Assembly (NCBI GenBank): GCA_036559195.1 | Contig: DATBTN010000027.1 | Span: 1-55,668, forward strand | DNA: 55,668 nucleotides | Direction of reading: 5' to 3' | DNA from: Candidatus Baltobacteraceae bacterium | GTDB taxonomy: Bacteria > Vulcanimicrobiota > Vulcanimicrobiia > Vulcanimicrobiales > Vulcanimicrobiaceae | In this document: positions 1 through 55,668 of the stretch, piece after piece | How the letters are laid out: each line of letters begins with the position of its first letter | How positions within the stretch are numbered: the stretch's first letter is position 1 | Position numbers and translations under genes: made by a program | Notes under the pieces: model-generated | What the model saw: the letters and a program-made list of their open reading frames with translations, nothing else | What the model was told of the DNA's origin: nothing | Databases searched by the model: none

Positions 1-2
1 TA

Positions 3-230
3 CGCGGGTTTGCGCGCTTGCGGGAACGGCTCGGCTGCGACAATTGTCCCGACCCGGACATCGAGAATAGCAAATGCTTCGAGTGCATTCGGTTCGCTCA
101 TGAAAATCCGGGTTGGAGCGACAAGGGGCGGAAGCCTGCGCAGGACGCATACTGCCTGCGTAGAACCCAACGCGGTCGCCCGAATGGGCGCTTTCGCCAA
201 GATAGCTCAGCTGGTAGAGCACGCGCCTGA
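3..230 (+). other. possible 3' fragment of a small zinc-binding ORF, running into tRNA-Phe
   Basis: This frame is open from the window edge and encodes two CxxC pairs (CDNC near residue 7 and CFEC near residue 20, counted from a TTG at 18), a spacing that could bind zinc. The reading frame continues 35 bases into tRNA-Phe before its stop, which is unusual for a real gene. No family is recognised and the true start may lie outside the window. It may equally be non-coding DNA with a chance motif. Nothing else was seen between the window edge and the tRNA. Confidence 0.2.
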
Positions 231-271
231 AAAGTGCGGTGTCCCGAGTTCGACTCTCGGTCTTGGCACCA
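196..271 (+). tRNA. tRNA-Phe (anticodon GAA)
   Basis: The sequence folds as a full cloverleaf. The 7-bp acceptor stem pairs GCCAAGA with TCTTGGC, the D stem pairs GCTC with GAGC, and the anticodon stem CGCGC/GTGCG carries loop CTGAAAA with anticodon GAA. The T arm is CCGAG-TTCGACT-CTCGG. The 3' ACCA is encoded in the DNA, unlike in the tRNA-Cys further along. A rho-independent terminator follows within 10 bases, so it is probably a single-gene transcript or the last gene of one. Confidence 0.96.
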
Positions 272-280
272 TAATTGAAA

Positions 281-311
281 CCGCCGGGAATCACTTCCCG
301 GCGGTTTTTTT
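281..311 (+). terminator. rho-independent terminator of tRNA-Phe
   Basis: A perfect 9-bp stem (ccgccggga with tcccggcgg) and a 6-base loop are followed by a run of seven T. It lies 9 bases past the tRNA CCA end. It is the clearest intrinsic terminator in the window. Confidence 0.92.
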
Positions 312-364
312 AGCGTCACGCTTCTGCGCGTGTGCTGCTCGCTACACGAGCGAGTTGTAGTTTG

Positions 365-925
365 TTAGTGGTGGGCCTGACGGCGAGCGGCGAGCAGCTT
401 GACCTTGACGACCGAGCCCTGCGGTACCGACATGTTCTCGCGGTTGTTGCGCGCGATGATGTATCCGCCGGCCGCGCCGAGCAGACCGCCTACGCCGGTG
501 TGGAAGACCGTCTTACCGACGATGTTGCCGAGGATCATACCGCCGACGGCGCCGGCAGCTTCCTTCACGGTGTTGTTTTTGGTGTTCGCCTGCATGCCGG
601 TTACGATACCGTCGACCGCGTAGGTCGAACCGCTCGGCAATACGAGACGATCGAAGGTGATTTGGAGCTGAGCCTTACGCCCTTGACCGGCGTGGACGAC
701 CCGGGTAACGTGCCCGTAGATCTTTCCTCCGCGAATGGCGCCGCTGCCATCGGACGACGAGACGTTCGTAAGCTCGACGCTTTGGCCGACGTAGGCCGAT
801 TTGGTGTCGATCGACTGAGTCATCGTACCATTAAGAGTTGTTCCGGCCGTCGGCGCGGCAAGCGCCGTTAGGCTGGTCGAGATGAGTGCGACGGCCATGG
901 TGGCCGCGATAAAGATAGGACGCAC
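365..925 (-). CDS. secreted protein with a glycine-zipper segment
   Basis: An exported protein of 186 residues. I chose the GTG at 925 because an AAGGAGAA ribosome binding site lies just upstream and a signal peptide starts directly there, with predicted cleavage after ALA at residue 23; a longer in-frame TTG at 997 has neither. A central domain (about 28-115) looks beta-rich. Residues 124-155 form a glycine-rich hydrophobic stretch (AAGAVGGMILGNIVG, then GVGGLLGAAGGYI) resembling glycine-zipper segments of envelope proteins. It is transcribed divergently from the binding-protein gene. The function is unknown; an envelope location is inferred. Confidence 0.8.
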   Translation of the reverse strand: MRPIFIAATMAVALISTSLTALAAPTAGTTLNGTMTQSIDTKSAYVGQSVELTNVSSSDGSGAIRGGKIYGHVTRVVHAGQGRKAQLQITFDRLVLPSGSTYAVDGIVTGMQANTKNNTVKEAAGAVGGMILGNIVGKTVFHTGVGGLLGAAGGYIIARNNRENMSVPQGSVVKVKLLAARRQAHH

Positions 926-1038
926 GTGGTTCTCCTTCGGGTGGGTTCTCAGGTAACGAAATCGGTCCCCGAGAAGTTCATACCCACTTTGCCGCATTGC
1001 TGGCGAGCGGCAGGCGATTTGCCGATATCTGGAACCAT

Positions 1039-1893
1039 ATGAGAATCGCTGACCAGAAGTTCCCTCCCAGAGCCGGGTGGCTGGGCCGCCTCACAGCCGC
1101 GGCCTTGGCGCTCTCTTTGATGCCGGGAGCCGTTACGGCGGCGACCGGGACGCTGCGAATCGGATCCGATATTTCCTACGCTCCGCTGGAATTCTATGCG
1201 GGCAGTGCGAAGCGGGTCGACGGTTTCGACTACGATCTCGCCCAAGAACTGGGCCGGCACATGGGCATGCGCGTGACCTTCGCCAATCACGATTTCAACA
1301 CGCTCGTGAAGGCGCTCGACGCGGGTACGTTCGACGCCGTGCTCTCCGCGATGTCGGACACGCGCGCGCGAGAGAAGCAGGTCGATTTCATCGATTACTT
1401 TTTGGCGGGCAGCGGAATCCTGGTGGTTCGCGGCAATCCGCGCGACGTGTTTAACCTCGCCGGGTTATGCGGATTACGAGTCGATTTGCAGAAGGGCACC
1501 TCACAACAGAGCGCGCTCGAAAACCAATCGAAATCCTGTACCGGCGTTCATTTAGGTGCCGTTCGCGTTGCGGCGTTTGGCACCGACGCCGACGCACTTA
1601 AGGCGCTGCTCGCCGGCAAATCCGACGCGCACGTCTCCGACTACCCGGTGGTCGCGTATCTCGCCAAAACGCTCGGGAACGGCACGAGCTATGAGGTTGC
1701 CGGACGCCAATTCGGCGTGGTTCCCTACGGCATCGCGGTCGCCAAAGGCCGGTCTTCCATGCGCGACCATCTGCAGCGTGCGCTGCAGGCGACGATCCGC
1801 GACGGTAGCTACGATCGACTGCTCAAGAAGTGGGGACTGCAGCAGGGCGCGATGCGTTCGGCTCCCGTCAACGCCGGCACGCTCTTCCAGTAG
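1039..1893 (+). CDS. amino-acid-type ABC transporter substrate-binding protein (SBP family 3)
   Basis: A periplasmic solute-binding protein of 284 residues. After a signal peptide (cleavage near residue 34) the mature protein opens with the family pattern LRIGSDISYAPLEFY and VDGFDYDLAQELG. SAMSDTRAREKQVDF (about 103-117) matches the conserved hinge-side motif of polar amino-acid binding proteins. The two-lobe layout and length fit family 3. No permease or ATPase gene is adjacent, so it is an orphan here; such proteins can serve a distant transporter or act as a sensory module. The ATG at 1039 was chosen because the signal peptide follows it; an in-frame TTG at 997 is possible. The ligand is not deducible. 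Confidence 0.88.
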   Translation: MRIADQKFPPRAGWLGRLTAAALALSLMPGAVTAATGTLRIGSDISYAPLEFYAGSAKRVDGFDYDLAQELGRHMGMRVTFANHDFNTLVKALDAGTFDAVLSAMSDTRAREKQVDFIDYFLAGSGILVVRGNPRDVFNLAGLCGLRVDLQKGTSQQSALENQSKSCTGVHLGAVRVAAFGTDADALKALLAGKSDAHVSDYPVVAYLAKTLGNGTSYEVAGRQFGVVPYGIAVAKGRSSMRDHLQRALQATIRDGSYDRLLKKWGLQQGAMRSAPVNAGTLFQ

Positions 1894-1909
1894 CGGGTCC
1901 GCTTGAGGG

Positions 1910-2266
1910 TCAGGCGTTCGCGGGAACGCCTTCCTCGGAATCTTGCCGGTCGAGGTTCTCGATCTTCTCGACCATCAGCCAATCGTTGGCGGCCTGCGCC
2001 CGGTCGGGCGCGACGCGAGCCTTGACCCACTGATAGATTGCCTCGTCGGTCGGGGCGCCGGCGATCGCTCGATCGAAATCGGACGAGGTCAGCCCCCAGC
2101 GCTCGAAGACGCCTTGGTCCATCGGGCAGGGATAGATGTAGTCGTGGATCGTGCCGTTCGCGCCGGCGCGCGCCTTGTCGAATACGCGAGCGAGCCAGAG
2201 GAACTCGCCGATCGGCTGGCGTCCCCGACGCGGAAAGGTTTTGCCGTCGCGAAAATCTGTAGCCAT
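1910..2266 (-). CDS. DUF5069 family protein
   Basis: A small soluble protein of 118 residues from the ATG at 2266. The pattern FPRRGRQPIGEFLWLARVFDKARA, together with HDYIYPCPMDQGVFERWGL and a C-terminal IYQWVKARVAP, is what I know from DUF5069 proteins, which have no assigned function. A longer frame to 2350 exists, but conserved sequence begins at the chosen start, and the longer version would overlap the divergent membrane-protein gene. It ends 16 bases from the end of the convergent binding-protein gene. No signal peptide or membrane segment is visible. Confidence 0.75.
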   Translation of the reverse strand: MATDFRDGKTFPRRGRQPIGEFLWLARVFDKARAGANGTIHDYIYPCPMDQGVFERWGLTSSDFDRAIAGAPTDEAIYQWVKARVAPDRAQAANDWLMVEKIENLDRQDSEEGVPANA

Positions 2267-2321
2267 GCTGGTGATAACCGCACGCGCGGCCGGCGGGATG
2301 CAATTGCAGCGAGCTCTGCGA

Positions 2322-3002
2322 ATGAGCGCCTGCATGTCGATCAAGCGCACGCTCTACGAGGAACCCCGTTGGCACGCGGCGATCGCGACGGTCGTCGCGC
2401 TCGTTCTGTATCTCACCCTGCCGCCGAAACTGACGTTCGGGCCGTATTGGTTGCTGCCGCTGCTCGTGTTGGTGCCGTTGGTCCCGCTCATCGTTTTCAA
2501 GCCGCGGCGTCACGACGAAACGGGCTGGCAGCGCGCGGCCTCGATTTGGGTCATCGCCGCGCTCAACGCCTTTAACATCGTGACGATCGTGCTCTTGCTC
2601 TTCGAGTTGTTCGAGCACGGGAAGAGCGTCGTCGGCGCCCAACTGCTCTTAGCAGCGGTGCAGATCTGGTTTACGAATATCATCGTGTACTCGCTGTGGT
2701 TTTGGGAGACCGACGGGCACGGCCCCGACGTGCGCGCGCACGCGTCGTTCGAGCAGGTGCATCGCCGCGCGGATTTCTTGTTTCCGCAGATGGCGCTCGG
2801 CACCGACGTTCAGCGCCAATACGGGTTCCGGCCGCAATTTCTCGATTACGTGTATCTGGCGTTTAATACGGCTACGGCCTTTAGTCCGACGGACACGTTT
2901 CCCCTAACGCCGATGGCCAAAGTACTCATGATGGGCGAATCGCTCACGTCGCTCGTGACGCTCGCGGTCATCGCATCCCGTGCGATCAACATTCTGAGTT
3001 AG
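2322..3002 (+). CDS. DUF1345-like integral membrane protein
   Basis: An inner-membrane protein of 226 residues with about five hydrophobic helices (near 18-34, 41-59, 73-97, 104-127 and 205-222). The C-terminal third carries ADFLFPQM, then FLDYVYLAFNTATAFSPTDTFPLTP, a signature seen in DUF1345 membrane proteins and reminiscent of a pore loop. The start is uncertain: ATGs at 2298, 2322 and 2334 are all in frame and none has a strong ribosome binding site. The 5' end is close to the divergent DUF5069 gene. The substrate or function is unknown. Confidence 0.75.
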   Translation: MSACMSIKRTLYEEPRWHAAIATVVALVLYLTLPPKLTFGPYWLLPLLVLVPLVPLIVFKPRRHDETGWQRAASIWVIAALNAFNIVTIVLLLFELFEHGKSVVGAQLLLAAVQIWFTNIIVYSLWFWETDGHGPDVRAHASFEQVHRRADFLFPQMALGTDVQRQYGFRPQFLDYVYLAFNTATAFSPTDTFPLTPMAKVLMMGESLTSLVTLAVIASRAINILS

Positions 3003-3011
3003 AGGCGCGGG

Positions 3012-3797
3012 CTAGCGTTCGAGATTATGAATTCGCGCGTAGGCCGCAACGAACGCTTGCGGGCCGATCCCCGTATCTCCGCGATACGGATAATCGAGCT
3101 CCGCGATTAGCACGAAGGTGACCGCGATCACCGAGGTCATGGCAACGACCATCCAGAGATGTGCCCGCGCGCTGTCGATGCGAAAGAAGTAGCAGAAGCC
3201 GACGGTCAACGCGCCCATAAAAAGCATCGCCGCCCAGAGAATCGGCGGGATGCCGGTCGCGTTGTCGTGGAGACGGCTGCGCCGTGCGTCGGTCAGCGTG
3301 TGCGCCAGTTCGAGCGCCTGCGCTTGCAGTTGCGTCTGCGCGGAAGACGCGGGTGAAAACGCCGCCACGATGCCATAGATGCGATAGGCGGCGTACGAGG
3401 CATCGGTACTGGAGCGGCCGTGGCGCATGGCGGGGAACTCGTCGTTGATGACGAGCAGGATGTATCGATCGACTTCGGCCTTGAGGCGGTTGCGCGTGGG
3501 TGCCGTCAACAGGTCGGCCAGATGATGGATGTCCGATGCCGCGCTAGCTTCGCGTTCGACGGTATTGGCCGAGGTTTCGTATTGCTGCCAAACCGAGACG
3601 ACCATGAACGAGAGCATCACCGCGAGCACCGTGCCGATCGTCGCGAGTATGGGCCCGGCGACGTCGTTGTGCGTGATGGTTTCGTTGCGAACCAGGTGAC
3701 GGCGCGCGAGCGAGAGGCCGATCGCGGCGATCGCGCAGAAGGCGGCGATCGCAACGGGCGCAAGGACCCAGGACGGAACGGCGTAGATCCAGGTCAC
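3012..3797 (-). CDS. DUF4239 (bestrophin-like domain) membrane protein
   Basis: A 261-residue membrane protein starting at the GTG at 3797. Four membrane helices are visible, near 10-30, 48-70, 180-200 and 210-228. The second helix is followed by an acidic helix (YETSANTVEREASAASDIHHLADLL), the arrangement typical of DUF4239, where the soluble loop sits between two helix pairs. The open frame continues upstream to 4232 but would run antisense through two tRNA genes, so the extension is not coding. It is convergent with the preceding membrane-protein gene, 9 bases apart. The function is unknown; a bestrophin-like channel role is only a family-level suggestion. Confidence 0.8.
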   Translation of the reverse strand: MTWIYAVPSWVLAPVAIAAFCAIAAIGLSLARRHLVRNETITHNDVAGPILATIGTVLAVMLSFMVVSVWQQYETSANTVEREASAASDIHHLADLLTAPTRNRLKAEVDRYILLVINDEFPAMRHGRSSTDASYAAYRIYGIVAAFSPASSAQTQLQAQALELAHTLTDARRSRLHDNATGIPPILWAAMLFMGALTVGFCYFFRIDSARAHLWMVVAMTSVIAVTFVLIAELDYPYRGDTGIGPQAFVAAYARIHNLER

Positions 3798-3889
3798 GCG
3801 GGCTCGCTTCGCCCGAAACGATACGAACGCATCCTGGGTTGTGTAGGACGCGGCCGACGTCGGGGAGAACGGAGGGCGGCGCTTGGTAC

Positions 3890-3963
3890 GCGGGTATGAT
3901 GTAATGGCAGCCTGCGACCTTCCCAAGGTTGATGCGCGGGTTCGATTCCCGCTACCCGCTCCA
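3890..3963 (+). tRNA. tRNA-Gly (anticodon CCC)
   Basis: The acceptor stem GCGGGTA pairs with TACCCGC. The anticodon stem CGACC/GGTTG encloses loop TTCCCAA, giving anticodon CCC. The T arm is GCGGG-TTCGATT-CCCGC. The discriminator T and CCA are encoded. It lies 20 bases upstream of tRNA-Cys, so the two are probably co-transcribed. Confidence 0.95.
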
Positions 3964-3983
3964 AGTCGTGGATCCGCGTGTGC

Positions 3984-4055
3984 GGCGACGTAGCCAAGTG
4001 GTAAGGCAGAGCTCTGCAAAAGCTCCATTCGGCAGTTCGAATCTGCCCGTCGCCT
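3984..4055 (+). tRNA. tRNA-Cys (anticodon GCA)
   Basis: The acceptor stem GGCGACG pairs with CGTCGCC. The anticodon stem GAGCT/AGCTC encloses loop CTGCAAA, giving anticodon GCA. The T arm is GGCAG-TTCGAAT-CTGCC. CCA is not encoded after the discriminator base, so it must be added enzymatically, in contrast to the neighbouring tRNA-Gly. The next gene starts only about 20 bases downstream, with no terminator between them. Confidence 0.95.
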
Positions 4056-4074
4056 AAAATTTTGTGAGAGAAGC

Positions 4075-5040
4075 GTGCGAGTAGCAGTAGTAGGTGCCGG
4101 CGCGATCGGCGGATTCATCGCTGGAGCTCTGGCCCGCGCGGGCGTCGACGTCGCGGTCGTCGCGCGCGGCGCGCACCTGGAAGCCATCAAGCGCAACGGC
4201 CTGCGCGTACGTGGCGAACTCGGCGATTTCACGGTGGACGTGCCGGCCTCGTCGGATCTGCGCGAACTCGGCTCCTTCGACTTTATTTTAGTGACGCTGA
4301 AAGCGCATCAGTGGGATGCGGTTCTGCCGCAGTTCGAACCGTTTCTACACACGGAAGCCACGATCGTTCCGATGCAAAACGGCATTCCGTTTTGGTATTT
4401 TCCGGATCGTTCGCTGCACAGCGTGGATCCGGGCGGCCGGCTGCGGCACATGTTTTCGGACGACCGAGTCTTGGGCGCGGTCGTTCACGCGTCGGGCAAT
4501 ATCCCCGAACCGGGCGTCGTCGCGCAGATGGGCGGCAAACTCTATCCGATCGGGGAAATCGACGGCCGGTGCAGCGATCGCGTCGAGCGGTTCTCCGCTC
4601 TGTTGATCGCCGCGGGGCTCGAAGCGCCGATCGAGCCGGCGATTCGCCGCGCGCTTTGGCGCAAACTCTTGGGCAACGTCTCGCTCAATCCGGTCAGCGC
4701 GCTCACGCGCTCGAGCGTCGCCGCGATGATCGACGACCCGCAGACTCGCGCGCTCTTGCGAGCTTTGATGGAAGAAACGATCGCGGTCGCCTCGGCCGTG
4801 GGGTGCGATCCGCAGATCGATGCCGAAGAACGCATCGGCTTTGCGTCGCGGCTCGGCAACGTTAAGACCTCGATGCTGCAGGATCTCGAAGCCGGACGCA
4901 CGCTCGAACTCGACCCAATCGTCGGCGCGGTCGTGGAACTCGCCCGCGAATACGGCGTCGCCGCAACCCACATTGAAACCGTCTACGCCCTAACCAACCG
5001 CCTCAACGCCCAATCGCATGCTTCGACAAGCTCAGCATGA
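4075..5040 (+). CDS. ketopantoate reductase family protein (PanE/ApbA-like)
   Basis: A predicted NADPH-dependent reductase of 321 residues. The N-terminal Rossmann motif GAGAIGG (7-13), QNG (101-103) and the C-terminal helical-domain motif WRKLLGNVSLNPVSAL with Lys197 and Asn201 match 2-dehydropantoate 2-reductase, which makes pantoate for coenzyme A. The family includes paralogs acting on other 2-oxo acids, so panE is not certain. The start is the GTG at 4075, downstream of a GAGAG. It follows tRNA-Cys by about 20 bases and may share its transcript. The last residues (about ASTSSA) and the stop codon are read from a palindromic repeat, suggesting that the repeat replaced the original C-terminus. 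Confidence 0.88.
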   Translation: MRVAVVGAGAIGGFIAGALARAGVDVAVVARGAHLEAIKRNGLRVRGELGDFTVDVPASSDLRELGSFDFILVTLKAHQWDAVLPQFEPFLHTEATIVPMQNGIPFWYFPDRSLHSVDPGGRLRHMFSDDRVLGAVVHASGNIPEPGVVAQMGGKLYPIGEIDGRCSDRVERFSALLIAAGLEAPIEPAIRRALWRKLLGNVSLNPVSALTRSSVAAMIDDPQTRALLRALMEETIAVASAVGCDPQIDAEERIGFASRLGNVKTSMLQDLEAGRTLELDPIVGAVVELAREYGVAATHIETVYALTNRLNAQSHASTSSA

Positions 5041-5213
5041 CAAGGCCCCCCTGTCATCCTGAGCTTGTCGAAGGACGACAAGCGCACGCATCGACAACGC
5101 TGCTTGTCATCCTGAGCCTGTCGAAGAACGACAAGCTCATGCATCGACAGATTCATGCATCGATAGGCTCACCACTACAAAGCCCCCCTGTCATCCTGAG
5201 CTTGTCGAAGGAC
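5017..5213. repeat. cluster of four palindrome-type interspersed repeats
   Basis: Four copies of a 22-26 bp unit lie here. One is inverted (5021-5042, reading CTTCGACAAGCTCAGCATGACA). Three are direct (5052-5076, 5105-5129, 5189-5213, reading TGTCATCCTGAGCTTGTC and then GAAGGA or GAAGAA). The first and last direct copies also share a run of C and a G-rich right flank, about 36 bp nearly identical. The inverted and first direct copies could pair in RNA. The same unit forms a second cluster at 40862-41302. The region up to recG holds nothing else recognisable. Confidence 0.9.
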
Positions 5214-5238
5214 GGGGGGTAGCTATGGCTTTTGCTCG

Positions 5239-7281
5239 ATGCTGATTGGGGAGTTGGCGGGCGTGGGCAAGGAGAGTGCGGCGAAATTCGCGGAGCTTGG
5301 AATCGCGCGCGCCGAAGATCTGCTCAACGATTTCCCGTATCGCTATGAAGATCAGCGCTTCCCCACGCCCGCCTCGAAGCTGGTGAGCGGCGACGGCGAA
5401 GTCAACGCCGTCGGAACCGTGATCTGGGTGCGCGAACGCCGGGCGCGCAATCTCACGATTGTGGAAGCCGAATTGCAGGACGATAGCGGCACGTTCGTTG
5501 CGAAATGGTTCGGCCGCAGTTACCTGATCGGGGCGTTCAAAAAGGGGATGCGGCTTTTCGTGCGCGGCCGCGTGCAGCGTACGCCGGCGGGTGCCGCTAT
5601 GAACGTGACGCTGCACAAGACGCTGGCGGACGACGAATCCTACGAAGGAGAGATCGTGCCGATCTACGCGGCGAGCAAAACCCTGACGTCGCGGAAGATC
5701 CATCAAGTCGTCCGTCGCAACCTTCCGAAGCTGTTGTCGCTCGCGAGTGAGGATCCCATCCCCATCCGGCTTGCGAACGAACGGCACTTTCCGGCGCTTG
5801 AAGAAGCGTATCGCGAAATGCACGTGCCGCAGTCGCCGGAAGCTGCCGCGAAGGCGCGCGAGCGGTTTATCTTCACGGAGTTTCTGGCGCTGGCACTCGC
5901 GGCGCAGCTAAAGCGCGGCGCGCGAGCCGCCGAGAGCGGCGCGGACGCGCTCGCGATCCCCGGCGATCTGCTCGCCGGGTTCGAGCGGGAACTGCCGTTT
6001 GCGCCGACCGGTGCGCAGCGGCGATCGATCGCGGAGATTTGGCACGACATGACGCGCACGTCGCCGATGAACCGCCTGTTGCAAGGCGACGTCGGCAGCG
6101 GCAAGACGCTGGTGGCGGCTGCGGCCGTGGTTTTGGCCGCGCGCAACGGCGTTCAATCCGCGCTGATGGCGCCGACGGAGATTCTCGCCGCCCAGCATGC
6201 CGCCAAATTGGCACCGACGCTGCTGCCCTTCGGCATCGCGGTCGAGGCGGTCTTCGGCAGCCAAGGCGCCCGCGCGCGTGCGAACGCCGTTGAGAAGCTC
6301 AAGAGCGGGGCCGCGATGCTCGCCGTCGGAACGCATGCATTACTTACCGAGGGTGTCGACTTCGCGCGGCTCGGCCTCGTCGTAATCGACGAACAGCATC
6401 GCTTCGGCGTCGAGCAACGCGCGCGGTTGCGTTCCAAAGGCGTCGCACCGCACACGCTGCACATGACCGCGACGCCGATTCCGCGCACGCTGGCGCAGTC
6501 GATCTACGCCGATCTCGATCTTTCGATTATCGACGAACTACCGCCCGGCCGCACGCCGATCGAGACCTTCGCGCTGCGAAACAGCCGTCTCGATAAGGCC
6601 TATACATTCGTACGGATGAACGTCGAGGCCGGGCACCAAGCCTACATCGTTGCGCCGGCGATCGACGAATCCGAGAGCGAACTAACGAGCGTCGTGGTCG
6701 AGGCGGAACGCTTGCAGAAGGACGTTTTCCCCGATCTGCGGCTGGGTTTGCTCCACGGACGGCTCTCTGCGCGTGAGAAGGACGCGGTAATGGGCCGGTT
6801 CGCGCGCAACGAAATCCAGGTCTTGGTGGCGACCACCGTCGTCGAGGTCGGCGTCGACGTTCCCAACGCGAGCGTGATGGTGGTGCTCGACGCCAATCGT
6901 TACGGACTTTCGCAATTACACCAACTGCGCGGGCGCGTCGGACGCGGCGCGGCGAAATCGTTTTGCTTGCTGATCGCCCCCGACGATGCCGGCGAGGTCG
7001 AACGGTTAGGAATCCTGACCGAGACGACCGACGGTTTCCGGATCGCGGAAGAAGATCTGCGGTTGCGAGGTCCGGGCGAGTTCGCGGGAACCGCACAATC
7101 CGGGCTCGTCGAATTCCGCGTCGCGGATCTCGTTCGCGACATCGAGATCTATCGTAGCGCCAAGCTCGCGGCCGAAGCGATCGTCGACGCCGACCCCACG
7201 CTATCGAGTCCCGGCCATGCCGGCCTGCGCGCGTTAATCGAGGCCACCCCCAGTGCCCGGGCCATGATGCTTAGCAGTTGA
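5239..7281 (+). CDS. recG: ATP-dependent DNA helicase RecG
   Basis: RecG is a superfamily 2 helicase that reverses stalled replication forks and migrates Holliday junctions. The 680-residue length is close to the family norm. The N-terminal wedge/OB domain (about 50-135) is followed by Walker A GDVGSGKT (283-290), motif Ia MAPTEILAAQH (310-320), the DEQH box within VVIDEQHRFG (384-387), and MTATPIPRTL (409-418). The second helicase half has LLHGRLS, ATTVVEVGVDVPNA and QLRGRVGRG, and ends with the RecG-type GPGEFAGTAQSG. The ATG at 5239 was chosen because conserved sequence starts there. The gene lies directly after the repeat cluster. Confidence 0.97.
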   Translation: MLIGELAGVGKESAAKFAELGIARAEDLLNDFPYRYEDQRFPTPASKLVSGDGEVNAVGTVIWVRERRARNLTIVEAELQDDSGTFVAKWFGRSYLIGAFKKGMRLFVRGRVQRTPAGAAMNVTLHKTLADDESYEGEIVPIYAASKTLTSRKIHQVVRRNLPKLLSLASEDPIPIRLANERHFPALEEAYREMHVPQSPEAAAKARERFIFTEFLALALAAQLKRGARAAESGADALAIPGDLLAGFERELPFAPTGAQRRSIAEIWHDMTRTSPMNRLLQGDVGSGKTLVAAAAVVLAARNGVQSALMAPTEILAAQHAAKLAPTLLPFGIAVEAVFGSQGARARANAVEKLKSGAAMLAVGTHALLTEGVDFARLGLVVIDEQHRFGVEQRARLRSKGVAPHTLHMTATPIPRTLAQSIYADLDLSIIDELPPGRTPIETFALRNSRLDKAYTFVRMNVEAGHQAYIVAPAIDESESELTSVVVEAERLQKDVFPDLRLGLLHGRLSAREKDAVMGRFARNEIQVLVATTVVEVGVDVPNASVMVVLDANRYGLSQLHQLRGRVGRGAAKSFCLLIAPDDAGEVERLGILTETTDGFRIAEEDLRLRGPGEFAGTAQSGLVEFRVADLVRDIEIYRSAKLAAEAIVDADPTLSSPGHAGLRALIEATPSARAMMLSS

Positions 7282-7326
7282 GGCGTTCTCCGAGGGCGCC
7301 GTCGCGGTGGTAGCTAACTACCCGCC

Positions 7327-9999
7327 ATGATTAAAGCGCTTCGGTTTCTTGCGGCCGGTGCTTTGGCGTTGGGTGTCGGGCTTCTCGCGCTCGCTCCGCG
7401 CCCCACCGATGCCGCCTCCCTTCAGGTCACGCGTGCGACCCTTCACAACGGACTGCGGATCGTCGTCGTGCACGACGCTCTCGCGCCGGTGGTGACGACC
7501 ATGCTGAATTATCGGATCGGCTCCAACGACCAATCTATTCCCGGTCTCGCGCACGCGACCGAACACATGATGTTCCGCGGCAGCAAGACGATCTCGTCTT
7601 CGCAATTGATGGATTCGATCGACATCACCGGCGGAAGCTTCGATGCCGACACCGAGAGCGACATCACGCAATACTTCTTTACCGTTCCCTCGCAGTATCT
7701 CGGGATCGCGCTGAACCTCGAACGTTCCCGCGCGACGGGATTGACGATGGCGCAGTCGCAATGGAATCAGGAGCGCGGCGCGATCACGCAAGAGGTGACG
7801 CAAGATAACAGCAACGCTTTCTATCGACTCAACGAGAAGATGACGCAAGCGCTGCTGGGCGGGACGCCCTATGCCAAGAACGGCCTTGGAACCGTGCGCG
7901 ATTTCGCGCATACGATCAATCACCCGCAACTGATACATTTTTACGACAAATGGTACCATCCGAATAACGCGGTGTACGTCATCGTCGGCGACGTCGACGG
8001 ACCCAAGACGGTCGCTCGCGTCAAAGCGCTCTTCGGCGACATTCCATCGGCGGCGCTTCCCTCGCGCGATCCGGTCAATCTTCGTCCGATCGTTCCGCAC
8101 ACGTATCGAGACACGAGCGACCAGCCGTATACGGCGGTGCTTATCGGGTATCGGCTTCCCGGCTTCGCGAGCTCAGATTATGCCGCGGCGCAAATTCTCG
8201 GCGACGTTCTCTCGAGCCAGCGCGGCGATCTCTACGGACTCGCGGCCTCGGGCCAAGCGCTCTACGCAGGGTTTCAGCAACAATCGTTCGCGAAAGCGTC
8301 GATCGGCTACGCGGTTGCGATCGTGCCGGTAACGACCAAACCCGAGGCGGCCGACAAACTCGTGCGAGACGTTTTAACGAACTATCGCAAGACCGGCGTT
8401 CCGGCCGATCTCGTCGAAGCGGCCAAGCGGCGCGAAGTCGCCCAACTCGAGTACAACGCCAATTCGATCGAAGGCCTCGCCTTCGAATGGAGTCAAGCGG
8501 TCGCGGTTCAGGGCCTCGCATCCCCCGACGACATGATTTCGGCGTTTAACAAAGTCACGACGGACGACGTCAACCGGGTGCTGCGCACCTACGTCGTCGA
8601 CGCGCGCGCGATTACCGCTTACGCGGTTCCGAAGAACCTCGGCAAGACCAGTTCGGGCGCCGGCGCGCTCGCAAAAGAAGTCAATACGATAGCGCCCAGC
8701 AAGCACGTTGCGCTGCCGGCGTTCGCGCGGAGCGTGCTCGCGCACTTGCACGTTCCCGCCGAGACACTGCATCCCACGGCCTTGACGCTCGCCAACGGCA
8801 TCAAAGTGATCGTGCAGCCCGATCACTCGACCCGCACCGTGACGGTGGCGGGCGAGATACGCAACAATCCGCAAGTGCAAGAGCCCGCCGGACAAGATGG
8901 CGTGGCCGACCTCACCGCGTCGTTACTCCCCTACGGAACGGCCACCTACGATCGCCTCGCGTTCCAGGCGGAACTCGATAAGATCGCGGCCACCACGCAA
9001 GCCGGAACCACCTTCGGCCTGCAGGCGCTCTCGAGTGATTTCGATCGCGGCGTCGCCCTGCTCGCCGATGAAGAACTGCATCCGCGTTTCGATGCGAAAG
9101 ATTTCGATGTCGTCAAGCAGCAGACGGTCGGTTCGCTGACCGGCGTGATCACCGCGCCCGATCACCTGGCGGCGGTCGCGCTCAGCAAGGCGCTCTATCC
9201 GGCGGGCGATCCAGAGCAGCGCTTCGCCACGCCCGCAAGCGTCGGGTCGCTCACACTCGCCGACGTTAAGGCGTGGTTCGCCTCGGCGTATCGTCCGGAT
9301 CTCACAACCATCGTCGTGATCGGCGACGTGACGCCGGATCAAGCGAAGGCAGCCCTGACGAAGTACTTCGGCGCGTGGAGCGCCGTCGGTCCGAAGCCGA
9401 ACGTCTATCCCTCGCCGGTGCCCAACAATGCGGCTTCGACGGCGACGGTCCCGGCAACGGGGCGCGTTCAGTCCTCGGTACAACTCGTCGAAACGACGGG
9501 CTTGTTGCGTAAAGATCCCGATTTCGCACCGGTGCAAGTCGCTAACACGATCTTGTCGGGCGGCTTCTACTCATCGCTGCTCTATCACGATCTACGGGAA
9601 GTCCACGGCTACGTCTACTACGTCGGCAGTCGCCTGCAGGCCGGGAAAGTCCGTTCGACGTTTAGCGTTTCCTACGGATCGGATCCGAAAAACGTCGTTC
9701 CGGCCGAGGGACTGGTCGTCAACGATCTGCGATCGATGCAGCGCCGGCCCGTTGCCGCCGACCGGCTGCTGCGAGCCAAAGCGCAGTTGATGGGCGATAT
9801 TCCGATCGCGCAGGATAGTTACGACGGCGTCGGCTCACTGTTCTTGCGGTATGCCGGTCTCGGCTTGCCGCTCGATCAATACTCGGTCGACGCGCGGCGC
9901 GAACTCGACGTCACCTCGGCACAGATTCGCGCGGCCATGAGTAAGTGGGTGCGACCCAATGGCTTCGTGCGAATCGTAACCGGACCCGGACCCACATAG
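7327..9999 (+). CDS. two-domain M16 (insulinase-type) zinc metallopeptidase, exported
   Basis: An 890-residue exported protease. A signal peptide (about 1-30) precedes two M16 repeats. The first has the inverted zinc motif HATEH (His76, Glu79, His80) and the downstream Glu156 in ITQEVTQD, so it should be active. In the second repeat (from about 485) the equivalent site reads GVADLTASLL, with no HxxEH, so it is the inactive partner that helps close the chamber, as in pitrilysin-type enzymes. RNPs-like glycine-rich turns and YYVGSRLQAGKVRSTF near the C-terminus fit the second-domain substrate-binding region. A periplasmic location is inferred. It stands 45 bases after recG and is probably its own unit or co-transcribed with the HAD gene behind it. 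Confidence 0.92.
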   Translation: MIKALRFLAAGALALGVGLLALAPRPTDAASLQVTRATLHNGLRIVVVHDALAPVVTTMLNYRIGSNDQSIPGLAHATEHMMFRGSKTISSSQLMDSIDITGGSFDADTESDITQYFFTVPSQYLGIALNLERSRATGLTMAQSQWNQERGAITQEVTQDNSNAFYRLNEKMTQALLGGTPYAKNGLGTVRDFAHTINHPQLIHFYDKWYHPNNAVYVIVGDVDGPKTVARVKALFGDIPSAALPSRDPVNLRPIVPHTYRDTSDQPYTAVLIGYRLPGFASSDYAAAQILGDVLSSQRGDLYGLAASGQALYAGFQQQSFAKASIGYAVAIVPVTTKPEAADKLVRDVLTNYRKTGVPADLVEAAKRREVAQLEYNANSIEGLAFEWSQAVAVQGLASPDDMISAFNKVTTDDVNRVLRTYVVDARAITAYAVPKNLGKTSSGAGALAKEVNTIAPSKHVALPAFARSVLAHLHVPAETLHPTALTLANGIKVIVQPDHSTRTVTVAGEIRNNPQVQEPAGQDGVADLTASLLPYGTATYDRLAFQAELDKIAATTQAGTTFGLQALSSDFDRGVALLADEELHPRFDAKDFDVVKQQTVGSLTGVITAPDHLAAVALSKALYPAGDPEQRFATPASVGSLTLADVKAWFASAYRPDLTTIVVIGDVTPDQAKAALTKYFGAWSAVGPKPNVYPSPVPNNAASTATVPATGRVQSSVQLVETTGLLRKDPDFAPVQVANTILSGGFYSSLLYHDLREVHGYVYYVGSRLQAGKVRSTFSVSYGSDPKNVVPAEGLVVNDLRSMQRRPVAADRLLRAKAQLMGDIPIAQDSYDGVGSLFLRYAGLGLPLDQYSVDARRELDVTSAQIRAAMSKWVRPNGFVRIVTGPGPT

Positions 10000-10697
10000 C
10001 CTCAAGCGCCGGCCCAGCGCGCATTCGCGCGCTGGGTTTCGACTTCGATCACACGCTCGGGCTCGATAACAAGCTCGAGCGTGTGGCGTTTCTCCACTTG
10101 ATCGAGTTCATCGAACGGGACGGCGGAGCACCGCTCGGCGCGCTCGATGCCGAGATCGTTCGAATCGACGAACTGCTCGCGCACCAGCGGGCGGGGGCGT
10201 GCACGATCGACGACGCAGTCGAGCGATTCGTGCGCGATCGCGGCGTGGCGCCGACCGGCTATGCCGACGAATACCGGCGCATCGCACTCGCGAGCGTCGA
10301 TGCCTTCGTCGTGCCCTTGCCGGGCGCGCGCGACTGCTTCGAGCACCTCCGGGCTCGGGCGGTGCCGCATGCGATCCTTACGAACGGCTGGGCGCCGTTA
10401 CAGCAGCGCAAGGCCGCCCGCATCGGATTCGGCGGCGCGGTGCTTGCCAGCAGCGAGATTGGATCGCAGAAGCCCGATGCGGCCGCGTTCGCGGCGCTGG
10501 CCGGCACGCTCGGATGCGCGGCCGATGGGATCGGATACATCGGCGACAACCCGGTCGTCGACGTCGCCGGCGCGCTCGCGGCCGGCATGCAGGGCATTTG
10601 GCTCGACGCCGAGGGGGCAAGCTATCCTTCGACTGTTCCAGGGCCTTCGCGAGTTATCCACAGTCTCCACGAGGTGCTCGCGCTCGTTCGCCCGTAG
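9945..10697 (+). CDS. HAD-superfamily hydrolase
   Basis: A predicted phosphatase. The nucleophile motif is GFDFDHTLG (Asp33 and Asp35), motif II is AILTNGW, the lysine region is SSEIGSQKPDAAAF, and the acidic motif IV is GYIGDNPVVDVAGALAAGMQGIW. Order and length fit a subfamily I HAD enzyme with an alpha-helical cap inserted after motif I. The substrate cannot be deduced. The start is uncertain: the GTG at 9945 lies 55 bases inside the upstream peptidase gene, and no later standard start precedes motif I. Its stop lies 9 bases before rsmD. Confidence 0.85.
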   Translation: MGATQWLRANRNRTRTHIASSAGPARIRALGFDFDHTLGLDNKLERVAFLHLIEFIERDGGAPLGALDAEIVRIDELLAHQRAGACTIDDAVERFVRDRGVAPTGYADEYRRIALASVDAFVVPLPGARDCFEHLRARAVPHAILTNGWAPLQQRKAARIGFGGAVLASSEIGSQKPDAAAFAALAGTLGCAADGIGYIGDNPVVDVAGALAAGMQGIWLDAEGASYPSTVPGPSRVIHSLHEVLALVRP

Positions 10698-10706
10698 AAA
10701 ACGAGC

Positions 10707-11273
10707 GTGCCGAAGATCACGGGAGGAACCCTGCGTAGCCGTAAACTCGCCTCACCCAAAGGAAACAACGTTCGGCCGACTCCGGGCCGGGTCAAGGAGT
10801 CGCTCTTTTCGATCTTGATGCCCCGCATCGAAGGCGCGCGTTTTCTCGATCTTTTTGCGGGAACGGGCGCCATCGGTTTCGAGGCGGCCTCGCGGGGCGC
10901 GAAACGCGTCGTTTCGGTGGAGGGCCATCGCGAGACGGCCGATGCGATCCGTGAGGCCGCGCAAAATCTGGGTGTCGGCAAGCTCGTTACGGTCGTCTCG
11001 GCGCCGGTCGACCGGGCGCTCTATCGCGTCGATGGGCCGTTCGATATCGTGTATGCCGACCCGCCGTACGCCGACGAACTGCCGCTGCAAATGTTCCGGC
11101 TGCTTCTCGAACGTAACCTCCTCGCGCCCGACGCGCTCGTGATCTTCGAACACGCGGCGCGCAGCATTCTTCCGCCAATACCGGGGTACCGCGGAGTCCG
11201 CGAGGAAGTCTACGGCGATGTCGCATTGGCCTTTTTTACCCTCGCCGGTGCGGCGCGGGATGACATCGGTTGA
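10707..11273 (+). CDS. rsmD: 16S rRNA (guanine(966)-N2)-methyltransferase RsmD
   Basis: RsmD methylates G966 of 16S rRNA in the small subunit, using S-adenosylmethionine. The 188-residue protein begins MPKITGGTLRSRKL, has RPTPGRVKESLF, the SAM-binding motif LDLFAGTGAIGFEA (47-60) and the catalytic N6/N2-methylase motif DPPY (118-121). It starts with GTG. Its stop overlaps the start of coaD by four bases; rsmD-coaD is a common bacterial pairing, which supports both calls. Confidence 0.95.
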   Translation: MPKITGGTLRSRKLASPKGNNVRPTPGRVKESLFSILMPRIEGARFLDLFAGTGAIGFEAASRGAKRVVSVEGHRETADAIREAAQNLGVGKLVTVVSAPVDRALYRVDGPFDIVYADPPYADELPLQMFRLLLERNLLAPDALVIFEHAARSILPPIPGYRGVREEVYGDVALAFFTLAGAARDDIG

Positions 11274-11785
11274 ATAACCGCTCCGCTCGCCACCCCCGGG
11301 CCATCTACCCGGGGTCGTTCGATCCGCCGACGAACGGGCATCTCGATGTTATCGATCGTGCGGCGACGTGTTTTGCAGAGCTCATCGTGGCCGTCGTCGT
11401 GAATCCGCAAAAGCGCGAGCCGATGTTTACGCTCGAGGAGCGCGAATCGATGATTCGCGAATGCGTCGCTCACCTGCCAAACGTGCGGGTCGAGCATTTT
11501 CGCGGCTTGCTCGCCGACTACGTCAAAGCCAATCAAGCCGACGTCATCGTCAAAGGGTTGCGCGTCGTCTCGGATTTCGAGAATGAGATGTCTACCGCGT
11601 TGATGAATCGGGCGCTCTCAGACGTCGACACGATGTTTCTCATGTCCGATCAAAAGTATTCGTTTGTCAGTTCGAGCATTGTCAAAGAGGTGTTCTTCTT
11701 AGGCGGTGACGTTGGAGCGTTGGTTCCGGAACCGGTAGAACGGTTGATGGCCGCCAAACGCGACACGCTGCGCAGCTTATCGTAA
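11270..11785 (+). CDS. coaD: phosphopantetheine adenylyltransferase CoaD
   Basis: CoaD transfers AMP from ATP to 4'-phosphopantetheine, the penultimate step of coenzyme A synthesis. The 171-residue protein has AIYPGSFDPPTNGHLDVI (11-28), including the nucleotidyltransferase GH motif, then VKGLRVVSDFENE (94-106) and SFVSSSIVKE (131-140), the ATP-binding end motif. The TTG start at 11270 overlaps the rsmD stop (TTGA), indicating translational coupling. The coiled-coil gene follows after 11 bases. Confidence 0.96.
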   Translation: MNNRSARHPRAIYPGSFDPPTNGHLDVIDRAATCFAELIVAVVVNPQKREPMFTLEERESMIRECVAHLPNVRVEHFRGLLADYVKANQADVIVKGLRVVSDFENEMSTALMNRALSDVDTMFLMSDQKYSFVSSSIVKEVFFLGGDVGALVPEPVERLMAAKRDTLRSLS

Positions 11786-11796
11786 CGGAGGTATTC

Positions 11797-12360
11797 ATGT
11801 CGGTCTATCGCGTTCTGGATAAACTCGAAGCCTACGTACACGAAGGGACTTGGCTCCCCGCCGGTTATCGCGTCCTGAGCGAGGAGCGGCTGGTGGAGAT
11901 GATCGAGAAGGTTCGTTCGTCGTTGCCCGAAGAGGTCGGGCGCGCGAAGATTATCGCCAAGGATCAGGATCGCATGATCCGTGCCGCGCACGAAAAGGCG
12001 CACGCGATCGTCACCGAAGCGACGAGCAAACACGAAGAACTCGTCGACCAAAACGAGATCGTGGCGCGCGCTCGTACGACGGCCGACGTGGTGCTGCGCG
12101 AGGCGGAGGAACGGGCGCGCAAGATTCGCGAAGGCGCCGATCACTATGCCGCTCAGATGCTCGGCGAACTCGAGACGCGGCTTTCAACCGCTCTCGGCTC
12201 GGTGCGCAAAGGGCGCGAAGCGCTGACGCCGCGACCATCGCCGGCTGCGACCGACGGACAGCCGCTCGCCGATGCGGCCGCGAAGAGCAAACGGGCGGCT
12301 TTCGACGCGCAGGCCGCCGACGAGACCGCGGCTCTCGAGTCGGTCGAAGTCGTGCGCTAA
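11797..12360 (+). CDS. conserved coiled-coil protein of the coaD operon
   Basis: A soluble 187-residue protein dominated by charged helix. It begins MSVYRVLDKLEAYVHEG, followed by a long heptad-like stretch (about 30-150) rich in Ala, Glu, Arg and Lys. An alanine-rich tail ends it. This head plus coiled-coil pattern resembles proteins found beside coaD in other bacteria, annotated variously as ATPase-stalk-like or DivIVA-like; I do not assign a function. The ribosome binding site GGAGG precedes the ATG. It sits between coaD and the PDZ/Lon-like protease, 5 bases before the latter. Confidence 0.85.
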   Translation: MSVYRVLDKLEAYVHEGTWLPAGYRVLSEERLVEMIEKVRSSLPEEVGRAKIIAKDQDRMIRAAHEKAHAIVTEATSKHEELVDQNEIVARARTTADVVLREAEERARKIREGADHYAAQMLGELETRLSTALGSVRKGREALTPRPSPAATDGQPLADAAAKSKRAAFDAQAADETAALESVEVVR

Positions 12361-12365
12361 ACCGC

Positions 12366-13343
12366 GTGCGCCTTTCGCTGGCGCAGCGTCGTGCGCCAAT
12401 CTACGTCGCGGCCGCCCTTGTGGCGGCCGCGCTCGCTTCGATCCCCACGCCATATTCGCTGATCTTGCCGGGCCACGCGGTCGACTTGCGAAAGGTCGTG
12501 AGCGTCGCGCGGCACGCGCCGCCGGCCGTGCACTTTTATTTGACCGACGTGGCATTCGTCGCGCATGCCACGCCGCTCGTGCTGCTCGACGGGTTGGGGC
12601 CGGGCGGCCGCATCGTGCGAACGACCGACGTCGTGCCGCAGGGCATCAGCTCGCGTGAATACGAAGGCGTCATGCGCGAGTCGATGAACGAGAGTCAAGC
12701 GATCGCCGCGGTCGTCGCCGAGCGGGCCGCGCACTTGCGAGTCCCGATTCCGCGTTCGCACGTGCTCGTGCTTTCCATTTCGGCGCTCTCGCGCGCGGGA
12801 CGAGCGTTGCGTCCCGGGGATCTCATCGTTTCGGTCGATGGCGCCGCGGCGACGGCGAGCCCCGATGTCGCGCGCGCTCTGGCTCGCGTTACGCCGGGCG
12901 CCAGCGTGCGCGTCGCGATTCTGCGGAAAGGCCGCCTGCTGCAAGCGAACGTTCCGACGATCCTCTATCACGGCGCGACCGCTCTGGGCGTCTATCTCAC
13001 CGCGGTGATCGAACGGCCGCGGCTACCGGTCGCGGTGACGTATCATCTCCCCGACGTGTCGGGCAGTTCGGGCGGTCTTATGTTCGCGCTCCAGATCTAC
13101 GCGACGCTAGCCGGGAAGGGACGACTGCCCGAACGAGCCGTTGCGGGCACGGGTACCATCTCGTACGACGGCAGCGTCGGGCCGATCGAGGGCGCCGCGC
13201 AGAAGATCGTCGCCGCGCGTCGCGCGGGCGCTTCACTCTTTCTCGTGCCGCGGGAGAACTATGCCGAAATCAAAACGACCTCCGGTATCAAAGTCGTCCC
13301 GATCGCGAACTTCCGACAAGCCGTCGCGGCAATCGGCCGTTAG
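12366..13343 (+). CDS. PDZ-containing, membrane-anchored Lon-like (S16) protease, YlbL type
   Basis: A 325-residue protein with one N-terminal membrane helix (about 9-27), a PDZ domain (about 130-200) and a C-terminal S16 peptidase domain without any ATPase module. The Lon-type catalytic pair is visible: Ser235 in SGSSGGLMFAL and Lys280 in GPIEGAAQKIVAARRAGA. Canonical proteins have GPSAG at the serine; here it reads GSSGG, a mild deviation. The family faces the outside of the membrane. The start is the GTG at 12366, 5 bases after the coiled-coil gene. Its 3' end overlaps the next gene if that gene's ATG at 13261 is used. Confidence 0.88.
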   Translation: MRLSLAQRRAPIYVAAALVAAALASIPTPYSLILPGHAVDLRKVVSVARHAPPAVHFYLTDVAFVAHATPLVLLDGLGPGGRIVRTTDVVPQGISSREYEGVMRESMNESQAIAAVVAERAAHLRVPIPRSHVLVLSISALSRAGRALRPGDLIVSVDGAAATASPDVARALARVTPGASVRVAILRKGRLLQANVPTILYHGATALGVYLTAVIERPRLPVAVTYHLPDVSGSSGGLMFALQIYATLAGKGRLPERAVAGTGTISYDGSVGPIEGAAQKIVAARRAGASLFLVPRENYAEIKTTSGIKVVPIANFRQAVAAIGR

Positions 13344-13776
13344 CCGAATCGTGGCCGCACTACGGCCGCATGGCTTGAGCATCGTGACGGTCGCGATTCT
13401 CGCGCTGTGGTTCGTGATGTATTGCTTCAGCGATCCGAGTACCCATTGGGGGGCCTTTTTCGGCAACGCGATTGCGGATTGGTGCGGATCGGTCGTCGTC
13501 ATCGTAGGGACGAAGTACCTGATCGAGCGCGGATCGCAACAGAGCCGGCAGCCGGCCGATCGCCTGCGCGGCATTCGGCGGCTGCTCTGGGAGCACTCAC
13601 TTACGATCTTTCTGCTCATCACCGGCGTCGGGTGGGTCGTTCTATTCGCGCACATGCAGACCAACGGCAAGTGGGGTCAAGTCAGCGGAAACATCGTCTC
13701 GGAGTGGGTGCAGACGCTGGGGATCGTCTACCTCACCAAAAGCTTGGTGGAGCGCGGTTCGGCCGATAGCAACTGA
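13261..13776 (+). CDS. small membrane protein with two pairs of hydrophobic helices
   Basis: A 171-residue protein of unknown function. A basic, serine-rich N-terminus is followed by hydrophobic segments near 38-57 (LSIVTVAILALWFVMYC), 62-85 and 115-135 and an internally similar design: GAFFGNAIADWCGSVVVIVGTKYLIERGS resembles GQVSGNIVSEWVQTLGIVYLTKSLVERGS, so the protein is an internal duplication. The ATG at 13261 has a GGGAG binding site but overlaps the protease gene by 83 bases; the alternative is a GTG at 13351, 7 bases past the protease stop, giving 141 residues. No family is recognised. Confidence 0.72.
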   Translation: MPKSKRPPVSKSSRSRTSDKPSRQSAVSRIVAALRPHGLSIVTVAILALWFVMYCFSDPSTHWGAFFGNAIADWCGSVVVIVGTKYLIERGSQQSRQPADRLRGIRRLLWEHSLTIFLLITGVGWVVLFAHMQTNGKWGQVSGNIVSEWVQTLGIVYLTKSLVERGSADSN

Positions 13777-13837
13777 GCCGTCGGCTGCAACTCCTTTTTT
13801 TTCGTTTGGGCGCGGCGGGCGAGGGTACGAAGTATCC

Positions 13838-14269
13838 ATGAAACTGCTTGCTTTAGTAACTCCGTTCGTGCTGGCCGCGTCGCTCGCGCCGCTGGTCGCA
13901 TCGGCGGACGCGACCGGCGGAATCTCCGGCACCGTGATGGATCGAACCACCGGCAAACCCGTAGCGAACGCCGCCGTGTCGATCTACCAGCTCCCGGTAC
14001 CCAAGCATCAAGAGGCGGTGCGCCTTCGCTCCTCGCTAACCAATCGGCGCGGCTTTTTTGCCGATCTGGGTCTGGAGGGCGGCGCTTACATCGTTACCGC
14101 TAACGTTGCGGGGCGCAGTTCGAGCTGCGTCGTGCGTAACGTGAACGGCGGCGAAGTGCACCGCGTGAAGATCGTCGTATCCGACGATAAACGGCCGCCC
14201 GCGTGCGAGGGCCCCTACGTGGGGAACTTCGATCCCGACCAGACGGCCGACGTCTATCGCGTTCACTAA
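13838..14269 (+). CDS. secreted protein with a carboxypeptidase-regulatory-like (Ig-fold) domain
   Basis: A 143-residue exported protein. A signal peptide ends near ASA at residue 23. The mature part begins GGISGTVMDRTTGKPVANAAVSIY, the hallmark of the CarboxypepD_reg/CNA-B-like beta-sandwich, and continues with SLTNRRGFFADLGLEGGAYIVTANV. Two cysteines (SSCVV and PPACEG) could form a disulfide. The same module sits at the N-terminus of the nearby TonB-dependent receptor. A role in binding or scaffolding at the cell surface is inferred. Confidence 0.8.
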   Translation: MKLLALVTPFVLAASLAPLVASADATGGISGTVMDRTTGKPVANAAVSIYQLPVPKHQEAVRLRSSLTNRRGFFADLGLEGGAYIVTANVAGRSSSCVVRNVNGGEVHRVKIVVSDDKRPPACEGPYVGNFDPDQTADVYRVH

Positions 14270-14334
14270 CGCGCTACATCACTAAGCGCCGGCACCGAGC
14301 GTTGTAGCTTGGGAAAGGCAGGCCGCAAAGGCGC

Positions 14335-16536
14335 ATGACCGCGGTAATGGAGCTTTTGCTCCGGCACCTTAAAGCGTTCGCAATCGTGGGCGGCCTCATT
14401 GGGGCCGCCTACGTTCTAAACGCCACGCTCGGGTTGCGCGCGGCGGCGGTTTCGCACGGTTCCGTGACCGGCCTTGCGATTCGGGCGCCGGTGGAGATCT
14501 TACGCGACGATCGCGGTATCCCGCACATTCGCGCGCGCAACGGACACGATCTCTATTTCGCGCAAGGCTTTGTCGAAGGGTCGGACCGGCTCTTTCAAAT
14601 GGAGCTGATGCGCCGGTTCGTCTACGGGCAACTGGCCGAGGTGCTCGGTTCCAACGAGCTGCCGATCGACGAGCAAGTTCGCACGATCGACGCCCGCGAC
14701 ATCGTCGAGCGCCAGTGGCGGCACCTGCGTCCCGGCGATCGCGCCGCGCTCGACGCATTCAGCGACGGCGTCAACGCGGCGATGCGCTCGCAGCCGCTTC
14801 CGATCGAATTTCGCCTGTTGCTGTACCGGCCGGCAGCCTGGAAGCCGCGCGATTGTCTCGCCGTCGGCGTCGCTATTTCGCTCGATCTCACGGACTCGTG
14901 GCATTCGATTCTCGCGCGAAACGACGTTTGGAGACGGGACGGTCCGCGCGATTTCGACGCGGCTTTTCCGCTCAGCGATTCGAAATACGACGTCTCGATC
15001 CGCGGAAACGTTGACGGGCCCCCGGCGCGGCCGGCGCCCTCCGCGAACGTGCTTCGCATCGCGCACGTGGCCTCGCGCCCGATCGGCAGCAACGCGTGGG
15101 CGGCGGGAGCGCGGCGAACGGCGACGGGACGCGCGCTGCTTGCCAACGATCCGCACTTGGATTTGAATATTCCCGGCATTTGGTATCTGATCGATTTGCG
15201 CGCGCCGGGACTGCACGTCGCCGGCGCGGCGATTCCCGGTGCGCCCGGAATTATTTTGGGGCACAACGAGCGCGTTGCGTGGGGCGCTACCAACGGCGCC
15301 GTCACGTCGATGAGCCTGTTCTATGCCGGCCGTCTGCACGGCGGGCATTGGAAGCGCGAACGGTTCCACGTGCGATTTGGGCCCGACGTGACGCGACTCT
15401 ACTACCGCACGCCGCACGAATTTGCAGTCCCCGATGATTATGACCGCACGCGGCTGGTACTCGTGCGCTGGAGCCAATACGACGCCGGCGCTTCGGCGCT
15501 TGCGGCGATCCTCGCGCTAAATCGCGCGGCGAGCGCGCGGGACGCCGTTCGTGCGCTCGCAACGTTCCCGGGACCCGCGCAAAATTTCGTGATCGCCGAT
15601 ACGCACGGTTTTGCGGGCTACCATCTCGCCGGCCGGATCGCCGACGACGCCGCGTGGGGACGCTACGTTCACCCGGCGCGCGATCTGCGCGCGACGTACC
15701 CCGCGATTGCTTTCGCGCGCCTGCCGAGGGTCGCACCGTCGCGCGACGCCGTCGTGCTCAGCGCCAACAATAAAATGTACGGGGATCGTTACCCCTATCG
15801 GCTAAGCGCCGGGTTCGCACTGCCGTACCGCGCGTACCGGATCGCGCGGCTGCTTCGCGCTCGAACCACCTACGACGTAGCCTATTTCGCGCGCATGCAG
15901 CTCGACACGTTCTCGCCGGCCGATCTCGAGTTCGCGCGCGACGTCGTCGCGTATGCCCGCTCCCATCCGGGCGCGCTCTCGACACCGCTGGTCGACGCGC
16001 TCGCGCGCTGGGACGGACGCTTCACGCCAAATTCCGACGCCGCGACGCTGGAGCGGCGCCTGCGAATCGAAGCCGAGAACGATGCCCCCGGCCTCGTCGC
16101 GCTCATGAACCGGTTTCGCGCCGGGCGGGCGCCGAGCGATTTCGAAATGGATCTGCGCGCCGCCCAATGGGAGCCGCCGCGCGACCTGACCGGACCGTGG
16201 GGAGAAGAGGGCGCCGTTCGAATCGAGCACCAATTCGGACCGTTGGGATTTGCGTTTTTGGACGGCGCGACGCTGCCGGGGGATGGCGACGAATACACCG
16301 TGCACGTTCAGGCGCCGGGCTTCTCACAAAGTTTCCGTGCCGTCTGGGATATCGGCAACTGGGACGCCGGCGGCATCGTGATCCCCAGCGGCGAGTCGGG
16401 CGAGCCGGGTTCGGCGCACTATCGCGACTTGAGCCCGCAGTGGATTAGCGGCCGTCTGGCAGCGTTGCCGTTTTCGGAGCGAGCCGTGCGCGCCGCAACG
16501 CGGGAGCGTTTGGTGCTCGTTCCGTCGCGTCCATAA
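14335..16536 (+). CDS. penicillin acylase family protein (Ntn hydrolase)
   Basis: A 733-residue amidohydrolase precursor. After an N-terminal hydrophobic segment (about 12-35) come RDDRGIPHIRARNGHDLYFAQGFVEGSDRLFQME, typical of the alpha chain, and then SRPIGSNAWA, where Ser252 is the expected N-terminal nucleophile exposed by autocatalytic cleavage. ANDPHLDLNIPGIWY and the Asn-rich beta-chain region follow. Relatives hydrolyse beta-lactam side chains, acyl-homoserine lactones or other N-acyl amides; the substrate cannot be told from sequence alone. It is probably periplasmic. An alternative ATG lies four codons downstream. A TonB receptor gene follows after 34 bases. Confidence 0.92.
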   Translation: MTAVMELLLRHLKAFAIVGGLIGAAYVLNATLGLRAAAVSHGSVTGLAIRAPVEILRDDRGIPHIRARNGHDLYFAQGFVEGSDRLFQMELMRRFVYGQLAEVLGSNELPIDEQVRTIDARDIVERQWRHLRPGDRAALDAFSDGVNAAMRSQPLPIEFRLLLYRPAAWKPRDCLAVGVAISLDLTDSWHSILARNDVWRRDGPRDFDAAFPLSDSKYDVSIRGNVDGPPARPAPSANVLRIAHVASRPIGSNAWAAGARRTATGRALLANDPHLDLNIPGIWYLIDLRAPGLHVAGAAIPGAPGIILGHNERVAWGATNGAVTSMSLFYAGRLHGGHWKRERFHVRFGPDVTRLYYRTPHEFAVPDDYDRTRLVLVRWSQYDAGASALAAILALNRAASARDAVRALATFPGPAQNFVIADTHGFAGYHLAGRIADDAAWGRYVHPARDLRATYPAIAFARLPRVAPSRDAVVLSANNKMYGDRYPYRLSAGFALPYRAYRIARLLRARTTYDVAYFARMQLDTFSPADLEFARDVVAYARSHPGALSTPLVDALARWDGRFTPNSDAATLERRLRIEAENDAPGLVALMNRFRAGRAPSDFEMDLRAAQWEPPRDLTGPWGEEGAVRIEHQFGPLGFAFLDGATLPGDGDEYTVHVQAPGFSQSFRAVWDIGNWDAGGIVIPSGESGEPGSAHYRDLSPQWISGRLAALPFSERAVRAATRERLVLVPSRP

Positions 16537-16570
16537 GGAGTCCGAAACGAGAGGCGGAAAGTAGGAGCGC

Positions 16571-19018
16571 ATGGGTGCAATTGCCGGCGCGCGCGTTCGC
16601 GTTGCCATCGCTTTATTGCTGCTGGCGTTCCCGTTTTGTTCCGGGGCGGCTTTCGCGCAGCAACGCGCGAACGGCGAAGTCGTCATTTGGGTGACCGATG
16701 CCGCCACTCATCGCCCGATCGATAACGCCGAAGTCTTCTTGCTCGGCGGTGACACGCCGCAAACGTCGCTGACCAACGCGCAAGGCGAGCTCGATCTTCG
16801 AGAAATCACTCCCGGCAGCTACCGGGTCGAAGTGCAGCGCGGTGATTACGACCGGAGCGATTCGCCCGAATTCGACGTTCTCGAGAACGCTCGCGTGCGC
16901 GTTGACGTCGCGCTCGAACCGGCCCTAAAAGTGATCGCGAACGTAAAATCCCGCCCGGGCGTTACGATCAGCTCGACCGAGATCGGCGCCGAGAGTGCGG
17001 AGCGAAAAGTCTCGCAGTCCCTCAAAGGTGCTTTGGACAAGCTCGCCGGCGTGAGTGTCGACGATACGACCTACGGCCCGAACTCGGCGTTCAACGTGTC
17101 GCTCCACAATCACGACGCGTCGCAGACCGGGTACGCGATCGACGGCATTCGCATCGGCGGCCCGCAGCAGCAGTTGCTGGGTTCGGCGCAGAGTTTGTTC
17201 ACCGGCGCGAGCGTCAGCTTTACGCCGACTGCCGGATACCTCGGCGGAACGATCAACTACCAAACGCTTCGCCCAACCAAACAGTGGACGTACGACGCGC
17301 TGGGGACGATGGGCAACTACGGGGCCGGGACCTATTCGTTTGCGGTTTCGGGCGCGCTCTCGTCGCGGCTCGAGGTTGCGTTTCAGCACGCGTTCGATGC
17401 GCGCGACAGTTTCCTGAGCGGACTGCGCTATGCCGACCAGAGCGGCATCGCGTACGAGCACCTCGGCTCCAATCAATCGCGCGGCGATCTGCTGCGACTG
17501 AATTATACCTTCGACAAACGAACGTCGGCGGCGTTCTCCGGCATGCTGACGAACGCGTCGTACGCCCATATCTGCAGCGATTTCACGACGCTGCTTCCCT
17601 GCGGGTACGGCTCGATTCCAATGACCGTCAATCGTAACGGCTTTGCATCGATTCGTCTGAATTCGCTCGTTGGAAACGTCCAGACGAATCTTTCTTTTGG
17701 CGTGCCTTTCGGAGAATTCGAGACCGGTCAGGGCGTTCGCGTTGTGGGCGGCGTTGCGATGACGCCATATTCCTCGCACAACACCTACAACGGCTTCAAC
17801 TTCGGCTTCGACGGCAGCCTGACGGCCCGGCGGCACACGGACAGCCTCGACGCGTACGAGAGCGCGTTCCGCGGGACATCCACCCAAACGTACAACGGCG
17901 TGCCGAGCCAGGTCGACCAGCCCATCGCCCGAACGTCGTGGTTCGGCTTCAGCGATCACGTCAAATCCAACGATAAGCTGGCGTTGACGCACTCCGTGAG
18001 CCTGGATTCGGGGACGGGCGCCGGTACGGCGCTGGTTCTCTCCGAGACTGCCGATTGGCAGCCTGCGAAGGCCGACGTCTACGAGGCAAGCGTCGAGGCG
18101 GGCAGCGCACAACCCGTATATGAAGGTCGTCTGGCGCTCGAAGATCCGCTGAGCGCCGACTTCGATTGCGCGAATCAGTCCGCGTACGTCGACGGATCCT
18201 CCGATCCGGCGCGCAAGCAGTCGTATCTCAACTACACGTTCTCCTGGCAGCACTCGTTTCGAGGCGGCAACGTGAAGGTTAGCGCGTATCGCGAAAACGA
18301 CGGAGGACAACCGGTGCGCGCATCGGTTCCAATCGCGGCGGAACCTCCGGGTACGTTTCCCAACGGCCTCGCCGCCTATCTTGCCGGGTTGGCCGGCGCA
18401 TGGAGCCTGCCAACGGTCTGCGGATCGATTCCGTTTAACGCCGGTCACGTCTACATGACGCAAAGTCTCAGCGGACTCGATGAGATCAACCGCGGATTCG
18501 ATATCACGGCGCGCGTGCCGCTCGGACGCAATCTGTTCGCCCTGCCGACCTATACGGTTGGCAGCACGTTCTTGACCACCATCGATCCGCGCTTGCAGTT
18601 CCCCGGCAGCTACTACGGGATCGGTCTGCAGCTCCCGCACAAACCGCTGCGAAAAGCGGGCCTGACGATCGACAGCATCCTCCCGCGTCGACACCTGGAG
18701 CTCTTGCTCAACGCCGAGTTTACGAGCATCAACAATGCCGGCAATCTGCCGGCGTTCACGACGTACAATGCCGGACTCGTGTTTCGCCCCGAGGTTGGAA
18801 CGATCACGTTGACGGAGTCGAATATGTTTGGGACCGACGCCGGTTTATTTACGCGGTACGACCGCGTCTATCCGATGCCGGTCGTCGGCGGCGGCTCGTT
18901 CGCGTTTTCCAGCACGCCGCTGCCGCCGCGCCAATGGACGATCACGTATCGCATCCCGTGGCATCAGCGCGTTGCGCGCGGCGGAACCGGCGTCGGCGCG
19001 GCGAAACAGACGCCATGA
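16571..19018 (+). CDS. TonB-dependent receptor with N-terminal carboxypeptidase-regulatory domain
   Basis: An 815-residue outer-membrane receptor. The signal peptide ends AFA at residue 29. Residues about 36-115 form an Ig-like CarboxypepD_reg module (VVIWVTDAATHRPIDNAEVFLL). A plug-like domain follows (about 140-230: SLKGALDKLAGVSVDD, then GYAIDGIRIGG), then a long beta-barrel of alternating aromatic strands. The C-terminus ends in a short polar tail after YRIPWHQR rather than the usual terminal aromatic residue. TAGGAG precedes the ATG. It likely imports an unknown ligand using TonB energy. Its stop overlaps the start of the next gene (ATGA). Confidence 0.88.
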   Translation: MGAIAGARVRVAIALLLLAFPFCSGAAFAQQRANGEVVIWVTDAATHRPIDNAEVFLLGGDTPQTSLTNAQGELDLREITPGSYRVEVQRGDYDRSDSPEFDVLENARVRVDVALEPALKVIANVKSRPGVTISSTEIGAESAERKVSQSLKGALDKLAGVSVDDTTYGPNSAFNVSLHNHDASQTGYAIDGIRIGGPQQQLLGSAQSLFTGASVSFTPTAGYLGGTINYQTLRPTKQWTYDALGTMGNYGAGTYSFAVSGALSSRLEVAFQHAFDARDSFLSGLRYADQSGIAYEHLGSNQSRGDLLRLNYTFDKRTSAAFSGMLTNASYAHICSDFTTLLPCGYGSIPMTVNRNGFASIRLNSLVGNVQTNLSFGVPFGEFETGQGVRVVGGVAMTPYSSHNTYNGFNFGFDGSLTARRHTDSLDAYESAFRGTSTQTYNGVPSQVDQPIARTSWFGFSDHVKSNDKLALTHSVSLDSGTGAGTALVLSETADWQPAKADVYEASVEAGSAQPVYEGRLALEDPLSADFDCANQSAYVDGSSDPARKQSYLNYTFSWQHSFRGGNVKVSAYRENDGGQPVRASVPIAAEPPGTFPNGLAAYLAGLAGAWSLPTVCGSIPFNAGHVYMTQSLSGLDEINRGFDITARVPLGRNLFALPTYTVGSTFLTTIDPRLQFPGSYYGIGLQLPHKPLRKAGLTIDSILPRRHLELLLNAEFTSINNAGNLPAFTTYNAGLVFRPEVGTITLTESNMFGTDAGLFTRYDRVYPMPVVGGGSFAFSSTPLPPRQWTITYRIPWHQRVARGGTGVGAAKQTP

Positions 19019-19668
19019 CTGCGCCTCTGCAGCTAACCTACTATTTCGACGTGCTCTCACAGTGGTGCCACTTCGCCGATAAGTCGCTCGATCGACTGCG
19101 GCGCGACTTCGGCGACCGCATTGCGGTGGAGCTGAAGATCCGGCTCCTCAACGACGGCAAGCCGATCGCCTACACACCCGAGCAGCTGGCCGCGTATTAC
19201 CGCCGATCGAAAGCGATTGCCGGCATCGAAACGACCGCTGCATGGCTGCACCCCGGCGATTCGTCGCTTTACGCGAACTGCGCCGTAGAAGCGGTACGTT
19301 CGTTGGGCGGCGACGTGGAAAGCGTGCGGCGCAAACTCTCGCGCGCGGCGCTGCGCGACGGCGAACGTGTGGGCACCTTCGATCTCGCGTGCGCGCTGGC
19401 GGCGCGGCTTAGCGGCTTCGACGAGCAGCGATTGGGCGCCGCGATGCGCGAAACGGAGCCGCTCTTGCGCAAATCCACGGCGGAGTTTTACGCGCTGCCG
19501 GTGGAGGTCGTACCAACGTTCGTGCTGCGAAATGCGATCGGAGATACCGCAATTCTTTCCGGACTTTTCCGCTACGGCGCGCTAGCGGCCGCGGCGCGCG
19601 AAATGATCGACGACGCGGACGCGTACGAACGCTATGCCGCCGACCATCCCGAGATACGCGATCTCTAA
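19015..19668 (+). CDS. DsbA-family (FrnE/HCCA-isomerase-like) thioredoxin-fold protein
   Basis: A soluble 217-residue protein with no signal peptide. It opens LTYYFDVLSQWCHFADKSLDRL, the DsbA/FrnE start in which the usual CxxC is SQWC (residues 15-18), leaving one cysteine. A helical insertion follows, and the C-terminal VEVVPTFVLRN with its cis-proline region (VVPTF) completes the thioredoxin fold. Relatives include 2-hydroxychromene-2-carboxylate isomerases and cytoplasmic disulfide oxidoreductases. The ATG overlaps the TonB-receptor stop. Its own stop is interlocked with that of the convergent regulator gene. Confidence 0.85.
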   Translation: MTAPLQLTYYFDVLSQWCHFADKSLDRLRRDFGDRIAVELKIRLLNDGKPIAYTPEQLAAYYRRSKAIAGIETTAAWLHPGDSSLYANCAVEAVRSLGGDVESVRRKLSRAALRDGERVGTFDLACALAARLSGFDEQRLGAAMRETEPLLRKSTAEFYALPVEVVPTFVLRNAIGDTAILSGLFRYGALAAAAREMIDDADAYERYAADHPEIRDL

Positions 19669-20603
19669 ACGGGCGGCGCTTGAACGTTGTGCGCGAAGGC
19701 TTCGAGCCGCGCGCGATCGATCGCTTTAACGCGGCCGCGATCGAGTTCGACGGCGCTTGCGTTCTTGAGGCGAAGCAGCGCGCGGGCTGCCATGTCGCGG
19801 ACGGTGCCGGCGGCGGCGATCTGCGCCTGCGAAAGATTCTCGACGCCGGGGAGACCGCGGGTCATGCCGACCGAGGCTCTCGAATAGCCGAGCAGAAATT
19901 TCGCGACGCGCTGCAAAACGTGCGCGAACGCAAGATCCGCGATCGTGTCGATCGAGCGGCGGCGACCCTGCGAGGCGGCGAGTAAGAAACCGAGTGCGAG
20001 TTCGCTGTCGTTGCGGCAGGCGTGCATGACGGCTTCGCTCGGAACGGTCACGATCGTCGCGTCGGTCAACGCTTCGGCGCGCGTCGTGGAGCCGCCGCCG
20101 TCGAAGGTGCCGCTATCGTTGAGCGTGTCGTGCGTGAGCCGCTCGCCGAGCGTGTGCGTTTTCCCGTCGGGGGAGAGCAGGGTCAGGATGACCTTGCCGA
20201 CTTTCACGATGCCCAGGTACGGCCACATTTCGCCTTCGTCGAAGATCGTTTCGCCGGCTTTGAAGGTGCGCTCGCTCATCTGCGAGGCCAGATCCTTCAG
20301 CGTCGAAGCCTTCGCGCTCGAGAACGGCGGGACGTGCTGCAGAAAGGCTTCGCCCTCGGCGGTTTCATCGATCCGCTCCATGCGCACGGTCCAGCGGTTC
20401 GAACCCAGGTTGCGGGCGTCCCAAGAGAACTTCCCGGGCCGCAGCTGAGCCGTCTCGTTGCGAAGCGAGCGAGGATCGCTCTCTTCGTTGATTTCGAGAA
20501 TCGCACCGAGCGTGAGTTTATCGAAGGCTTCCAAGATCTGTTCGGTCTTGGTCGCAGGGGCGAGCGAGCGGGCATCGAGCGTGATGGCCGCGGGACGATT
20601 CAT
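19665..20603 (-). CDS. CRP/FNR-type regulator fused to an N-terminal DUF2249 domain
   Basis: A 312-residue predicted transcription regulator with an unusual layout. Residues about 5-78 are a DUF2249 domain (LDARSLAPATKTEQILEAFDKL, RPGKFSWDARNL), normally found in small stand-alone proteins near nitrogen-oxide or heme pathways. About 95-195 is a cyclic-nucleotide-binding-fold sensor (TFKAGETIFDEGE), and the C-terminal part has an Fnr-like helix-turn-helix (NLSQAQIAAAGTVRDMAARAL). No Fnr-type cysteine cluster is visible. The ATG at 20603 is preferred over 20609 because AGGGG is then well spaced. It is divergent from the thiolase gene. The ligand and targets are unknown. Confidence 0.85.
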   Translation of the reverse strand: MNRPAAITLDARSLAPATKTEQILEAFDKLTLGAILEINEESDPRSLRNETAQLRPGKFSWDARNLGSNRWTVRMERIDETAEGEAFLQHVPPFSSAKASTLKDLASQMSERTFKAGETIFDEGEMWPYLGIVKVGKVILTLLSPDGKTHTLGERLTHDTLNDSGTFDGGGSTTRAEALTDATIVTVPSEAVMHACRNDSELALGFLLAASQGRRRSIDTIADLAFAHVLQRVAKFLLGYSRASVGMTRGLPGVENLSQAQIAAAGTVRDMAARALLRLKNASAVELDRGRVKAIDRARLEAFAHNVQAPPV

Positions 20604-20744
20604 AGGCATCGCCCCTGTTGTACCAGGCGGCCGCCAAAGTCGCCTGCAAACGTCGGCGCAAAGCCTCCAAATCCGGTCTCAAAGGCGCTTGCCAGGGCAC
20701 TCGCGGAAGTAGCCCGGAGCACCACTCTCTAGACGGGGACCATT

Positions 20745-21959
20745 TTGGCTACTGACATTCGTGAGACCGACATCGTGATCGTCGCGGGCGCGCGCACGCC
20801 GTTCGGAAATTTCGGCGGGGTCCTCGCGGAGCTCTCCGCGACCGACCTGGCCGTGGCGGCCTCTGAGGCGGCCATCGCTCGCAGCGGCGTGCCTAAAGAG
20901 CGCATCGACGACATCGTCTTCGGCAATGTGATGCAGACCAGCGCCGACGCGATCTACTTGGCGCGGCACGTTGGGCTGCGCGCCGGTATTCCGGTGGGCG
21001 TCCCCGCGCTCACGCTCAATCGCCTGTGCGGCAGCGGCCTCCAAGCGATTCTCACCGCCGCCAACTCGCTGATGCTGGGGCAAACCACTTACGCGCTCGC
21101 GGGCGGAAGCGAATCGATGAGCCAGGCGCCGCACGTCGTACGCGGGGCGCGCAAAGGATTGCCGCTCGGGGCGAACGTGAAGTTCGAAGACACGCTCTGG
21201 GAAGCGCTGACCGATTCGTACAACGGGCTGCCGATGGCGATCACCGCCGAGAATCTTGCCGAGAAGTATCGCGTTTCGCGCGAGGAGTGCGACGAGTTCG
21301 CACTGCGCAGCCAGAGCGAATCGCTCGAATCGCAAAGCAACGGTTATTTCGCCGACGAGATCGCGCCGGTTACGGTGCCAGGTCCGAAGGGGTCGCAAAC
21401 CGTCGTCGAGACCGATGAGGGCCCGCGCGCCGGACTCTCGATGGAGAAGCTCGCGAAATTGCCGGCGCGCTTTAAGAAAGGCGGCGTCGTTTCGCCGGGC
21501 AATGCGAGCGGCATCACCGATGGCGCGGCCGCGGTCGTGTTGACGACCGTCAAACAAGCCAAGGCCGACGGGTTGACGTGGCTGGGGCGACTGGTCAGCT
21601 CGAGCGTCGTCGGCGTCGATCCCGATATTATGGGCATCGGGCCGGCGGTCGCTATTCCGAAGGCTCTCGCCCTCGCGGGGCTCGGAACGAAAGATCTTGC
21701 CGTCATGGAGATCAACGAAGCTTTCGCACCGCAGGTGCTCGCCTGTCTGCGCGAGATGGATCTGCGCGTGGCCGGTAACGGCATGCGTTTCAACCCGCAC
21801 GGCGGAGCGATTGCGCTCGGTCATCCGCTCGGTGCGTCGGGCGCGCGGATCGCGCTCACGACGTTACGCGATCTGCGCGCGAACGCGGGCGGCTACGGCG
21901 TGGCGTCGGCGTGCATCGGCGGCGGCCAAGGCATTGCAGCAGTCTTCACCACCGATTAA
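20745..21959 (+). CDS. acetyl-CoA C-acyltransferase (thiolase)
   Basis: A 404-residue thiolase, condensing or cleaving acyl-CoA and acetyl-CoA. The nucleophile Cys95 is in NRLCGSG, His360 in GHPLGASG, and the second cysteine Cys390 in CIGGGQG; all three active-site motifs are intact. The TTG start at 20745 has GGGGA upstream. Enoyl-CoA hydratase and 3-hydroxyacyl-CoA dehydrogenase genes lie 3-5 kb away on the other strand, so a shared short-chain acyl-CoA pathway (degradation or acetoacetyl-CoA formation) is likely. Whether it is biosynthetic (AtoB/PhaA) or degradative cannot be told. Confidence 0.95.
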   Translation: MATDIRETDIVIVAGARTPFGNFGGVLAELSATDLAVAASEAAIARSGVPKERIDDIVFGNVMQTSADAIYLARHVGLRAGIPVGVPALTLNRLCGSGLQAILTAANSLMLGQTTYALAGGSESMSQAPHVVRGARKGLPLGANVKFEDTLWEALTDSYNGLPMAITAENLAEKYRVSREECDEFALRSQSESLESQSNGYFADEIAPVTVPGPKGSQTVVETDEGPRAGLSMEKLAKLPARFKKGGVVSPGNASGITDGAAAVVLTTVKQAKADGLTWLGRLVSSSVVGVDPDIMGIGPAVAIPKALALAGLGTKDLAVMEINEAFAPQVLACLREMDLRVAGNGMRFNPHGGAIALGHPLGASGARIALTTLRDLRANAGGYGVASACIGGGQGIAAVFTTD

Positions 21960-21978
21960 GCCGCCGAAAAAGGCGTGG

Positions 21979-22494
21979 TTGACGCGGGGGCGCGCGCTCG
22001 ATATCGTCGCCCTCGCCGTCATCGTTGTGGTTGCGTACAAGCTGCTGATCGCGCCGCGGCTGCTGCACGGCGCCGACGCGTTGCCGGCTCCGCACGTGAC
22101 GTATCAAACGCTGGCCGGGCCGCCGTTCGTACTGACGCATCAGCGCGGGCGCGTCGTCTTTCTGGATTTTTTTGCGTCGTGGTGCGAACCGTGTAAGGCG
22201 TCGCTGCCGCTGGTGGAATCCTACGCTCGCAAGCATCCCAATGTCGAGGTCGTGCCGGTCGACGTCGGCGAGCCGCGGGGCGTTGCGGCTGCATACACGC
22301 GAACGAATCATTTGCGCAGCGTCGCGATCGATCCCGGCGCGCTTTCGTCGGGCTTCTTCGCAATCGACGGTTTTCCGACGATCGTGGTGATCGATCCGCA
22401 AGGCCGCATCCGCGCATCGTGGACCGGTTTCAATCCGGCCGTCGAACTCAACATGGCCCATGCGGCGCAGACGCTTGCAGGCGCGTCTTCGTAA
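21979..22494 (+). CDS. membrane-anchored TlpA-like thioredoxin
   Basis: A 171-residue thiol-disulfide oxidoreductase facing the periplasm. A single N-terminal helix (about 8-24) anchors it. The active site is SWCEPC (Cys69 and Cys72) in FLDFFASWCEPCK, and GFPTIVVIDPQGRI holds the cis-proline. This is the TlpA/ResA class, usually reducing apocytochrome c or similar partners. I chose the TTG at 21979, with AAAGG upstream; the open frame extends further back into thiolase. It is tightly packed between thiolase and a GNAT gene that it overlaps. Confidence 0.88.
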   Translation: MTRGRALDIVALAVIVVVAYKLLIAPRLLHGADALPAPHVTYQTLAGPPFVLTHQRGRVVFLDFFASWCEPCKASLPLVESYARKHPNVEVVPVDVGEPRGVAAAYTRTNHLRSVAIDPGALSSGFFAIDGFPTIVVIDPQGRIRASWTGFNPAVELNMAHAAQTLAGASS

Positions 22495-22939
22495 CGCGCG
22501 ACCCAACGAGGCCGGCGCGCTGACGGAACTGGAACTGCGCAGCAAGCGCTCGTGGGGCTACGACGACGTCTTTATCGAGGCCATCCGATCGGAGTTGATC
22601 CTGACTCCGGTGATGATCGCGCGCAGCGAGGTGATCGTAGCGGAAGAGGGTTCTCGCGCGGTCGGGTTCGCACGGGTAACGATCGAAGGCGAAGTGGCGA
22701 CGCTGCACGACTTGTTCGTCGAACCCGATTGCTTGCGTCGCGGCATCGGGCGATTGCTCTGCATGGCCGCGCTGCAGTACGCGCGCGATCGCGCGGCTAC
22801 GAGGATGCTATTGGAAAGCGACCCCTACGCGGAAGGATTCTATCTGCAACTCGGCGCCAAGCGGGTAGGCGAACACCGCTCGAGCCTGGTTCCCGGACGA
22901 ACGCTTCCGGTCATGCAGTTCGATGTAGTGCCGGACTAG
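22460..22939 (+). CDS. GNAT-family N-acetyltransferase
   Basis: A 159-residue acetyltransferase. VAEEGSRAVGFARVTIEGEVATLHDLFVEPDCLRRGIGRLL contains strand beta-4 and the acetyl-CoA pyrophosphate-binding loop (RRGIGR). YAEGFYLQLGAKRVGEH forms the usual C-terminal strand. The substrate is unknown. The ATG at 22460 overlaps the thioredoxin gene by 35 bases; a TTG at 22475 is an alternative. The stop is part of a CTAG palindrome shared with the convergent gene. Confidence 0.85.
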   Translation: MRRRRLQARLRNARPNEAGALTELELRSKRSWGYDDVFIEAIRSELILTPVMIARSEVIVAEEGSRAVGFARVTIEGEVATLHDLFVEPDCLRRGIGRLLCMAALQYARDRAATRMLLESDPYAEGFYLQLGAKRVGEHRSSLVPGRTLPVMQFDVVPD

Positions 22940-23844
22940 TCGCCGTCGATCTCGGCCATCAGCGTAATGCCGGGCGTCGCCGTGAACGCCGGCAGATCGA
23001 AGGTCAGCGTGTTGTCGTGCAGCGCACCGTCGATCGGGCCGATCGGTTTGTCGGCGAAACCGATCGTTAAGCTGTAGCGCAGCGTCGTTGCGAGCACGTG
23101 CGGGAACCACACGTCGAGCCGTCCCCCGCGTTCGAATGCTAGCGGACCATTCGCGGCAAGCGAGATGTCGAAATAGTAAAAGCTGTCGCCGCGCGGCGCC
23201 TGCGTGCTTTCGGCGTCCGTCGGCATCCTGCCGATCGGCGCGATGAAACGCGCGTTGCCCGTTGAGGAGTTCTTCGCGTAGGTCAACGTCGTTACGTATC
23301 CGTCGGTCTGCCGCGGTGAGACCGCAAGCGACCCGCCGGCCGCGGCGATTCGATCGACGGTCGCGGCATCGCTTGGCTCGACGCAGACGATCCCGCGACC
23401 GCCCAGCGGATCGAACTCGACCGGTTTAGGCCGATCGGCGAGTCGCACCATTGCGTTGTGAAGTGAGGCCGCTCGAAGAAGCGCGTCGGCGACGTCCCGT
23501 GCGCGCAGCGATGCGGAACGCAGGGCGCAGTCTTCTAGAGGACGCGGAATCACACGCAGCCTTTCCCACCACTGGTTACGGATGCGCTTTAAGACGCTTA
23601 GGCCGCTTGCCGCTCCGACACGCCAGCTGTAGAGCGCGTCGCCGGAAACGACGACGACGTCGGTGACCACGATCGCATCGGGTGTGGCGCGTGCGTTACG
23701 CGCCGAACTCGCGAGCAGCGTCTTCGCGTCGGATCGCAGCGCCGCGATCTCGCGCGGCGGCCCAAAATCATCGGCACGCGCGTTCGGGCAGGCCTGCAGC
23801 AACAGCACCGCAGTGGCAAGCGCCGCGAACGCAATCGCTCTCAT
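22936..23844 (-). CDS. exported protein of unknown function, tandem paralog copy B
   Basis: A 302-residue exported protein. The signal peptide (about 1-24, ending ARA) contains a cysteine near the lipobox position (LLLQAC), so it may be a lipoprotein. It shares its framework with the gene upstream: an N-terminal block with SDAKTLLASSARN and IVVTDVVVVSGDALYSWRVG, a C-terminal beta-rich block with GRLDVWFPHVLATTLRYSL, and the closing motif HDNTLTFDLPAF. The middle is much shorter in recognisable motifs. No known family is recognised. The start overlaps the upstream stop by four bases, so the two are co-translated. Confidence 0.8.
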   Translation of the reverse strand: MRAIAFAALATAVLLLQACPNARADDFGPPREIAALRSDAKTLLASSARNARATPDAIVVTDVVVVSGDALYSWRVGAASGLSVLKRIRNQWWERLRVIPRPLEDCALRSASLRARDVADALLRAASLHNAMVRLADRPKPVEFDPLGGRGIVCVEPSDAATVDRIAAAGGSLAVSPRQTDGYVTTLTYAKNSSTGNARFIAPIGRMPTDAESTQAPRGDSFYYFDISLAANGPLAFERGGRLDVWFPHVLATTLRYSLTIGFADKPIGPIDGALHDNTLTFDLPAFTATPGITLMAEIDGD

Positions 23845-24785
23845 CGCGCGTCGATCGATCCTTTGAACGTCTCGTTAGGGCGCGCCGAGAAGTCGGGCAG
23901 GGCGAAGGTCAGCGTGTTGTCGTGCAGGTCTGCATCGAGCGAACCGTGACCCGCGAGCGAGAGCGTGTAGCGCTTGCGCGTGTCGAGAATGTATGGAAAC
24001 CACACGTTGACGCGGCTGCCCGCACCGAACGTGACGGTTCCCGATCCGGTAAACGAAAACGTGAGATTGTAGAGCGACGCAGCCGGGGCACGCGGCCGGC
24101 TGCCATCGATCGCGACGCGAGTTCCTGCCGGCGCATCGTTGGGTGCCAGCACGAGAACGATTTCGTACCCGCCCGTTTCGGATCGATTGCCGCCGTGCGA
24201 GCTACCGTTTTGGGTAACGTTCGCGGGCAGATAGATGACTTCGCGATCCACGTTCGGCTCGACGATACCGCCGCTATGCGTGCGGCGCGCGGTCGACTCG
24301 TAGCGGTGCTCGGCATCGTCGGCCGAAGCGATGAGCGGATTGTGCGCCGCGGCCGTGGCGACGAGATGCATCGGTAGTCCGAGCGAGAGCAATCGCGCGC
24401 TCGTGGGCCCGAAATACGACCCGTTATACGAAAGGGCGCGCCACGGCGGCGCACCCTCAAACCACCACGAGGGGTGCTCCGGAGTCGCCGAGGTTCGATC
24501 GCTGTAGCCTTCGAGCAGATCCCACCACGTTCCGGCGATGCGATCCATGGCGACGATGCCGTCATGCGAACCGATGTGCCAGTTCGCGAGCGCCGCATCG
24601 CCCACGACGACGATGTCGGAGACGACGATCTGCGACGGATCGTAGTTGCGTTCGTAGTACAAGCGGTGAAGCAGCACGGGAACCGCACTGCGAATTGCCG
24701 TGACGTCGCGTTGCGCTCCTACGTCATCGGCGCGCGCCGTGCCGAAGCAGAAGAGGACGAGAACGATCGCCAGTAACGCCCGCAT
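23841..24785 (-). CDS. exported protein of unknown function, tandem paralog copy A
   Basis: A 314-residue exported protein from the ATG at 24785 (signal peptide ending ARA near residue 19). Motifs shared with the downstream copy are IVVSDIVVVGDAALANWHIG near the N-terminus, SRVNVWFPYILDTRKRYTLSL, and LHDNTLTFALPDF at the end. A tryptophan-rich segment (ERGG-type loop with SWWFEGAPPWRAL) is unique to this copy. The upstream in-frame extension to 24884 overlaps the coiled-coil gene and is not preferred. The gene pair looks like a local duplication with strong divergence. The function is not recognised. Confidence 0.8.
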   Translation of the reverse strand: MRALLAIVLVLFCFGTARADDVGAQRDVTAIRSAVPVLLHRLYYERNYDPSQIVVSDIVVVGDAALANWHIGSHDGIVAMDRIAGTWWDLLEGYSDRTSATPEHPSWWFEGAPPWRALSYNGSYFGPTSARLLSLGLPMHLVATAAAHNPLIASADDAEHRYESTARRTHSGGIVEPNVDREVIYLPANVTQNGSSHGGNRSETGGYEIVLVLAPNDAPAGTRVAIDGSRPRAPAASLYNLTFSFTGSGTVTFGAGSRVNVWFPYILDTRKRYTLSLAGHGSLDADLHDNTLTFALPDFSARPNETFKGSIDAR

Positions 24786-24831
24786 AACCCGCCGACGCTT
24801 CGGCCGCCTCCCCTGTGACCACCTGGCAGAG

Positions 24832-25119
24832 CTACCGCTGAGGTGGTCTTGCCTCGATCGAGGAAACGCGGCGGTCGAACGCATCGAATCGCAAATCGAC
24901 CGAGTCGAACCGGCGATTCATTTGATCCTCTAACCGCTCGACCTTGCGCTCGACCCCGTCGAGCCGCTCCTCGATGCGGCCGAATCGATCGTCGATGCCG
25001 CCGAATCTCGCATCGATCTGGCCGAATCGGGTCTCGATCTGACCGAAGCCCTCGAGCATCGCTTTATGGGTATCGAGGATGGCCTCGAGGAGCTGGGTCT
25101 TGGTGACGTCCTTACGCAT
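24832..25119 (-). CDS. small heptad-repeat coiled-coil protein
   Basis: A 95-residue protein made almost wholly of degenerate seven-residue repeats of the form RFGxIDD (about 25-90: ETRFGQIDARFGGIDDRF and so on). This predicts one long amphipathic helix and oligomerisation. It begins MRKDVTKTQLLEAILDTH, which may be a short head. The repeats are also visible in the DNA as near-copies of 21 bases. No signal peptide or membrane helix is seen. It lies between the paralog pair and the enoyl-CoA hydratase on the same strand. The function is unknown. Confidence 0.72.
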   Translation of the reverse strand: MRKDVTKTQLLEAILDTHKAMLEGFGQIETRFGQIDARFGGIDDRFGRIEERLDGVERKVERLEDQMNRRFDSVDLRFDAFDRRVSSIEARPPQR

Positions 25120-25174
25120 AGCGTTACCGTAGCATCCGCTTGTTATCGGGATGTTTCCTTGCGAATATCGCAGG

Positions 25175-25969
25175 CTATTTCGATTTCCAGTTGGGCTTGC
25201 GCTTTTCGAGGAAGGCGCTCGTGCCTTCTTTGAAGTCGTCGGTATTGACCAGCGTGCCGAATTCCAGCGCCTCGAGTTCGAGGGCGTCGGGCAACGCGAG
25301 ATGCGCGCCGCCGTTGATCGCGCGCTTGCAGGCCTCGATCGCGAGCGGCGCCTTCGCGGCGATCGTGTGCGCGATCTTGCGCGCGGTTTCGAGAAGCTCG
25401 GCGAGCGGAACGACTTTCTGCACCAAGCCGATACGCAGCGCTTCCTGCGCGTCGATCATCTCGCCGGTCAGACAGAGATACATCGCCATGCCGCGCCCCA
25501 CGAGGCGCGTCGTGCGCTGCGAGCCGCCGTAGCCGGGAATGAGGCCCAGGTTGACTTCGGGCTGACCGAAGCGCGCGTTTTCGCTCGCGATCCGAATGTC
25601 GGCGGCCATCGCAAGTTCGCAGCCGCCGCCGAGCGCGAAGCCGTTGATCGCCATAATCACTGGTTTGCGCAATCGCTCGATCTGCAGCGTGACGGCTTGA
25701 CCGACGCGCGCTTTCTCGGCGCCTTCGACCGCATTCGGCAGCGCGTTGAGTTCCCCGATATCGGCACCGGCGGCGAAGGCTTTTTCGCCCGAGCCGGTGA
25801 TCACGATCGCGCGCACGTCGAGGTTGCGTTCGAGCTCGAGCAACGCCAACGACAACTCGCCGAGCACGCGGGCGTTGAGGGCGTTGAGCACGGCCGGCCG
25901 ATTGAGCGTAATCGTCGCGACGAATCCGTCGCTTTCGACCAGGATGTTCTCGAACGGCGCGTTAGGCAT
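25175..25969 (-). CDS. enoyl-CoA hydratase
   Basis: A 264-residue crotonase-fold enzyme that hydrates enoyl-CoA to 3-hydroxyacyl-CoA. The oxyanion-hole motif KAFAAGADI (63-71) and both catalytic glutamates (Glu118 in GGGCELAMAADI and Glu138 in FGQPEVNLG), 20 residues apart, are present, which supports true hydratase activity rather than another crotonase reaction. It overlaps the end of the dehydrogenase gene by 8 bases, so the pair is one operon with the dehydrogenase first. Confidence 0.94.
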   Translation of the reverse strand: MPNAPFENILVESDGFVATITLNRPAVLNALNARVLGELSLALLELERNLDVRAIVITGSGEKAFAAGADIGELNALPNAVEGAEKARVGQAVTLQIERLRKPVIMAINGFALGGGCELAMAADIRIASENARFGQPEVNLGLIPGYGGSQRTTRLVGRGMAMYLCLTGEMIDAQEALRIGLVQKVVPLAELLETARKIAHTIAAKAPLAIEACKRAINGGAHLALPDALELEALEFGTLVNTDDFKEGTSAFLEKRKPNWKSK

Positions 25970-26813
25970 AGTCGTAGAAGCCCTTCCCGCTCTTGCGACC
26001 GAACTGGCCGGCCAAAACCATGCGTTTGAGCAGCGTCGGCGGTGCCATCATCGGGTCTTTGAACTCGTCAAACATGATCTGCGCGATATAGTAGGTCGTA
26101 TCGAGCCCCACGAAGTCGAGCAGTTCGAGCGGGCCCATCGGATATCCGCAGCCGAGCTTCATGCCCTTATCGATGTCTTCTTTGCTCGCCAGGCCCTCTT
26201 CGTAGACGCGGATCGCGTAGAGCAGATACGGGACGAGGAGGCGATTCACCACGAAACCGGGCGTGTCTTTCGCGAGGATAGGCTCTTTGCCGAGCTTGCG
26301 CGCGAAAACGAACAGCGAGTCCACCACGTCCTGCGTGGTGGCGATCGTCTTGACGACTTCGACGAGTTTCATCAGCGGAACCGGATTGAAGAAGTGCAGG
26401 CCGGCGACCCGATTGGGGCGCTTGGTCTTGGCCCCGAGTTCGATAACGCACAGGCTCGAGGTGTTCGTGCAGACGATCGCGTCGGGAGCGAGCAACTCGT
26501 CGAGCGTTTTGAAGAGATCGACTTTAATCGCGACGTTCTCGACGATGGCTTCGATGACCAGATCGCAGTCCTTAAGGTCCCGAACGTCGGTCGTTGCTTT
26601 GATGCGTGCGAACGCGGCGTCGCGCTCCGCTTGGCCGAGTTTTTGCTTCTCGACGAATTTATCGAGCGATTTTCCGATGGCAGCCAAGCCGCGCTGCAGC
26701 GGCGCGTCGGCAACCTCCATTAAAACGACGTCGAATCCGGCGCTCGCGGCGGTCTGCGCGATGCCGTTGCCCATGAGCCCGGCACCGCAGACCCCGACCT
26801 TGCGAATCTCCAC
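25962..26813 (-). CDS. 3-hydroxybutyryl-CoA (3-hydroxyacyl-CoA) dehydrogenase
   Basis: A 283-residue NAD-dependent dehydrogenase. The Rossmann motif GVCGAGLMGNGIAQ (7-20), catalytic His140 in AGLHFFNPVPLMKLVE, and KDTPGFVVNRLL with YPMGPLELLDFVGLD of the C-terminal domain are typical of the Hbd/PaaH type. The GTG at 26813 was chosen for its AGGAGAT ribosome binding site and because the family length is about 282. With enoyl-CoA hydratase it forms two successive steps of short-chain acyl-CoA metabolism; thiolase nearby supplies the third. Confidence 0.95.
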   Translation of the reverse strand: MEIRKVGVCGAGLMGNGIAQTAASAGFDVVLMEVADAPLQRGLAAIGKSLDKFVEKQKLGQAERDAAFARIKATTDVRDLKDCDLVIEAIVENVAIKVDLFKTLDELLAPDAIVCTNTSSLCVIELGAKTKRPNRVAGLHFFNPVPLMKLVEVVKTIATTQDVVDSLFVFARKLGKEPILAKDTPGFVVNRLLVPYLLYAIRVYEEGLASKEDIDKGMKLGCGYPMGPLELLDFVGLDTTYYIAQIMFDEFKDPMMAPPTLLKRMVLAGQFGRKSGKGFYDYA

Positions 26814-26872
26814 AACATCTCCTAAAACGTATGGCCGCCCCAACATCGCTGGGGCGGGTCGGGGTTATGCAA

Positions 26873-26902
26873 TTGCGTCGCCGGAACCTTTGCGGCTATA
26901 CT
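26873..26902 (+). promoter_or_regulatory. sigma70-like promoter ahead of phoU
   Basis: TTGCGT (26873-26878) and TATACT (26897-26902) are 18 bases apart and the -10 box is close to consensus. It lies about 57 bases before the phoU start, in the divergent gap with the dehydrogenase gene. A possible hairpin (gccccaacatcgctggggc, about 26837-26855) lies just upstream. Predicted from sequence only. Confidence 0.5.
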
Positions 26903-26958
26903 AAAGGGAACATTGCGGCTTCGGCTGTTGCTTTTTTGTGTTGGGAGGGGTGTAGAGC

Positions 26959-27594
26959 GTGCGGACGGCTTATCACGAGGCGCTGGAGTCCACACGGCTG
27001 GACGTCGTTCGGCTTGGGGCCCTGACCGGCGACGCGATCCGCGTCTCCGTCGAGGCACTCGAGCGTCGCGATACCGCCGCGGCCGCCCGCGTCATTGCCG
27101 GCGACGATATCGTCGACGACCTCCGCCGCAAAATCGAAGCGTCGTGCATCGAGCTGATCTGGCGCCAGCAACCGGTAGCCGGGGAATTGCGCGAAATTGC
27201 GGCGATGCTCGAAATCGCTACCGACCTCGAACGCGTCGGCGATTACGCCGTCGATATCTCGAAACACGCGATCAAACTCGCCGACGTTCCGCTGCGGCCG
27301 GCGCGCGTGGAAATCGATCGCATCGCCAGCGTCGCCCACACGACGCTGGTCGACGCAATGCGTGCGTATACCGAACGCGACGCCGAACTTGCCGAACGCG
27401 TGATCGAATCCGACGATGAAGTGGATCGCCTCTACAAGCGCGGCGTCAAAGCACTGCAGGAAGAGATGCAGGCCGACCCCGAGATGGTAAAAGCCGGAAC
27501 GCGCATGCTGTTCGTGCTCGCCGCGTTGGAGCGCGTCGGCGACCGAGCGAATAACATCTCCTGGCACACCAAAGGCATGATCGGCGCGATTTGA
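26959..27594 (+). CDS. phoU: phosphate-uptake regulator PhoU
   Basis: A 211-residue helical protein made of two PhoU repeats, each three helices. DLERVGDYAVDISKHAIKL (about 93-111) and ALERVGDRANNISWHT (about 190-205) are the paired metal-binding motifs (E/DxxxD) of the family. PhoU normally restrains the PstSCAB transporter and PhoR kinase. No pst or pho genes are in this window, so its partner must lie elsewhere. It starts with GTG after a GGAGG. Its stop overlaps the next start (TTGA). Confidence 0.93.
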   Translation: MRTAYHEALESTRLDVVRLGALTGDAIRVSVEALERRDTAAAARVIAGDDIVDDLRRKIEASCIELIWRQQPVAGELREIAAMLEIATDLERVGDYAVDISKHAIKLADVPLRPARVEIDRIASVAHTTLVDAMRAYTERDAELAERVIESDDEVDRLYKRGVKALQEEMQADPEMVKAGTRMLFVLAALERVGDRANNISWHTKGMIGAI

Positions 27595-28745
27595 GGCAAC
27601 CGCCCCTCGCGCGCGACCTTTTCGCCGTCACCGAACGCTACACGTATCTCAATCACGCCGCCGTCGGCGTACTTCCCCAACCGACGCGCGCGTCGCTTCA
27701 CGAATTTATCGAAGGCCAAGCGACCGGCGGTTTGATGGGCGTGCTCGGTTACGAATTGGATCTGCCGCGCTATCGCGAGCGGATCGGTGCGTACGTCGGC
27801 GCGACCGGAGCGGAGATCGCGCTGCTGCGCAATACGGGCGACGGCGCCAACGCGATTGCGAGCGGATTTCCCTGGGAACCGGGCGACGAAGTGATCTTGC
27901 CGGATGACGAATTTCCCTCCAACGCGTGGCCCTGGGTGGCGCTGCGCTCGCGCGGGGTGAACGTGCGTTTCGTCGAGCGCGCGCGCGAGCGCATGACGCC
28001 CGGCGTGCTGCGGCGCATGCTTACGCCGCGCACGAAGGTCGTTACCGTCTCGTGGGTCGGATTCGCCGACGGATATCGCTACGATCTCGCGGGGCTCGCA
28101 GAGGTCGCGCACGCAAACGGCTCGTTGTTGTGCGTCGACGCGATTCAAGGGCTCGGCGCGTTTCCGATCGACGTGCGCGCGAGCGGCATCGACGTGCTCT
28201 ATTGCGCCGGAGCGAAATGGATGATGGCGCTCCAGGGCGTCGGATTTCTCTACGTGCGCGCGAATCTGCTCGATCGTCTGAGCGTGGCCGCTCCGGGATG
28301 GCGGTCCGCCGCGAACATGTGGGACTTTTACGCCTACGATCAGCCTTTGGCGCAAGACGCGTCGCGCTTCGAAGGCGGTACGCCGAACTTCATCGGAGCG
28401 CTCTCGCTCGCTTCCTCGATCGACGTCTTCGAGTCGGCGGGAACCGATCGCATCGCGAGCCACGTTCTATCGTTGACCGATCGGCTGGTCGAAGGGCTGC
28501 TGCGTATCGGTTGTTCCGTGCAATCGATGCGCGGTGAGAACTGCTCCTCGGGAATCGTGACCTTTTCCGCCGATGGAAGCGATTCGATCGCCCTCGGCCA
28601 AGCGCTCCAGCGCGAGGGAATTATCACCACCTATCGCGCGAATGGCGTGCGCGTTGCACCGCACGGGTATAACACCGAAGCGGAGATCGACCGGCTCGTC
28701 GAGGCGGTCGCGGCTTGTAAGAAAGAAGATCTGTGCTCCCGATAA
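27591..28745 (+). CDS. class V aminotransferase (cysteine-desulfurase fold)
   Basis: A 384-residue PLP enzyme. TYLNHAAVGVLPQPTR starts the fold; LLRNTGDGANAIASGFPW binds the phosphate; CVDAIQGLGAFPIDV carries the PLP aspartate, and Lys209 in YCAGAKWMM is the Schiff-base lysine. There is no clear catalytic cysteine loop of the NifS/SufS kind, so an aminotransferase, lyase or epimerase-like role is as likely as a desulfurase. It is coupled to phoU by a TTGA overlap. Confidence 0.9.
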   Translation: MRQPPLARDLFAVTERYTYLNHAAVGVLPQPTRASLHEFIEGQATGGLMGVLGYELDLPRYRERIGAYVGATGAEIALLRNTGDGANAIASGFPWEPGDEVILPDDEFPSNAWPWVALRSRGVNVRFVERARERMTPGVLRRMLTPRTKVVTVSWVGFADGYRYDLAGLAEVAHANGSLLCVDAIQGLGAFPIDVRASGIDVLYCAGAKWMMALQGVGFLYVRANLLDRLSVAAPGWRSAANMWDFYAYDQPLAQDASRFEGGTPNFIGALSLASSIDVFESAGTDRIASHVLSLTDRLVEGLLRIGCSVQSMRGENCSSGIVTFSADGSDSIALGQALQREGIITTYRANGVRVAPHGYNTEAEIDRLVEAVAACKKEDLCSR

Positions 28746-29395
28746 TCTTTACGCTCGCGCTCGACACGACGTTCGCACCGGGACCGCCCGACGGCACCTA
28801 CTCGTACACCGAAACGTTTCAGGGCCAGCCGGCCGGCAAGACGACCGTCACGGTCAAGCGCGATGCCTCGAGTATCACGGCCAGCGAGAGCGCGTCGATT
28901 TCGGCGATGGGCCATGCGATCGCGGGTACCAACACGCTTACGCTGGGCGCGTCGACGCTCGCGCCGGCGACCTACGACGCAACGTACGCGATCGATAGCG
29001 CTCGCACGGTCCACGCGCGGCTCAACGTGAGCGGATCGTCGGCGAGCGAAAGCAACGATCTCGTCGGCCCCAAGAGTTTTAGTTTAGCGACCGGTGTGAA
29101 GGGCTTTGCGGTCGTCGACGGCGGCTTCATGTCCGGCACGATGTTTCTGCCCGCGCAAGAGGCGATCGCGCACGGCGCGCCGCTGCTCGGCGTCGTTCCG
29201 TCGTTCGGCGTGAGCCTTCCGATTAGCGCCGGTGCCGCGTTCAAGCCGGATCGACCGCACGGCGTGCCGGCGGCCGACAGCGTTCTCGCCGTAGCCGGTC
29301 AGCAGCCGTTTAACGTGTGGTACGATCCCAAAACGATGGTCGTCGATGAAGTGGACGTCCCGTCGCAACGATCGAGCGTGCTGCGCACGCTCTAG
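28733..29395 (+). CDS. exported protein of unknown function
   Basis: A 220-residue beta-rich protein. It has a short hydrophobic N-terminus (LPIIFTLALDTTFA) that may be a weak signal peptide, then a domain starting PDGTYSYTETFQGQPAGKTTVTVKRDASS, repeated Ser/Thr-rich strands, and a C-terminal FNVWYDPKTMVVDEVDVPSQ. No cysteines are seen. The pattern resembles periplasmic beta-barrel or lipocalin-like hypothetical proteins, without a recognised family. The GTG at 28733 overlaps the aminotransferase by 13 bases. Its stop is interlocked with that of the convergent gene. Confidence 0.75.
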   Translation: MLPIIFTLALDTTFAPGPPDGTYSYTETFQGQPAGKTTVTVKRDASSITASESASISAMGHAIAGTNTLTLGASTLAPATYDATYAIDSARTVHARLNVSGSSASESNDLVGPKSFSLATGVKGFAVVDGGFMSGTMFLPAQEAIAHGAPLLGVVPSFGVSLPISAGAAFKPDRPHGVPAADSVLAVAGQQPFNVWYDPKTMVVDEVDVPSQRSSVLRTL

Positions 29396-30834
29396 TTCCC
29401 GTCCTCTTTAACCATGCAGGGAGCCATCACGGCATCGGTCATTCCGTGGATGAGGCGCTTGTCGGCGGGGGCGACCGTTGCGAGAATGCCGCCGAGCTGC
29501 ACGGTCTCGCCGGTTACGAAATAGTACGGACAGAGCCGCACGCGCCCGTCGAACGTGCGGATCTCGTCTTTTTCGCGATCGAGAAATTGCTGACGCACGC
29601 GCTTACCCTTGCGGAAACGCTGCAAGATGCGCGGCGTCTTCGCAAAATCGCGTATCGACTCCGAGAGCACGGCCGTCCAATCGTCCTTCGAAAGATCGTT
29701 GGCGACTTTGACGCCGCGCGACCCCCATGCGAGCTCCGAGAAACCCGATGGCTTCACGACGAAGTCGCGTTCGCTCTTGCCGAGTTGCACGAGCGACATC
29801 CAATCGCTAATCGGCGCGCCGCCTGCCTCGAGGCCGTAAATGACGCCCTGCGGCGCCAACGGATGCGGATCGATCACCCACGTCTGCGGGAAGAGCGTTT
29901 TGAGACGCGCGTAAATATCGCGGCCCTGCTTGCCGAGTTCGTTTTGCCACAGTTGACCGAGCAACGGATGGTGGAGCAGCGCGAACGAGAGTTTCTCTTC
30001 CATGTGCGCCTTGGGCGGAGGCGTCATCTTCACGCGATTGTGCCGCGCCGCGTACAGCATCAGCTCTTGTTTCGGGACGTTGAGCAGATCGAATAGTTCG
30101 AAATTGCGATACAGCGTGTCGATTTTTTCTTCGCGTCCATCGGGCAGCCGCACGAAGAGCGCCTCTTCGGTAAAAACGATGTCCTGCGGCGCGCAGACGT
30201 GCGCGCTCGCGAGCCCTTCGCGGGTGACGGCCTCGGCAAGCCACGTCATCTCCGGCCGATAGTCCGCCGACTCCTCGGAGACGACGATCGCCACCATCGG
30301 TTTCTCTTTGCCGCTCGCCGCCGCGATCATCGCGCCAAAGGCGTGCGGCATGCCGTGCGCGCCGCCGACGCTCTCCATTCCGAGCTTGCAATATGCCTCG
30401 CCCATCGCCCCCGTGAAGCCCATGCCTCCCGGCACGCTGTCGAGTTCTGCGGCCGCGAACCCGTCATCGGTCAGAATCAGATCCGGCCGAATAACCCCCG
30501 GAATCTCTTGCTTGAACCGATTCTGCCGCGCCAGTCGCACGATGTGCTCGGGCTTCCCTTGATCTAAATACTCCGAGATAAACGCCGGAGCCGTTCCGCG
30601 CGCGCTGCGGTTATAGAGCGCATTGAGGGCCCGGTAGAACGCCAGCAGATCGCCGCCGATCGTCCCGAGACGCTCGAACGATTGGGGGGATAATGCAAAC
30701 GGCTCGGGGCTGAGCCTCCAAGCGATCCGATCTTCCGCGTTCTCTACTTTAAAGAGTCCCGGCGGAATCGTTTCGTATAGGAAGTGGGCTTGCTCGCGAG
30801 CCGTGAGATTAGGCGAAAACGCCGTACAGGCCAT
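29392..30834 (-). CDS. conserved protein of ATP-grasp-like appearance
   Basis: A soluble 480-residue protein with no signal peptide. AAELDSVPGGMGFTG (about 128-142) and, near residue 350, RDFVVKPSGFSELAWGSRGV resemble the acidic/metal and phosphate-binding elements of ATP-grasp enzymes, in an order like circularly permuted or glutathionylspermidine-synthase-like members. EIRTFDGRVRLCPYYFVTGE near the C-terminus fits the same fold. This is a weak, pattern-based guess; it could be an unrelated conserved family. The ATG at 30834 was chosen; an upstream TTG at 30861 is possible. No partner genes hint at a substrate. Confidence 0.72.
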   Translation of the reverse strand: MACTAFSPNLTAREQAHFLYETIPPGLFKVENAEDRIAWRLSPEPFALSPQSFERLGTIGGDLLAFYRALNALYNRSARGTAPAFISEYLDQGKPEHIVRLARQNRFKQEIPGVIRPDLILTDDGFAAAELDSVPGGMGFTGAMGEAYCKLGMESVGGAHGMPHAFGAMIAAASGKEKPMVAIVVSEESADYRPEMTWLAEAVTREGLASAHVCAPQDIVFTEEALFVRLPDGREEKIDTLYRNFELFDLLNVPKQELMLYAARHNRVKMTPPPKAHMEEKLSFALLHHPLLGQLWQNELGKQGRDIYARLKTLFPQTWVIDPHPLAPQGVIYGLEAGGAPISDWMSLVQLGKSERDFVVKPSGFSELAWGSRGVKVANDLSKDDWTAVLSESIRDFAKTPRILQRFRKGKRVRQQFLDREKDEIRTFDGRVRLCPYYFVTGETVQLGGILATVAPADKRLIHGMTDAVMAPCMVKEDGN

Positions 30835-30963
30835 GGTGAAAATCAGACTCCGTACCGACAACCGTCGGGGATCTTGGAATTGTTAAACGCGATATAGCGA
30901 CGGCGAAGCATCGACTTGTAAAATCCCTGCGGGGCCGGTTGGGTTGCACCCGGGGAGCGGTCG

Positions 30964-31353
30964 TTACTTAATGGTGATCGCGCCGGGGGTTAGCATAGCG
31001 GACTCGATGTGGATGAGACCGTTGCGTAGAACCAGGGTGAGGTGCAGCGTCCCGGTGAGGCCGAGACGGTCCAAGGCGACGTCTTCGATGACGCGCGAGG
31101 GGTCGAGGCCGGCGATAAAGTGGAGCGTGGAATTTCCCGTAAACGACCCGTGCGGCGCGGCGTAGGTCTCGGTGACCGCGACCGCCGTCTCGTGGCCGGA
31201 TTGGCCCGGGGCGCTCGAGTCCACGCAGTACGAGGCCGTGACCGGGGTGCCGCGCACCGTGAGCGTCTCGCGCGTGCAGTGGCCGGCGGGCTGGGCGATC
31301 GCGGCGGTTCCCAGGCTGAAGAAGAGAATCGCCGTTACGAGTAGTCGCTGCAT
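30964..31353 (-). CDS. small secreted protein of unknown function
   Basis: A 129-residue exported protein. The ATG at 31353 has AGGAGC upstream and a clean signal peptide ending AIAQ near residue 20. The mature part is beta-rich (GSFTGNSTLHFIAGLDPSRV, LTGTLHLTLVLRNGLI) with two cysteines (HCTRE and YCVDS) that may pair. The open frame continues upstream into the HAD gene on the opposite strand and is not coding there. No family is recognised. Confidence 0.72.
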   Translation of the reverse strand: MQRLLVTAILFFSLGTAAIAQPAGHCTRETLTVRGTPVTASYCVDSSAPGQSGHETAVAVTETYAAPHGSFTGNSTLHFIAGLDPSRVIEDVALDRLGLTGTLHLTLVLRNGLIHIESAMLTPGAITIK

Positions 31354-31462
31354 GTGTGATGCTCCTAAGCAATCAACGAAGGGGTCCATCGAAAGGTTGC
31401 ATGCCCGGGACTGCGACTCCGCCTGGAGGCGCTTCGTTGACAGCGGGTATACCATAGGAACG

Positions 31463-32281
31463 ATGCGCTTCGACCTTATCGCCCTCGATCTCGACGGCAC
31501 GCTCCTCGATTCCAAAGAGCAAGTCTCGCCCCGTAACCGCCAAGCTATTCGGGCCGCGCTGGACGCCGGTATTCGCATCGTGCTAGTCACGGGCCGGGGC
31601 GTGGACACGCCGATTCGCATCAGCAAAGAGTTGGGACTAAATCTGCCGGTGATCTGCGCTCACGGCGCGCTCACGAAGGACTTCGGTGCGAATCGTACGC
31701 TCGGGCATATACCGGTTCCGATTCAATACGCGAAGGCGATGGTCGAGTACGCAGAGGGTCACGGCCTCTCGATTGCCATCTATGCGGAAGAGAAATTCTA
31801 CCGCCTCGAAGGAAGCAAGCTGTTCATGGACGACATGACGGGGCCAACCTGGCAGCAGGTCAAAACGTTTGGCGACGTGATGCATTCCGCGCCGACGTTC
31901 CTGCGCTTCTTGGGTGAGGAATCGGTCGCGGCGATGCGGCGCGAGTTCGGCGATTTGCCGTTGCACTTTAAGTACGAGACGTGGCACGACTTCGTGGAGT
32001 GCGCGGTAACCAGTCGCGACGCAACCAAGGCGCGGGCGCTCGCACGGCTGTGCGCGGACTTCCAAATTACGCCCGACCGGGTCCTGGCCGTGGGCGATTC
32101 GCGTAACGACATTCCGATGCTGCGCTGGGCGGGTCTGGGCGTTGCGATGGGCAACGCGCTGCCCGAAGTACGCGAGGCGGTTCGCTACGTGACGGGCACG
32201 AACGACGAAGACGGCGTCGCGATCGCGCTCGAGCGCTTCGCGCTTGCCGACGGGCCGCGCAGCGAGAAGCGCTCCGCATAA
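31463..32281 (+). CDS. Cof-type HAD phosphatase
   Basis: A 272-residue HAD hydrolase of the Cof subfamily. Motif I is LIALDLDGTLLDSK (Asp9 and Asp11), LVTGRG is motif II, a C2 cap follows (about 85-190), and the acidic motif GDSRNDIPMLRWAGLGVAMGNA (near 210-231) completes the site. Members dephosphorylate sugar phosphates, flavins or similar small molecules; the substrate is unknown. AGGAA precedes the ATG. It is the first gene of a tightly packed run leading into moaD. Confidence 0.92.
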   Translation: MRFDLIALDLDGTLLDSKEQVSPRNRQAIRAALDAGIRIVLVTGRGVDTPIRISKELGLNLPVICAHGALTKDFGANRTLGHIPVPIQYAKAMVEYAEGHGLSIAIYAEEKFYRLEGSKLFMDDMTGPTWQQVKTFGDVMHSAPTFLRFLGEESVAAMRREFGDLPLHFKYETWHDFVECAVTSRDATKARALARLCADFQITPDRVLAVGDSRNDIPMLRWAGLGVAMGNALPEVREAVRYVTGTNDEDGVAIALERFALADGPRSEKRSA

Positions 32282-32283
32282 CC

Positions 32284-32538
32284 ATGCAGAGCACCCCGAC
32301 CCCGGAATACGACGCGCGGCTGCGCGGCATTTTACTGACCCAGGATTGGGAAGCGCTGCGCGAATTCTCGCGCGCGGAGAATCAGATTCCCGACGACATC
32401 TACGGGAAAGACCGGCACTTCTGGGAGACGCTGATGCACAAGCTCATCTGCAACCGCCTCGATACGCTCGGGTTGCACGAAAGCTCCCGCGCGTGGCTGG
32501 CTGCCAACGGCTACACCGCCGATTTGGGCGGGTATTAG
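32284..32538 (+). CDS. small conserved protein ahead of moaD
   Basis: An 84-residue acidic, helical protein lying two bases after the HAD stop and overlapping moaD by one base (TAGTG). It has RLRGILLTQDWEALREFSRAENQIPDDIYGKDRHFWETLMHKLICN, suggesting a compact helical domain. No metal-binding or catalytic motif is visible. Its position inside a coupled gene run makes it likely to be real. The function is unknown. Confidence 0.75.
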   Translation: MQSTPTPEYDARLRGILLTQDWEALREFSRAENQIPDDIYGKDRHFWETLMHKLICNRLDTLGLHESSRAWLAANGYTADLGGY

Positions 32539-32786
32539 TGAACGTGCGCGTACTCGCGTTCGCGCGCATTCGCGAATTGCTCGGATCGGGCGAGTTGACG
32601 TTCGAGCTGCCCGACGGGGCGACGATCGGAGATGTCTGGCAAGCGGCCGTCGATCGCAACGCCGCGATCGCTTCGCTTGCGTCGTCGACGCGCATCGCGC
32701 GTAACGGCCGCGTCGTCGGCGACACGCTCGAATCGGTGCGCGAAGGTGACGAACTAGCGCTCTTACCGCCGGCGGGCGGCGGGTAA
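32538..32786 (+). CDS. moaD: molybdopterin synthase sulfur carrier subunit MoaD
   Basis: An 82-residue ubiquitin-like sulfur carrier. It has a beta-grasp pattern (VRVLAFARIRELLGSGELTFELPDG) and ends in the diagnostic PPAGGG, whose terminal glycine is adenylated and then thiocarboxylated. It transfers sulfur to precursor Z with MoaE to make molybdopterin. The GTG at 32538 shares one base with the stop of the upstream small gene. moaE follows after 3 bases and a MoeB-type activator is 1.1 kb downstream. Confidence 0.93.
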   Translation: MNVRVLAFARIRELLGSGELTFELPDGATIGDVWQAAVDRNAAIASLASSTRIARNGRVVGDTLESVREGDELALLPPAGGG

Positions 32787-32789
32787 GTC

Positions 32790-33224
32790 GTGTTCGTTAT
32801 CGTTCGGGAGCCGCTCGACGCGGCCGCGCTGGCCGAATCGCTAAAAACTGACGGCTGCGGCGCGATCGTAACCTTTGCGGGCGTCGTGCGCGATCGTTCC
32901 GACGACGGCCGGCTCGTGACGGGGCTCGCGTACGAAGCGTACGACGCGCTGGCCGTCGCCGAATTCGAAACGATCGCCGCGGAGGCGCGCGCGCGGTTCG
33001 GACCGTGCGAGATGACTATCGCGCATCGCGCCGGCGACGTGCGGATAGGCGAGGCGGCCGTCGTGGTGGTCGTTGCGGCGCCGCATCGCGGGGCCGCATT
33101 CGATGCCTGCGAGTACGCGATCGACGAACTCAAAGCGCGCGCGCCGATCTGGAAACACGAACGGTACGCAGACGGCGATTCCACTTGGAAAGAAAATACC
33201 GTTCGCACGGAGAGTCGCAGCTGA
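32790..33224 (+). CDS. moaE: molybdopterin synthase catalytic subunit MoaE
   Basis: A 144-residue MoaE. GAIVTFAGVVRDRSDDGR, LAYEAYDALA, IAHRAGDVRIGEAAVVVVVAAPHR and the C-terminal APIWKHERYADGD, which holds the catalytic lysines, are the expected family motifs. It combines with MoaD to form molybdopterin synthase. The start is the GTG at 32790. The next gene (an alpha/beta hydrolase) overlaps its 3' end. Confidence 0.95.
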   Translation: MFVIVREPLDAAALAESLKTDGCGAIVTFAGVVRDRSDDGRLVTGLAYEAYDALAVAEFETIAAEARARFGPCEMTIAHRAGDVRIGEAAVVVVVAAPHRGAAFDACEYAIDELKARAPIWKHERYADGDSTWKENTVRTESRS

Positions 33225-33940
33225 GCGTCGACCTTGTCCGCGTACGCGCGCAAAACAACGAGATTGCGACGCTCGTTTACGCACCGCGGCGACCGCGCAA
33301 CGTGTGGCTCGTCGCCGGCCACGGCTACTCCAGTTCCAAACACAATCTCGATTTTCTCTGCGGTTTTCTGGCAAGCCACGGCTTCGGCGTCGCCAGCCTC
33401 GATTTTCCGGGCCACAAACTGGGCGCGAGCGGCGGCACGCTGCGCGGCGTCGACGATCTGATCGACGCGATGTCGGCCGTCGTCGAGTACGTCGGGGAGC
33501 GCCACGTCGCGCCCGTCTACACGATGGGCCACAGCATGGGCGCGATGACGGCGCTCTTTACCGCCGGCCTGGACCGCTCGATCGCGGGTGCGATCGCGAT
33601 TGCGACCGGCTACGGGCGCCCGAGCGCTTTAGAATCCCTCAAGGCTGCGGGTGCGACCGACTTCCGCTCTTCGTATGTGACGGGAGTCTCGCTGCCCGAA
33701 CTGATCGAGGGCATCGACGCGCGATTTGCCGACGCCTTGCCGCGTTTGGAGGGCCGCCCGCAACTCTACGTAGCCGCCGATCGCGACGCGATGGTGAGCC
33801 GAGCAAGCGTTGAAGCACTCTACGACCGCGCTCGCGAACCAAAGCGTTTCGTGACCGTTTCGAGCGATCATACCTACGCGGGGGAGCATGCCCGGAGCAG
33901 CGTGTTGCAATGGCTGAACGACCTTCATCCTCGTCATTAG
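33185..33940 (+). CDS. alpha/beta hydrolase
   Basis: A 251-residue serine hydrolase. VWLVAGHGYSSSKHNLDFL holds the oxyanion region, GHSMGAMTAL the nucleophile elbow, VAADRDAMVS the acid, and SSDHTYAGEHA the histidine. The domain architecture is that of a serine esterase, thioesterase or lipase; the substrate is unknown. The start is uncertain: the TTG at 33185 overlaps moaE by 40 bases, while CTG at 33221 follows a GGAGAG and starts closer to conserved sequence. It is sandwiched between moaE and the MoeB-type gene, which it overlaps. Confidence 0.85.
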   Translation: MERKYRSHGESQLSVDLVRVRAQNNEIATLVYAPRRPRNVWLVAGHGYSSSKHNLDFLCGFLASHGFGVASLDFPGHKLGASGGTLRGVDDLIDAMSAVVEYVGERHVAPVYTMGHSMGAMTALFTAGLDRSIAGAIAIATGYGRPSALESLKAAGATDFRSSYVTGVSLPELIEGIDARFADALPRLEGRPQLYVAADRDAMVSRASVEALYDRAREPKRFVTVSSDHTYAGEHARSSVLQWLNDLHPRH

Positions 33941-35040
33941 CGGGCAGCCGCGCGTTGCGGCGCTATAGCCGCCACCTGCTCATTCCTGAAGTGGGGTTGG
34001 CGGGTCAGGAAAAACTCGCGTCTGCGCGCGTGCTCTGCATCGGCGCGGGCGGCCTCGGTTCGCCGGTGCTGCAGTATCTGGCGGCGGCCGGGGTCGGCCG
34101 CATCGGCGTGATGGATGACGACGTGGTCGACGAAACGAACCTGCAGCGTCAAACGCTTTTCGCAACCGCGGATATCGGCGCGTCCAAAGCGCGCGTGGCG
34201 GCGGAACGCCTGCTCGCGAGCAACCCGCAAATCGCGATCGATGCGATCCCGCTGCGCTTTACCGGCGAGAACGCACGCGACCTCGTCCGGCTGTACGACG
34301 TGATCGTCGATTGCACGGATCGCTTCGAGACACGCTATCTCGTCAACGACGCGTGCGCGCTCGAAGATAAGCCCGACGTGTACGGTTCGATCTTTCGATT
34401 CGACGGACAAGTGAGCGTGTTTTGGCGCGGCCGCGGAGCCTGTTACCGCTGCCTCTTTCCGGAGTCGCCTCCGCCGGGCACCGTTCCGACGTGCGCCGAA
34501 GGCGGCGTTCTCGGAGTGCTGGCCGGAATCGTCGGCACGATGCAAGCGAACGAAGTACTCAAACTCGTGTTGGGAATCGGCGAGCCGTTGATCGGGCGGT
34601 TGCTGCTCGTCGACGCGCTCGGCGGGCGCACCCGGGAACTGCATATCGATCGCGATCCGGCGTGTCCGCTTTGCGGAGAACATCCCACGATCGCGGGGGT
34701 GCGGCTCAACGAAGTGCCCGACGAGCCCTCCGGTGTCGTCGAGATCGCGATCGGCGCGCTCGATCGCGAACTCGAAGGAGCGACGCTGCTGGACGTTCGC
34801 GAGCCGCACGAGGCGGTGCTCGGCGTGCTCCCGGGCGCGGTCCACATCCCCGCGTCGGAGCTCGAGGCGCGCATGCACGAGTTGGATTCGGCACGACGCT
34901 ACATCGTCGCGTGCCGCGTTGGTGCGAAATCGCTCTGGGCCGTGCGGCGCCTGCGCGAGGCGGGGTTTGGCCGGCTCGCCCACCTCGAGGGCGGCCTGCT
35001 CGCGTACGCGGCCCAGGACCCGGCCTTCGCTTTCTTCTAA
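33910..35040 (+). CDS. MoeB/ThiF-type adenylyltransferase with C-terminal rhodanese domain
   Basis: A 376-residue E1-like enzyme that adenylates and sulfurates a ubiquitin-like carrier such as MoaD. Nucleotide-binding GAGGLGS (45-51), DETNLQRQ and a zinc site from CYRCLF and CPLC are typical. The C-terminal rhodanese domain (about 280-376) retains its active cysteine, Cys335 in YIVACRVGAKS, so sulfur transfer and adenylation are on one chain, as in MOCS3/Uba4 and in many bacterial ThiF/MoeB-R proteins. The position after moaDE supports MoaD as substrate; a ThiS or CysO role is possible. It overlaps the hydrolase by 31 bases. Confidence 0.93.
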   Translation: MAERPSSSSLAGSRALRRYSRHLLIPEVGLAGQEKLASARVLCIGAGGLGSPVLQYLAAAGVGRIGVMDDDVVDETNLQRQTLFATADIGASKARVAAERLLASNPQIAIDAIPLRFTGENARDLVRLYDVIVDCTDRFETRYLVNDACALEDKPDVYGSIFRFDGQVSVFWRGRGACYRCLFPESPPPGTVPTCAEGGVLGVLAGIVGTMQANEVLKLVLGIGEPLIGRLLLVDALGGRTRELHIDRDPACPLCGEHPTIAGVRLNEVPDEPSGVVEIAIGALDRELEGATLLDVREPHEAVLGVLPGAVHIPASELEARMHELDSARRYIVACRVGAKSLWAVRRLREAGFGRLAHLEGGLLAYAAQDPAFAFF

Positions 35041-35050
35041 GTGAGCCGGA

Positions 35051-35560
35051 ATGCTTGAAACGCGCCCAACGAAGTTCCCCGACGTCACGATCGTCGCGCC
35101 CGTCGTCTTCGCCGACGCGCGCGGATTGTTCAAGGAAGTATTTTCGCGAGGCGAATACGCGCGCATCGGGATCGCGTCGGCCTTCGTGCAAGACAACGTC
35201 TCGCTTTCGCGCAAGGGCGTGCTGCGCGGGCTGCACTACGACTTGCGCATGGGGAAGCTCGTGCAATGTCTGAGCGGACGGATCTTCGACGTATTTGTCG
35301 ACATGCGTGAGGGTTCGCCAACCCGCTACCGGTGGGATAGCATCGAACTCACGGGGGAGAATCATCTGCAAGTCTATCTGCCGCCCGGCTTCGCACACGG
35401 CTTTTACACGCTCTCCGACGAGGCCGTCGTCCTGTACAAGCAGAGCGCGACCTACGATCCGGCGTACGAGCGCGCGATCGGCTGGCGCGACGGGCGCATC
35501 GGCGTGACCTGGCCGCTCGACGGCGAGCCGATCCTGTCGCCCAAAGATGCCGCGTTATGA
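35051..35560 (+). CDS. rfbC: dTDP-4-dehydrorhamnose 3,5-epimerase family protein
   Basis: A 169-residue cupin epimerase of the RmlC/RfbC family, which makes dTDP-4-keto-L-rhamnose for surface polysaccharide. FADARGLFKEVF, FVQDNVSLSRKGVLRGLHYDL with His62, then GRIFDVFVDMREGSPTRYRW and LPPGFAHGFYTLSD are the family motifs. No rfbA, rfbB or rfbD genes are adjacent, so it is separated from its usual partners and could serve a related 3- or 5-epimerase reaction. It is coupled to the next gene by an ATGA overlap. Confidence 0.9.
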   Translation: MLETRPTKFPDVTIVAPVVFADARGLFKEVFSRGEYARIGIASAFVQDNVSLSRKGVLRGLHYDLRMGKLVQCLSGRIFDVFVDMREGSPTRYRWDSIELTGENHLQVYLPPGFAHGFYTLSDEAVVLYKQSATYDPAYERAIGWRDGRIGVTWPLDGEPILSPKDAAL

Positions 35561-36405
35561 CGCACAAACCATTTGGCGCGACGGGCGTCGGCGTGGCGGT
35601 CATCGGGCAAGGAACGTGGGATCTGCCGGAGTCGGGAGCACGCGCGGGCGAAGCCCAACGCGCGATTCGTCGCGGCATCGAACTCGGCTTGACGCACCTC
35701 GACACGGCCGAGATGTACGGCGGCGGCCGGGTCGAGGAACTGCTCGGTACCGCGATTGCCGGCATACCGCGCGAGCGCGTGTTCGTCACGAGTAAAGTGC
35801 TGCCGAGCAATGCCAGCTACCGGGGCACGATCGATGCCTGCGATCGAACGCTCCGGCGACTCGGGATCGAAATGCTCGATCTCTACCTCTTACACTGGCC
35901 GAGCAGCGAGCCGCTGGAGGAAACGATGCGCGCGCTCGAGGCACTGGTGCAGGCGGGCAAGACGCGGTTTATCGGAGTCAGTAACTTCGACGTGGACGAC
36001 ATGCGCGCGGCGCAGTCGTTTTTGCGGCGCGAAAAACTCGCCTGCAATCAAGTGCTCTATCACCTGCGCGAGCGTGGGATCGAGTTTCGCCTGCTTCCGT
36101 ATTGCGCGCGAGCCGGCATCGCCGTCGTGGCCTACACGCCGTTTGGCCGCGGCGCCTTTCCTCGCGATGCCGTCAAACCCGAGGGCGCGCTCGGTCGAAT
36201 CGCCGCCAAGCACGGACGTACGCCGCGTCAGGTCATTCTAAACTTTCTCACGCGCGAAGCAAACGTGTTCGCGATTCCGAAAGCTTCCAGCGCGCAACAC
36301 GTTGAAGAAAACGCCGGCGCGGCAGGGTGGGCGCTCGACGAGGACGACATCGCGCAGATCGAGGCGGCCTTTCCGGCCCACGATGGACCGCTCGCAACCA
36401 TTTGA
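35557..36405 (+). CDS. aldo/keto reductase
   Basis: A 282-residue NADPH-dependent oxidoreductase with a TIM-barrel fold. The catalytic tetrad is visible: Asp49 and Tyr54 (LTHLDTAEMYGGG), Lys80 (FVTSKVLP) and His113 (YLLHWP). IGVSNFDVDDM and the C-terminal IPKASSAQHVEENAGA bind NADP(H). The ATG overlaps the rfbC stop (ATGA). The queG start lies inside its 3' end. The substrate is unknown. Confidence 0.93.
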   Translation: MTHKPFGATGVGVAVIGQGTWDLPESGARAGEAQRAIRRGIELGLTHLDTAEMYGGGRVEELLGTAIAGIPRERVFVTSKVLPSNASYRGTIDACDRTLRRLGIEMLDLYLLHWPSSEPLEETMRALEALVQAGKTRFIGVSNFDVDDMRAAQSFLRREKLACNQVLYHLRERGIEFRLLPYCARAGIAVVAYTPFGRGAFPRDAVKPEGALGRIAAKHGRTPRQVILNFLTREANVFAIPKASSAQHVEENAGAAGWALDEDDIAQIEAAFPAHDGPLATI

Positions 36406-37537
36406 CCTCGCGCTCGTCAAGGATCGCGCGATCGCGCTCGCGCGCGAGCTGGGCGCCGCTGCCGTGCGCGTCGCCGCGGCATCGCCCGACGTGCAGACGC
36501 GCGACGCCATGCGCGCGGCTTTCGCACGTGATGATTTAGCCACGTGGAGCTACGACGAGTCGTACGCGCAACGCGCCAGCGCTCCGGAACACGTGTTGCC
36601 CGGAGCGCGTGCCGTCATCTGCGTTGCGATGCCCTACGCGACGCCGCCGCCGGATCGCGAACCGCTGCAGGGCCGGGTTTCGAACTACGCGTGGTCGGCG
36701 GATTACCACTATCGCCTACGGTCGCTGCTCGGAGCGGTTGCGGAACTTGTCGACGAACTCGCCGGCCGACCGGTCACGGCGATCGCGTGCGATACCAAAC
36801 CGCTCGCCGAGCGTGCGTTTGCCGCGCGTTCCGGATTGGGATGGGTCGGCAAACACACGAACCTCATCTCGCCGGAATCCGGTTCGTTCGTTTTTCTTGG
36901 CGAGGTCGTAACGACGCTCGATCTGCCGGTGGATTCGCCACTTCGCAAGTCGTGCGGAAGCTGCGCGCGATGTGTGAGCGCGTGCCCGACCGGAGCGTTG
37001 CGCGGCGACTACACGATCGATGCGACGCGCTGCATTGCGGACCTCAACCAACGCACCGACGCGATTCCGCGAGCGATGCGCCCGCTCGTCGGCGGTTGGG
37101 TGTGGGGCTGCGATCTCTGTCAACTCGCATGTCCGCCGACGCAGCGGGCGGCGGCATCCCCGGACGCTGCGAACCGCCCGCACTCGCCGGCCAGCGCGAC
37201 GCCCCAACTTCTCGAGCTGCTGCGCTTGCGCAGCAGTACGTTCAAGCGAACCTACGCCCCGACGGCGATGGGCTGGCGGGGGGCTGCCGTGTTGCGCCGC
37301 AATGCCGCGGTCGCGCTCGGGAACGCGCTCGATCGTTCGACCGTCACCGCACTCGCACGGGCATTGGATAGCGATCCGCACCCGTTGGTTCGCGGGCATG
37401 CGGCCTGGGCGCTCGGCCGTATCGGCTCGCCGCCGGCCCTCGACGCGCTGCGCCGGCGGGCTCGAATCGAGCCGGCGCCCGACGTTCGCGAGGAGATCGA
37501 GTCGGCGCTGGAACCCTACGAGCGCCCCGGGCGTTAG
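36383..37537 (+). CDS. queG: epoxyqueuosine reductase QueG
   Basis: QueG reduces epoxyqueuosine to queuosine in the wobble base of certain tRNAs, using cobalamin and two 4Fe-4S clusters. The 384-residue protein has the conserved acid Asp137 in ACDTKPLAERAFAARSGLGW, the cluster ligands CGSCARCVSACP (Cys191, 194, 197, 201), Cys217, and CDLCQLACP (Cys243, 246, 250). A C-terminal HEAT-like domain (about 325-384) matches the longer members. The ATG at 36383 overlaps the reductase gene by 23 bases. Confidence 0.94.
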   Translation: MDRSQPFDLALVKDRAIALARELGAAAVRVAAASPDVQTRDAMRAAFARDDLATWSYDESYAQRASAPEHVLPGARAVICVAMPYATPPPDREPLQGRVSNYAWSADYHYRLRSLLGAVAELVDELAGRPVTAIACDTKPLAERAFAARSGLGWVGKHTNLISPESGSFVFLGEVVTTLDLPVDSPLRKSCGSCARCVSACPTGALRGDYTIDATRCIADLNQRTDAIPRAMRPLVGGWVWGCDLCQLACPPTQRAAASPDAANRPHSPASATPQLLELLRLRSSTFKRTYAPTAMGWRGAAVLRRNAAVALGNALDRSTVTALARALDSDPHPLVRGHAAWALGRIGSPPALDALRRRARIEPAPDVREEIESALEPYERPGR

Positions 37538-37544
37538 GAACAAC

Positions 37545-38195
37545 ATGACCCGCACCGGACGATTTGTCGCGAGCGCCCTCGCCGTTTCCGCCCTCGCCCT
37601 CTCAACGTTTTCACCGAGTAGAGCGGCGGTCGATTCAAACGCGCTGCTCCAGCGAATGGGCCAGCTCAATCCGCACCTAAAAACGTACACGGCCTCGATT
37701 CACGCCGATGTCGATCTCCACGCGTTTCTCTCGCTGAGTCCGACGCTCGACGGAACGTACTATCACAAGGAGCCGGACAAAGACAAGCTCGTCTTTACGA
37801 GCGGCCTGCCCACGATCGCCAAACAATTCAGCAAGGTCTATCCCCATATCGACAACCCGTCGGAATGGGGCACCGTGTATGCGATCACGCCCGAAGGCGA
37901 CAACGGCACGACGACGACCTTGAAGCTCGTGCCGCGCAAGCAGAGCCGCGTCGACCATATCGACGTGAAAATCGACGACAAGCGCGCCACCATCGACGAA
38001 ATGCGTTGGACCTACACCGATGGCGGGTACGCACTGCTAGACCAGACCTATAGCCGGGTCGGCGGCAACTATCTGGTATCGCGCCAGACCGGCCACGTCG
38101 ATACCCCCCACTATACGGCGGACGTGAAATCGACCTTCAGCAACTTTAAACTCAACATTCCGATTTCGGACGCGGTATTCAAGGAAGATAGCTAG
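37545..38195 (+). CDS. LolA-like exported lipoprotein-carrier-fold protein
   Basis: A 216-residue periplasmic protein. A signal peptide ends SRA near residue 27. The mature part (LLQRMGQLNPHLKTYTASIHADVDLHAFLSLSPTLDGTYYHKEPDKDKLVF) has the start and spacing of LolA/LolB half-barrels, which shelter lipid anchors. C-terminal FKLNIPISDAVFKED is typical of LolA-like ends. Whether it is true LolA or an outer-membrane lipid-related relative (such as DUF2092-type proteins) cannot be decided. AGGAACAAC precedes the ATG. Confidence 0.75.
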   Translation: MTRTGRFVASALAVSALALSTFSPSRAAVDSNALLQRMGQLNPHLKTYTASIHADVDLHAFLSLSPTLDGTYYHKEPDKDKLVFTSGLPTIAKQFSKVYPHIDNPSEWGTVYAITPEGDNGTTTTLKLVPRKQSRVDHIDVKIDDKRATIDEMRWTYTDGGYALLDQTYSRVGGNYLVSRQTGHVDTPHYTADVKSTFSNFKLNIPISDAVFKEDS

Positions 38196-38206
38196 AAGCA
38201 GGCGCG

Positions 38207-39223
38207 ATGGCGCTGCGTACGATCGATCTCACGCGCGAACTCCTGGCCGATCAGTTCAGCCGGCCGATCACGTACCTGCGCGTTTCGGTCACCGATAAGT
38301 GCAACTTACGTTGCGTCTACTGCATGCCCGAAGCGGGCCTGCCCTGGCTGCCGAAAGCTGGGATTCTGACGTACGAGGAGATCGTGGCGCTCGTAGGCGC
38401 CGCCGCTTCGGTCGGGGTGCGCAGCGTTCGACTAACCGGCGGCGAGCCACTGGTCCGCCGCGATCTGCACCATCTCGTTCGCGAGCTAGCCGCCATCGAT
38501 GGAGTCGAGGATATCGCGCTCTCCACCAACGCGCTGCTGCTCGAGGAGCAGGTCGAATCGCTGGTTGAGGCCGGACTGACGCGCGTCAACATTTCACTCG
38601 ACACCCTGCGTGCGGACCGCTTCGAAGCAATCGCGCGACGCCCCGGCCTCGACCGAACGCTCGCCGGAATCGACGCGGCTATCGCCCACGGGCTCGCGCC
38701 GCTCAAACTTAACTGCGTCGTTATGCGCGGTCAGAACGACGACGAGATCGCCGATTTCGCCGAACTCACGCGCACGCGCCCGATCTTCGTGCGCTTCATC
38801 GAAGTGATGCCCGTTGAAGAAAACGCCGGCTTACAGCGCGACACCTATGTAAGCGCCGACGAGATTCTGGAGCGCGTGCGGGGGCTGGGCAAGATCGCGC
38901 CGAGCGCCGGCCCCGGCGGGAACGGCCCGGCGCGGTACTTCGCCTTCGCGGACGCCCCGGGGGCGGTCGGCGTGATCAGTCCGCTCTCGCACGACTATTG
39001 CGAAACCTGCAATCGCGTCCGCCTCACGGCCGACGGAAAGCTGCGGCTCTGCCTCTTCGGGGACTACGAAGTAGACCTGCGAACGCCCCTGCGCGCCGGT
39101 GCGAGCCGGGACGAGATCGCCGCCATTTTACGCTCCGCCATGCTCATCAAGCCCGAACGCCACCACCTACGCTTGGGGGAGCCCTCATCGCGAATGCGGG
39201 CGTTCAGCGAAATCGGCGGCTGA
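38207..39223 (+). CDS. moaA: GTP 3',8-cyclase MoaA
   Basis: MoaA is the radical-SAM enzyme that, with MoaC, turns GTP into cyclic pyranopterin monophosphate, the first step of molybdopterin synthesis. It has the radical-SAM ligands Cys32, Cys36 and Cys39 (TDKCNLRCVYCM), the SAM motif LTGGEPL, and the C-terminal second cluster CETCN plus LCLFG (Cys265, 268, 282). It ends in a Gly-Gly (SEIGG), as MoaA must to be active. It is 5 kb from moaD/moaE and no moaC lies in this window. Confidence 0.97.
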   Translation: MALRTIDLTRELLADQFSRPITYLRVSVTDKCNLRCVYCMPEAGLPWLPKAGILTYEEIVALVGAAASVGVRSVRLTGGEPLVRRDLHHLVRELAAIDGVEDIALSTNALLLEEQVESLVEAGLTRVNISLDTLRADRFEAIARRPGLDRTLAGIDAAIAHGLAPLKLNCVVMRGQNDDEIADFAELTRTRPIFVRFIEVMPVEENAGLQRDTYVSADEILERVRGLGKIAPSAGPGGNGPARYFAFADAPGAVGVISPLSHDYCETCNRVRLTADGKLRLCLFGDYEVDLRTPLRAGASRDEIAAILRSAMLIKPERHHLRLGEPSSRMRAFSEIGG

Positions 39224-39276
39224 AAGACGAAGGTCACAGGGGGCCGAATGGTAGCGTTACGAGATAAAGGGGGCCC

Positions 39277-39801
39277 ATGATGGAACAGGTCTACCTCACC
39301 GCCACCGAGGCTCCGGTCGCTCACGCCCGAGTCGATGCGCTCGTTCGCGAGCATCAAATGAAACTCGCGCGCTATCTGCGCCGGATGGTCGGCGACCCCG
39401 ACGTGGCGCTCGATATCGCCCAAGACGTATTTTTTGCGGCCTACCGCACGCTGCAGGCCGATCCCGATCGGCTGCTCACGGCCGGCTGGCTGTATCGGAC
39501 CGCTACCAACTCGGCCATCTCGTATTTGAGGAGAAAGAAGATTCTACGATTCACGCCGCTGGAACGCGATCAGGAAGTGCGCGGTTTGCGCATCGACGAG
39601 CGCAGCGCGGCGTCGATCGATTTGCAGATGGCGATGTCCCGCTTGCCGGGCGATCAGGCGTCGGCCATCATGCTCACGAGCTACGCCGGCTACTCGTCGC
39701 AAGAAGCCGCGGCGATCTTAGGTACCTCCGCCGATGCCGTTCGTCAACGCGTCTGTCGCGCGATGAAGACGCTGCGAACCGTGATGTCGGAGCGTGAATG
39801 A
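39277..39801 (+). CDS. ECF-type RNA polymerase sigma factor
   Basis: A 174-residue sigma-70-family factor containing only regions 2 and 4. Region 2 is ALVREHQMKLARYLRRMVGDPDVALDIAQDVFFAAYRTL and GWLYRTATNSAISYLRRKK; region 4 is LPGDQASAIMLTSYAGYSSQEAAAILGTSADAVRQRVCRAMKTLR. AAAGGGGG precedes the ATG; a second ATG one codon later is equally possible. It overlaps the downstream anti-sigma gene by four bases (ATGA), the normal sigma/anti-sigma arrangement. Confidence 0.95.
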   Translation: MMEQVYLTATEAPVAHARVDALVREHQMKLARYLRRMVGDPDVALDIAQDVFFAAYRTLQADPDRLLTAGWLYRTATNSAISYLRRKKILRFTPLERDQEVRGLRIDERSAASIDLQMAMSRLPGDQASAIMLTSYAGYSSQEAAAILGTSADAVRQRVCRAMKTLRTVMSERE

Positions 39802-40853
39802 CCGATAGACTTCACGATCGAGCGGAGATGCTCGCGGGCGCAATCGCTCTGGGCGAGGCGACCGACGGCGAACGACGCGAGTATCGGCAACATCTTGCCG
39901 GCTGCTCGACTTGTTTGCAGGCGCTGGGAGGCGAGCACGAACTCGAACGTACCGCGGCGATCGTGGGAGCCGCACGCGAGTGCGAAGTGTGGCAGCCCGA
40001 TCTGAGCGACGCCGTCGCATCGAAGATGCAGGCGCGTAAACGCGTCTGGCGCTTTGGATTGAGCGTTCTCGGAATCTGTCTTGCGGTTTCATTCGTCTTG
40101 CACGTCGCGATTGCGAGCGGCCTCGCACATTTGACGCCGACGCTCGCCGATCCGCTGGTCTTGAATTACGGCGGCATGCGTATCGCGCTCGAACGCCGGG
40201 GACCGGTGCCGAAATCGCCGCCGCCGGTCGCGCAACGCCGAATGGTCGTCGTGCATAACGTCGTGCAACTCTCGCGCGCGCCGGTTGCGAATGTGGCGCC
40301 AGCGACCGATCGCGGAAGCAAAGCCGAGCCGACCTCCGCGCCGCGGCAGATCGCCGCGGCCATCGTGCATCCCGATCCGCAAACGGCCGATCCCACGGGC
40401 GCGCAGAGCAACGTGCCGATCTGGCGCCGCGGCGCCGGCGCCGATACCTGGCATACGATCGCGAAGACCACGACGACCGCGTTTACGGAGAGCGCCCCTC
40501 AGGTCATGAACGGACGCCTGGAGTCGATTCAAATCGCGGCTACCTACACCACGCGAGACGCCGCGCCCATCGGCGGCGATACGGCAATCAACCCGCAGCC
40601 GCCGATGATCGCTACCGACGAGGGCGCGCAAGGGACCGCGGTCTTTGCGGTCTCCATTGACGAACGCGGCGTTCCGACAAAATGCACGATCACGAAATCG
40701 TCGAACTACCCGGTACTCGATACGACCGTCTGCAGCGCGGCGATGAAAGCGCATTACACGCCCAAAACCGTGAACGGCAAAGCCGTCCCAGGCGTGTACA
40801 CCGACGCCTTCACGTTCCGCAACGACAACGGCACCGAAGGCCTCTCCAACTAG
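39798..40853 (+). CDS. anti-sigma factor fused to a TonB C-terminal domain
   Basis: A 351-residue protein with an uncommon combination. The cytoplasmic N-terminus carries the zinc anti-sigma motif HLAGCSTC (His32, Cys36, Cys39). A membrane helix follows (about 86-107). A Pro/Ala-rich periplasmic linker leads to a TonB-like C-terminal domain (about 265-343: GTAVFAVSIDERGVPTKCTITKSS, then VNGKAVPGVYTDAFTF), in which two cysteines (296 and 312) may pair. The ECF factor it overlaps by four bases is its likely target. The layout could couple TonB-box binding to sigma release; that is inference. It precedes the repeat cluster. Confidence 0.88.
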   Translation: MTDRLHDRAEMLAGAIALGEATDGERREYRQHLAGCSTCLQALGGEHELERTAAIVGAARECEVWQPDLSDAVASKMQARKRVWRFGLSVLGICLAVSFVLHVAIASGLAHLTPTLADPLVLNYGGMRIALERRGPVPKSPPPVAQRRMVVVHNVVQLSRAPVANVAPATDRGSKAEPTSAPRQIAAAIVHPDPQTADPTGAQSNVPIWRRGAGADTWHTIAKTTTTAFTESAPQVMNGRLESIQIAATYTTRDAAPIGGDTAINPQPPMIATDEGAQGTAVFAVSIDERGVPTKCTITKSSNYPVLDTTVCSAAMKAHYTPKTVNGKAVPGVYTDAFTFRNDNGTEGLSN

Positions 40854-40861
40854 TTCTCTGG

Positions 40862-41302
40862 ACTCATCGAAGCACGAGCCTTTCGAGGCGATGTGCGCGC
40901 CGACTCGCGTCCTTCGACAAGCTCAGGATGACAAAGAGCGGGGCAACCCTATGATAAAAAGCGCCGTTACCCTTCGCGTTGTCATGCTGAGCTTGTCGAA
41001 GCATGAGCCTTTCGAAGCGAACGTGCGCGACAACTCGCGCCCTTCGACAGGCTCAGGATGACAAAGAGCGGGGTCACCCTATGGCAAAGAGCGGGACACC
41101 TATGACAAAGAGCGGGGCCACCCCATGATAAAAAGAGGCGTTGCCATTCGCGTTGTCATGCTGAGCTTGTCGAAGCATGGGACTTTCGAGAGCGATGTGC
41201 GCGGCGACTCGCGTCCTTCGACAGGCTCAGGATGACAGGGAGCGGGCGGCGTTGTCATGGTGAGCTTGTCGAACCATGTCCTTCGACAAGCTCAGGATGA
41301 CA
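40862..41302. repeat. cluster of palindromic interspersed repeats with internal 22-bp tandem repeats
   Basis: This gene-free stretch of about 460 bases is nearly all repeat. Forward units TGTCATGCTGAGCTTGTCGAAGCATG lie at 40980-41005, 41154-41179 and, variant, 41253-41278. Inverted units CCTTCGACARGCTCAGGATGACA lie at 40911-40933, 41041-41063, 41215-41237 and 41280-41302. Between them is a conserved TTTCGARGCGA...ACTCGCG spacer. The forward and inverted units pair as imperfect hairpins. After 41063 a 22-bp element (CTATGRCAAAGAGCGGGG plus four bases) is tandemly repeated about three times and explains the 130 versus 174 bp period. No terminator or other gene is seen. Confidence 0.92.
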
Positions 41303-41314
41303 AAACGTTTGGGT

Positions 41315-41827
41315 TTAGTCGATTGATTTGCGGAAGAAGGCGAGCATTTTGTTCGGCTCGGCCATGATGCGGAACTCCTCGAAGCCCCAGCTCTTGGCTT
41401 GACGCAGCGCTTTGTTTTGGTTCATCGGCAGGAGGAACGTCAGCGTGTGAACCTGGCGTTTCTGCGCGAGTTTCTGCACCTCTTCGACGAGTTGCGTTCC
41501 GACTTCGGGCGGCGCGGCGGCGCTCAGGCGTAGGCCGTCCATCATGGCGATGTCCGAGCCGTTCGCGGCCTCCGGATCCGAATAGCCGAGCGGAAACGCG
41601 AAGACGAGCTGAACCATGCCGAGCAAACCGCTGGCGTCCTCGGCAATAAAGATCGCGCGCCGGCCGGCTTGCTGTTCGGAGAGCCACTTGACGATGCGTT
41701 GCGACCACGTCTCTCGCGGAGGGTTCGGGCCGGTGATCACGCCTTCGGCGAGCAGTCGCGTGATATCGCGCGACTGCGCGAAACGAATAAAAATCTTTCG
41801 GGCGACCACGGTCTTTAAACTACGCAA
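41315..41827 (-). CDS. GNAT-like acetyltransferase
   Basis: A 170-residue protein with GNAT features: an N-terminal strand and helix (IFIRFAQSRDITRLLAEG), a central IFIAEDASGLLGMVQLVFAFP, and RLSAAAPPEVGTQLVEEVQKLAQKRQVHTLTFLLPMNQNKALRQAKSWGFEEF, the typical acetyl-CoA helix and terminal strand. The usual RxxGxG/A pyrophosphate loop is weak, so the activity is uncertain. The TTG at 41827 or GTG at 41809 could be the start. The stop sits immediately beside the last repeat unit. Confidence 0.78.
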   Translation of the reverse strand: MRSLKTVVARKIFIRFAQSRDITRLLAEGVITGPNPPRETWSQRIVKWLSEQQAGRRAIFIAEDASGLLGMVQLVFAFPLGYSDPEAANGSDIAMMDGLRLSAAAPPEVGTQLVEEVQKLAQKRQVHTLTFLLPMNQNKALRQAKSWGFEEFRIMAEPNKMLAFFRKSID

Positions 41828-41865
41828 GTGGGGAGAAGCCCACCTTTTGGCAAACTCGCGCCCCC

Positions 41866-42207
41866 ATGCCGTTGCGCTTCCTCGTTCTGCTCGTCGTCGT
41901 ACTCCTTAGTGCAGCGGGATGCGCTCGCCACCGCGGTCCGACGAGCCCGTCGAGCGCCGCTCCGAGCGGCTCGTTCGATCGCTCCCACGGAAAACTCGTC
42001 TTCGCGGCAAGATGTCAGGCGTGTCACGGCGTCGCCGGGGTGGGCGCCGCGATCGGGCCGGCGCTGCACGCCGAGCGCAAGAAGCATTCGCTCGACGAGG
42101 TTATCGCCATCGTGAGGAATCCCGATCCGCCGATGCCGAGACTCTTTCCGGGACAAATGACGCAGGCCGACGTCGTCGACGTCTCCGCCTACGTGGAATC
42201 GCTGTGA
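41866..42207 (+). CDS. cytochrome c lipoprotein
   Basis: A 113-residue predicted periplasmic cytochrome c. A lipobox LLSAAGC (Cys19) would anchor it to the membrane. A single heme-binding motif CQACH (50-54) is followed by GPALH and the likely Met axial ligand in NPDPPMPRLFPGQMTQ. The small size and one heme suit a class I electron carrier. It overlaps the photolyase start by one base (TGATG), an unusual neighbour for a cytochrome. Confidence 0.92.
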   Translation: MPLRFLVLLVVVLLSAAGCARHRGPTSPSSAAPSGSFDRSHGKLVFAARCQACHGVAGVGAAIGPALHAERKKHSLDEVIAIVRNPDPPMPRLFPGQMTQADVVDVSAYVESL

Positions 42208-43631
42208 TGCCGGCGATCGTCTATCGCTTCGTTCGCGATTTGCGCTTAGACGATCATGCGGGATTGGCGGCGGCAGCCGCCCAGGGCGAGATTCTGCCGG
42301 TTCTGGTGATCGATCGAGCGCTCGAAGAACGCCTCGCGCGTTCGCCGCGGCGGGCGGCGTTTTTCTGCCGGGCGGTCGCCGCGCTCGATGCGCTGCTGCG
42401 CGAACGAGGTGTGGGTTTGATCGTACGTCGCGGCAAGCCGGGGGCGGCACTGCGCGCGATAGCGCGGGCGACCGGCGCGGTCGGGGCCGTTTGGAGCGCG
42501 AGTTACGACCGGACCGGCATGCGCGCGGACGAGCGGCTGCAGTCCGAACTCGAAGAGGCGGGGTTGCTTGGGCTCGCGGTCCACGACGCGCCGGCCGTTC
42601 CGCCGGAAGAAACGGCCGCCGCGCGGCCGTCGGAAGGCGACGGTTACCGCGCGTTCGTGCCCTACTTCGACGTTTGGCGCGATCGCAACGTCGCGTCATA
42701 CGAGGCGCCTCTGCTCCTGCATTTCGCCCGACGCGATCTGCAAAGCGAGCCGCTTCCGACGCCGGGCGAATTCGGTTCGGCGGTGACGCTCGAACCGGAG
42801 ACCGCTGCGCCCGCCGCGGCGCTGCAAACGTTCCTCGACGGTCCGGGCTTGCAGTATGCGGTCGCGGCAAACGTTCCGGCCGAAGATCGCACGTCGCACT
42901 TGGCGGCTCCTCTGTCGTTCGGCACGATAGCGGCACGAACGGTGGTGCGCGAAACGCTGCGGCGCGCGGACGATCCGTTCTTGCTTGCCGAGGAACGCAG
43001 CTCGCTGCGGTTATTTCTGCGCTCGCTCGCGTTGCGCGATTTCTTCCTGCAGCTCGGCTGGTACCATCCGCGTACGGACGATCTGCCGCTGCAGGAGAAG
43101 ATGCACGATTTCGCATTCGCATCGTCGCATCCGGCGCTCGAAGCGTGGCGCAACGGCGAGACGGGCTACCCGCTCGTTGACGCGGGAGTGCGACAACTCC
43201 GCGCGACGGGGTGGATGCATCCGCGGGTACGGGCGATCGCCGCGTCGTTTCTCTGCTTCGATCTCGGCGTCGACTGGCGCGTCGGACGCGCCGCTTGGGA
43301 CGAACTGCTCGTCGAGGACGATCCGGCGATTGCGACCGGCAACTGGCAGTGGATCGCGGGCGTGGGCGCGGACATGGCGCAGTATCCGCGCATTTATAAC
43401 CCGCGCAAGCAGGCCCGCCGGTTCGATCCGCGCGGAACGTACGCGCGCACGTGGGTGAGCGAACTCGCGCACGCGCCTGCGGGAGCGTTGCCGGGCGGTA
43501 CCCGCACGCCCTCGTCGCAACTGAGTCTCGCATTTTTCGCCGCCGACGCCTACCCGCAGCCGGTCGTCGATCACGAACATGCCGCGCGCGAATTTCTAAC
43601 GCGCTACCGAACGCACGTGCGAGCGCGTTAG
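42207..43631 (+). CDS. DNA photolyase (cryptochrome/photolyase family)
   Basis: A 474-residue light-driven DNA repair enzyme. The N-terminal Rossmann domain (VYRFVRDLRLDDHAGL, near 1-130) binds an antenna chromophore. The C-terminal FAD domain has WRNGETGYPLVDAGVRQLRATGWMHPRVR and the adenine-contacting ATGNWQWIAGVGADMAQYPRIYNP. The motifs fit class I CPD photolyases. Which lesion it repairs is not certain from sequence. The ATG overlaps the cytochrome c stop, so both should be on one mRNA. Confidence 0.94.
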   Translation: MPAIVYRFVRDLRLDDHAGLAAAAAQGEILPVLVIDRALEERLARSPRRAAFFCRAVAALDALLRERGVGLIVRRGKPGAALRAIARATGAVGAVWSASYDRTGMRADERLQSELEEAGLLGLAVHDAPAVPPEETAAARPSEGDGYRAFVPYFDVWRDRNVASYEAPLLLHFARRDLQSEPLPTPGEFGSAVTLEPETAAPAAALQTFLDGPGLQYAVAANVPAEDRTSHLAAPLSFGTIAARTVVRETLRRADDPFLLAEERSSLRLFLRSLALRDFFLQLGWYHPRTDDLPLQEKMHDFAFASSHPALEAWRNGETGYPLVDAGVRQLRATGWMHPRVRAIAASFLCFDLGVDWRVGRAAWDELLVEDDPAIATGNWQWIAGVGADMAQYPRIYNPRKQARRFDPRGTYARTWVSELAHAPAGALPGGTRTPSSQLSLAFFAADAYPQPVVDHEHAAREFLTRYRTHVRAR

Positions 43632-43632
43632 A

Positions 43633-44223
43633 TCAAGCGGGCAATTTCTCTTCGAGCCAATCGCCGACGATCGGTACGTTGACGTCGTCGCCGTGCCAGA
43701 CCTTGATACCGAAGTAGACCGAGAGCACCAGGTAGACGGGCAGCATGAAAGCGAGCAGGATCGTCGCGCTGATGTTGATGAGCGGAATGTTGATCAGGAA
43801 CAAAAGAATCGCATACAACCCGGCCATTCCGAGGTTGAATCCGACGGCCTGATACGCTTGCTTGCGCAGCCATTTACTGTGCTTGCGATCGAAGAGCGAG
43901 ATCAACGCGAGAGGCGCGAGCGGAAAACCAAGCGCTACCAGCGCGCGCGATTCGACCGGGTCGGCCGCCTCGGTGACGGTTACCCGCGGCGGTGCCGGCG
44001 CTTGTGTGGCCTGTTGCTGCCACTGCTGGTTCCAAGGCTGGCGTTCGCGCGGCGGAACTTCGCCTGCGATGCCCCGGCGCGTTGCGGCGGCCGCATCGAT
44101 CTTGGCGGCGAGTCGACAACTCGGGCAGGCCCCTTGGCTGTCGCGGCACGTCGCACAAATCGGCTTGCGGCAATCCGTGCACGGCGCGACGGACGGGACG
44201 TTTGAATGAAAGTAGCAATCCAC
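43633..44223 (-). CDS. B-box-like zinc-finger protein with DUF4870-type membrane domain
   Basis: A 196-residue protein in two parts. The N-terminal zinc-binding module has Cys3, His6, Cys15, Cys18, Cys23, Cys26, Cys33 and Cys36 (CYFHSNVPSVAPCTDCRK, then CRDSQGACPSC), a B-box-like ladder. A Gln/Pro-rich linker follows, then three membrane helices near 113-130, 140-160 and 165-180 (KWLRKQAYQAVGFNLGMAGLYAILLFLINIPLI), resembling DUF4870. The start is uncertain: GTG at 44223 begins right before the first ligand; ATG at 44268 and GTG at 44253 are alternatives. The role is unknown. Confidence 0.8.
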   Translation of the reverse strand: MDCYFHSNVPSVAPCTDCRKPICATCRDSQGACPSCRLAAKIDAAAATRRGIAGEVPPRERQPWNQQWQQQATQAPAPPRVTVTEAADPVESRALVALGFPLAPLALISLFDRKHSKWLRKQAYQAVGFNLGMAGLYAILLFLINIPLINISATILLAFMLPVYLVLSVYFGIKVWHGDDVNVPIVGDWLEEKLPA

Positions 44224-44309
44224 GATGTTTTGCTGGCCCCCTTTACCTCTCACGTACCGGCGGCCCATCAAGAGGTTTCACGCCGTCCCGGCGGCAAGCG
44301 TTCGTCTCG

Positions 44310-46070
44310 ATGACCCGTAACGAAACCCTCCGGCGCCTGGCGGGCGAAGCACGACCGTACTATCCGCGCTTGGCCGTTGCCATGCTGTTGGGAACCCTCG
44401 CCGGCCTCTCGAGTCTGGTCGCACCCTGGGGCTTCAAAGTCCTCATCAACGAGGTGCTGGTCGGCGCCGGAGCGTCGAAGCCCGCCAACGTTCGCGAACT
44501 CTATATCGTACTCGCGGCGATCTTTGGCGCCATGATGCTCGGGGCGATCGCCACGTACGGGCAAACGTATATAACGGCTTGGAGCGGCCAGCATCTGATC
44601 GCGCGAATGCGCGTCGCGCTCTTCGATCGCGTCATGCATCTGCCGCTCGCCGAGTTCGACAAGTGGCGGCCGGGCGAACTGATCTCGAGATTTTCGACGG
44701 ACCTGCAATTAATGACCGATGCGGTGAGCATCAGCGTTCCGCAATTGGTCGTCAATACGGTGACGTTTCTCTCGTCTTTCATCTTCATGATCTACATCGA
44801 CTGGCTGCTGACGCTCTCACTCATCGTTATCGCTCCGCTCGTGTCGTTCGCCGTCTCGCGCTTTCAAAAACTCATCTCGAGCAGCACGACCGGCGCGCAG
44901 ATGCGGATCGCCGACCTGAACGCAAACCTCGCCGAAGCGCTCGGCGGCGAACGCATCATTAAGTCTTTCAACCGGGAAACGTACGAAACGCAGCGCTTCT
45001 CGCGGCGCAACGACGATTATTTCGGCACGTACATGAAACTCACGCAGTTCATCCAAACGCAGCCGCTGGTGCTCTCGGTCTTGATGATCTCGGCGATCGT
45101 CTTCATCATCTATCTCTCGGTGCACGAAGTGATCGTCTCGCACCGCTTAAACGTGGGCCAGATCTTCGAGTATTGGGCGTTGCTGGTCAATCTCATCAAT
45201 CCGATGAACCGCTTCGCCGCGTTCGTCGGCGACATCGCGAAAGCGCTCGTTGGAGCGGGACGCATCTACGAGGTGCTCGATCTTCCAGTCGAGCGCGCGG
45301 ACAAACCGGGTGCGCGATCGCTCGGTGCGGCTCGCGGACGTATCGCGTTCGATCGCGTGCATTTCTCGTACGGCCTCGGCGAACGCTCGGCGCTCGAAGA
45401 CGTCAGCGCCGTGATCGAGGCCGGCGAGGTCGTCGCCCTGGTCGGGCCGTCGGGCGCCGGCAAGACGACGATCGTGAATATGGTTCCGCGGTTTTACGAG
45501 CCGCAATCGGGACGGATATTGCTCGACGACGTCGATCTCTCGGATATCCGTCTGAACGATCTGCGCGCGGCGATCGGCATCGTTCCGCAGGAAGCGCAGC
45601 TCTTCCGCGGCTCGATCGCGGAGAACATCCGGTACGGCCGCCTGGAGGCCACCGACGAGGAAGTTCGGCGAGCCGCCCGCGAGGCCAACGCCGAGGAATT
45701 CGTCCTCGAATTTCCCGAGGGGTATGCGACCGAGGTCGGCGAGCGGGGAGCCCGCCTCTCCGGCGGACAACGCCAGCGCATCTCGATCGCGCGGGCGATC
45801 CTGCGGGATCCGCGCATCCTGATCCTAGACGAAGCGACGAGCGCCCTGGACAGCCACTCCGAGGCGCTCATCGAGCAGGCCCTCGATCGGCTGCTGCCCG
45901 GCCGAACGACGCTGATCATCGCCCACCGGCTATCCACGATCCGGCGGGCCCACAAGATCCTCTATATCGAGCAAGGGCGCGTCCTCGAAATGGGCACGCA
46001 CGACGCACTGCTCGCGGCCGGCGGGGCCTACGCCGCCCTCCACGCGCGCCAATTTGCGGGGGCTCAATAA
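44310..46070 (+). CDS. ABC-type exporter, MsbA-like (membrane and ATPase domains fused)
   Basis: A 586-residue half-transporter that would act as a homodimer in the inner membrane. Six membrane helices (about 20-300) are followed by the nucleotide-binding domain: Walker A GPSGAGKT (379-386), signature LSGGQ (483-487), Walker B ILILDEATSALD, and the H-loop IIAHRLSTIRRA. The overall pattern is that of MsbA/lipid- or multidrug-type exporters. The substrate is not deducible; a lipid-A or lipid flippase role would suit a diderm. It is divergent from the zinc-finger gene, and the start at 44310 was chosen for family length. Confidence 0.92.
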   Translation: MTRNETLRRLAGEARPYYPRLAVAMLLGTLAGLSSLVAPWGFKVLINEVLVGAGASKPANVRELYIVLAAIFGAMMLGAIATYGQTYITAWSGQHLIARMRVALFDRVMHLPLAEFDKWRPGELISRFSTDLQLMTDAVSISVPQLVVNTVTFLSSFIFMIYIDWLLTLSLIVIAPLVSFAVSRFQKLISSSTTGAQMRIADLNANLAEALGGERIIKSFNRETYETQRFSRRNDDYFGTYMKLTQFIQTQPLVLSVLMISAIVFIIYLSVHEVIVSHRLNVGQIFEYWALLVNLINPMNRFAAFVGDIAKALVGAGRIYEVLDLPVERADKPGARSLGAARGRIAFDRVHFSYGLGERSALEDVSAVIEAGEVVALVGPSGAGKTTIVNMVPRFYEPQSGRILLDDVDLSDIRLNDLRAAIGIVPQEAQLFRGSIAENIRYGRLEATDEEVRRAAREANAEEFVLEFPEGYATEVGERGARLSGGQRQRISIARAILRDPRILILDEATSALDSHSEALIEQALDRLLPGRTTLIIAHRLSTIRRAHKILYIEQGRVLEMGTHDALLAAGGAYAALHARQFAGAQ

Positions 46071-46091
46071 TCGCCCGAGCCCGGCCGATAC
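46064..46091 (+). promoter_or_regulatory. candidate sigma28-like promoter for flgB
   Basis: TCAA (46064-46067), 16 bases, then GCCGATAC (46084-46091) matches the flagellar sigma28/sigmaD pattern with the same 16-base spacing as the stronger site at 47362. The -35 half is off consensus (TAAA expected). It overlaps the ABC-transporter stop codon and lies only 9 bases before the flgB ATG, so transcripts would be almost leaderless. Moderate to low support. Confidence 0.35.
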
Positions 46092-46100
46092 GGTTAAGTG

Positions 46101-46538
46101 ATGAGCGACATCAGTGCTTTGAGTTTCGGCTCGTCGATCGATCTGCTTTCCAACGCCATGAACGGCGCCGGCATGGAGCACGACGCGATCGCCCAGAACA
46201 TCGCAAACGTCGACACGCCGAATTATAAGCGGCAGAACGTTTCGTTTCGCGAAGCGCTCGCGGCGACGCAGGCGCCCTCGGCCGATTCGGGCACGCTGAC
46301 GCTAGCGACCGACGACGCTCGCCAATTCGATATCGGCGGCGCGCAGTCCAGCCAAGCCTTCGATCCGCAAACGCAAACCGATACGACCCGCGCGATGCGC
46401 ACCGACGGCAACAACGTCGATATCGATCAAGAGATGGCCGAACTCTCGCAAAATTCCGGGTATTCCCAAACGATGGCGCAGCTGCTGCAGGTGCAATTCA
46501 TGCGCCTGCGCGAGGCGATTACGGAGCAACCGAAATAA
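46101..46538 (+). CDS. flgB: flagellar basal-body rod protein FlgB
   Basis: FlgB is a proximal rod subunit. The 145-residue protein has the rod/hook family N-terminal motif HDAIAQNIANVDTPNYKRQNVSF and ends with the typical FlgB C-terminal helix EMAELSQNSGYSQTMAQLLQVQFMRLREAI. The ATG at 46101 is preferred; an in-frame GTG starts one codon earlier. flgC begins on the last base of its stop codon (TAATG). The flgB-flgC-fliE order is conserved across bacteria. Confidence 0.96.
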   Translation: MSDISALSFGSSIDLLSNAMNGAGMEHDAIAQNIANVDTPNYKRQNVSFREALAATQAPSADSGTLTLATDDARQFDIGGAQSSQAFDPQTQTDTTRAMRTDGNNVDIDQEMAELSQNSGYSQTMAQLLQVQFMRLREAITEQPK

Positions 46539-46996
46539 TGGGTTTTTACGATTCGATCGAGATCAGCTCGTCGGGTCTCTCCGCCGAACGGCTCGCCATG
46601 GACGTGATCGCGAACAACATCGCGAACGCGAACACGACGCACACGCCGCAGGGCGGCGCCTTCAAACGCCAGCTCGTGGTTTTCGCCGAGAAGCCGGGCG
46701 CGACGCCGGGAACGGGCGCCGGAGCGGATCCGGGCGCGCCGAGCGGCGACGGATCGGCCGGTCAATCCGGAGTTGAAGCGGTCGGTATCGTGCAGGACCA
46801 AAGCCCCGATCGATTGGTTTTCGATCCGAGCAACCCCGATGCGGACGGTCGCGGCTACGTGCACTATCCCAACATCTCGGTCGTCAAAGAGATGGTCGAC
46901 ATGATGGCGGCCTCGCGCGCCTATCAAGCAAACGTCACCGCGATTCAAGAAGCGCGTACCGCCGACTCGGCCACCCTCGGATTGCTGCGGAGTTAA
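46538..46996 (+). CDS. flgC: flagellar basal-body rod protein FlgC
   Basis: FlgC is a rod subunit stacked on FlgB. The 152-residue protein has SSSGLSAERLAMDVIANNIANANTT and the C-terminal family motif PNISVVKEMVDMMAASRAYQANVTAIQEAR. A Gly/Ala-rich insertion (about 55-85) lengthens the middle. It overlaps flgB by one base. fliE follows after 6 bases. Confidence 0.97.
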   Translation: MGFYDSIEISSSGLSAERLAMDVIANNIANANTTHTPQGGAFKRQLVVFAEKPGATPGTGAGADPGAPSGDGSAGQSGVEAVGIVQDQSPDRLVFDPSNPDADGRGYVHYPNISVVKEMVDMMAASRAYQANVTAIQEARTADSATLGLLRS

Positions 46997-47002
46997 ACGA
47001 TC

Positions 47003-47350
47003 GTGAATATCGATACCGACTATCGCGCCGCGATGAGCAGCATCGTGCCCGGCACCTTCGCGCCCGATATCGCGGGTTCGAACGCTCCGTTGACGCAGCC
47101 GCTCGACGGCGGCGTGGCCGGGGCGACGGGAGTCTCGTTCAAAGACACCGTGAAATCGATGCTCGCCGACGTCAACGACAAGATGGCCACCTCGGATCAG
47201 CTCAGCGCGGATCTGGCGACCGGCAAGACCAACGACGTCAATAAGGTCGTGACCTCGGTAGAAGAGGCGAATCTGTCGATGCAGTTCACGCTCGCGATCC
47301 GCAACAAGCTGCTCGATGCGTACACGGAAATTTCCCGGATGCAGATGTAA
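47003..47350 (+). CDS. fliE: flagellar hook-basal body complex protein FliE
   Basis: FliE links the MS ring to the rod. The 115-residue protein has VSFKDTVKSMLADVNDKMATSDQLSADLATGKTNDVNKVVTSVEEANLSMQFTLAIRNKLLDAYTEISRMQM, the whole length of the family domain, ending at the canonical RMQM/RMQI. The N-terminus (about 1-45) is longer and less conserved. It starts with GTG and closes the first flagellar gene block. A 157-base gap then holds a promoter and leader. Confidence 0.96.
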   Translation: MNIDTDYRAAMSSIVPGTFAPDIAGSNAPLTQPLDGGVAGATGVSFKDTVKSMLADVNDKMATSDQLSADLATGKTNDVNKVVTSVEEANLSMQFTLAIRNKLLDAYTEISRMQM

Positions 47351-47361
47351 TAGGCATCCCC

Positions 47362-47389
47362 TAAAACTCCCGGCAGAGTCTGCCGATAG
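47362..47389 (+). promoter_or_regulatory. sigma28 (FliA/SigD)-type promoter upstream of flgF
   Basis: TAAA (47362-47365), a 16-base spacer and GCCGATAG (47382-47389) match the sigma28/sigmaD consensus TAAA-N14-16-GCCGATAA/T at nearly every position. It lies 12 bases past the fliE stop and 119 bases before flgF, the largest gap in the flagellar block. It would drive flgF onward as a separate unit. Predicted from sequence only; strong by pattern. Confidence 0.65.
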
Positions 47390-47507
47390 TAGAAGAGAAC
47401 GCGGCCGGACTGCCCTTCGCACGGGGTGGGGGCCGCGGTGGAACCTGACCGATTGACGGTTCCACACGTACGTCAAAGTACAACCACACCGTGCGGAGGT
47501 TTTTATT
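47390..47507 (+). promoter_or_regulatory. structured 5' leader of the flgF unit
   Basis: Downstream of the promoter are two possible hairpins: GCGGCC...GGCCGC (47401-47436) and a 7-bp stem TGGAACC/GGTTCCA (47439-47464). Neither is followed by a T run, so they are not intrinsic terminators as they stand. A GGAGG binding site at 47495-47499 precedes the TTG start of flgF. I do not recognise a known riboswitch here; a regulatory role is inference. Confidence 0.35.
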
Positions 47508-48299
47508 TTGGTACGTGGGCTCTACACGGCAGCGGCCGGGGCACTCGTGGCGCAGTCGCAAGCGGACGTGATCGCGAATAATCTCGCGAACGTGAACACG
47601 AGCGGCTTCAAGCAGACGCTCTTGCAAGTTGCCTCGGCGCCGGAGATGGGCGTCTACCGCTTTCAAACCGAGCCCGGCCAGGACTCCGGCAAACGCACGC
47701 CCGGAATTCCGACGCAGCAATACGTCGGCGCGCTCGGCACGGGCTCGCAGGTCTACGATACGCCGGCGCAGTTCGGTCAGGGCGCGCTCGAGCAGACGGG
47801 CAACGATCTCGACCTCGCGATTCAAGGCGACGCATTCTTCGCGGTGCAGACGCCCGCCGGCGTTCGCTACACGCGCGACGGTCAGTTCGCGCGCGGCCCC
47901 CAAGGCGATCTCGTCACGATGGACGGTAACCGCGTGCTCGGCCGCAACGGCCCGATCGTTTTGCCGCCGGGTGAGATTCACATTGGGTCCGACGGTTCGA
48001 TCGCTGCGGGGGCGCGGCAGGTCGACCAACTGCGCGTCGTGCAGTTCGCGAATCTTTCGGCACTTCGCCCCGAAGGCGACAATCATTTCGCCGACACGGG
48101 CGCCGCGCGCCCGGCGCTGGCGACCACCTCGACCGTTAACCAGGGCTTCCTGGAGAAGAGCAACGCGAACGTGGTGCGCTCAATGGTCGATCTGATCACC
48201 GCGCAGCGCTGGTTCGAAGCCAACGAAAAAGTCATCCAAACCGAAGATCAAGCAACCGGCCTGGTCATTGCCAACGTCGGCCGCAGCACGGGCCAATAA
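47508..48299 (+). CDS. flgF: flagellar rod protein FlgF (FlgF/FlgG family)
   Basis: A 263-residue rod subunit. VRGLYTAAAGALVAQSQADVIANNLANVNTSGFKQ is the rod family N-terminus; GNDLDLAIQGDAFFAVQTPAGVRYTRDGQF and the C-terminal NQGFLEKSNANVVRSMVDLITAQRWFEANEKVIQTED are shared by FlgF and FlgG. I name it FlgF because it precedes a clearer FlgG and has the shorter, more divergent core. The TTG start follows GGAGG at a good distance. It is the first gene after the sigma28-like promoter. Confidence 0.9.
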   Translation: MVRGLYTAAAGALVAQSQADVIANNLANVNTSGFKQTLLQVASAPEMGVYRFQTEPGQDSGKRTPGIPTQQYVGALGTGSQVYDTPAQFGQGALEQTGNDLDLAIQGDAFFAVQTPAGVRYTRDGQFARGPQGDLVTMDGNRVLGRNGPIVLPPGEIHIGSDGSIAAGARQVDQLRVVQFANLSALRPEGDNHFADTGAARPALATTSTVNQGFLEKSNANVVRSMVDLITAQRWFEANEKVIQTEDQATGLVIANVGRSTGQ

Positions 48300-48314
48300 G
48301 GAAGCACACCGATC

Positions 48315-49106
48315 ATGATGCGAGCACTCTACTCCTCGGCGACCGGCATGGAAGCCCAACAATACCAAATGGACACGATCTCCAATAACTTGGCGAACGT
48401 GAACACCACGGGCTTTCGCCGCAACGAAGCGCGTTTTCAAGACTTGGTCTATCAGGAGCTGCGCGGCCCGGGTTCGCCCGTCGGCGCGAGCGTCGTGCCG
48501 GTCGGCCAAGACGTCGGCTTGGGCGTGAAGATCGGCTCGTCGGAGAAGATCTTTACGCAAGGCACGCTGCAGCAGACCGACAATCCGCTCGATCTCGCCG
48601 TGCAGGGCGACGGGTTCTTCCAAGTCACGATGCCGGACGGCACGACGTCGTACACCCGTGACGGCTCGTTCAAGCGCGATGCCAACGGATCGCTCGTTAC
48701 CGCCGACGGCTACTTCGTGCAGCCGCAAATCACGATTCCGCAGAACGCGCAGGCGCTGCAAGTCGGCCAAGACGGCACGGTAACGGCCACGGTGCCCGGC
48801 TCGAACCTGCCGCAACAGCTCGGACAGATTCAGCTCGCACGCTTCGTTAACGCCGCGGGACTCTCGCCCATCGGCGGTCACAATCTGTACACGCAAACGG
48901 CGGCCTCGGGCGCGCCGATCGTCTCGAACGCGGGCCTTAACGGCACGGGCAACATTCAGGGCGGCTACTTGGAGAACTCCAACGTCCAAGTCGTTCAAGA
49001 GATCGTGAACATGATCGTCGCGCAGCGCGCGTACGAAGCCAACTCCAAAGCGATCAGCACCGCGGACCAGATGCTGCAGACCGCAGTTCAGACGAAGAGT
49101 CCGTAG
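48315..49106 (+). CDS. flgG: flagellar distal rod protein FlgG
   Basis: FlgG forms the distal rod. The 263-residue protein starts MMRALYSSATGMEAQQYQMDTISNNLANVNTTGFRRNEARFQDLVYQ, with TTGFRRNEARFQDL marking FlgG. GYLENSNVQVVQEIVNMIVAQRAYEANSKAISTADQML is the complete C-terminal motif. The length is the family norm. flgA begins on the last base of its stop region (TAGTG). Confidence 0.96.
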   Translation: MMRALYSSATGMEAQQYQMDTISNNLANVNTTGFRRNEARFQDLVYQELRGPGSPVGASVVPVGQDVGLGVKIGSSEKIFTQGTLQQTDNPLDLAVQGDGFFQVTMPDGTTSYTRDGSFKRDANGSLVTADGYFVQPQITIPQNAQALQVGQDGTVTATVPGSNLPQQLGQIQLARFVNAAGLSPIGGHNLYTQTAASGAPIVSNAGLNGTGNIQGGYLENSNVQVVQEIVNMIVAQRAYEANSKAISTADQMLQTAVQTKSP

Positions 49107-49831
49107 TGAACGCCGCGCGCTCGCTCGCCGTCGCGATCCTCGCCGGCCTCGTTGCCCTCGCCCCGGTTACCGCGCTCGCGCGGCAATTCGGCGAGCAGCG
49201 CGTGGCCGGCTCGCGGATCGCCGCGGTTGCGTTGCGCGCGCTGCATGCCTTACCGAGCGACGCGATGCGATCGTACGTCGCCGCCTCGGATATGCCCGAC
49301 CAGGTCGTCGCGCCGGGGCGCGTCGGACTTCAAGTAGGCACGCCGATCGTGACGGCAAGTTTCGTCAACGTTCCGGTGGCGATTTCGATCGACGGAAAGG
49401 TCGACCGCACGGTCTTTGCCGGCTTCCGCGTTCAATCGTACGTTGAAACCGCCGTAGCCGCCCGCGACCTGCCGCCGGGCAGCGTGCTCGGCCTCGACGA
49501 TTTGGTGCTGGCTCGCGTTCCGTACGCGGGGCGGCCTGCCAATGGGGTCGACGTGCTCGTCGGCCGCAAGATTAACGGTACCGTCCTCAAGGGCGAGCCC
49601 ATTCCGGTCGAAGTGACGGTAGAGAACCAAATCGTCAAACCCGGCTCGACCGTCATGATGATCGTACGCGACGATGGGGCTGCCGTCACCGCCGATTGTA
49701 TCGCGCGGACCGGCGGCGGGCTCGGCGACACGGTCTCGGTCTACAACCCGCAGACGAACAAGGGTCTTACCGGCACCGTGACGGCGCCGGGTACCGTGGA
49801 ACTCGACATCTCTGGAGGCGACACCCAGTGA
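49106..49831 (+). CDS. flgA: flagellar P-ring assembly chaperone FlgA
   Basis: FlgA is the periplasmic chaperone for P-ring assembly. The 241-residue protein has a signal peptide ending ALA near residue 25 and a SAF domain (about 105-170: VETAVAARDLPPGSVLGLDDLVLARVPYAG, then LVGRKINGTVLKGEPI). The C-terminal GDTVSVYNPQTNKGLTGTVTAPGTVEL is the family ending. It overlaps flgG by one base and flgH by four (GTGA), so the ring genes are translated together. Confidence 0.92.
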   Translation: MNAARSLAVAILAGLVALAPVTALARQFGEQRVAGSRIAAVALRALHALPSDAMRSYVAASDMPDQVVAPGRVGLQVGTPIVTASFVNVPVAISIDGKVDRTVFAGFRVQSYVETAVAARDLPPGSVLGLDDLVLARVPYAGRPANGVDVLVGRKINGTVLKGEPIPVEVTVENQIVKPGSTVMMIVRDDGAAVTADCIARTGGGLGDTVSVYNPQTNKGLTGTVTAPGTVELDISGGDTQ

Positions 49832-50418
49832 AACGCATCGCTGCACTCATTCTCGCGCTAGCGTTCGTTTCGGCGCCCGCCGCAGCCGATACGCTGTACG
49901 TGGCACCGCCGCCGAGCGTAGCGCTCGGACATCCGCTGCGATTGGGGCCGGATCATCGCGCATCGCAGGTCGGCGATCTCATCGCCGTCCAGTTCAATTT
50001 TGCGGTTACGAGCCAGAATACGGATGTCGTCAATAACACGAAGGGGTACAACGTCGGACTCGCGCCCGGAGCCGGAAACGCGGCGCTCGGCTTTTTGCGC
50101 TTTCCGACGTCGATCGGCGGACAGACCGGTCTGCAGACCAATCACAGTAAGAACGGCAGCAGTCTCTTTGCCTCGGCGATGATGGCGCAGGTCGTGGGCG
50201 TGCTGCCCAGCGGCGCGCTGCAGATCGAGGGCAATCAGCATCTGCTCATCAACGGCCAGGATCAGGTGCTGCACGTCACCGGATTCGTGCGTCCCGAAGA
50301 CATCGACACAGCCGATTCGGTGCTTTCCACGCGCATCGCGAACGTCCAAGCGACGTTCAATGGAAATTTCGACGATAAGAAGGGCCTCATTCGCCGCATT
50401 TTGGACGTGCTGTTTTAA
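49828..50418 (+). CDS. flgH: flagellar L-ring protein FlgH, without lipobox
   Basis: FlgH forms the L ring in the outer membrane. The 196-residue protein has SKNGSSLFASAMMAQVVGVLPSGALQIEGNQHLLINGQDQVLHVTGFVRPEDIDTADSVLSTRIANVQATF, the core of the family. Normally FlgH is a lipoprotein with a cysteine right after its signal peptide; here the signal ends PAAAD and no cysteine exists anywhere in the protein, so it cannot be lipidated. The GTG at 49828 with TGGAGG upstream is clear, so the missing cysteine is not a start error. It overlaps flgA by four bases and flgI by one. Confidence 0.93.
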   Translation: MKRIAALILALAFVSAPAAADTLYVAPPPSVALGHPLRLGPDHRASQVGDLIAVQFNFAVTSQNTDVVNNTKGYNVGLAPGAGNAALGFLRFPTSIGGQTGLQTNHSKNGSSLFASAMMAQVVGVLPSGALQIEGNQHLLINGQDQVLHVTGFVRPEDIDTADSVLSTRIANVQATFNGNFDDKKGLIRRILDVLF

Positions 50419-51545
50419 TGAAATTACAACGATTTGCAGCGAGCCTGCTCGGCGCCGCGTTCCTCGCCTCGACGTTCGTCGCGGTTCCGGCCGGCGCGCA
50501 GGACGTCAAAGTTAAAGACATCGCGCACGTACAGGGAGTGACGGGCAATCAACTCGTCGGATACGGCCTCGTGAGCGGCCTCAACGGCACCGGCGATTCG
50601 AGTTCGGTCATTTTTACGAGTCAAACGCTTCAGAACGTTCTGCAATCGTTCGGTCTATCGACGACCAGCAACGAGGTGCGAACGCGCGACGTGGCGGCCG
50701 TGATCGTGACCGCAACGCTTCCGCCGTTCGCTCACTCGGGCGATAACGCCGACGTGACCGTCTCGGCGATGGGCGATTCGACGAGCCTCCAAGGCGGCAC
50801 GCTCGTGCTCACGGAGCTCAAGGGTGCCAACGATCTCGTCTACGCGACCGCCCAGGGCCCGCTCTCGATCGGCGGTTTTACCGCCGGTTTCGACGCCGGG
50901 AACAGCGTCACGAAGAATCATCCTACCGCCGGCCGCATACCCAACGGCGCCGTCATCGCGCGCGACATGGTTACGAATATCCAGAGCGGCGACGGGTTCA
51001 ATTACGTGCTGACGACCCCCGATTTCAAAACGGCTGCGAATCTCGCGACGACCCTCAACCACCATTTCGGCGGCGGCACGGCCGGCGCACGCGATGCCGA
51101 GACGATTCACGTCACGCTGCCGCCGAGCTACCGCAACAACCCGGTGCAGTTCCTGGCCGACGCAAGCGATCTCGAGTTCACCCAAGATGAACTCGCGAAA
51201 GTCGTCATGAACGAGCGCACGGGGACGATCGTCTTCGGCGGCAACATCAAGCTCGCGCCTTGTGCGATCGCCCACGGTAACCTTTCGATCACGATTTCGC
51301 AGAGCAACAAATTCGTTCCGGGCAGCCCGTTCTCGGCGGCGACCTCGCCCGGCGGCCTGCAGACCAACACGCGAGTCAACGTGCAGGAGAAGGCGCATCA
51401 ACTCACGTTCATCGCGGGTGCGGCCACGCTCTCGTCGGTGGTGCGGGCGCTCAATACGATGGGCGTCTCGCCGCGCGATCTCATCGCGATCGTTCAAGCA
51501 CTTCGCGAGGCCGGCGCGCTGCAAGCGGATCTGGAGATCCAGTAG
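50418..51545 (+). CDS. flgI: flagellar P-ring protein FlgI
   Basis: FlgI forms the periplasmic P ring around the rod. The 375-residue protein has a signal peptide ending AGA at residue 27, then VKVKDIAHVQGVTGNQLVGYGLVSGLNGTGDSS, GRIPNGAVI, and ends SSVVRALNTMGVSPRDLIAIVQALREAGALQADLEIQ, the full family layout. It confirms a diderm envelope with peptidoglycan between the membranes. It overlaps flgH by one base and the next gene by one. Confidence 0.97.
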   Translation: MKLQRFAASLLGAAFLASTFVAVPAGAQDVKVKDIAHVQGVTGNQLVGYGLVSGLNGTGDSSSVIFTSQTLQNVLQSFGLSTTSNEVRTRDVAAVIVTATLPPFAHSGDNADVTVSAMGDSTSLQGGTLVLTELKGANDLVYATAQGPLSIGGFTAGFDAGNSVTKNHPTAGRIPNGAVIARDMVTNIQSGDGFNYVLTTPDFKTAANLATTLNHHFGGGTAGARDAETIHVTLPPSYRNNPVQFLADASDLEFTQDELAKVVMNERTGTIVFGGNIKLAPCAIAHGNLSITISQSNKFVPGSPFSAATSPGGLQTNTRVNVQEKAHQLTFIAGAATLSSVVRALNTMGVSPRDLIAIVQALREAGALQADLEIQ

Positions 51546-51880
51546 TGGACGTGCAAAAGGTCGATGCCCAGCAGCTAACGCCCGATCAGACGTCGGCGCT
51601 CAAACGTCTACATCAGGCCGCCACGCAGCTCGAAGGCGTTTTTCTTAACATGCTCTTCAAGGCGATGCGCGATACGGTGCCGCAGGAGACCGTGTTCGGC
51701 AAACAGTCCGCCGGCGAGAGCACGTTCCAGGAAATGCTCGACAGCCAGCGTGCCGACCAGATGGCGCAGTCCGGTTCGTTCGGCGTCGCGCGCGTGCTCG
51801 AAGCGCAGTTGCGCGCGAGCGTTCTTTCCGATGCGAGTCATGAAGCCAAAATCCAAATGCCGGGAGCGATCGAACCGTGA
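51545..51880 (+). CDS. flgJ: rod-binding protein, FlgJ N-terminal domain only
   Basis: A 111-residue protein matching only the rod-binding N-terminal half of FlgJ: ATQLEGVFLNMLFKAMRDTVPQETVFGKQSAGESTFQEMLDSQRADQMAQSGSFGVARVLEAQL. The muramidase half that opens peptidoglycan for the rod in enterobacteria is absent, as in many other phyla, so a separate lytic enzyme must do that job. It acts as a rod cap. The start is the GTG at 51545, overlapping flgI. Confidence 0.92.
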   Translation: MDVQKVDAQQLTPDQTSALKRLHQAATQLEGVFLNMLFKAMRDTVPQETVFGKQSAGESTFQEMLDSQRADQMAQSGSFGVARVLEAQLRASVLSDASHEAKIQMPGAIEP

Positions 51881-52356
51881 GCGATAACTGGGAAGCCTTT
51901 GCGGCCGCGCTGCAGGACGAATCGGCGAGTATCGCGCGGCTCAACGTCGCGGCGCTCGCCCTCACTCAAGTGCTCGTCCAAGGCGAGCCGGGCGAGATCA
52001 TGCGCGCCGACCGCGAACTCAACGCGGCGCGTCAGGAACATTCCGGCGCGACCGGCAAACGTCGCGGCATGCAGGCCCGCGGCTTCGGCACGATGACGCT
52101 GCAGCAAGTCTGTCAGTACGCGCCGTCAAATCTGGCGGGACAGTTCAATCAGCGCCTGAGCGAGATTACCTGCGGTGCCATTCAACTCGGAATTACGATA
52201 AGCAACAACAAGGCGCTCATTATGTCGGGGCTCGCGCGGTTGATGAGCGTTACCTCCAAACTGCAAGAGTCTGCGAGCGATCGGCCCGGCGTTTACAAAC
52301 GGCGCGGTTTCGTCCCGCCGCCCGACGGCAGCGTGCTCGTGAGTAGTAAGTGCTGA
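51877..52356 (+). CDS. flgN: FlgN-family flagellar export chaperone
   Basis: A 159-residue all-helical protein in the usual flgN place, between flgJ and flgK. FlgN escorts FlgK and FlgL to the export gate. LNVAALALTQVLVQGEPGEIMRADRELNAARQEHSGATGKRRGMQARGFGTMTL gives the helical-hairpin pattern of FlgN, though sequence identity to known members is low, so the call rests largely on context and helix layout. It overlaps flgJ by four bases. Confidence 0.78.
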   Translation: MSDNWEAFAAALQDESASIARLNVAALALTQVLVQGEPGEIMRADRELNAARQEHSGATGKRRGMQARGFGTMTLQQVCQYAPSNLAGQFNQRLSEITCGAIQLGITISNNKALIMSGLARLMSVTSKLQESASDRPGVYKRRGFVPPPDGSVLVSSKC

Positions 52357-52357
52357 T

Positions 52358-54472
52358 ATGAGTTTCTACGGTATGGGCCTGATGGGCAAGACCCTCGAGG
52401 CCTTCCAGTACGCCGCCAACGTTACGTCGGACAATATCGCCAATGCGAACACGCCGGGCGCGTCGCGGCAGATCGTAGACCTGACGCAAGCTCCGCCCAT
52501 CGTCGGCTCGCCGTTCTACGCGGCCCACGGCGGTGGAACGGTCGGCGACGGCGTCGTCGTCTCGCAGGTGCAGCGCATTCACGCCGACTCGTACGACGCG
52601 CTTTTCCGCGGCGCGTCTTCGTCGCAGAATTATTTCAGCGTTCAGCAGAACCAACTCAACGCGCTGCAGGCGTCGCTTGGCGAGCCCAACGGCGGGATCA
52701 GCACGCAGTACACGTCGTTCCAGACCGCGATCAATCAATTGGTCGCGCAGGCGGGCAGCGGCAATAGCGTGAGCGCGCGCAAGTCCGTCCTGCAGGCGGC
52801 GCAAGCGCTTGCGAGCGCGCTGAACAATGCGTCGAACACCATTACGGCCCAAAAAACGCAGGTGGTCCAACAGGCCGGCGCCATCGTGACGAAGGTCAAC
52901 GGAATCCTCGATCAGATCGGCGCGCTGAACCAGCAGATCCGGGCGTCGACGGCGGTCGGGGACAATCCCAATACGTTCCAGGATCAGCGCGACCAATTAA
53001 TCGATCAGCTTTCGCAGTACGTTTCGACGCAGACGTCGATTCAACCCGACGGTTCGACGCTCGTAACCGTCAACGGTCAGGCATTGGTCAACGACGCGGC
53101 CGTCTATCACCTCGCGCAGCCGGTGATCGGCACGGCGGCCAACGGAACGCCGACCTTTAAGATCGACTTTCAGCGTAACCCGCCGCCGGCTGCCAACGCA
53201 CCCGGTATTCCGCTCGGCAGCGGGCAGCTCGCCGGGTTTGCGGATCTCTATAACAACAAACTCGCCACCTATGGGACGCAACTCGATAATTTCGCATCGT
53301 CGCTCGCGAACGAGGTCAATCGCGTCACGCAGGCCGGTTACGATCAAAACGGCATCGCCGGTCAGGCGCTCTTCCAGCCGATCGTGACGGCGCTGCCGAT
53401 TACGGCGGGGAACATCCAGGTCGGCATCTCCGATCCTTCGCAGTTGCCGGCCGGCCTCGCGTCGACGGCCGCCGGATCGCTCGTGCTTCCGCTAAACTCG
53501 GCTAATAATACCGTCGACACTTCGGCGGCGATCAACGCGAACCAATCGCTCGCAAACCCGCCGCCTGCAGCCGGAACCAACGGCACGCTCTCCGTGACGG
53601 TTGACGGCGCCACGCAGAATTTTGCGTACGATACCTCGGCGCCGGCCGACGCCACGATCAACGGCTTCATCGCGCACTTTAACAACGGTCACCTCGGCGT
53701 TACGGCGTCGTTCGACGTCGCGTCCCAGCGCATCGTATTCGCGCGGGACCCGGCAAACGCCGATCTGGCCCACCGAGCCGCGCAGGGTGCGAACCCCGCG
53801 ACGCCGGCGTTTACGATTACCGATGTGCCGGGCGCCGGTGCCGGGATTCTCTCCGCCCTGAGTGCGACGGCGATTAACGGCGTGGCGCAAAACTCGGCGA
53901 ACGCGTTCGGTGCTAAGGATAACGGCGGCGCGAACGCCATTCTTAAAATCTTCAATGCAAACGTCGGCGTGCCCGCATTGCAGACGACCAGCGCCGCCGC
54001 GGTGGCTGCCGGCTCCCAAGTCGTCACCCTGCCGGCCGGTATCGCGAACATCCAAACCGGCCAAGTGCTGACCGTCGACGCCGGCGCGCCGGGTCAAGAA
54101 AACGTCGTCGTCTCGGCGATCGCCATCAACCCCGTAACCGGGATCGAACAGATCACCGCGACCTTTGCCAATCCGCACGCCGCGGGTTTTTCGATCGCGT
54201 CGGCGCAGACGCAAACGCTCGGCCAATACTACGGACAAACGGTGACGCAAGTCGGCCTCGACGCGCAGACGGCGATCACCGGGACGGCGTCTCAGACCAA
54301 TCTTACAAAGAATATCGATCAAGTACGTCAGGGAATCGACGGAATCAACATCGACGAAGAGACGCAGAATCTGATCAAATATCAGAATGCGTACCAGGCT
54401 GCGGCGCGCACCGTCAACGTACTCGATTCGCTGCTCAACACGGTCATCAATACCCTTGGAAAAGGGTTCTAG
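52358..54472 (+). CDS. flgK: flagellar hook-filament junction protein FlgK (HAP1)
   Basis: FlgK is the first hook-associated protein. The 704-residue protein starts SFYGMGLMGKTLEAFQYAANVTSDNIANANTPGASRQIVDL and ends TQNLIKYQNAYQAAARTVNVLDSLLNTVINTL, both diagnostic of FlgK. A long D2/D3 region (about 300-600) of Ala/Gly/Asn-rich strands makes it larger than the enterobacterial 547 residues. One base separates it from flgN. Its last-helix motif is what FlgN binds. Confidence 0.95.
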   Translation: MSFYGMGLMGKTLEAFQYAANVTSDNIANANTPGASRQIVDLTQAPPIVGSPFYAAHGGGTVGDGVVVSQVQRIHADSYDALFRGASSSQNYFSVQQNQLNALQASLGEPNGGISTQYTSFQTAINQLVAQAGSGNSVSARKSVLQAAQALASALNNASNTITAQKTQVVQQAGAIVTKVNGILDQIGALNQQIRASTAVGDNPNTFQDQRDQLIDQLSQYVSTQTSIQPDGSTLVTVNGQALVNDAAVYHLAQPVIGTAANGTPTFKIDFQRNPPPAANAPGIPLGSGQLAGFADLYNNKLATYGTQLDNFASSLANEVNRVTQAGYDQNGIAGQALFQPIVTALPITAGNIQVGISDPSQLPAGLASTAAGSLVLPLNSANNTVDTSAAINANQSLANPPPAAGTNGTLSVTVDGATQNFAYDTSAPADATINGFIAHFNNGHLGVTASFDVASQRIVFARDPANADLAHRAAQGANPATPAFTITDVPGAGAGILSALSATAINGVAQNSANAFGAKDNGGANAILKIFNANVGVPALQTTSAAAVAAGSQVVTLPAGIANIQTGQVLTVDAGAPGQENVVVSAIAINPVTGIEQITATFANPHAAGFSIASAQTQTLGQYYGQTVTQVGLDAQTAITGTASQTNLTKNIDQVRQGIDGINIDEETQNLIKYQNAYQAAARTVNVLDSLLNTVINTLGKGF

Positions 54473-54491
54473 GTAGGCAAGGAGGCTCACC

Positions 54492-55668
54492 ATGCGCATT
54501 GCAAGTTCGACCATTTACAACGACCAAACGGCCTCGATTGACAATCTCGTCGCACAGCAGCAGCAGTACGGTGCGACGCTTTCAAGCGGCAAGCAGGTCA
54601 ACGTACCGTCGGACAACCCGACGGCCATCGCGCAAGACTTGAGCGTGCGCAGCGCTATTGCCCAGGAGAACCAAACCTCGACGAACGTCCAAAGTATATC
54701 GGCGGAACTCACGACGGTCGATTCGGCGCTTTCCTCCCTTTCGAACGTCATGCAGAAGGCGCGTTCGCTCGCGGTCGAAGGTGCGAGCGGTACGCTCAGT
54801 ACGTCGCAGCAGCAGGCGATTGCGAGCCAAGTCGATGGATTGCTGCAAGAGGCCATCGGTTTGGCGAACACGCAGTACGCGGGCAAGTACGTCTTTGCGG
54901 GAACCGCAAATCCGCAGCAGCAGCCCGTCGTCGCCTCGGGGCAGCCGGTCACGGCTGTCGTTTCGAGCGGAAATCTGAGCGCGCAATCGCAGGTGCTGCC
55001 CGACGGACAGACGATCGCGACCTCGCTCACGCTCCAGCAAGCCTTTAACTACGCCGCCCCCGACGGATCGCCGGACGTCTTTCAATCGTTGATAACGCTG
55101 CGCGACACGCTGGCCAAGGGCGCCATCGTCGATGCGAGCACGTCCTCGATCAATCGAGCGGGCACGGCGATTCTTCCGGCGGCATCGCTCAACTCAGCGA
55201 ATTTCCAGACCGCCGTCGGCGCGGATTCGACCGGTCAGATCTCGATCGACATCGCTTCGACGACGGCTCCCAACGGCGTCACGCTGACGTTCGCCCCCGG
55301 GCAAACGATCGCGGTGGTGATCGCCGCAATCAATGGTTCGGGAACCGGAGTAACGGCCGCCTTCGACCCCAAGGCCGAGCGCATTTCACTCACCTCGGCC
55401 GGCGGGGCGTTTCAGATCAAGGACGTTCCGAGTCCGGGCGCGGTGAACTCGGCGAATTTCGTGGCCGCGTTTAAGTTGAACTCGCAGGCCGATTTAACCA
55501 ATAATCTTACACGGCAGATCGGCGATGCCGATCGGGTCTTGCAGAGCGCCGTAAACGCCCGTGCCGTGCTAGGCGGTAACCTGCAAACGATCGCCAATAT
55601 CGGGGCCGCGACCGATTCTCAGGTCGTTAACAACACCAAGGTGCAGTCGGGCATCGAAGATGCCGATA
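54492..55668 (+). CDS. flgL: flagellar hook-filament junction protein FlgL (HAP3), 3' truncated by the window
   Basis: The open frame starts at the ATG at 54492 after a strong AAGGAGG and runs off the window end with 392 codons visible. It begins MRIASSTIYNDQTASIDNLVAQQQQYGATLSSGKQVNVPSDNPTAIAQDL, the FlgL/flagellin D0-D1 start (SGKxxxxPSDNP), and continues through GLLQEAIGLANTQYAGKYVFAGT, typical of FlgL. The final part (RQIGDADRVLQSAVNARAVLGGNLQTI) is the start of the C-terminal D1 helix, so only a few dozen residues are missing. It joins FlgK to the filament. Confidence 0.95.
   Translation, partial: MRIASSTIYNDQTASIDNLVAQQQQYGATLSSGKQVNVPSDNPTAIAQDLSVRSAIAQENQTSTNVQSISAELTTVDSALSSLSNVMQKARSLAVEGASGTLSTSQQQAIASQVDGLLQEAIGLANTQYAGKYVFAGTANPQQQPVVASGQPVTAVVSSGNLSAQSQVLPDGQTIATSLTLQQAFNYAAPDGSPDVFQSLITLRDTLAKGAIVDASTSSINRAGTAILPAASLNSANFQTAVGADSTGQISIDIASTTAPNGVTLTFAPGQTIAVVIAAINGSGTGVTAAFDPKAERISLTSAGGAFQIKDVPSPGAVNSANFVAAFKLNSQADLTNNLTRQIGDADRVLQSAVNARAVLGGNLQTIANIGAATDSQVVNNTKVQSGIEDAD

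Follow-up and report, generated by a model that had tools for sequence, protein, structure and literature searches.

Anti-sigma domain and TonB C-terminal domain on a single chain in a conserved ECF sigma factor pair of uncultured soil bacteria

Cell-surface signalling as described so far makes use of an anti-sigma factor and a TonB that are separate proteins (PMC11637429), in agreement with what an earlier note on this DNA had stated. In the FecA-FecR-FecI and FoxA-FoxR-FoxI systems, an anti-sigma factor with one membrane helix reads the outer membrane and holds an ECF sigma factor, and TonB-ExbBD takes part in the pathway, while FecR and FoxR are distinct from TonB and bind the signalling domain of the receptor. 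The route by which the outer-membrane event reaches the anti-sigma factor is debated even for the well-studied systems, and release of the single-helix anti-sigma factors of cell-surface signalling occurs by regulated proteolysis (PMC11637429). A TolA/TonB-like C-terminal domain within ECF signalling is found in VreA of the PUMA3 system of P. aeruginosa (PMC2729926). In VreA, the TonB-like domain is joined to the receptor signalling domain, with VreR as anti-sigma factor and VreI as sigma factor on chains of their own; VreA is the nearest precedent for a TonB-like domain in such a system, though on the receptor side. Further known relatives are the ZAS factors RslA, RsrA and ChrR, of which RslA is membrane-associated and binds zinc through His25, His50, Cys54 and Cys57 (PMC2877774). 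On the side of the energising proteins, TonB and TolA of E. coli have the common helix motif Ser-x3-His-x6-Leu-x3-Ser (SHLS), and TonB touches ExbB through the first two of these residues, Ser16 and His20 (PMC12215075).

The locus analysed here lies in a stretch of 55,668 nucleotides (contig DATBTN010000027.1 of assembly GCA_036559195.1; hereafter the window) from a Candidatus Baltobacteraceae genome (2.48 Mb, 80 contigs), the named relatives of which belong to Candidatus Eremiobacterota. Directly downstream of an ECF sigma factor gene, it encodes a fusion protein in which a predicted zinc anti-sigma domain, one membrane helix and a TonB C-terminal domain follow each other. Like RslA, RsrA and ChrR, the fusion has an N-terminal H/C...H-x3-C-x2-C domain and is encoded beside an ECF sigma gene, with the same H-H-C-C ligand set as RslA, whereas these three factors have no TonB domain. 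With TonB it shares a predicted cytoplasmic N-terminus, one S-x3-H helix, a long periplasmic linker and a TonB_C domain in the same order; it differs from TonB in its 85-residue zinc domain on the cytoplasmic side, in a linker that is not strongly Pro/Lys-rich, in a helix motif that is not universal and in a gene position next to an ECF sigma gene, unlike TonB genes placed with exbBD. In contrast to FecR and FoxR, the fusion contains no FecR domain (Pfam gives zf-HC2 and TonB_C only), and no TonB-dependent receptor was noticed among the conserved neighbour genes examined, some of which were profile-scanned. As no published report of a zf-HC2/TonB_C fusion was found in the open-access literature, the architecture appears to be new relative to that literature, while signalling by separate proteins and VreA were already known.

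The sigma factor gene and its zinc anti-sigma partner

The sigma factor of 174 residues (positions 39277..39801, plus strand) matches Pfam Sigma70_r2 (2.2e-13) and Sigma70_r4_2 (1.5e-12) and thus holds sigma-70 regions 2 and 4 without region 3, as is typical of ECF factors; NCBIfam sigma70-ECF is matched with 68.7 bits (cut-off 42.9). Its reading frame overlaps by 4 bp (ATGA) with that of the fusion protein of 351 residues (39798..40853, plus strand), which is delimited by the open reading frame list, Pfam matches and orthologues. Both frames are present where the earlier note had placed an ECF sigma gene followed by a 351-residue protein.

Orthologues were searched in 149 genomes of the phylum using the fusion protein and the sigma factor as queries, the latter at E<=1e-40. 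The sigma factor was found in 60 genomes, as a single copy in each and all within one family of uncultured soil bacteria of Candidatus Eremiobacterota, to which the orthologues of the fusion are likewise confined; counts across these related genomes, here and below, are not independent. At 60/60 loci the sigma gene lies directly upstream of the anti-sigma gene, and the co-occurrence with ECF genes for which the earlier note had proposed a survey is thus without exception. Spacing between both genes ranges from -8 to +9 bp at loci with an assigned start codon, two loci requiring a start codon other than ATG, GTG or TTG. Since many neighbouring genes, including the upstream moaA, are common to the 41 loci compared, the pair occupies a single orthologous place. 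Among plasmid records, a single match was obtained, which comprises TonB_C only.

The N-terminal part of the fusion (residues 1-67, positions 39798..39998, plus strand) is a predicted zinc anti-sigma domain, which probably binds the sigma factor. With residues 1-70 alone, the Pfam zf-HC2 profile scores 22.9 bits (9.5e-5), which is above the cut-off of 22.2 by a small margin, and with the whole protein 19.9 bits (7.8e-4), which is just below it; NCBIfam reports tonB_Cterm and, weakly, RsrA. Because this single-sequence score is marginal, the zinc assignment is based on the family motif. His32, Cys36 and Cys39, already pointed out in the earlier note, are invariant in 60/60 orthologues, and a fourth ligand overlooked there, His6, completes the motif of the window protein (H6-x25-H32-x3-C36-x2-C39). 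With either His or Cys at position 6, 60/60 orthologues carry [H/C]-x25-H-x3-C-x2-C; GGE at 44-46 and W65 are conserved as well. In addition, 28/31 complete members match zf-HC2 at E<=0.01, and the best PDB match of a family profile of the N-terminal region is RslA (3hug; 4.5e-4), a zinc anti-sigma factor.

Upstream of the sigma gene, a conserved element GTCAC-N17-CGTT (39233..39259, plus strand) ends 17 bp ahead of the start codon. GTCAC together with CG[TC]T is present at 59/60 scanned loci with sufficient upstream sequence; 57 of them have a spacing of 17 bp and the remaining two one of 16 bp. The pattern GTCAC-N17-CGTT occurs once in the window versus 0.16 matches expected by chance. The element looks like an ECF promoter serving autoregulation, and the sigma factor would presumably use it as such.

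Membrane helix, linker and TonB domain

The one membrane helix claimed in the earlier note corresponds to the only hydrophobic segment of the protein, at about residues 88-106, and the preceding K/R residues suggest that the N-terminus is cytoplasmic. On the basis of hydropathy and of a comparison with TonB_C and zf-HC2 proteins, the helix region was assigned to residues 88-113 (40059..40136, plus strand), which include S98-x3-H102-x6-L109-x3-T113. Up to 30 TonB_C and 30 zf-HC2 loci were sampled from relatives for this comparison, and S-x3-H is present in the predicted helix of 24/27 non-fusion TonB_C proteins versus 0/25 other zf-HC2 proteins, the latter having been chosen by best domain score irrespective of ECF pairing. 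Among the orthologues with a complete TonB_C, 20/34 have S-x3-H and 26/34 have the His, while those lacking TonB_C have S-x3-N in 8/11 and Asn in 10/11 cases, and neither S-x3-H nor S-x3-N occurs in those with a truncated TonB_C (0/15 each); the Fisher value of 6e-7 given with these within-family counts ignores relatedness and is not a probability. In E. coli TonB, Asn in place of His is reportedly tolerated. In about 7/34 complete members, the key position of the helix is taken by R, Q, E, W or another residue in place of His or Asn, and hence coupling to ExbBD cannot be general. The idea of an energising TonB, put forward in the earlier note, gains support from the helix, which carries S-x3-H as in ordinary TonB; the proposed signalling step is weakened by the missing His in roughly 7/34 complete members, by the truncated TonB_C in most of one genus and by the S-x3-N of orthologues that lack TonB_C. 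Moreover, as S-x3-N is kept in orthologues without TonB_C, the polar helix residue may have another role.

Between the helix and TonB_C lies a poorly conserved periplasmic linker (about residues 113-262, 40134..40583, plus strand; delimited by regional identities) of about 150 residues with 17 Pro, which, judged by its length, would be long enough to cross the periplasm. Two motifs are conserved in it, namely (V)VVVHNVV at residues 149-156 (about 40242-40265) and VPxWRR at residues 206-211 (about 40413-40430).

The TonB C-terminal domain (residues 255-342, 40560..40823, plus strand) had been claimed from the sequence before, and the profile search then proposed detects Pfam TonB_C at residues 267-340 with 52.1 bits (9.2e-14; cut-off 24.6). 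The same profile is matched by 31/31 intact complete members, in all of which C296 and C312 are invariant and in which the last strand, GxYxDAFTF, is nearly so. Across these 31 proteins, mean pairwise identity is highest for TonB_C (66%), followed by the anti-sigma domain (60%), and lower for the HNVV motif (44%), the helix (28%) and the remaining linker (22-29%). An AF2 model of the C-terminal domain is of moderate quality (mean pLDDT 57, core blocks 71-82), and its top Foldseek matches are solved TonB, HasB and FusB domains, with a best E of 4.2e-3 and none at E<=0.001. The AF2 model of the whole fusion is poor (pLDDT 46) and gives no sign of the HNVV strand pairing with TonB_C; hence, no claim is based on it.

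Three architectures and the possible function of the fusion

According to inspected translations, the 60 orthologues comprise 34 with a complete TonB_C, 15 with a truncated one and 11 with none, where three of the 34 (G049 and G073, cut by contig ends, and the frame-broken G034) were classed by partial matches. The fusion is thus real and conserved, neither a one-off nor an assembly error, which confirms the architecture and the ECF pairing that the earlier note had described. All 15 truncated forms belong to one genus, g5, and cover most of its members. In a tree of the sigma factors, a branch with support 100/100 separates the 11 orthologues without TonB_C from all others, and three state changes suffice to explain the distribution. 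Since this tree is unrooted (branches to a distant ECF outgroup measure 7-10 changes per site), neither gain nor loss of TonB_C is claimed.

As a side observation, at the g5 loci L042-L047, L061, L083-L089 and L091 TonB_C stops short of its last strand and the helix has lost its His, a natural loss series in which the sigma pair is retained. The g5 truncation indicates that sigma and anti-sigma factor can be kept as a pair even where no functional TonB domain is present.

The reading preferred here, which we consider about evenly balanced between right and wrong, takes the fusion as a TonB that bears an anti-sigma head and couples sensing of the outer membrane to control of the sigma factor. 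The zinc domain would keep the ECF sigma factor encoded beside it bound on the cytoplasmic side of the inner membrane, while helix and long linker would extend the TonB domain through the periplasm, so that it may pair there with the TonB box of an outer-membrane receptor or with another TonB-binding partner. This engagement, possibly together with force from ExbB/ExbD on the helix, would alter or expose the fusion, e.g., to intramembrane proteolysis, and the freed sigma factor would transcribe its own operon from GTCAC-N17-CGTT and further targets. The domains, the gene coupling, their conservation, the TonB-like helix motif, the promoter-like element and the presence of ExbBD and receptors are observations, whereas sigma binding, topology, energisation by ExbBD with contact to ExbB, the receptor, the release step and promoter use are parts of this reading that we infer. 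That the TonB is itself the anti-sigma factor, with ExbB/ExbD and the receptor acting on one chain and with engagement or force freeing the sigma factor without a separate signalling domain, appears rather unlikely.

A passive sensor, in which ExbB/ExbD is uninvolved and no force is transmitted, is a tentative alternative that falls clearly short of an even chance, and it accounts for the data nearly as well as the best reading because the helix motif is incomplete and S-x3-N persists without TonB_C. It fits several complete members that have lost the helix His (to R, Q, E or W) and retained TonB_C, a periplasmic part that varies between complete, truncated and none at constant sigma partner and promoter, the release of one-helix anti-sigma factors by regulated proteolysis (PMC11637429) and the invariant C296 and C312, which could be structural or redox-active; on the other hand, it leaves unexplained both the S-x3-H motif (24/27 ordinary TonB_C versus 0/25 zf-HC2 proteins) and the 150-residue linker. 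Alternatively, the protein could be a transport TonB with a sigma-binding head, the head counting or localising TonB or the sigma factor adjusting TonB supply, so that the TonB domain would not control the sigma factor. The presence of TonB_C and of true-TonB helix features as well as the apparent autoregulation of the sigma/fusion pair would agree with this role. Nevertheless, we consider it improbable. The same genome has exbB-exbD-exbD-tonB-tonB at G000:C57 about 118813-121873, i.e., two ordinary tonB genes beside exbBD, together with 12 TonB_C and 10 TonB-receptor plug-domain matches overall, and given these ordinary tonB genes the fusion is not required for transport. Furthermore, a sigma gene accompanies every orthologue, including 26 in which the pair is kept without a complete TonB_C, so that the sigma function is apparently primary. 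Finally, the truncation of TonB_C in 15 g5 genomes could be taken as a sign of a TonB domain that decays as a mere passenger, or of a fusion produced by faulty assembly or gene calling, but the frame is continuous in independent assemblies from many genera and no other part of the complete members is as well conserved as TonB_C, so that this explanation is largely refuted and barely credible.

If the preferred reading of a TonB with an anti-sigma head is correct, a TonB arm and an anti-sigma domain on one chain would reduce the outer-membrane signalling problem to one molecule, and the arrangement suggests that outer-membrane contact could directly switch on genes. This can be tested by point changes in helix and TonB domain, for which nature already supplies controls in the series of complete, truncated and absent TonB domains at one genomic place, where sigma partner and promoter-like element stay the same.

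Candidate target sites and further observations

In a scan of the own genome and five relatives for the promoter pattern, no convincing regulon was found: the number of exact sites is 8 for the own genome and 3-9 for the relatives, control counts are similar in several relatives, and sites besides the sigma promoter lie mostly within other genes. Sites near exbB in three relatives were discarded as they are located within a coding frame. A weak target lead is the match at G000:C43:12694-12720 (L160), 62 bp upstream of a predicted AraC-like regulator.

Directly upstream of exbB in the own genome, the frame L195:3304-4641 (G000:C57) encodes a predicted secreted protein with TPR repeats and a weak TonB_C match, and similar long TonB_C frames are located near exbBD in relatives. 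Within the window, a 22-bp repeat, CTTCGACA[AG]GCTCAGGATGACA, is present in both orientations at 40912-41302, just 3' of the fusion gene (6 copies), and at 5021-5210 (4 copies), while none is expected by chance.

Follow-up and report, generated by a model that had tools for sequence, protein, structure and literature searches.

The window analysed here, a stretch of 55,668 nucleotides, carries a flagellar operon and raises the question of what lies between its fliE and flgF genes, and how that gap would affect the genes behind it. By NCBIfam, the gene order is flgB, flgC, fliE, flgF, flgG, flgA, flgH-like, flgI and flgJ-like, and flgK then flgL complete the operon up to the contig end. The original prediction placed an almost perfect sigma28 site between fliE and flgF, followed by a leader with two hairpins, and suggested that the rod operon is thereby split and its distal part brought under late control. 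The site begins 11 bases after fliE ends, and 118 bases separate it from the TTG start codon of flgF (Table 1).

A sigma28-type site and the timing of the rod genes

The sigma28 (FliA/SigD) promoter consensus has a TAAA -35 element and a GCCGATAA -10 element, with a spacer of about 15 bases. At 16 bases, the spacer before flgF is one above this consensus, relatives have 15 or 16, and the site can be counted with the sigma28 class. The sigma28-like pattern alone is weak evidence, because the 2.48-Mb genome contains 18 instances of TAAA-N14..16-GCCGAT and 9 of the reversed pattern, an excess of merely about twofold. Matches with a 16-base spacer fall in three places, one of which is the flgF leader site while another lies directly before fliC. 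Among the 43 related flgF leaders from the same order of bacteria, the fold described below could be anchored in 41, and 39 of these 41 carry a sigma28-like site, compared with 0.09 of 41 for base-shuffled upstream sequences. The two leaders that did not score are G037, where 'none' reflects a false anchor and a site is visible by reading, and G028, where there is one mismatch. The site in the related leaders consists of a CTAAA- or TTAAA-type box (CTAAG in one), 15 or 16 bases, and NCCGA, and is mostly found 11-16 bases upstream of the RNA fold. A sigma28 gene is present in the genome (FliA_WhiG on contig C63, 254.5 bits against a cut-off of 189.6). Two of the checks proposed with the original prediction, a fliA gene in the genome and conservation of the site and stems among relatives, came out in its favor, the stems covarying as set out below. 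A sigma28-type promoter before flgF is well supported by conservation, and we infer that sigma28 would start transcription at the flgF leader.

Late control of the rod operon is a different matter. Conservation gives good support to the part of that claim that concerns a sigma28-type promoter and a structured leader suited to further control, but not to the lateness of the rod genes. No intrinsic terminator-like site was found on the plus strand between fliE and the leader or flgF, and read-through from flgB-flgC-fliE is therefore possible. If, in a hierarchy gated by FlgM, flgF and flgG depended on sigma28 alone, assembly would be expected to run into a deadlock. Among 20 flgF leaders from this order of bacteria, a fliE-like end lies at most 280 bases upstream in 9 (by reading); none was seen in the other 11, where the sigma28 site may thus serve as the chief promoter.

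At its far end (54492-55668) the window stops inside flgL, in sequence that recurs almost unchanged at the end of a second flgL on another contig of the genome (G000:C75), and this flgL repeat is probably the cause of the contig break. The second flgL is followed on C75 by fliW, csrA, a sigma28-like site and fliC.

Table 1. Features of the fliE-flgF region, in positions of the window
Feature	Position	Strand	Basis
fliE, upstream neighbor	47003..47350	+	NCBIfam TIGR00205
Sigma28-like promoter, TAAA (47362-47365), 16 bases, GCCGATAG (47382-47389)	47362..47389	+	sequence; conserved in relatives; equal spacing before fliC
Expected transcription start	47394..47400	+	predicted from the position of the -10 element GCCGATAG
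Conserved RNA core (P1, GGA internal loop, P2, P3)	47399..47468	+	R2 match, 61.4 bits, E 2.9e-10
P1 5' strand, pairs with 47431-47436	47401..47406	+	fold and covariation
GGA, 5' side of P1/P2 internal loop	47407..47409	+	alignment of 92 copies
P2 hairpin, loop holds pseudoknot 5' arm	47410..47429	+	fold and covariation
Pseudoknot 5' arm CCUUCGCACGG	47414..47424	+	complementarity
P1 3' strand	47431..47436	+	fold and covariation
P3 hairpin with 12-nt loop UGACCGAUUGAC (family consensus NGANYGAUUGAN)	47438..47465	+	covariation, loop conservation
Small variable hairpin GUAC-GUCAAA-GUAC, sequence not conserved	47468..47481	+	fold, alignment
Pseudoknot 3' arm CCGUGCGGAGG, with Shine-Dalgarno GGAGG at 47495-47499	47489..47499	+	complementarity
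flgF (TTG start), first gene past the leader	47508..48299	+	TIGR02490, 193.4 bits, over cut-off

A covarying RNA fold before axial genes

The window's leader folds better than 200 of 200 shuffled versions (z -3.47). It is structured, as predicted, but two hairpins proved too low a count, as the leader has, besides P1 with P2 and P3, a small variable hairpin and can pair at long range with the Shine-Dalgarno region. BLASTN matched it in 16 of the 60 genomes searched, its own included, and the flgF upstream regions of relatives hold the same pieces with altered stems (P1 GCGGC/GCCGC, an asymmetric internal loop, P2 and P3). A first model of the RNA, R1, was built from 20 sequences. Public genome contigs were scanned once with the loose pattern CGGCYGGAC-N10..24-GCCG-N7..16-GANYGATTGA, which took in neither the P2 nor the P3 stems; it gave 98 stretches, with 80 loci returned. 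Twenty of the loci appear to belong to the window's own group (records labelled Eremiobacterota among them), 17 lie before flagellar genes in other groups, and 43 have no visible flagellar context. The 17 come from Bacillota, candidate division FCPU426, a Bdellovibrio record, an Armatimonadetes-labelled record, a Nostoc-labelled record and an unnamed bacterium, and with these copies outside the phylum we rejected a restriction of the RNA to the window's phylum. The 'Nostoc sp.' contig (L141), which carries the RNA with FlgF- and FlgG-like genes, is likely a contaminant. A pattern match alone was likewise rejected as a sign of family membership, since 41 of the 43 context-less loci, scored as decoys with L127 and L139 left out, reach at most 24.4 bits with the second model, R2; only loci that fit the model were kept.

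Covariation shows a fold of P1, the GGA internal loop, P2, and P3 with its GA-rich loop. When 28 diverse copies are aligned without any use of structure (A3), pairing holds in 93.9% of cells and both partners differ in 118 cells (38.7 in shuffles and at most 32 in slid versions); the covariation score is 0.665 against at most 0.164 when slid. An alignment of 92 copies fitted to R2, which for that reason leans towards the structure, gives 16 pairs. Here 96.3% of cells are paired, both sides have changed in 450 cells (145.7 in shuffles), and the covariation score is 0.788 against at most 0.141 when slid. P3 has changes on both sides at 7 of its 7 aligned pairs. Unpaired bases are nearly constant, with the two G and the C of GGAC kept in 92 of 92 copies, its A in 91, and the three GA steps of the P3 loop in 91-92, although the copies were selected by sequence-based models, which favors such conservation. 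Compensatory stem changes and a constant position before functionally related genes together speak for a structured cis-regulatory RNA.

In the window's phylum, 44 of 149 genomes match R1 and 46 match R2. R2 also matches 189 of 398 Bacillota drawn evenly and 35 of 290 genomes from the phylum to which the Bdellovibrio record (L147) belongs. Flagella need not be present in many of the genomes sampled, and the Bacillota scan scored 13 candidates per genome, so that misses are expected. A FlgE, FlgF or FlgG type gene follows 65 of 67 score-picked copies (47 best-scoring and 20 from the lower end of the Bacillota matches listed, not a random draw), three of the 65 being FlgE genes named by eye (L287, L297 and L299). 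For the 20 lower-scoring Bacillota copies, from the end of the matches listed, an axial gene stands behind every one. The two non-axial copies are one at a contig end (L267) and one before another gene (L271). In this last case (G510:C100:6428-6488), the next gene does not look flagellar and the contig ends 140 bases on. Upstream of the 67 copies, and by motif only, a TIGR02530-like frame occurs in 34 and a FlgF/FlgG-like end in 17. Copies in G133 precede fliK (PF02120) and flgN (PF05130), with flgK next by reading.

The window's own genome holds a second copy (C39:3280-3341), behind flgD and between TIGR02530 and flgE (the latter named by reading). A search of 5.3 kb of that strand revealed no sigma28-like site for this flgE copy, and thus the RNA is not tied to sigma28. 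Two unlinked copies in one genome, before flgF and before flgE, point to a shared trans-acting factor. The same observations bear on the simplest account of the locus, a promoter with an ordinary leader conserved by common descent. The sigma28 site is indeed conserved in the same leaders, but the fold recurs before flgE in the same genome where there is no such site, and it occurs in other phyla with stems that have changed in a compensatory manner. Loops that stay constant over changing stems are not expected of a neutral leader, and we find this account, already disfavored on these grounds, hardly credible.

The placement of many copies invites another explanation, in which the RNA would be a processing or stability element, a cleavage mark that shields the operon message downstream of it and raises hook or rod protein over the products of upstream genes. 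The RNA often sits inside an operon between TIGR02530 and flgE, where stoichiometry changes sharply, and this would suit such an element. In the window's clade, however, the fold starts within about 10-20 bases of the promoter-like site, so that cleavage would be unneeded, and neither conserved unpaired bases nor pairing with the Shine-Dalgarno is expected of a plain protective stem. We judge a processing role improbable.

Some copies depart from the usual arrangement. One found with R1 in G009 (G009:C12:260674-260785; L103:2175-2286, minus strand) combines a sigma28-like site, the leader RNA and the pseudoknot before a gene that by reading encodes an NHL-repeat-like lipoprotein, and from this copy the cassette of sigma28 site and leader seems portable. 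In L315 (G357:C283), a second GGCUGGACC piece lies about 60 bases past the RNA copy, before flgG, and is possibly a tandem or decayed copy.

Complementarity to the ribosome site and proposed control of translation

The P2 loop of the window's leader is complementary to a segment that includes the Shine-Dalgarno (Table 1). Over the 86 of 92 copies that passed gap and ORF filters (L040 entered with a wrong start codon), the leaders' own pairing averages -11.16 kcal/mol against -9.46 for swapped arms, and 0 of 1000 swaps were as low. The flgF clade that includes the window averages -22.4 kcal/mol, against -11.2 with arms of other clades. Inside clades, the leaders' own arms are not clearly ahead of swapped ones: in five sets 105 to 763 of 1000 swaps reached as low a value, and in the two Vulcanimicrobiota sets 51 and 54 of 1000 did; much of the overall signal therefore lies between clades, and the advantage within them is small because close relatives share sequence. 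At one pseudoknot position, counted in the 36 of 40 leaders that could be parsed, the pair is G-C in 15 and A-U in 14, and it forms in 32 of 35 against at most 30 in 500 shuffles, while its neighbors, the four central pairs, are invariant in f1. The related family f2 has quite different arms that are still complementary, again on the Shine-Dalgarno site, and in many Bacillota copies GACCUC in P2 faces GGAGGUC. Pairing with the Shine-Dalgarno is weak or absent in several clades and not evident in Bdellovibrio-type copies. Given these differences, the core is common and the route to the ribosome site varies. In Bdellovibrio-type copies (e.g. L282-L296), the Shine-Dalgarno often lies in a hairpin loop, GACGC-AAGGAG-GCGUC, a different expression platform.

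From its sequence and distribution, the flgF leader is likely to be a cis-regulatory RNA that turns translation on and off, widespread in flagellated bacteria and read by a trans-acting partner, for which TIGR02530 is a candidate. Here, the leader would be transcribed from the sigma28-type promoter, and it folds into P1, the GGA internal loop, P2, and P3 with its conserved GA-rich loop. Its 5' region, complementary to the Shine-Dalgarno, would pair with it and thereby shut off the ribosome site of the rod or hook gene that follows. A trans-acting partner would then read the internal loop with its GGA together with the loop of P3, shifting the balance between open and closed forms and allowing synthesis of rod and hook proteins to follow assembly. 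TIGR02530 would be a leading candidate for this partner, and a small-molecule ligand the main alternative.

Under that alternative the leader would be a riboswitch, the RNA alone binding a small ligand, such as a second messenger of the motile/sessile transition, through the GGA and P3 loops and gating the Shine-Dalgarno. A small, compact fold whose unpaired bases hardly vary (GGA; GA-N-Y-GA-U-U-GA) is consistent with this idea, as are expression platforms that vary between clades and the presence of several unlinked copies in some genomes. Riboswitches usually control metabolic or transport genes, though, and there are none among the targets here, which are confined to rod, hook and hook-associated functions, bar the one copy before the NHL-repeat-like lipoprotein gene. 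In the leaders and loci scanned, the RNA also has no match to the Rfam models of cyclic-dinucleotide riboswitches, including those for cyclic-di-GMP. A riboswitch is therefore possible but, in our view, unlikely.

The GGA motifs raise a further option, a CsrA/FliW-type leader as in hag, where CsrA would bind GGA motifs and block translation. CsrA is present in the genome (87.6 bits) in the order flgL-fliW-csrA-fliC (flgL, fliW and fliC by reading), and the leader has an invariant GGA in its internal loop and GGAGG at the ribosome site. The hag/fliC leader under CsrA-FliW resembles the present one in its flagellar structural gene, its sigma28 promoter and translational control at the ribosome site, but it has a different fold and needs GGA in hairpins. 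The invariant GGA here lies in an internal loop and not in a hairpin loop, which sets the RNA apart from CsrA leaders, and the 12-nt P3 loop offers GA, not GGA. Moreover, the ribosome-site GGA is lost in 3 of 20 aligned leaders (GCGGGGG in G006, G010 and G011), and the P1-P3 fold would be unnecessary for CsrA binding. We therefore hold CsrA/FliW control of this kind to be very improbable. The hag/fliC CsrA-FliW system is reported to sense flagellin (PMC6529632).

The gap between fliW and csrA (L072:1657-1775, minus strand) is itself GC-rich and hairpin-rich and may be another structured leader; scored with R2, it gave no match.

A candidate partner and known flagellar RNAs

TIGR02530 (with PF12611 at its end) is a small 'flagellar operon' protein that is often encoded directly before flgE copies of the RNA. 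In the window's phylum 49 of 149 genomes have it, as do 280 of 398 Bacillota; the 14 control genomes, which include Escherichia coli and Bacillus subtilis, have none. RNA-positive genomes carry it in 43 of 47 cases in the phylum (R1 and R2 pooled) and 187 of 189 in Bacillota (Fisher, 3.6e-26 and 8.3e-39), a co-occurrence that is partly confounded because both are flagellar. With 13 candidates scored per genome, 93 of the 280 TIGR02530-positive Bacillota have no RNA match, and four genomes of the window's phylum (G055, G057, G058 and G059) have flgF-like genes and neither the RNA nor TIGR02530. The AlphaFold model of the TIGR02530 domain, with pLDDT >90 over most of the domain, has the order beta-alpha-alpha-beta-beta-beta-alpha-beta. 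The best 50 matches from a structural aligner are mostly RelE/HigB/ParE chains with Z at most 6.1, and Z below 8 can reflect a common arrangement. Foldseek returned no match to the model at E<=0.001, and a search of solved structures for TIGR02530 returned one chance match only. The predicted structure suggests that TIGR02530 is RelE-like and perhaps RNA-binding. The literature searched for it yielded nothing that looks like a study of its function, and it is known only as a family with no assigned function.

A broader and more speculative reading would follow from this resemblance. A RelE-fold protein, kin to toxins that cleave mRNA on the ribosome, may have been tamed into a dedicated flagellar RNA-binding regulator, TIGR02530, that reads one fold on the flgF, flgG, flgE, fliK and flgN-flgK messages, which cover rod, hook, hook-length and hook-junction functions; the result would be a multi-phylum, post-transcriptional checkpoint of the flagellar axis, above and older than the local sigma28 hierarchy. 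We hold this reading only tentatively and consider it doubtful. Should the leader act as we propose, flagellar assembly in several phyla, Bacillota included, would be timed by a shared RNA element besides sigma28/FlgM transcription, and TIGR02530, known merely as 'flagellar operon protein', would gain a function. Such control would also explain how the cell can make hook and rod subunits in metered amounts, and it would provide a new class of regulatory RNA open to direct tests in culturable Clostridia and Bacillales.

A conserved core with a clade-specific expression platform and a pseudoknot to the ribosome site is known from riboswitches and from leaders of the ribosomal-protein type. The RNA described here shares the anatomy of such leaders with a Shine-Dalgarno pseudoknot, but its core sequence and fold match no Rfam family. 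At the gathering scores of Rfam release 15, the window's leader, three related loci and 16 loci from other groups had no match. Relaxed searches yielded chance-level matches only (E<=5 for the window's leader, E<=3 for L141 and L120, E<=10 for L124 and L263), and membership of a known Rfam family was rejected, chance matches being of the kind of Giardia U4 at 19.4 bits against a cut-off of 100. Full-text searches of the literature, a 2017 survey that reportedly covers 224 candidate RNAs apart, returned no description of the RNA. In the main text of two papers (PMC11109978 and PMC8632094), 'flg' and 'flagell' are absent. As far as Rfam and the searched literature go, the leader RNA is a new family of structured leader.

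The nearest by name are Termite-flg RNA (RF01729) and flg-Rhizobiales RNA (RF01736), candidate structured RNAs, probably cis-regulatory, that are listed in Weinberg 2010 (PMC2864571) and take their names from flagellar genes. The five leaders searched gave no covariance-model match to either at E ceilings of 3 to 10, nor did the whole loci at gathering scores. Each of the two is given there for one habitat or one order (PMC2864571), whereas the family described here spans several phyla.
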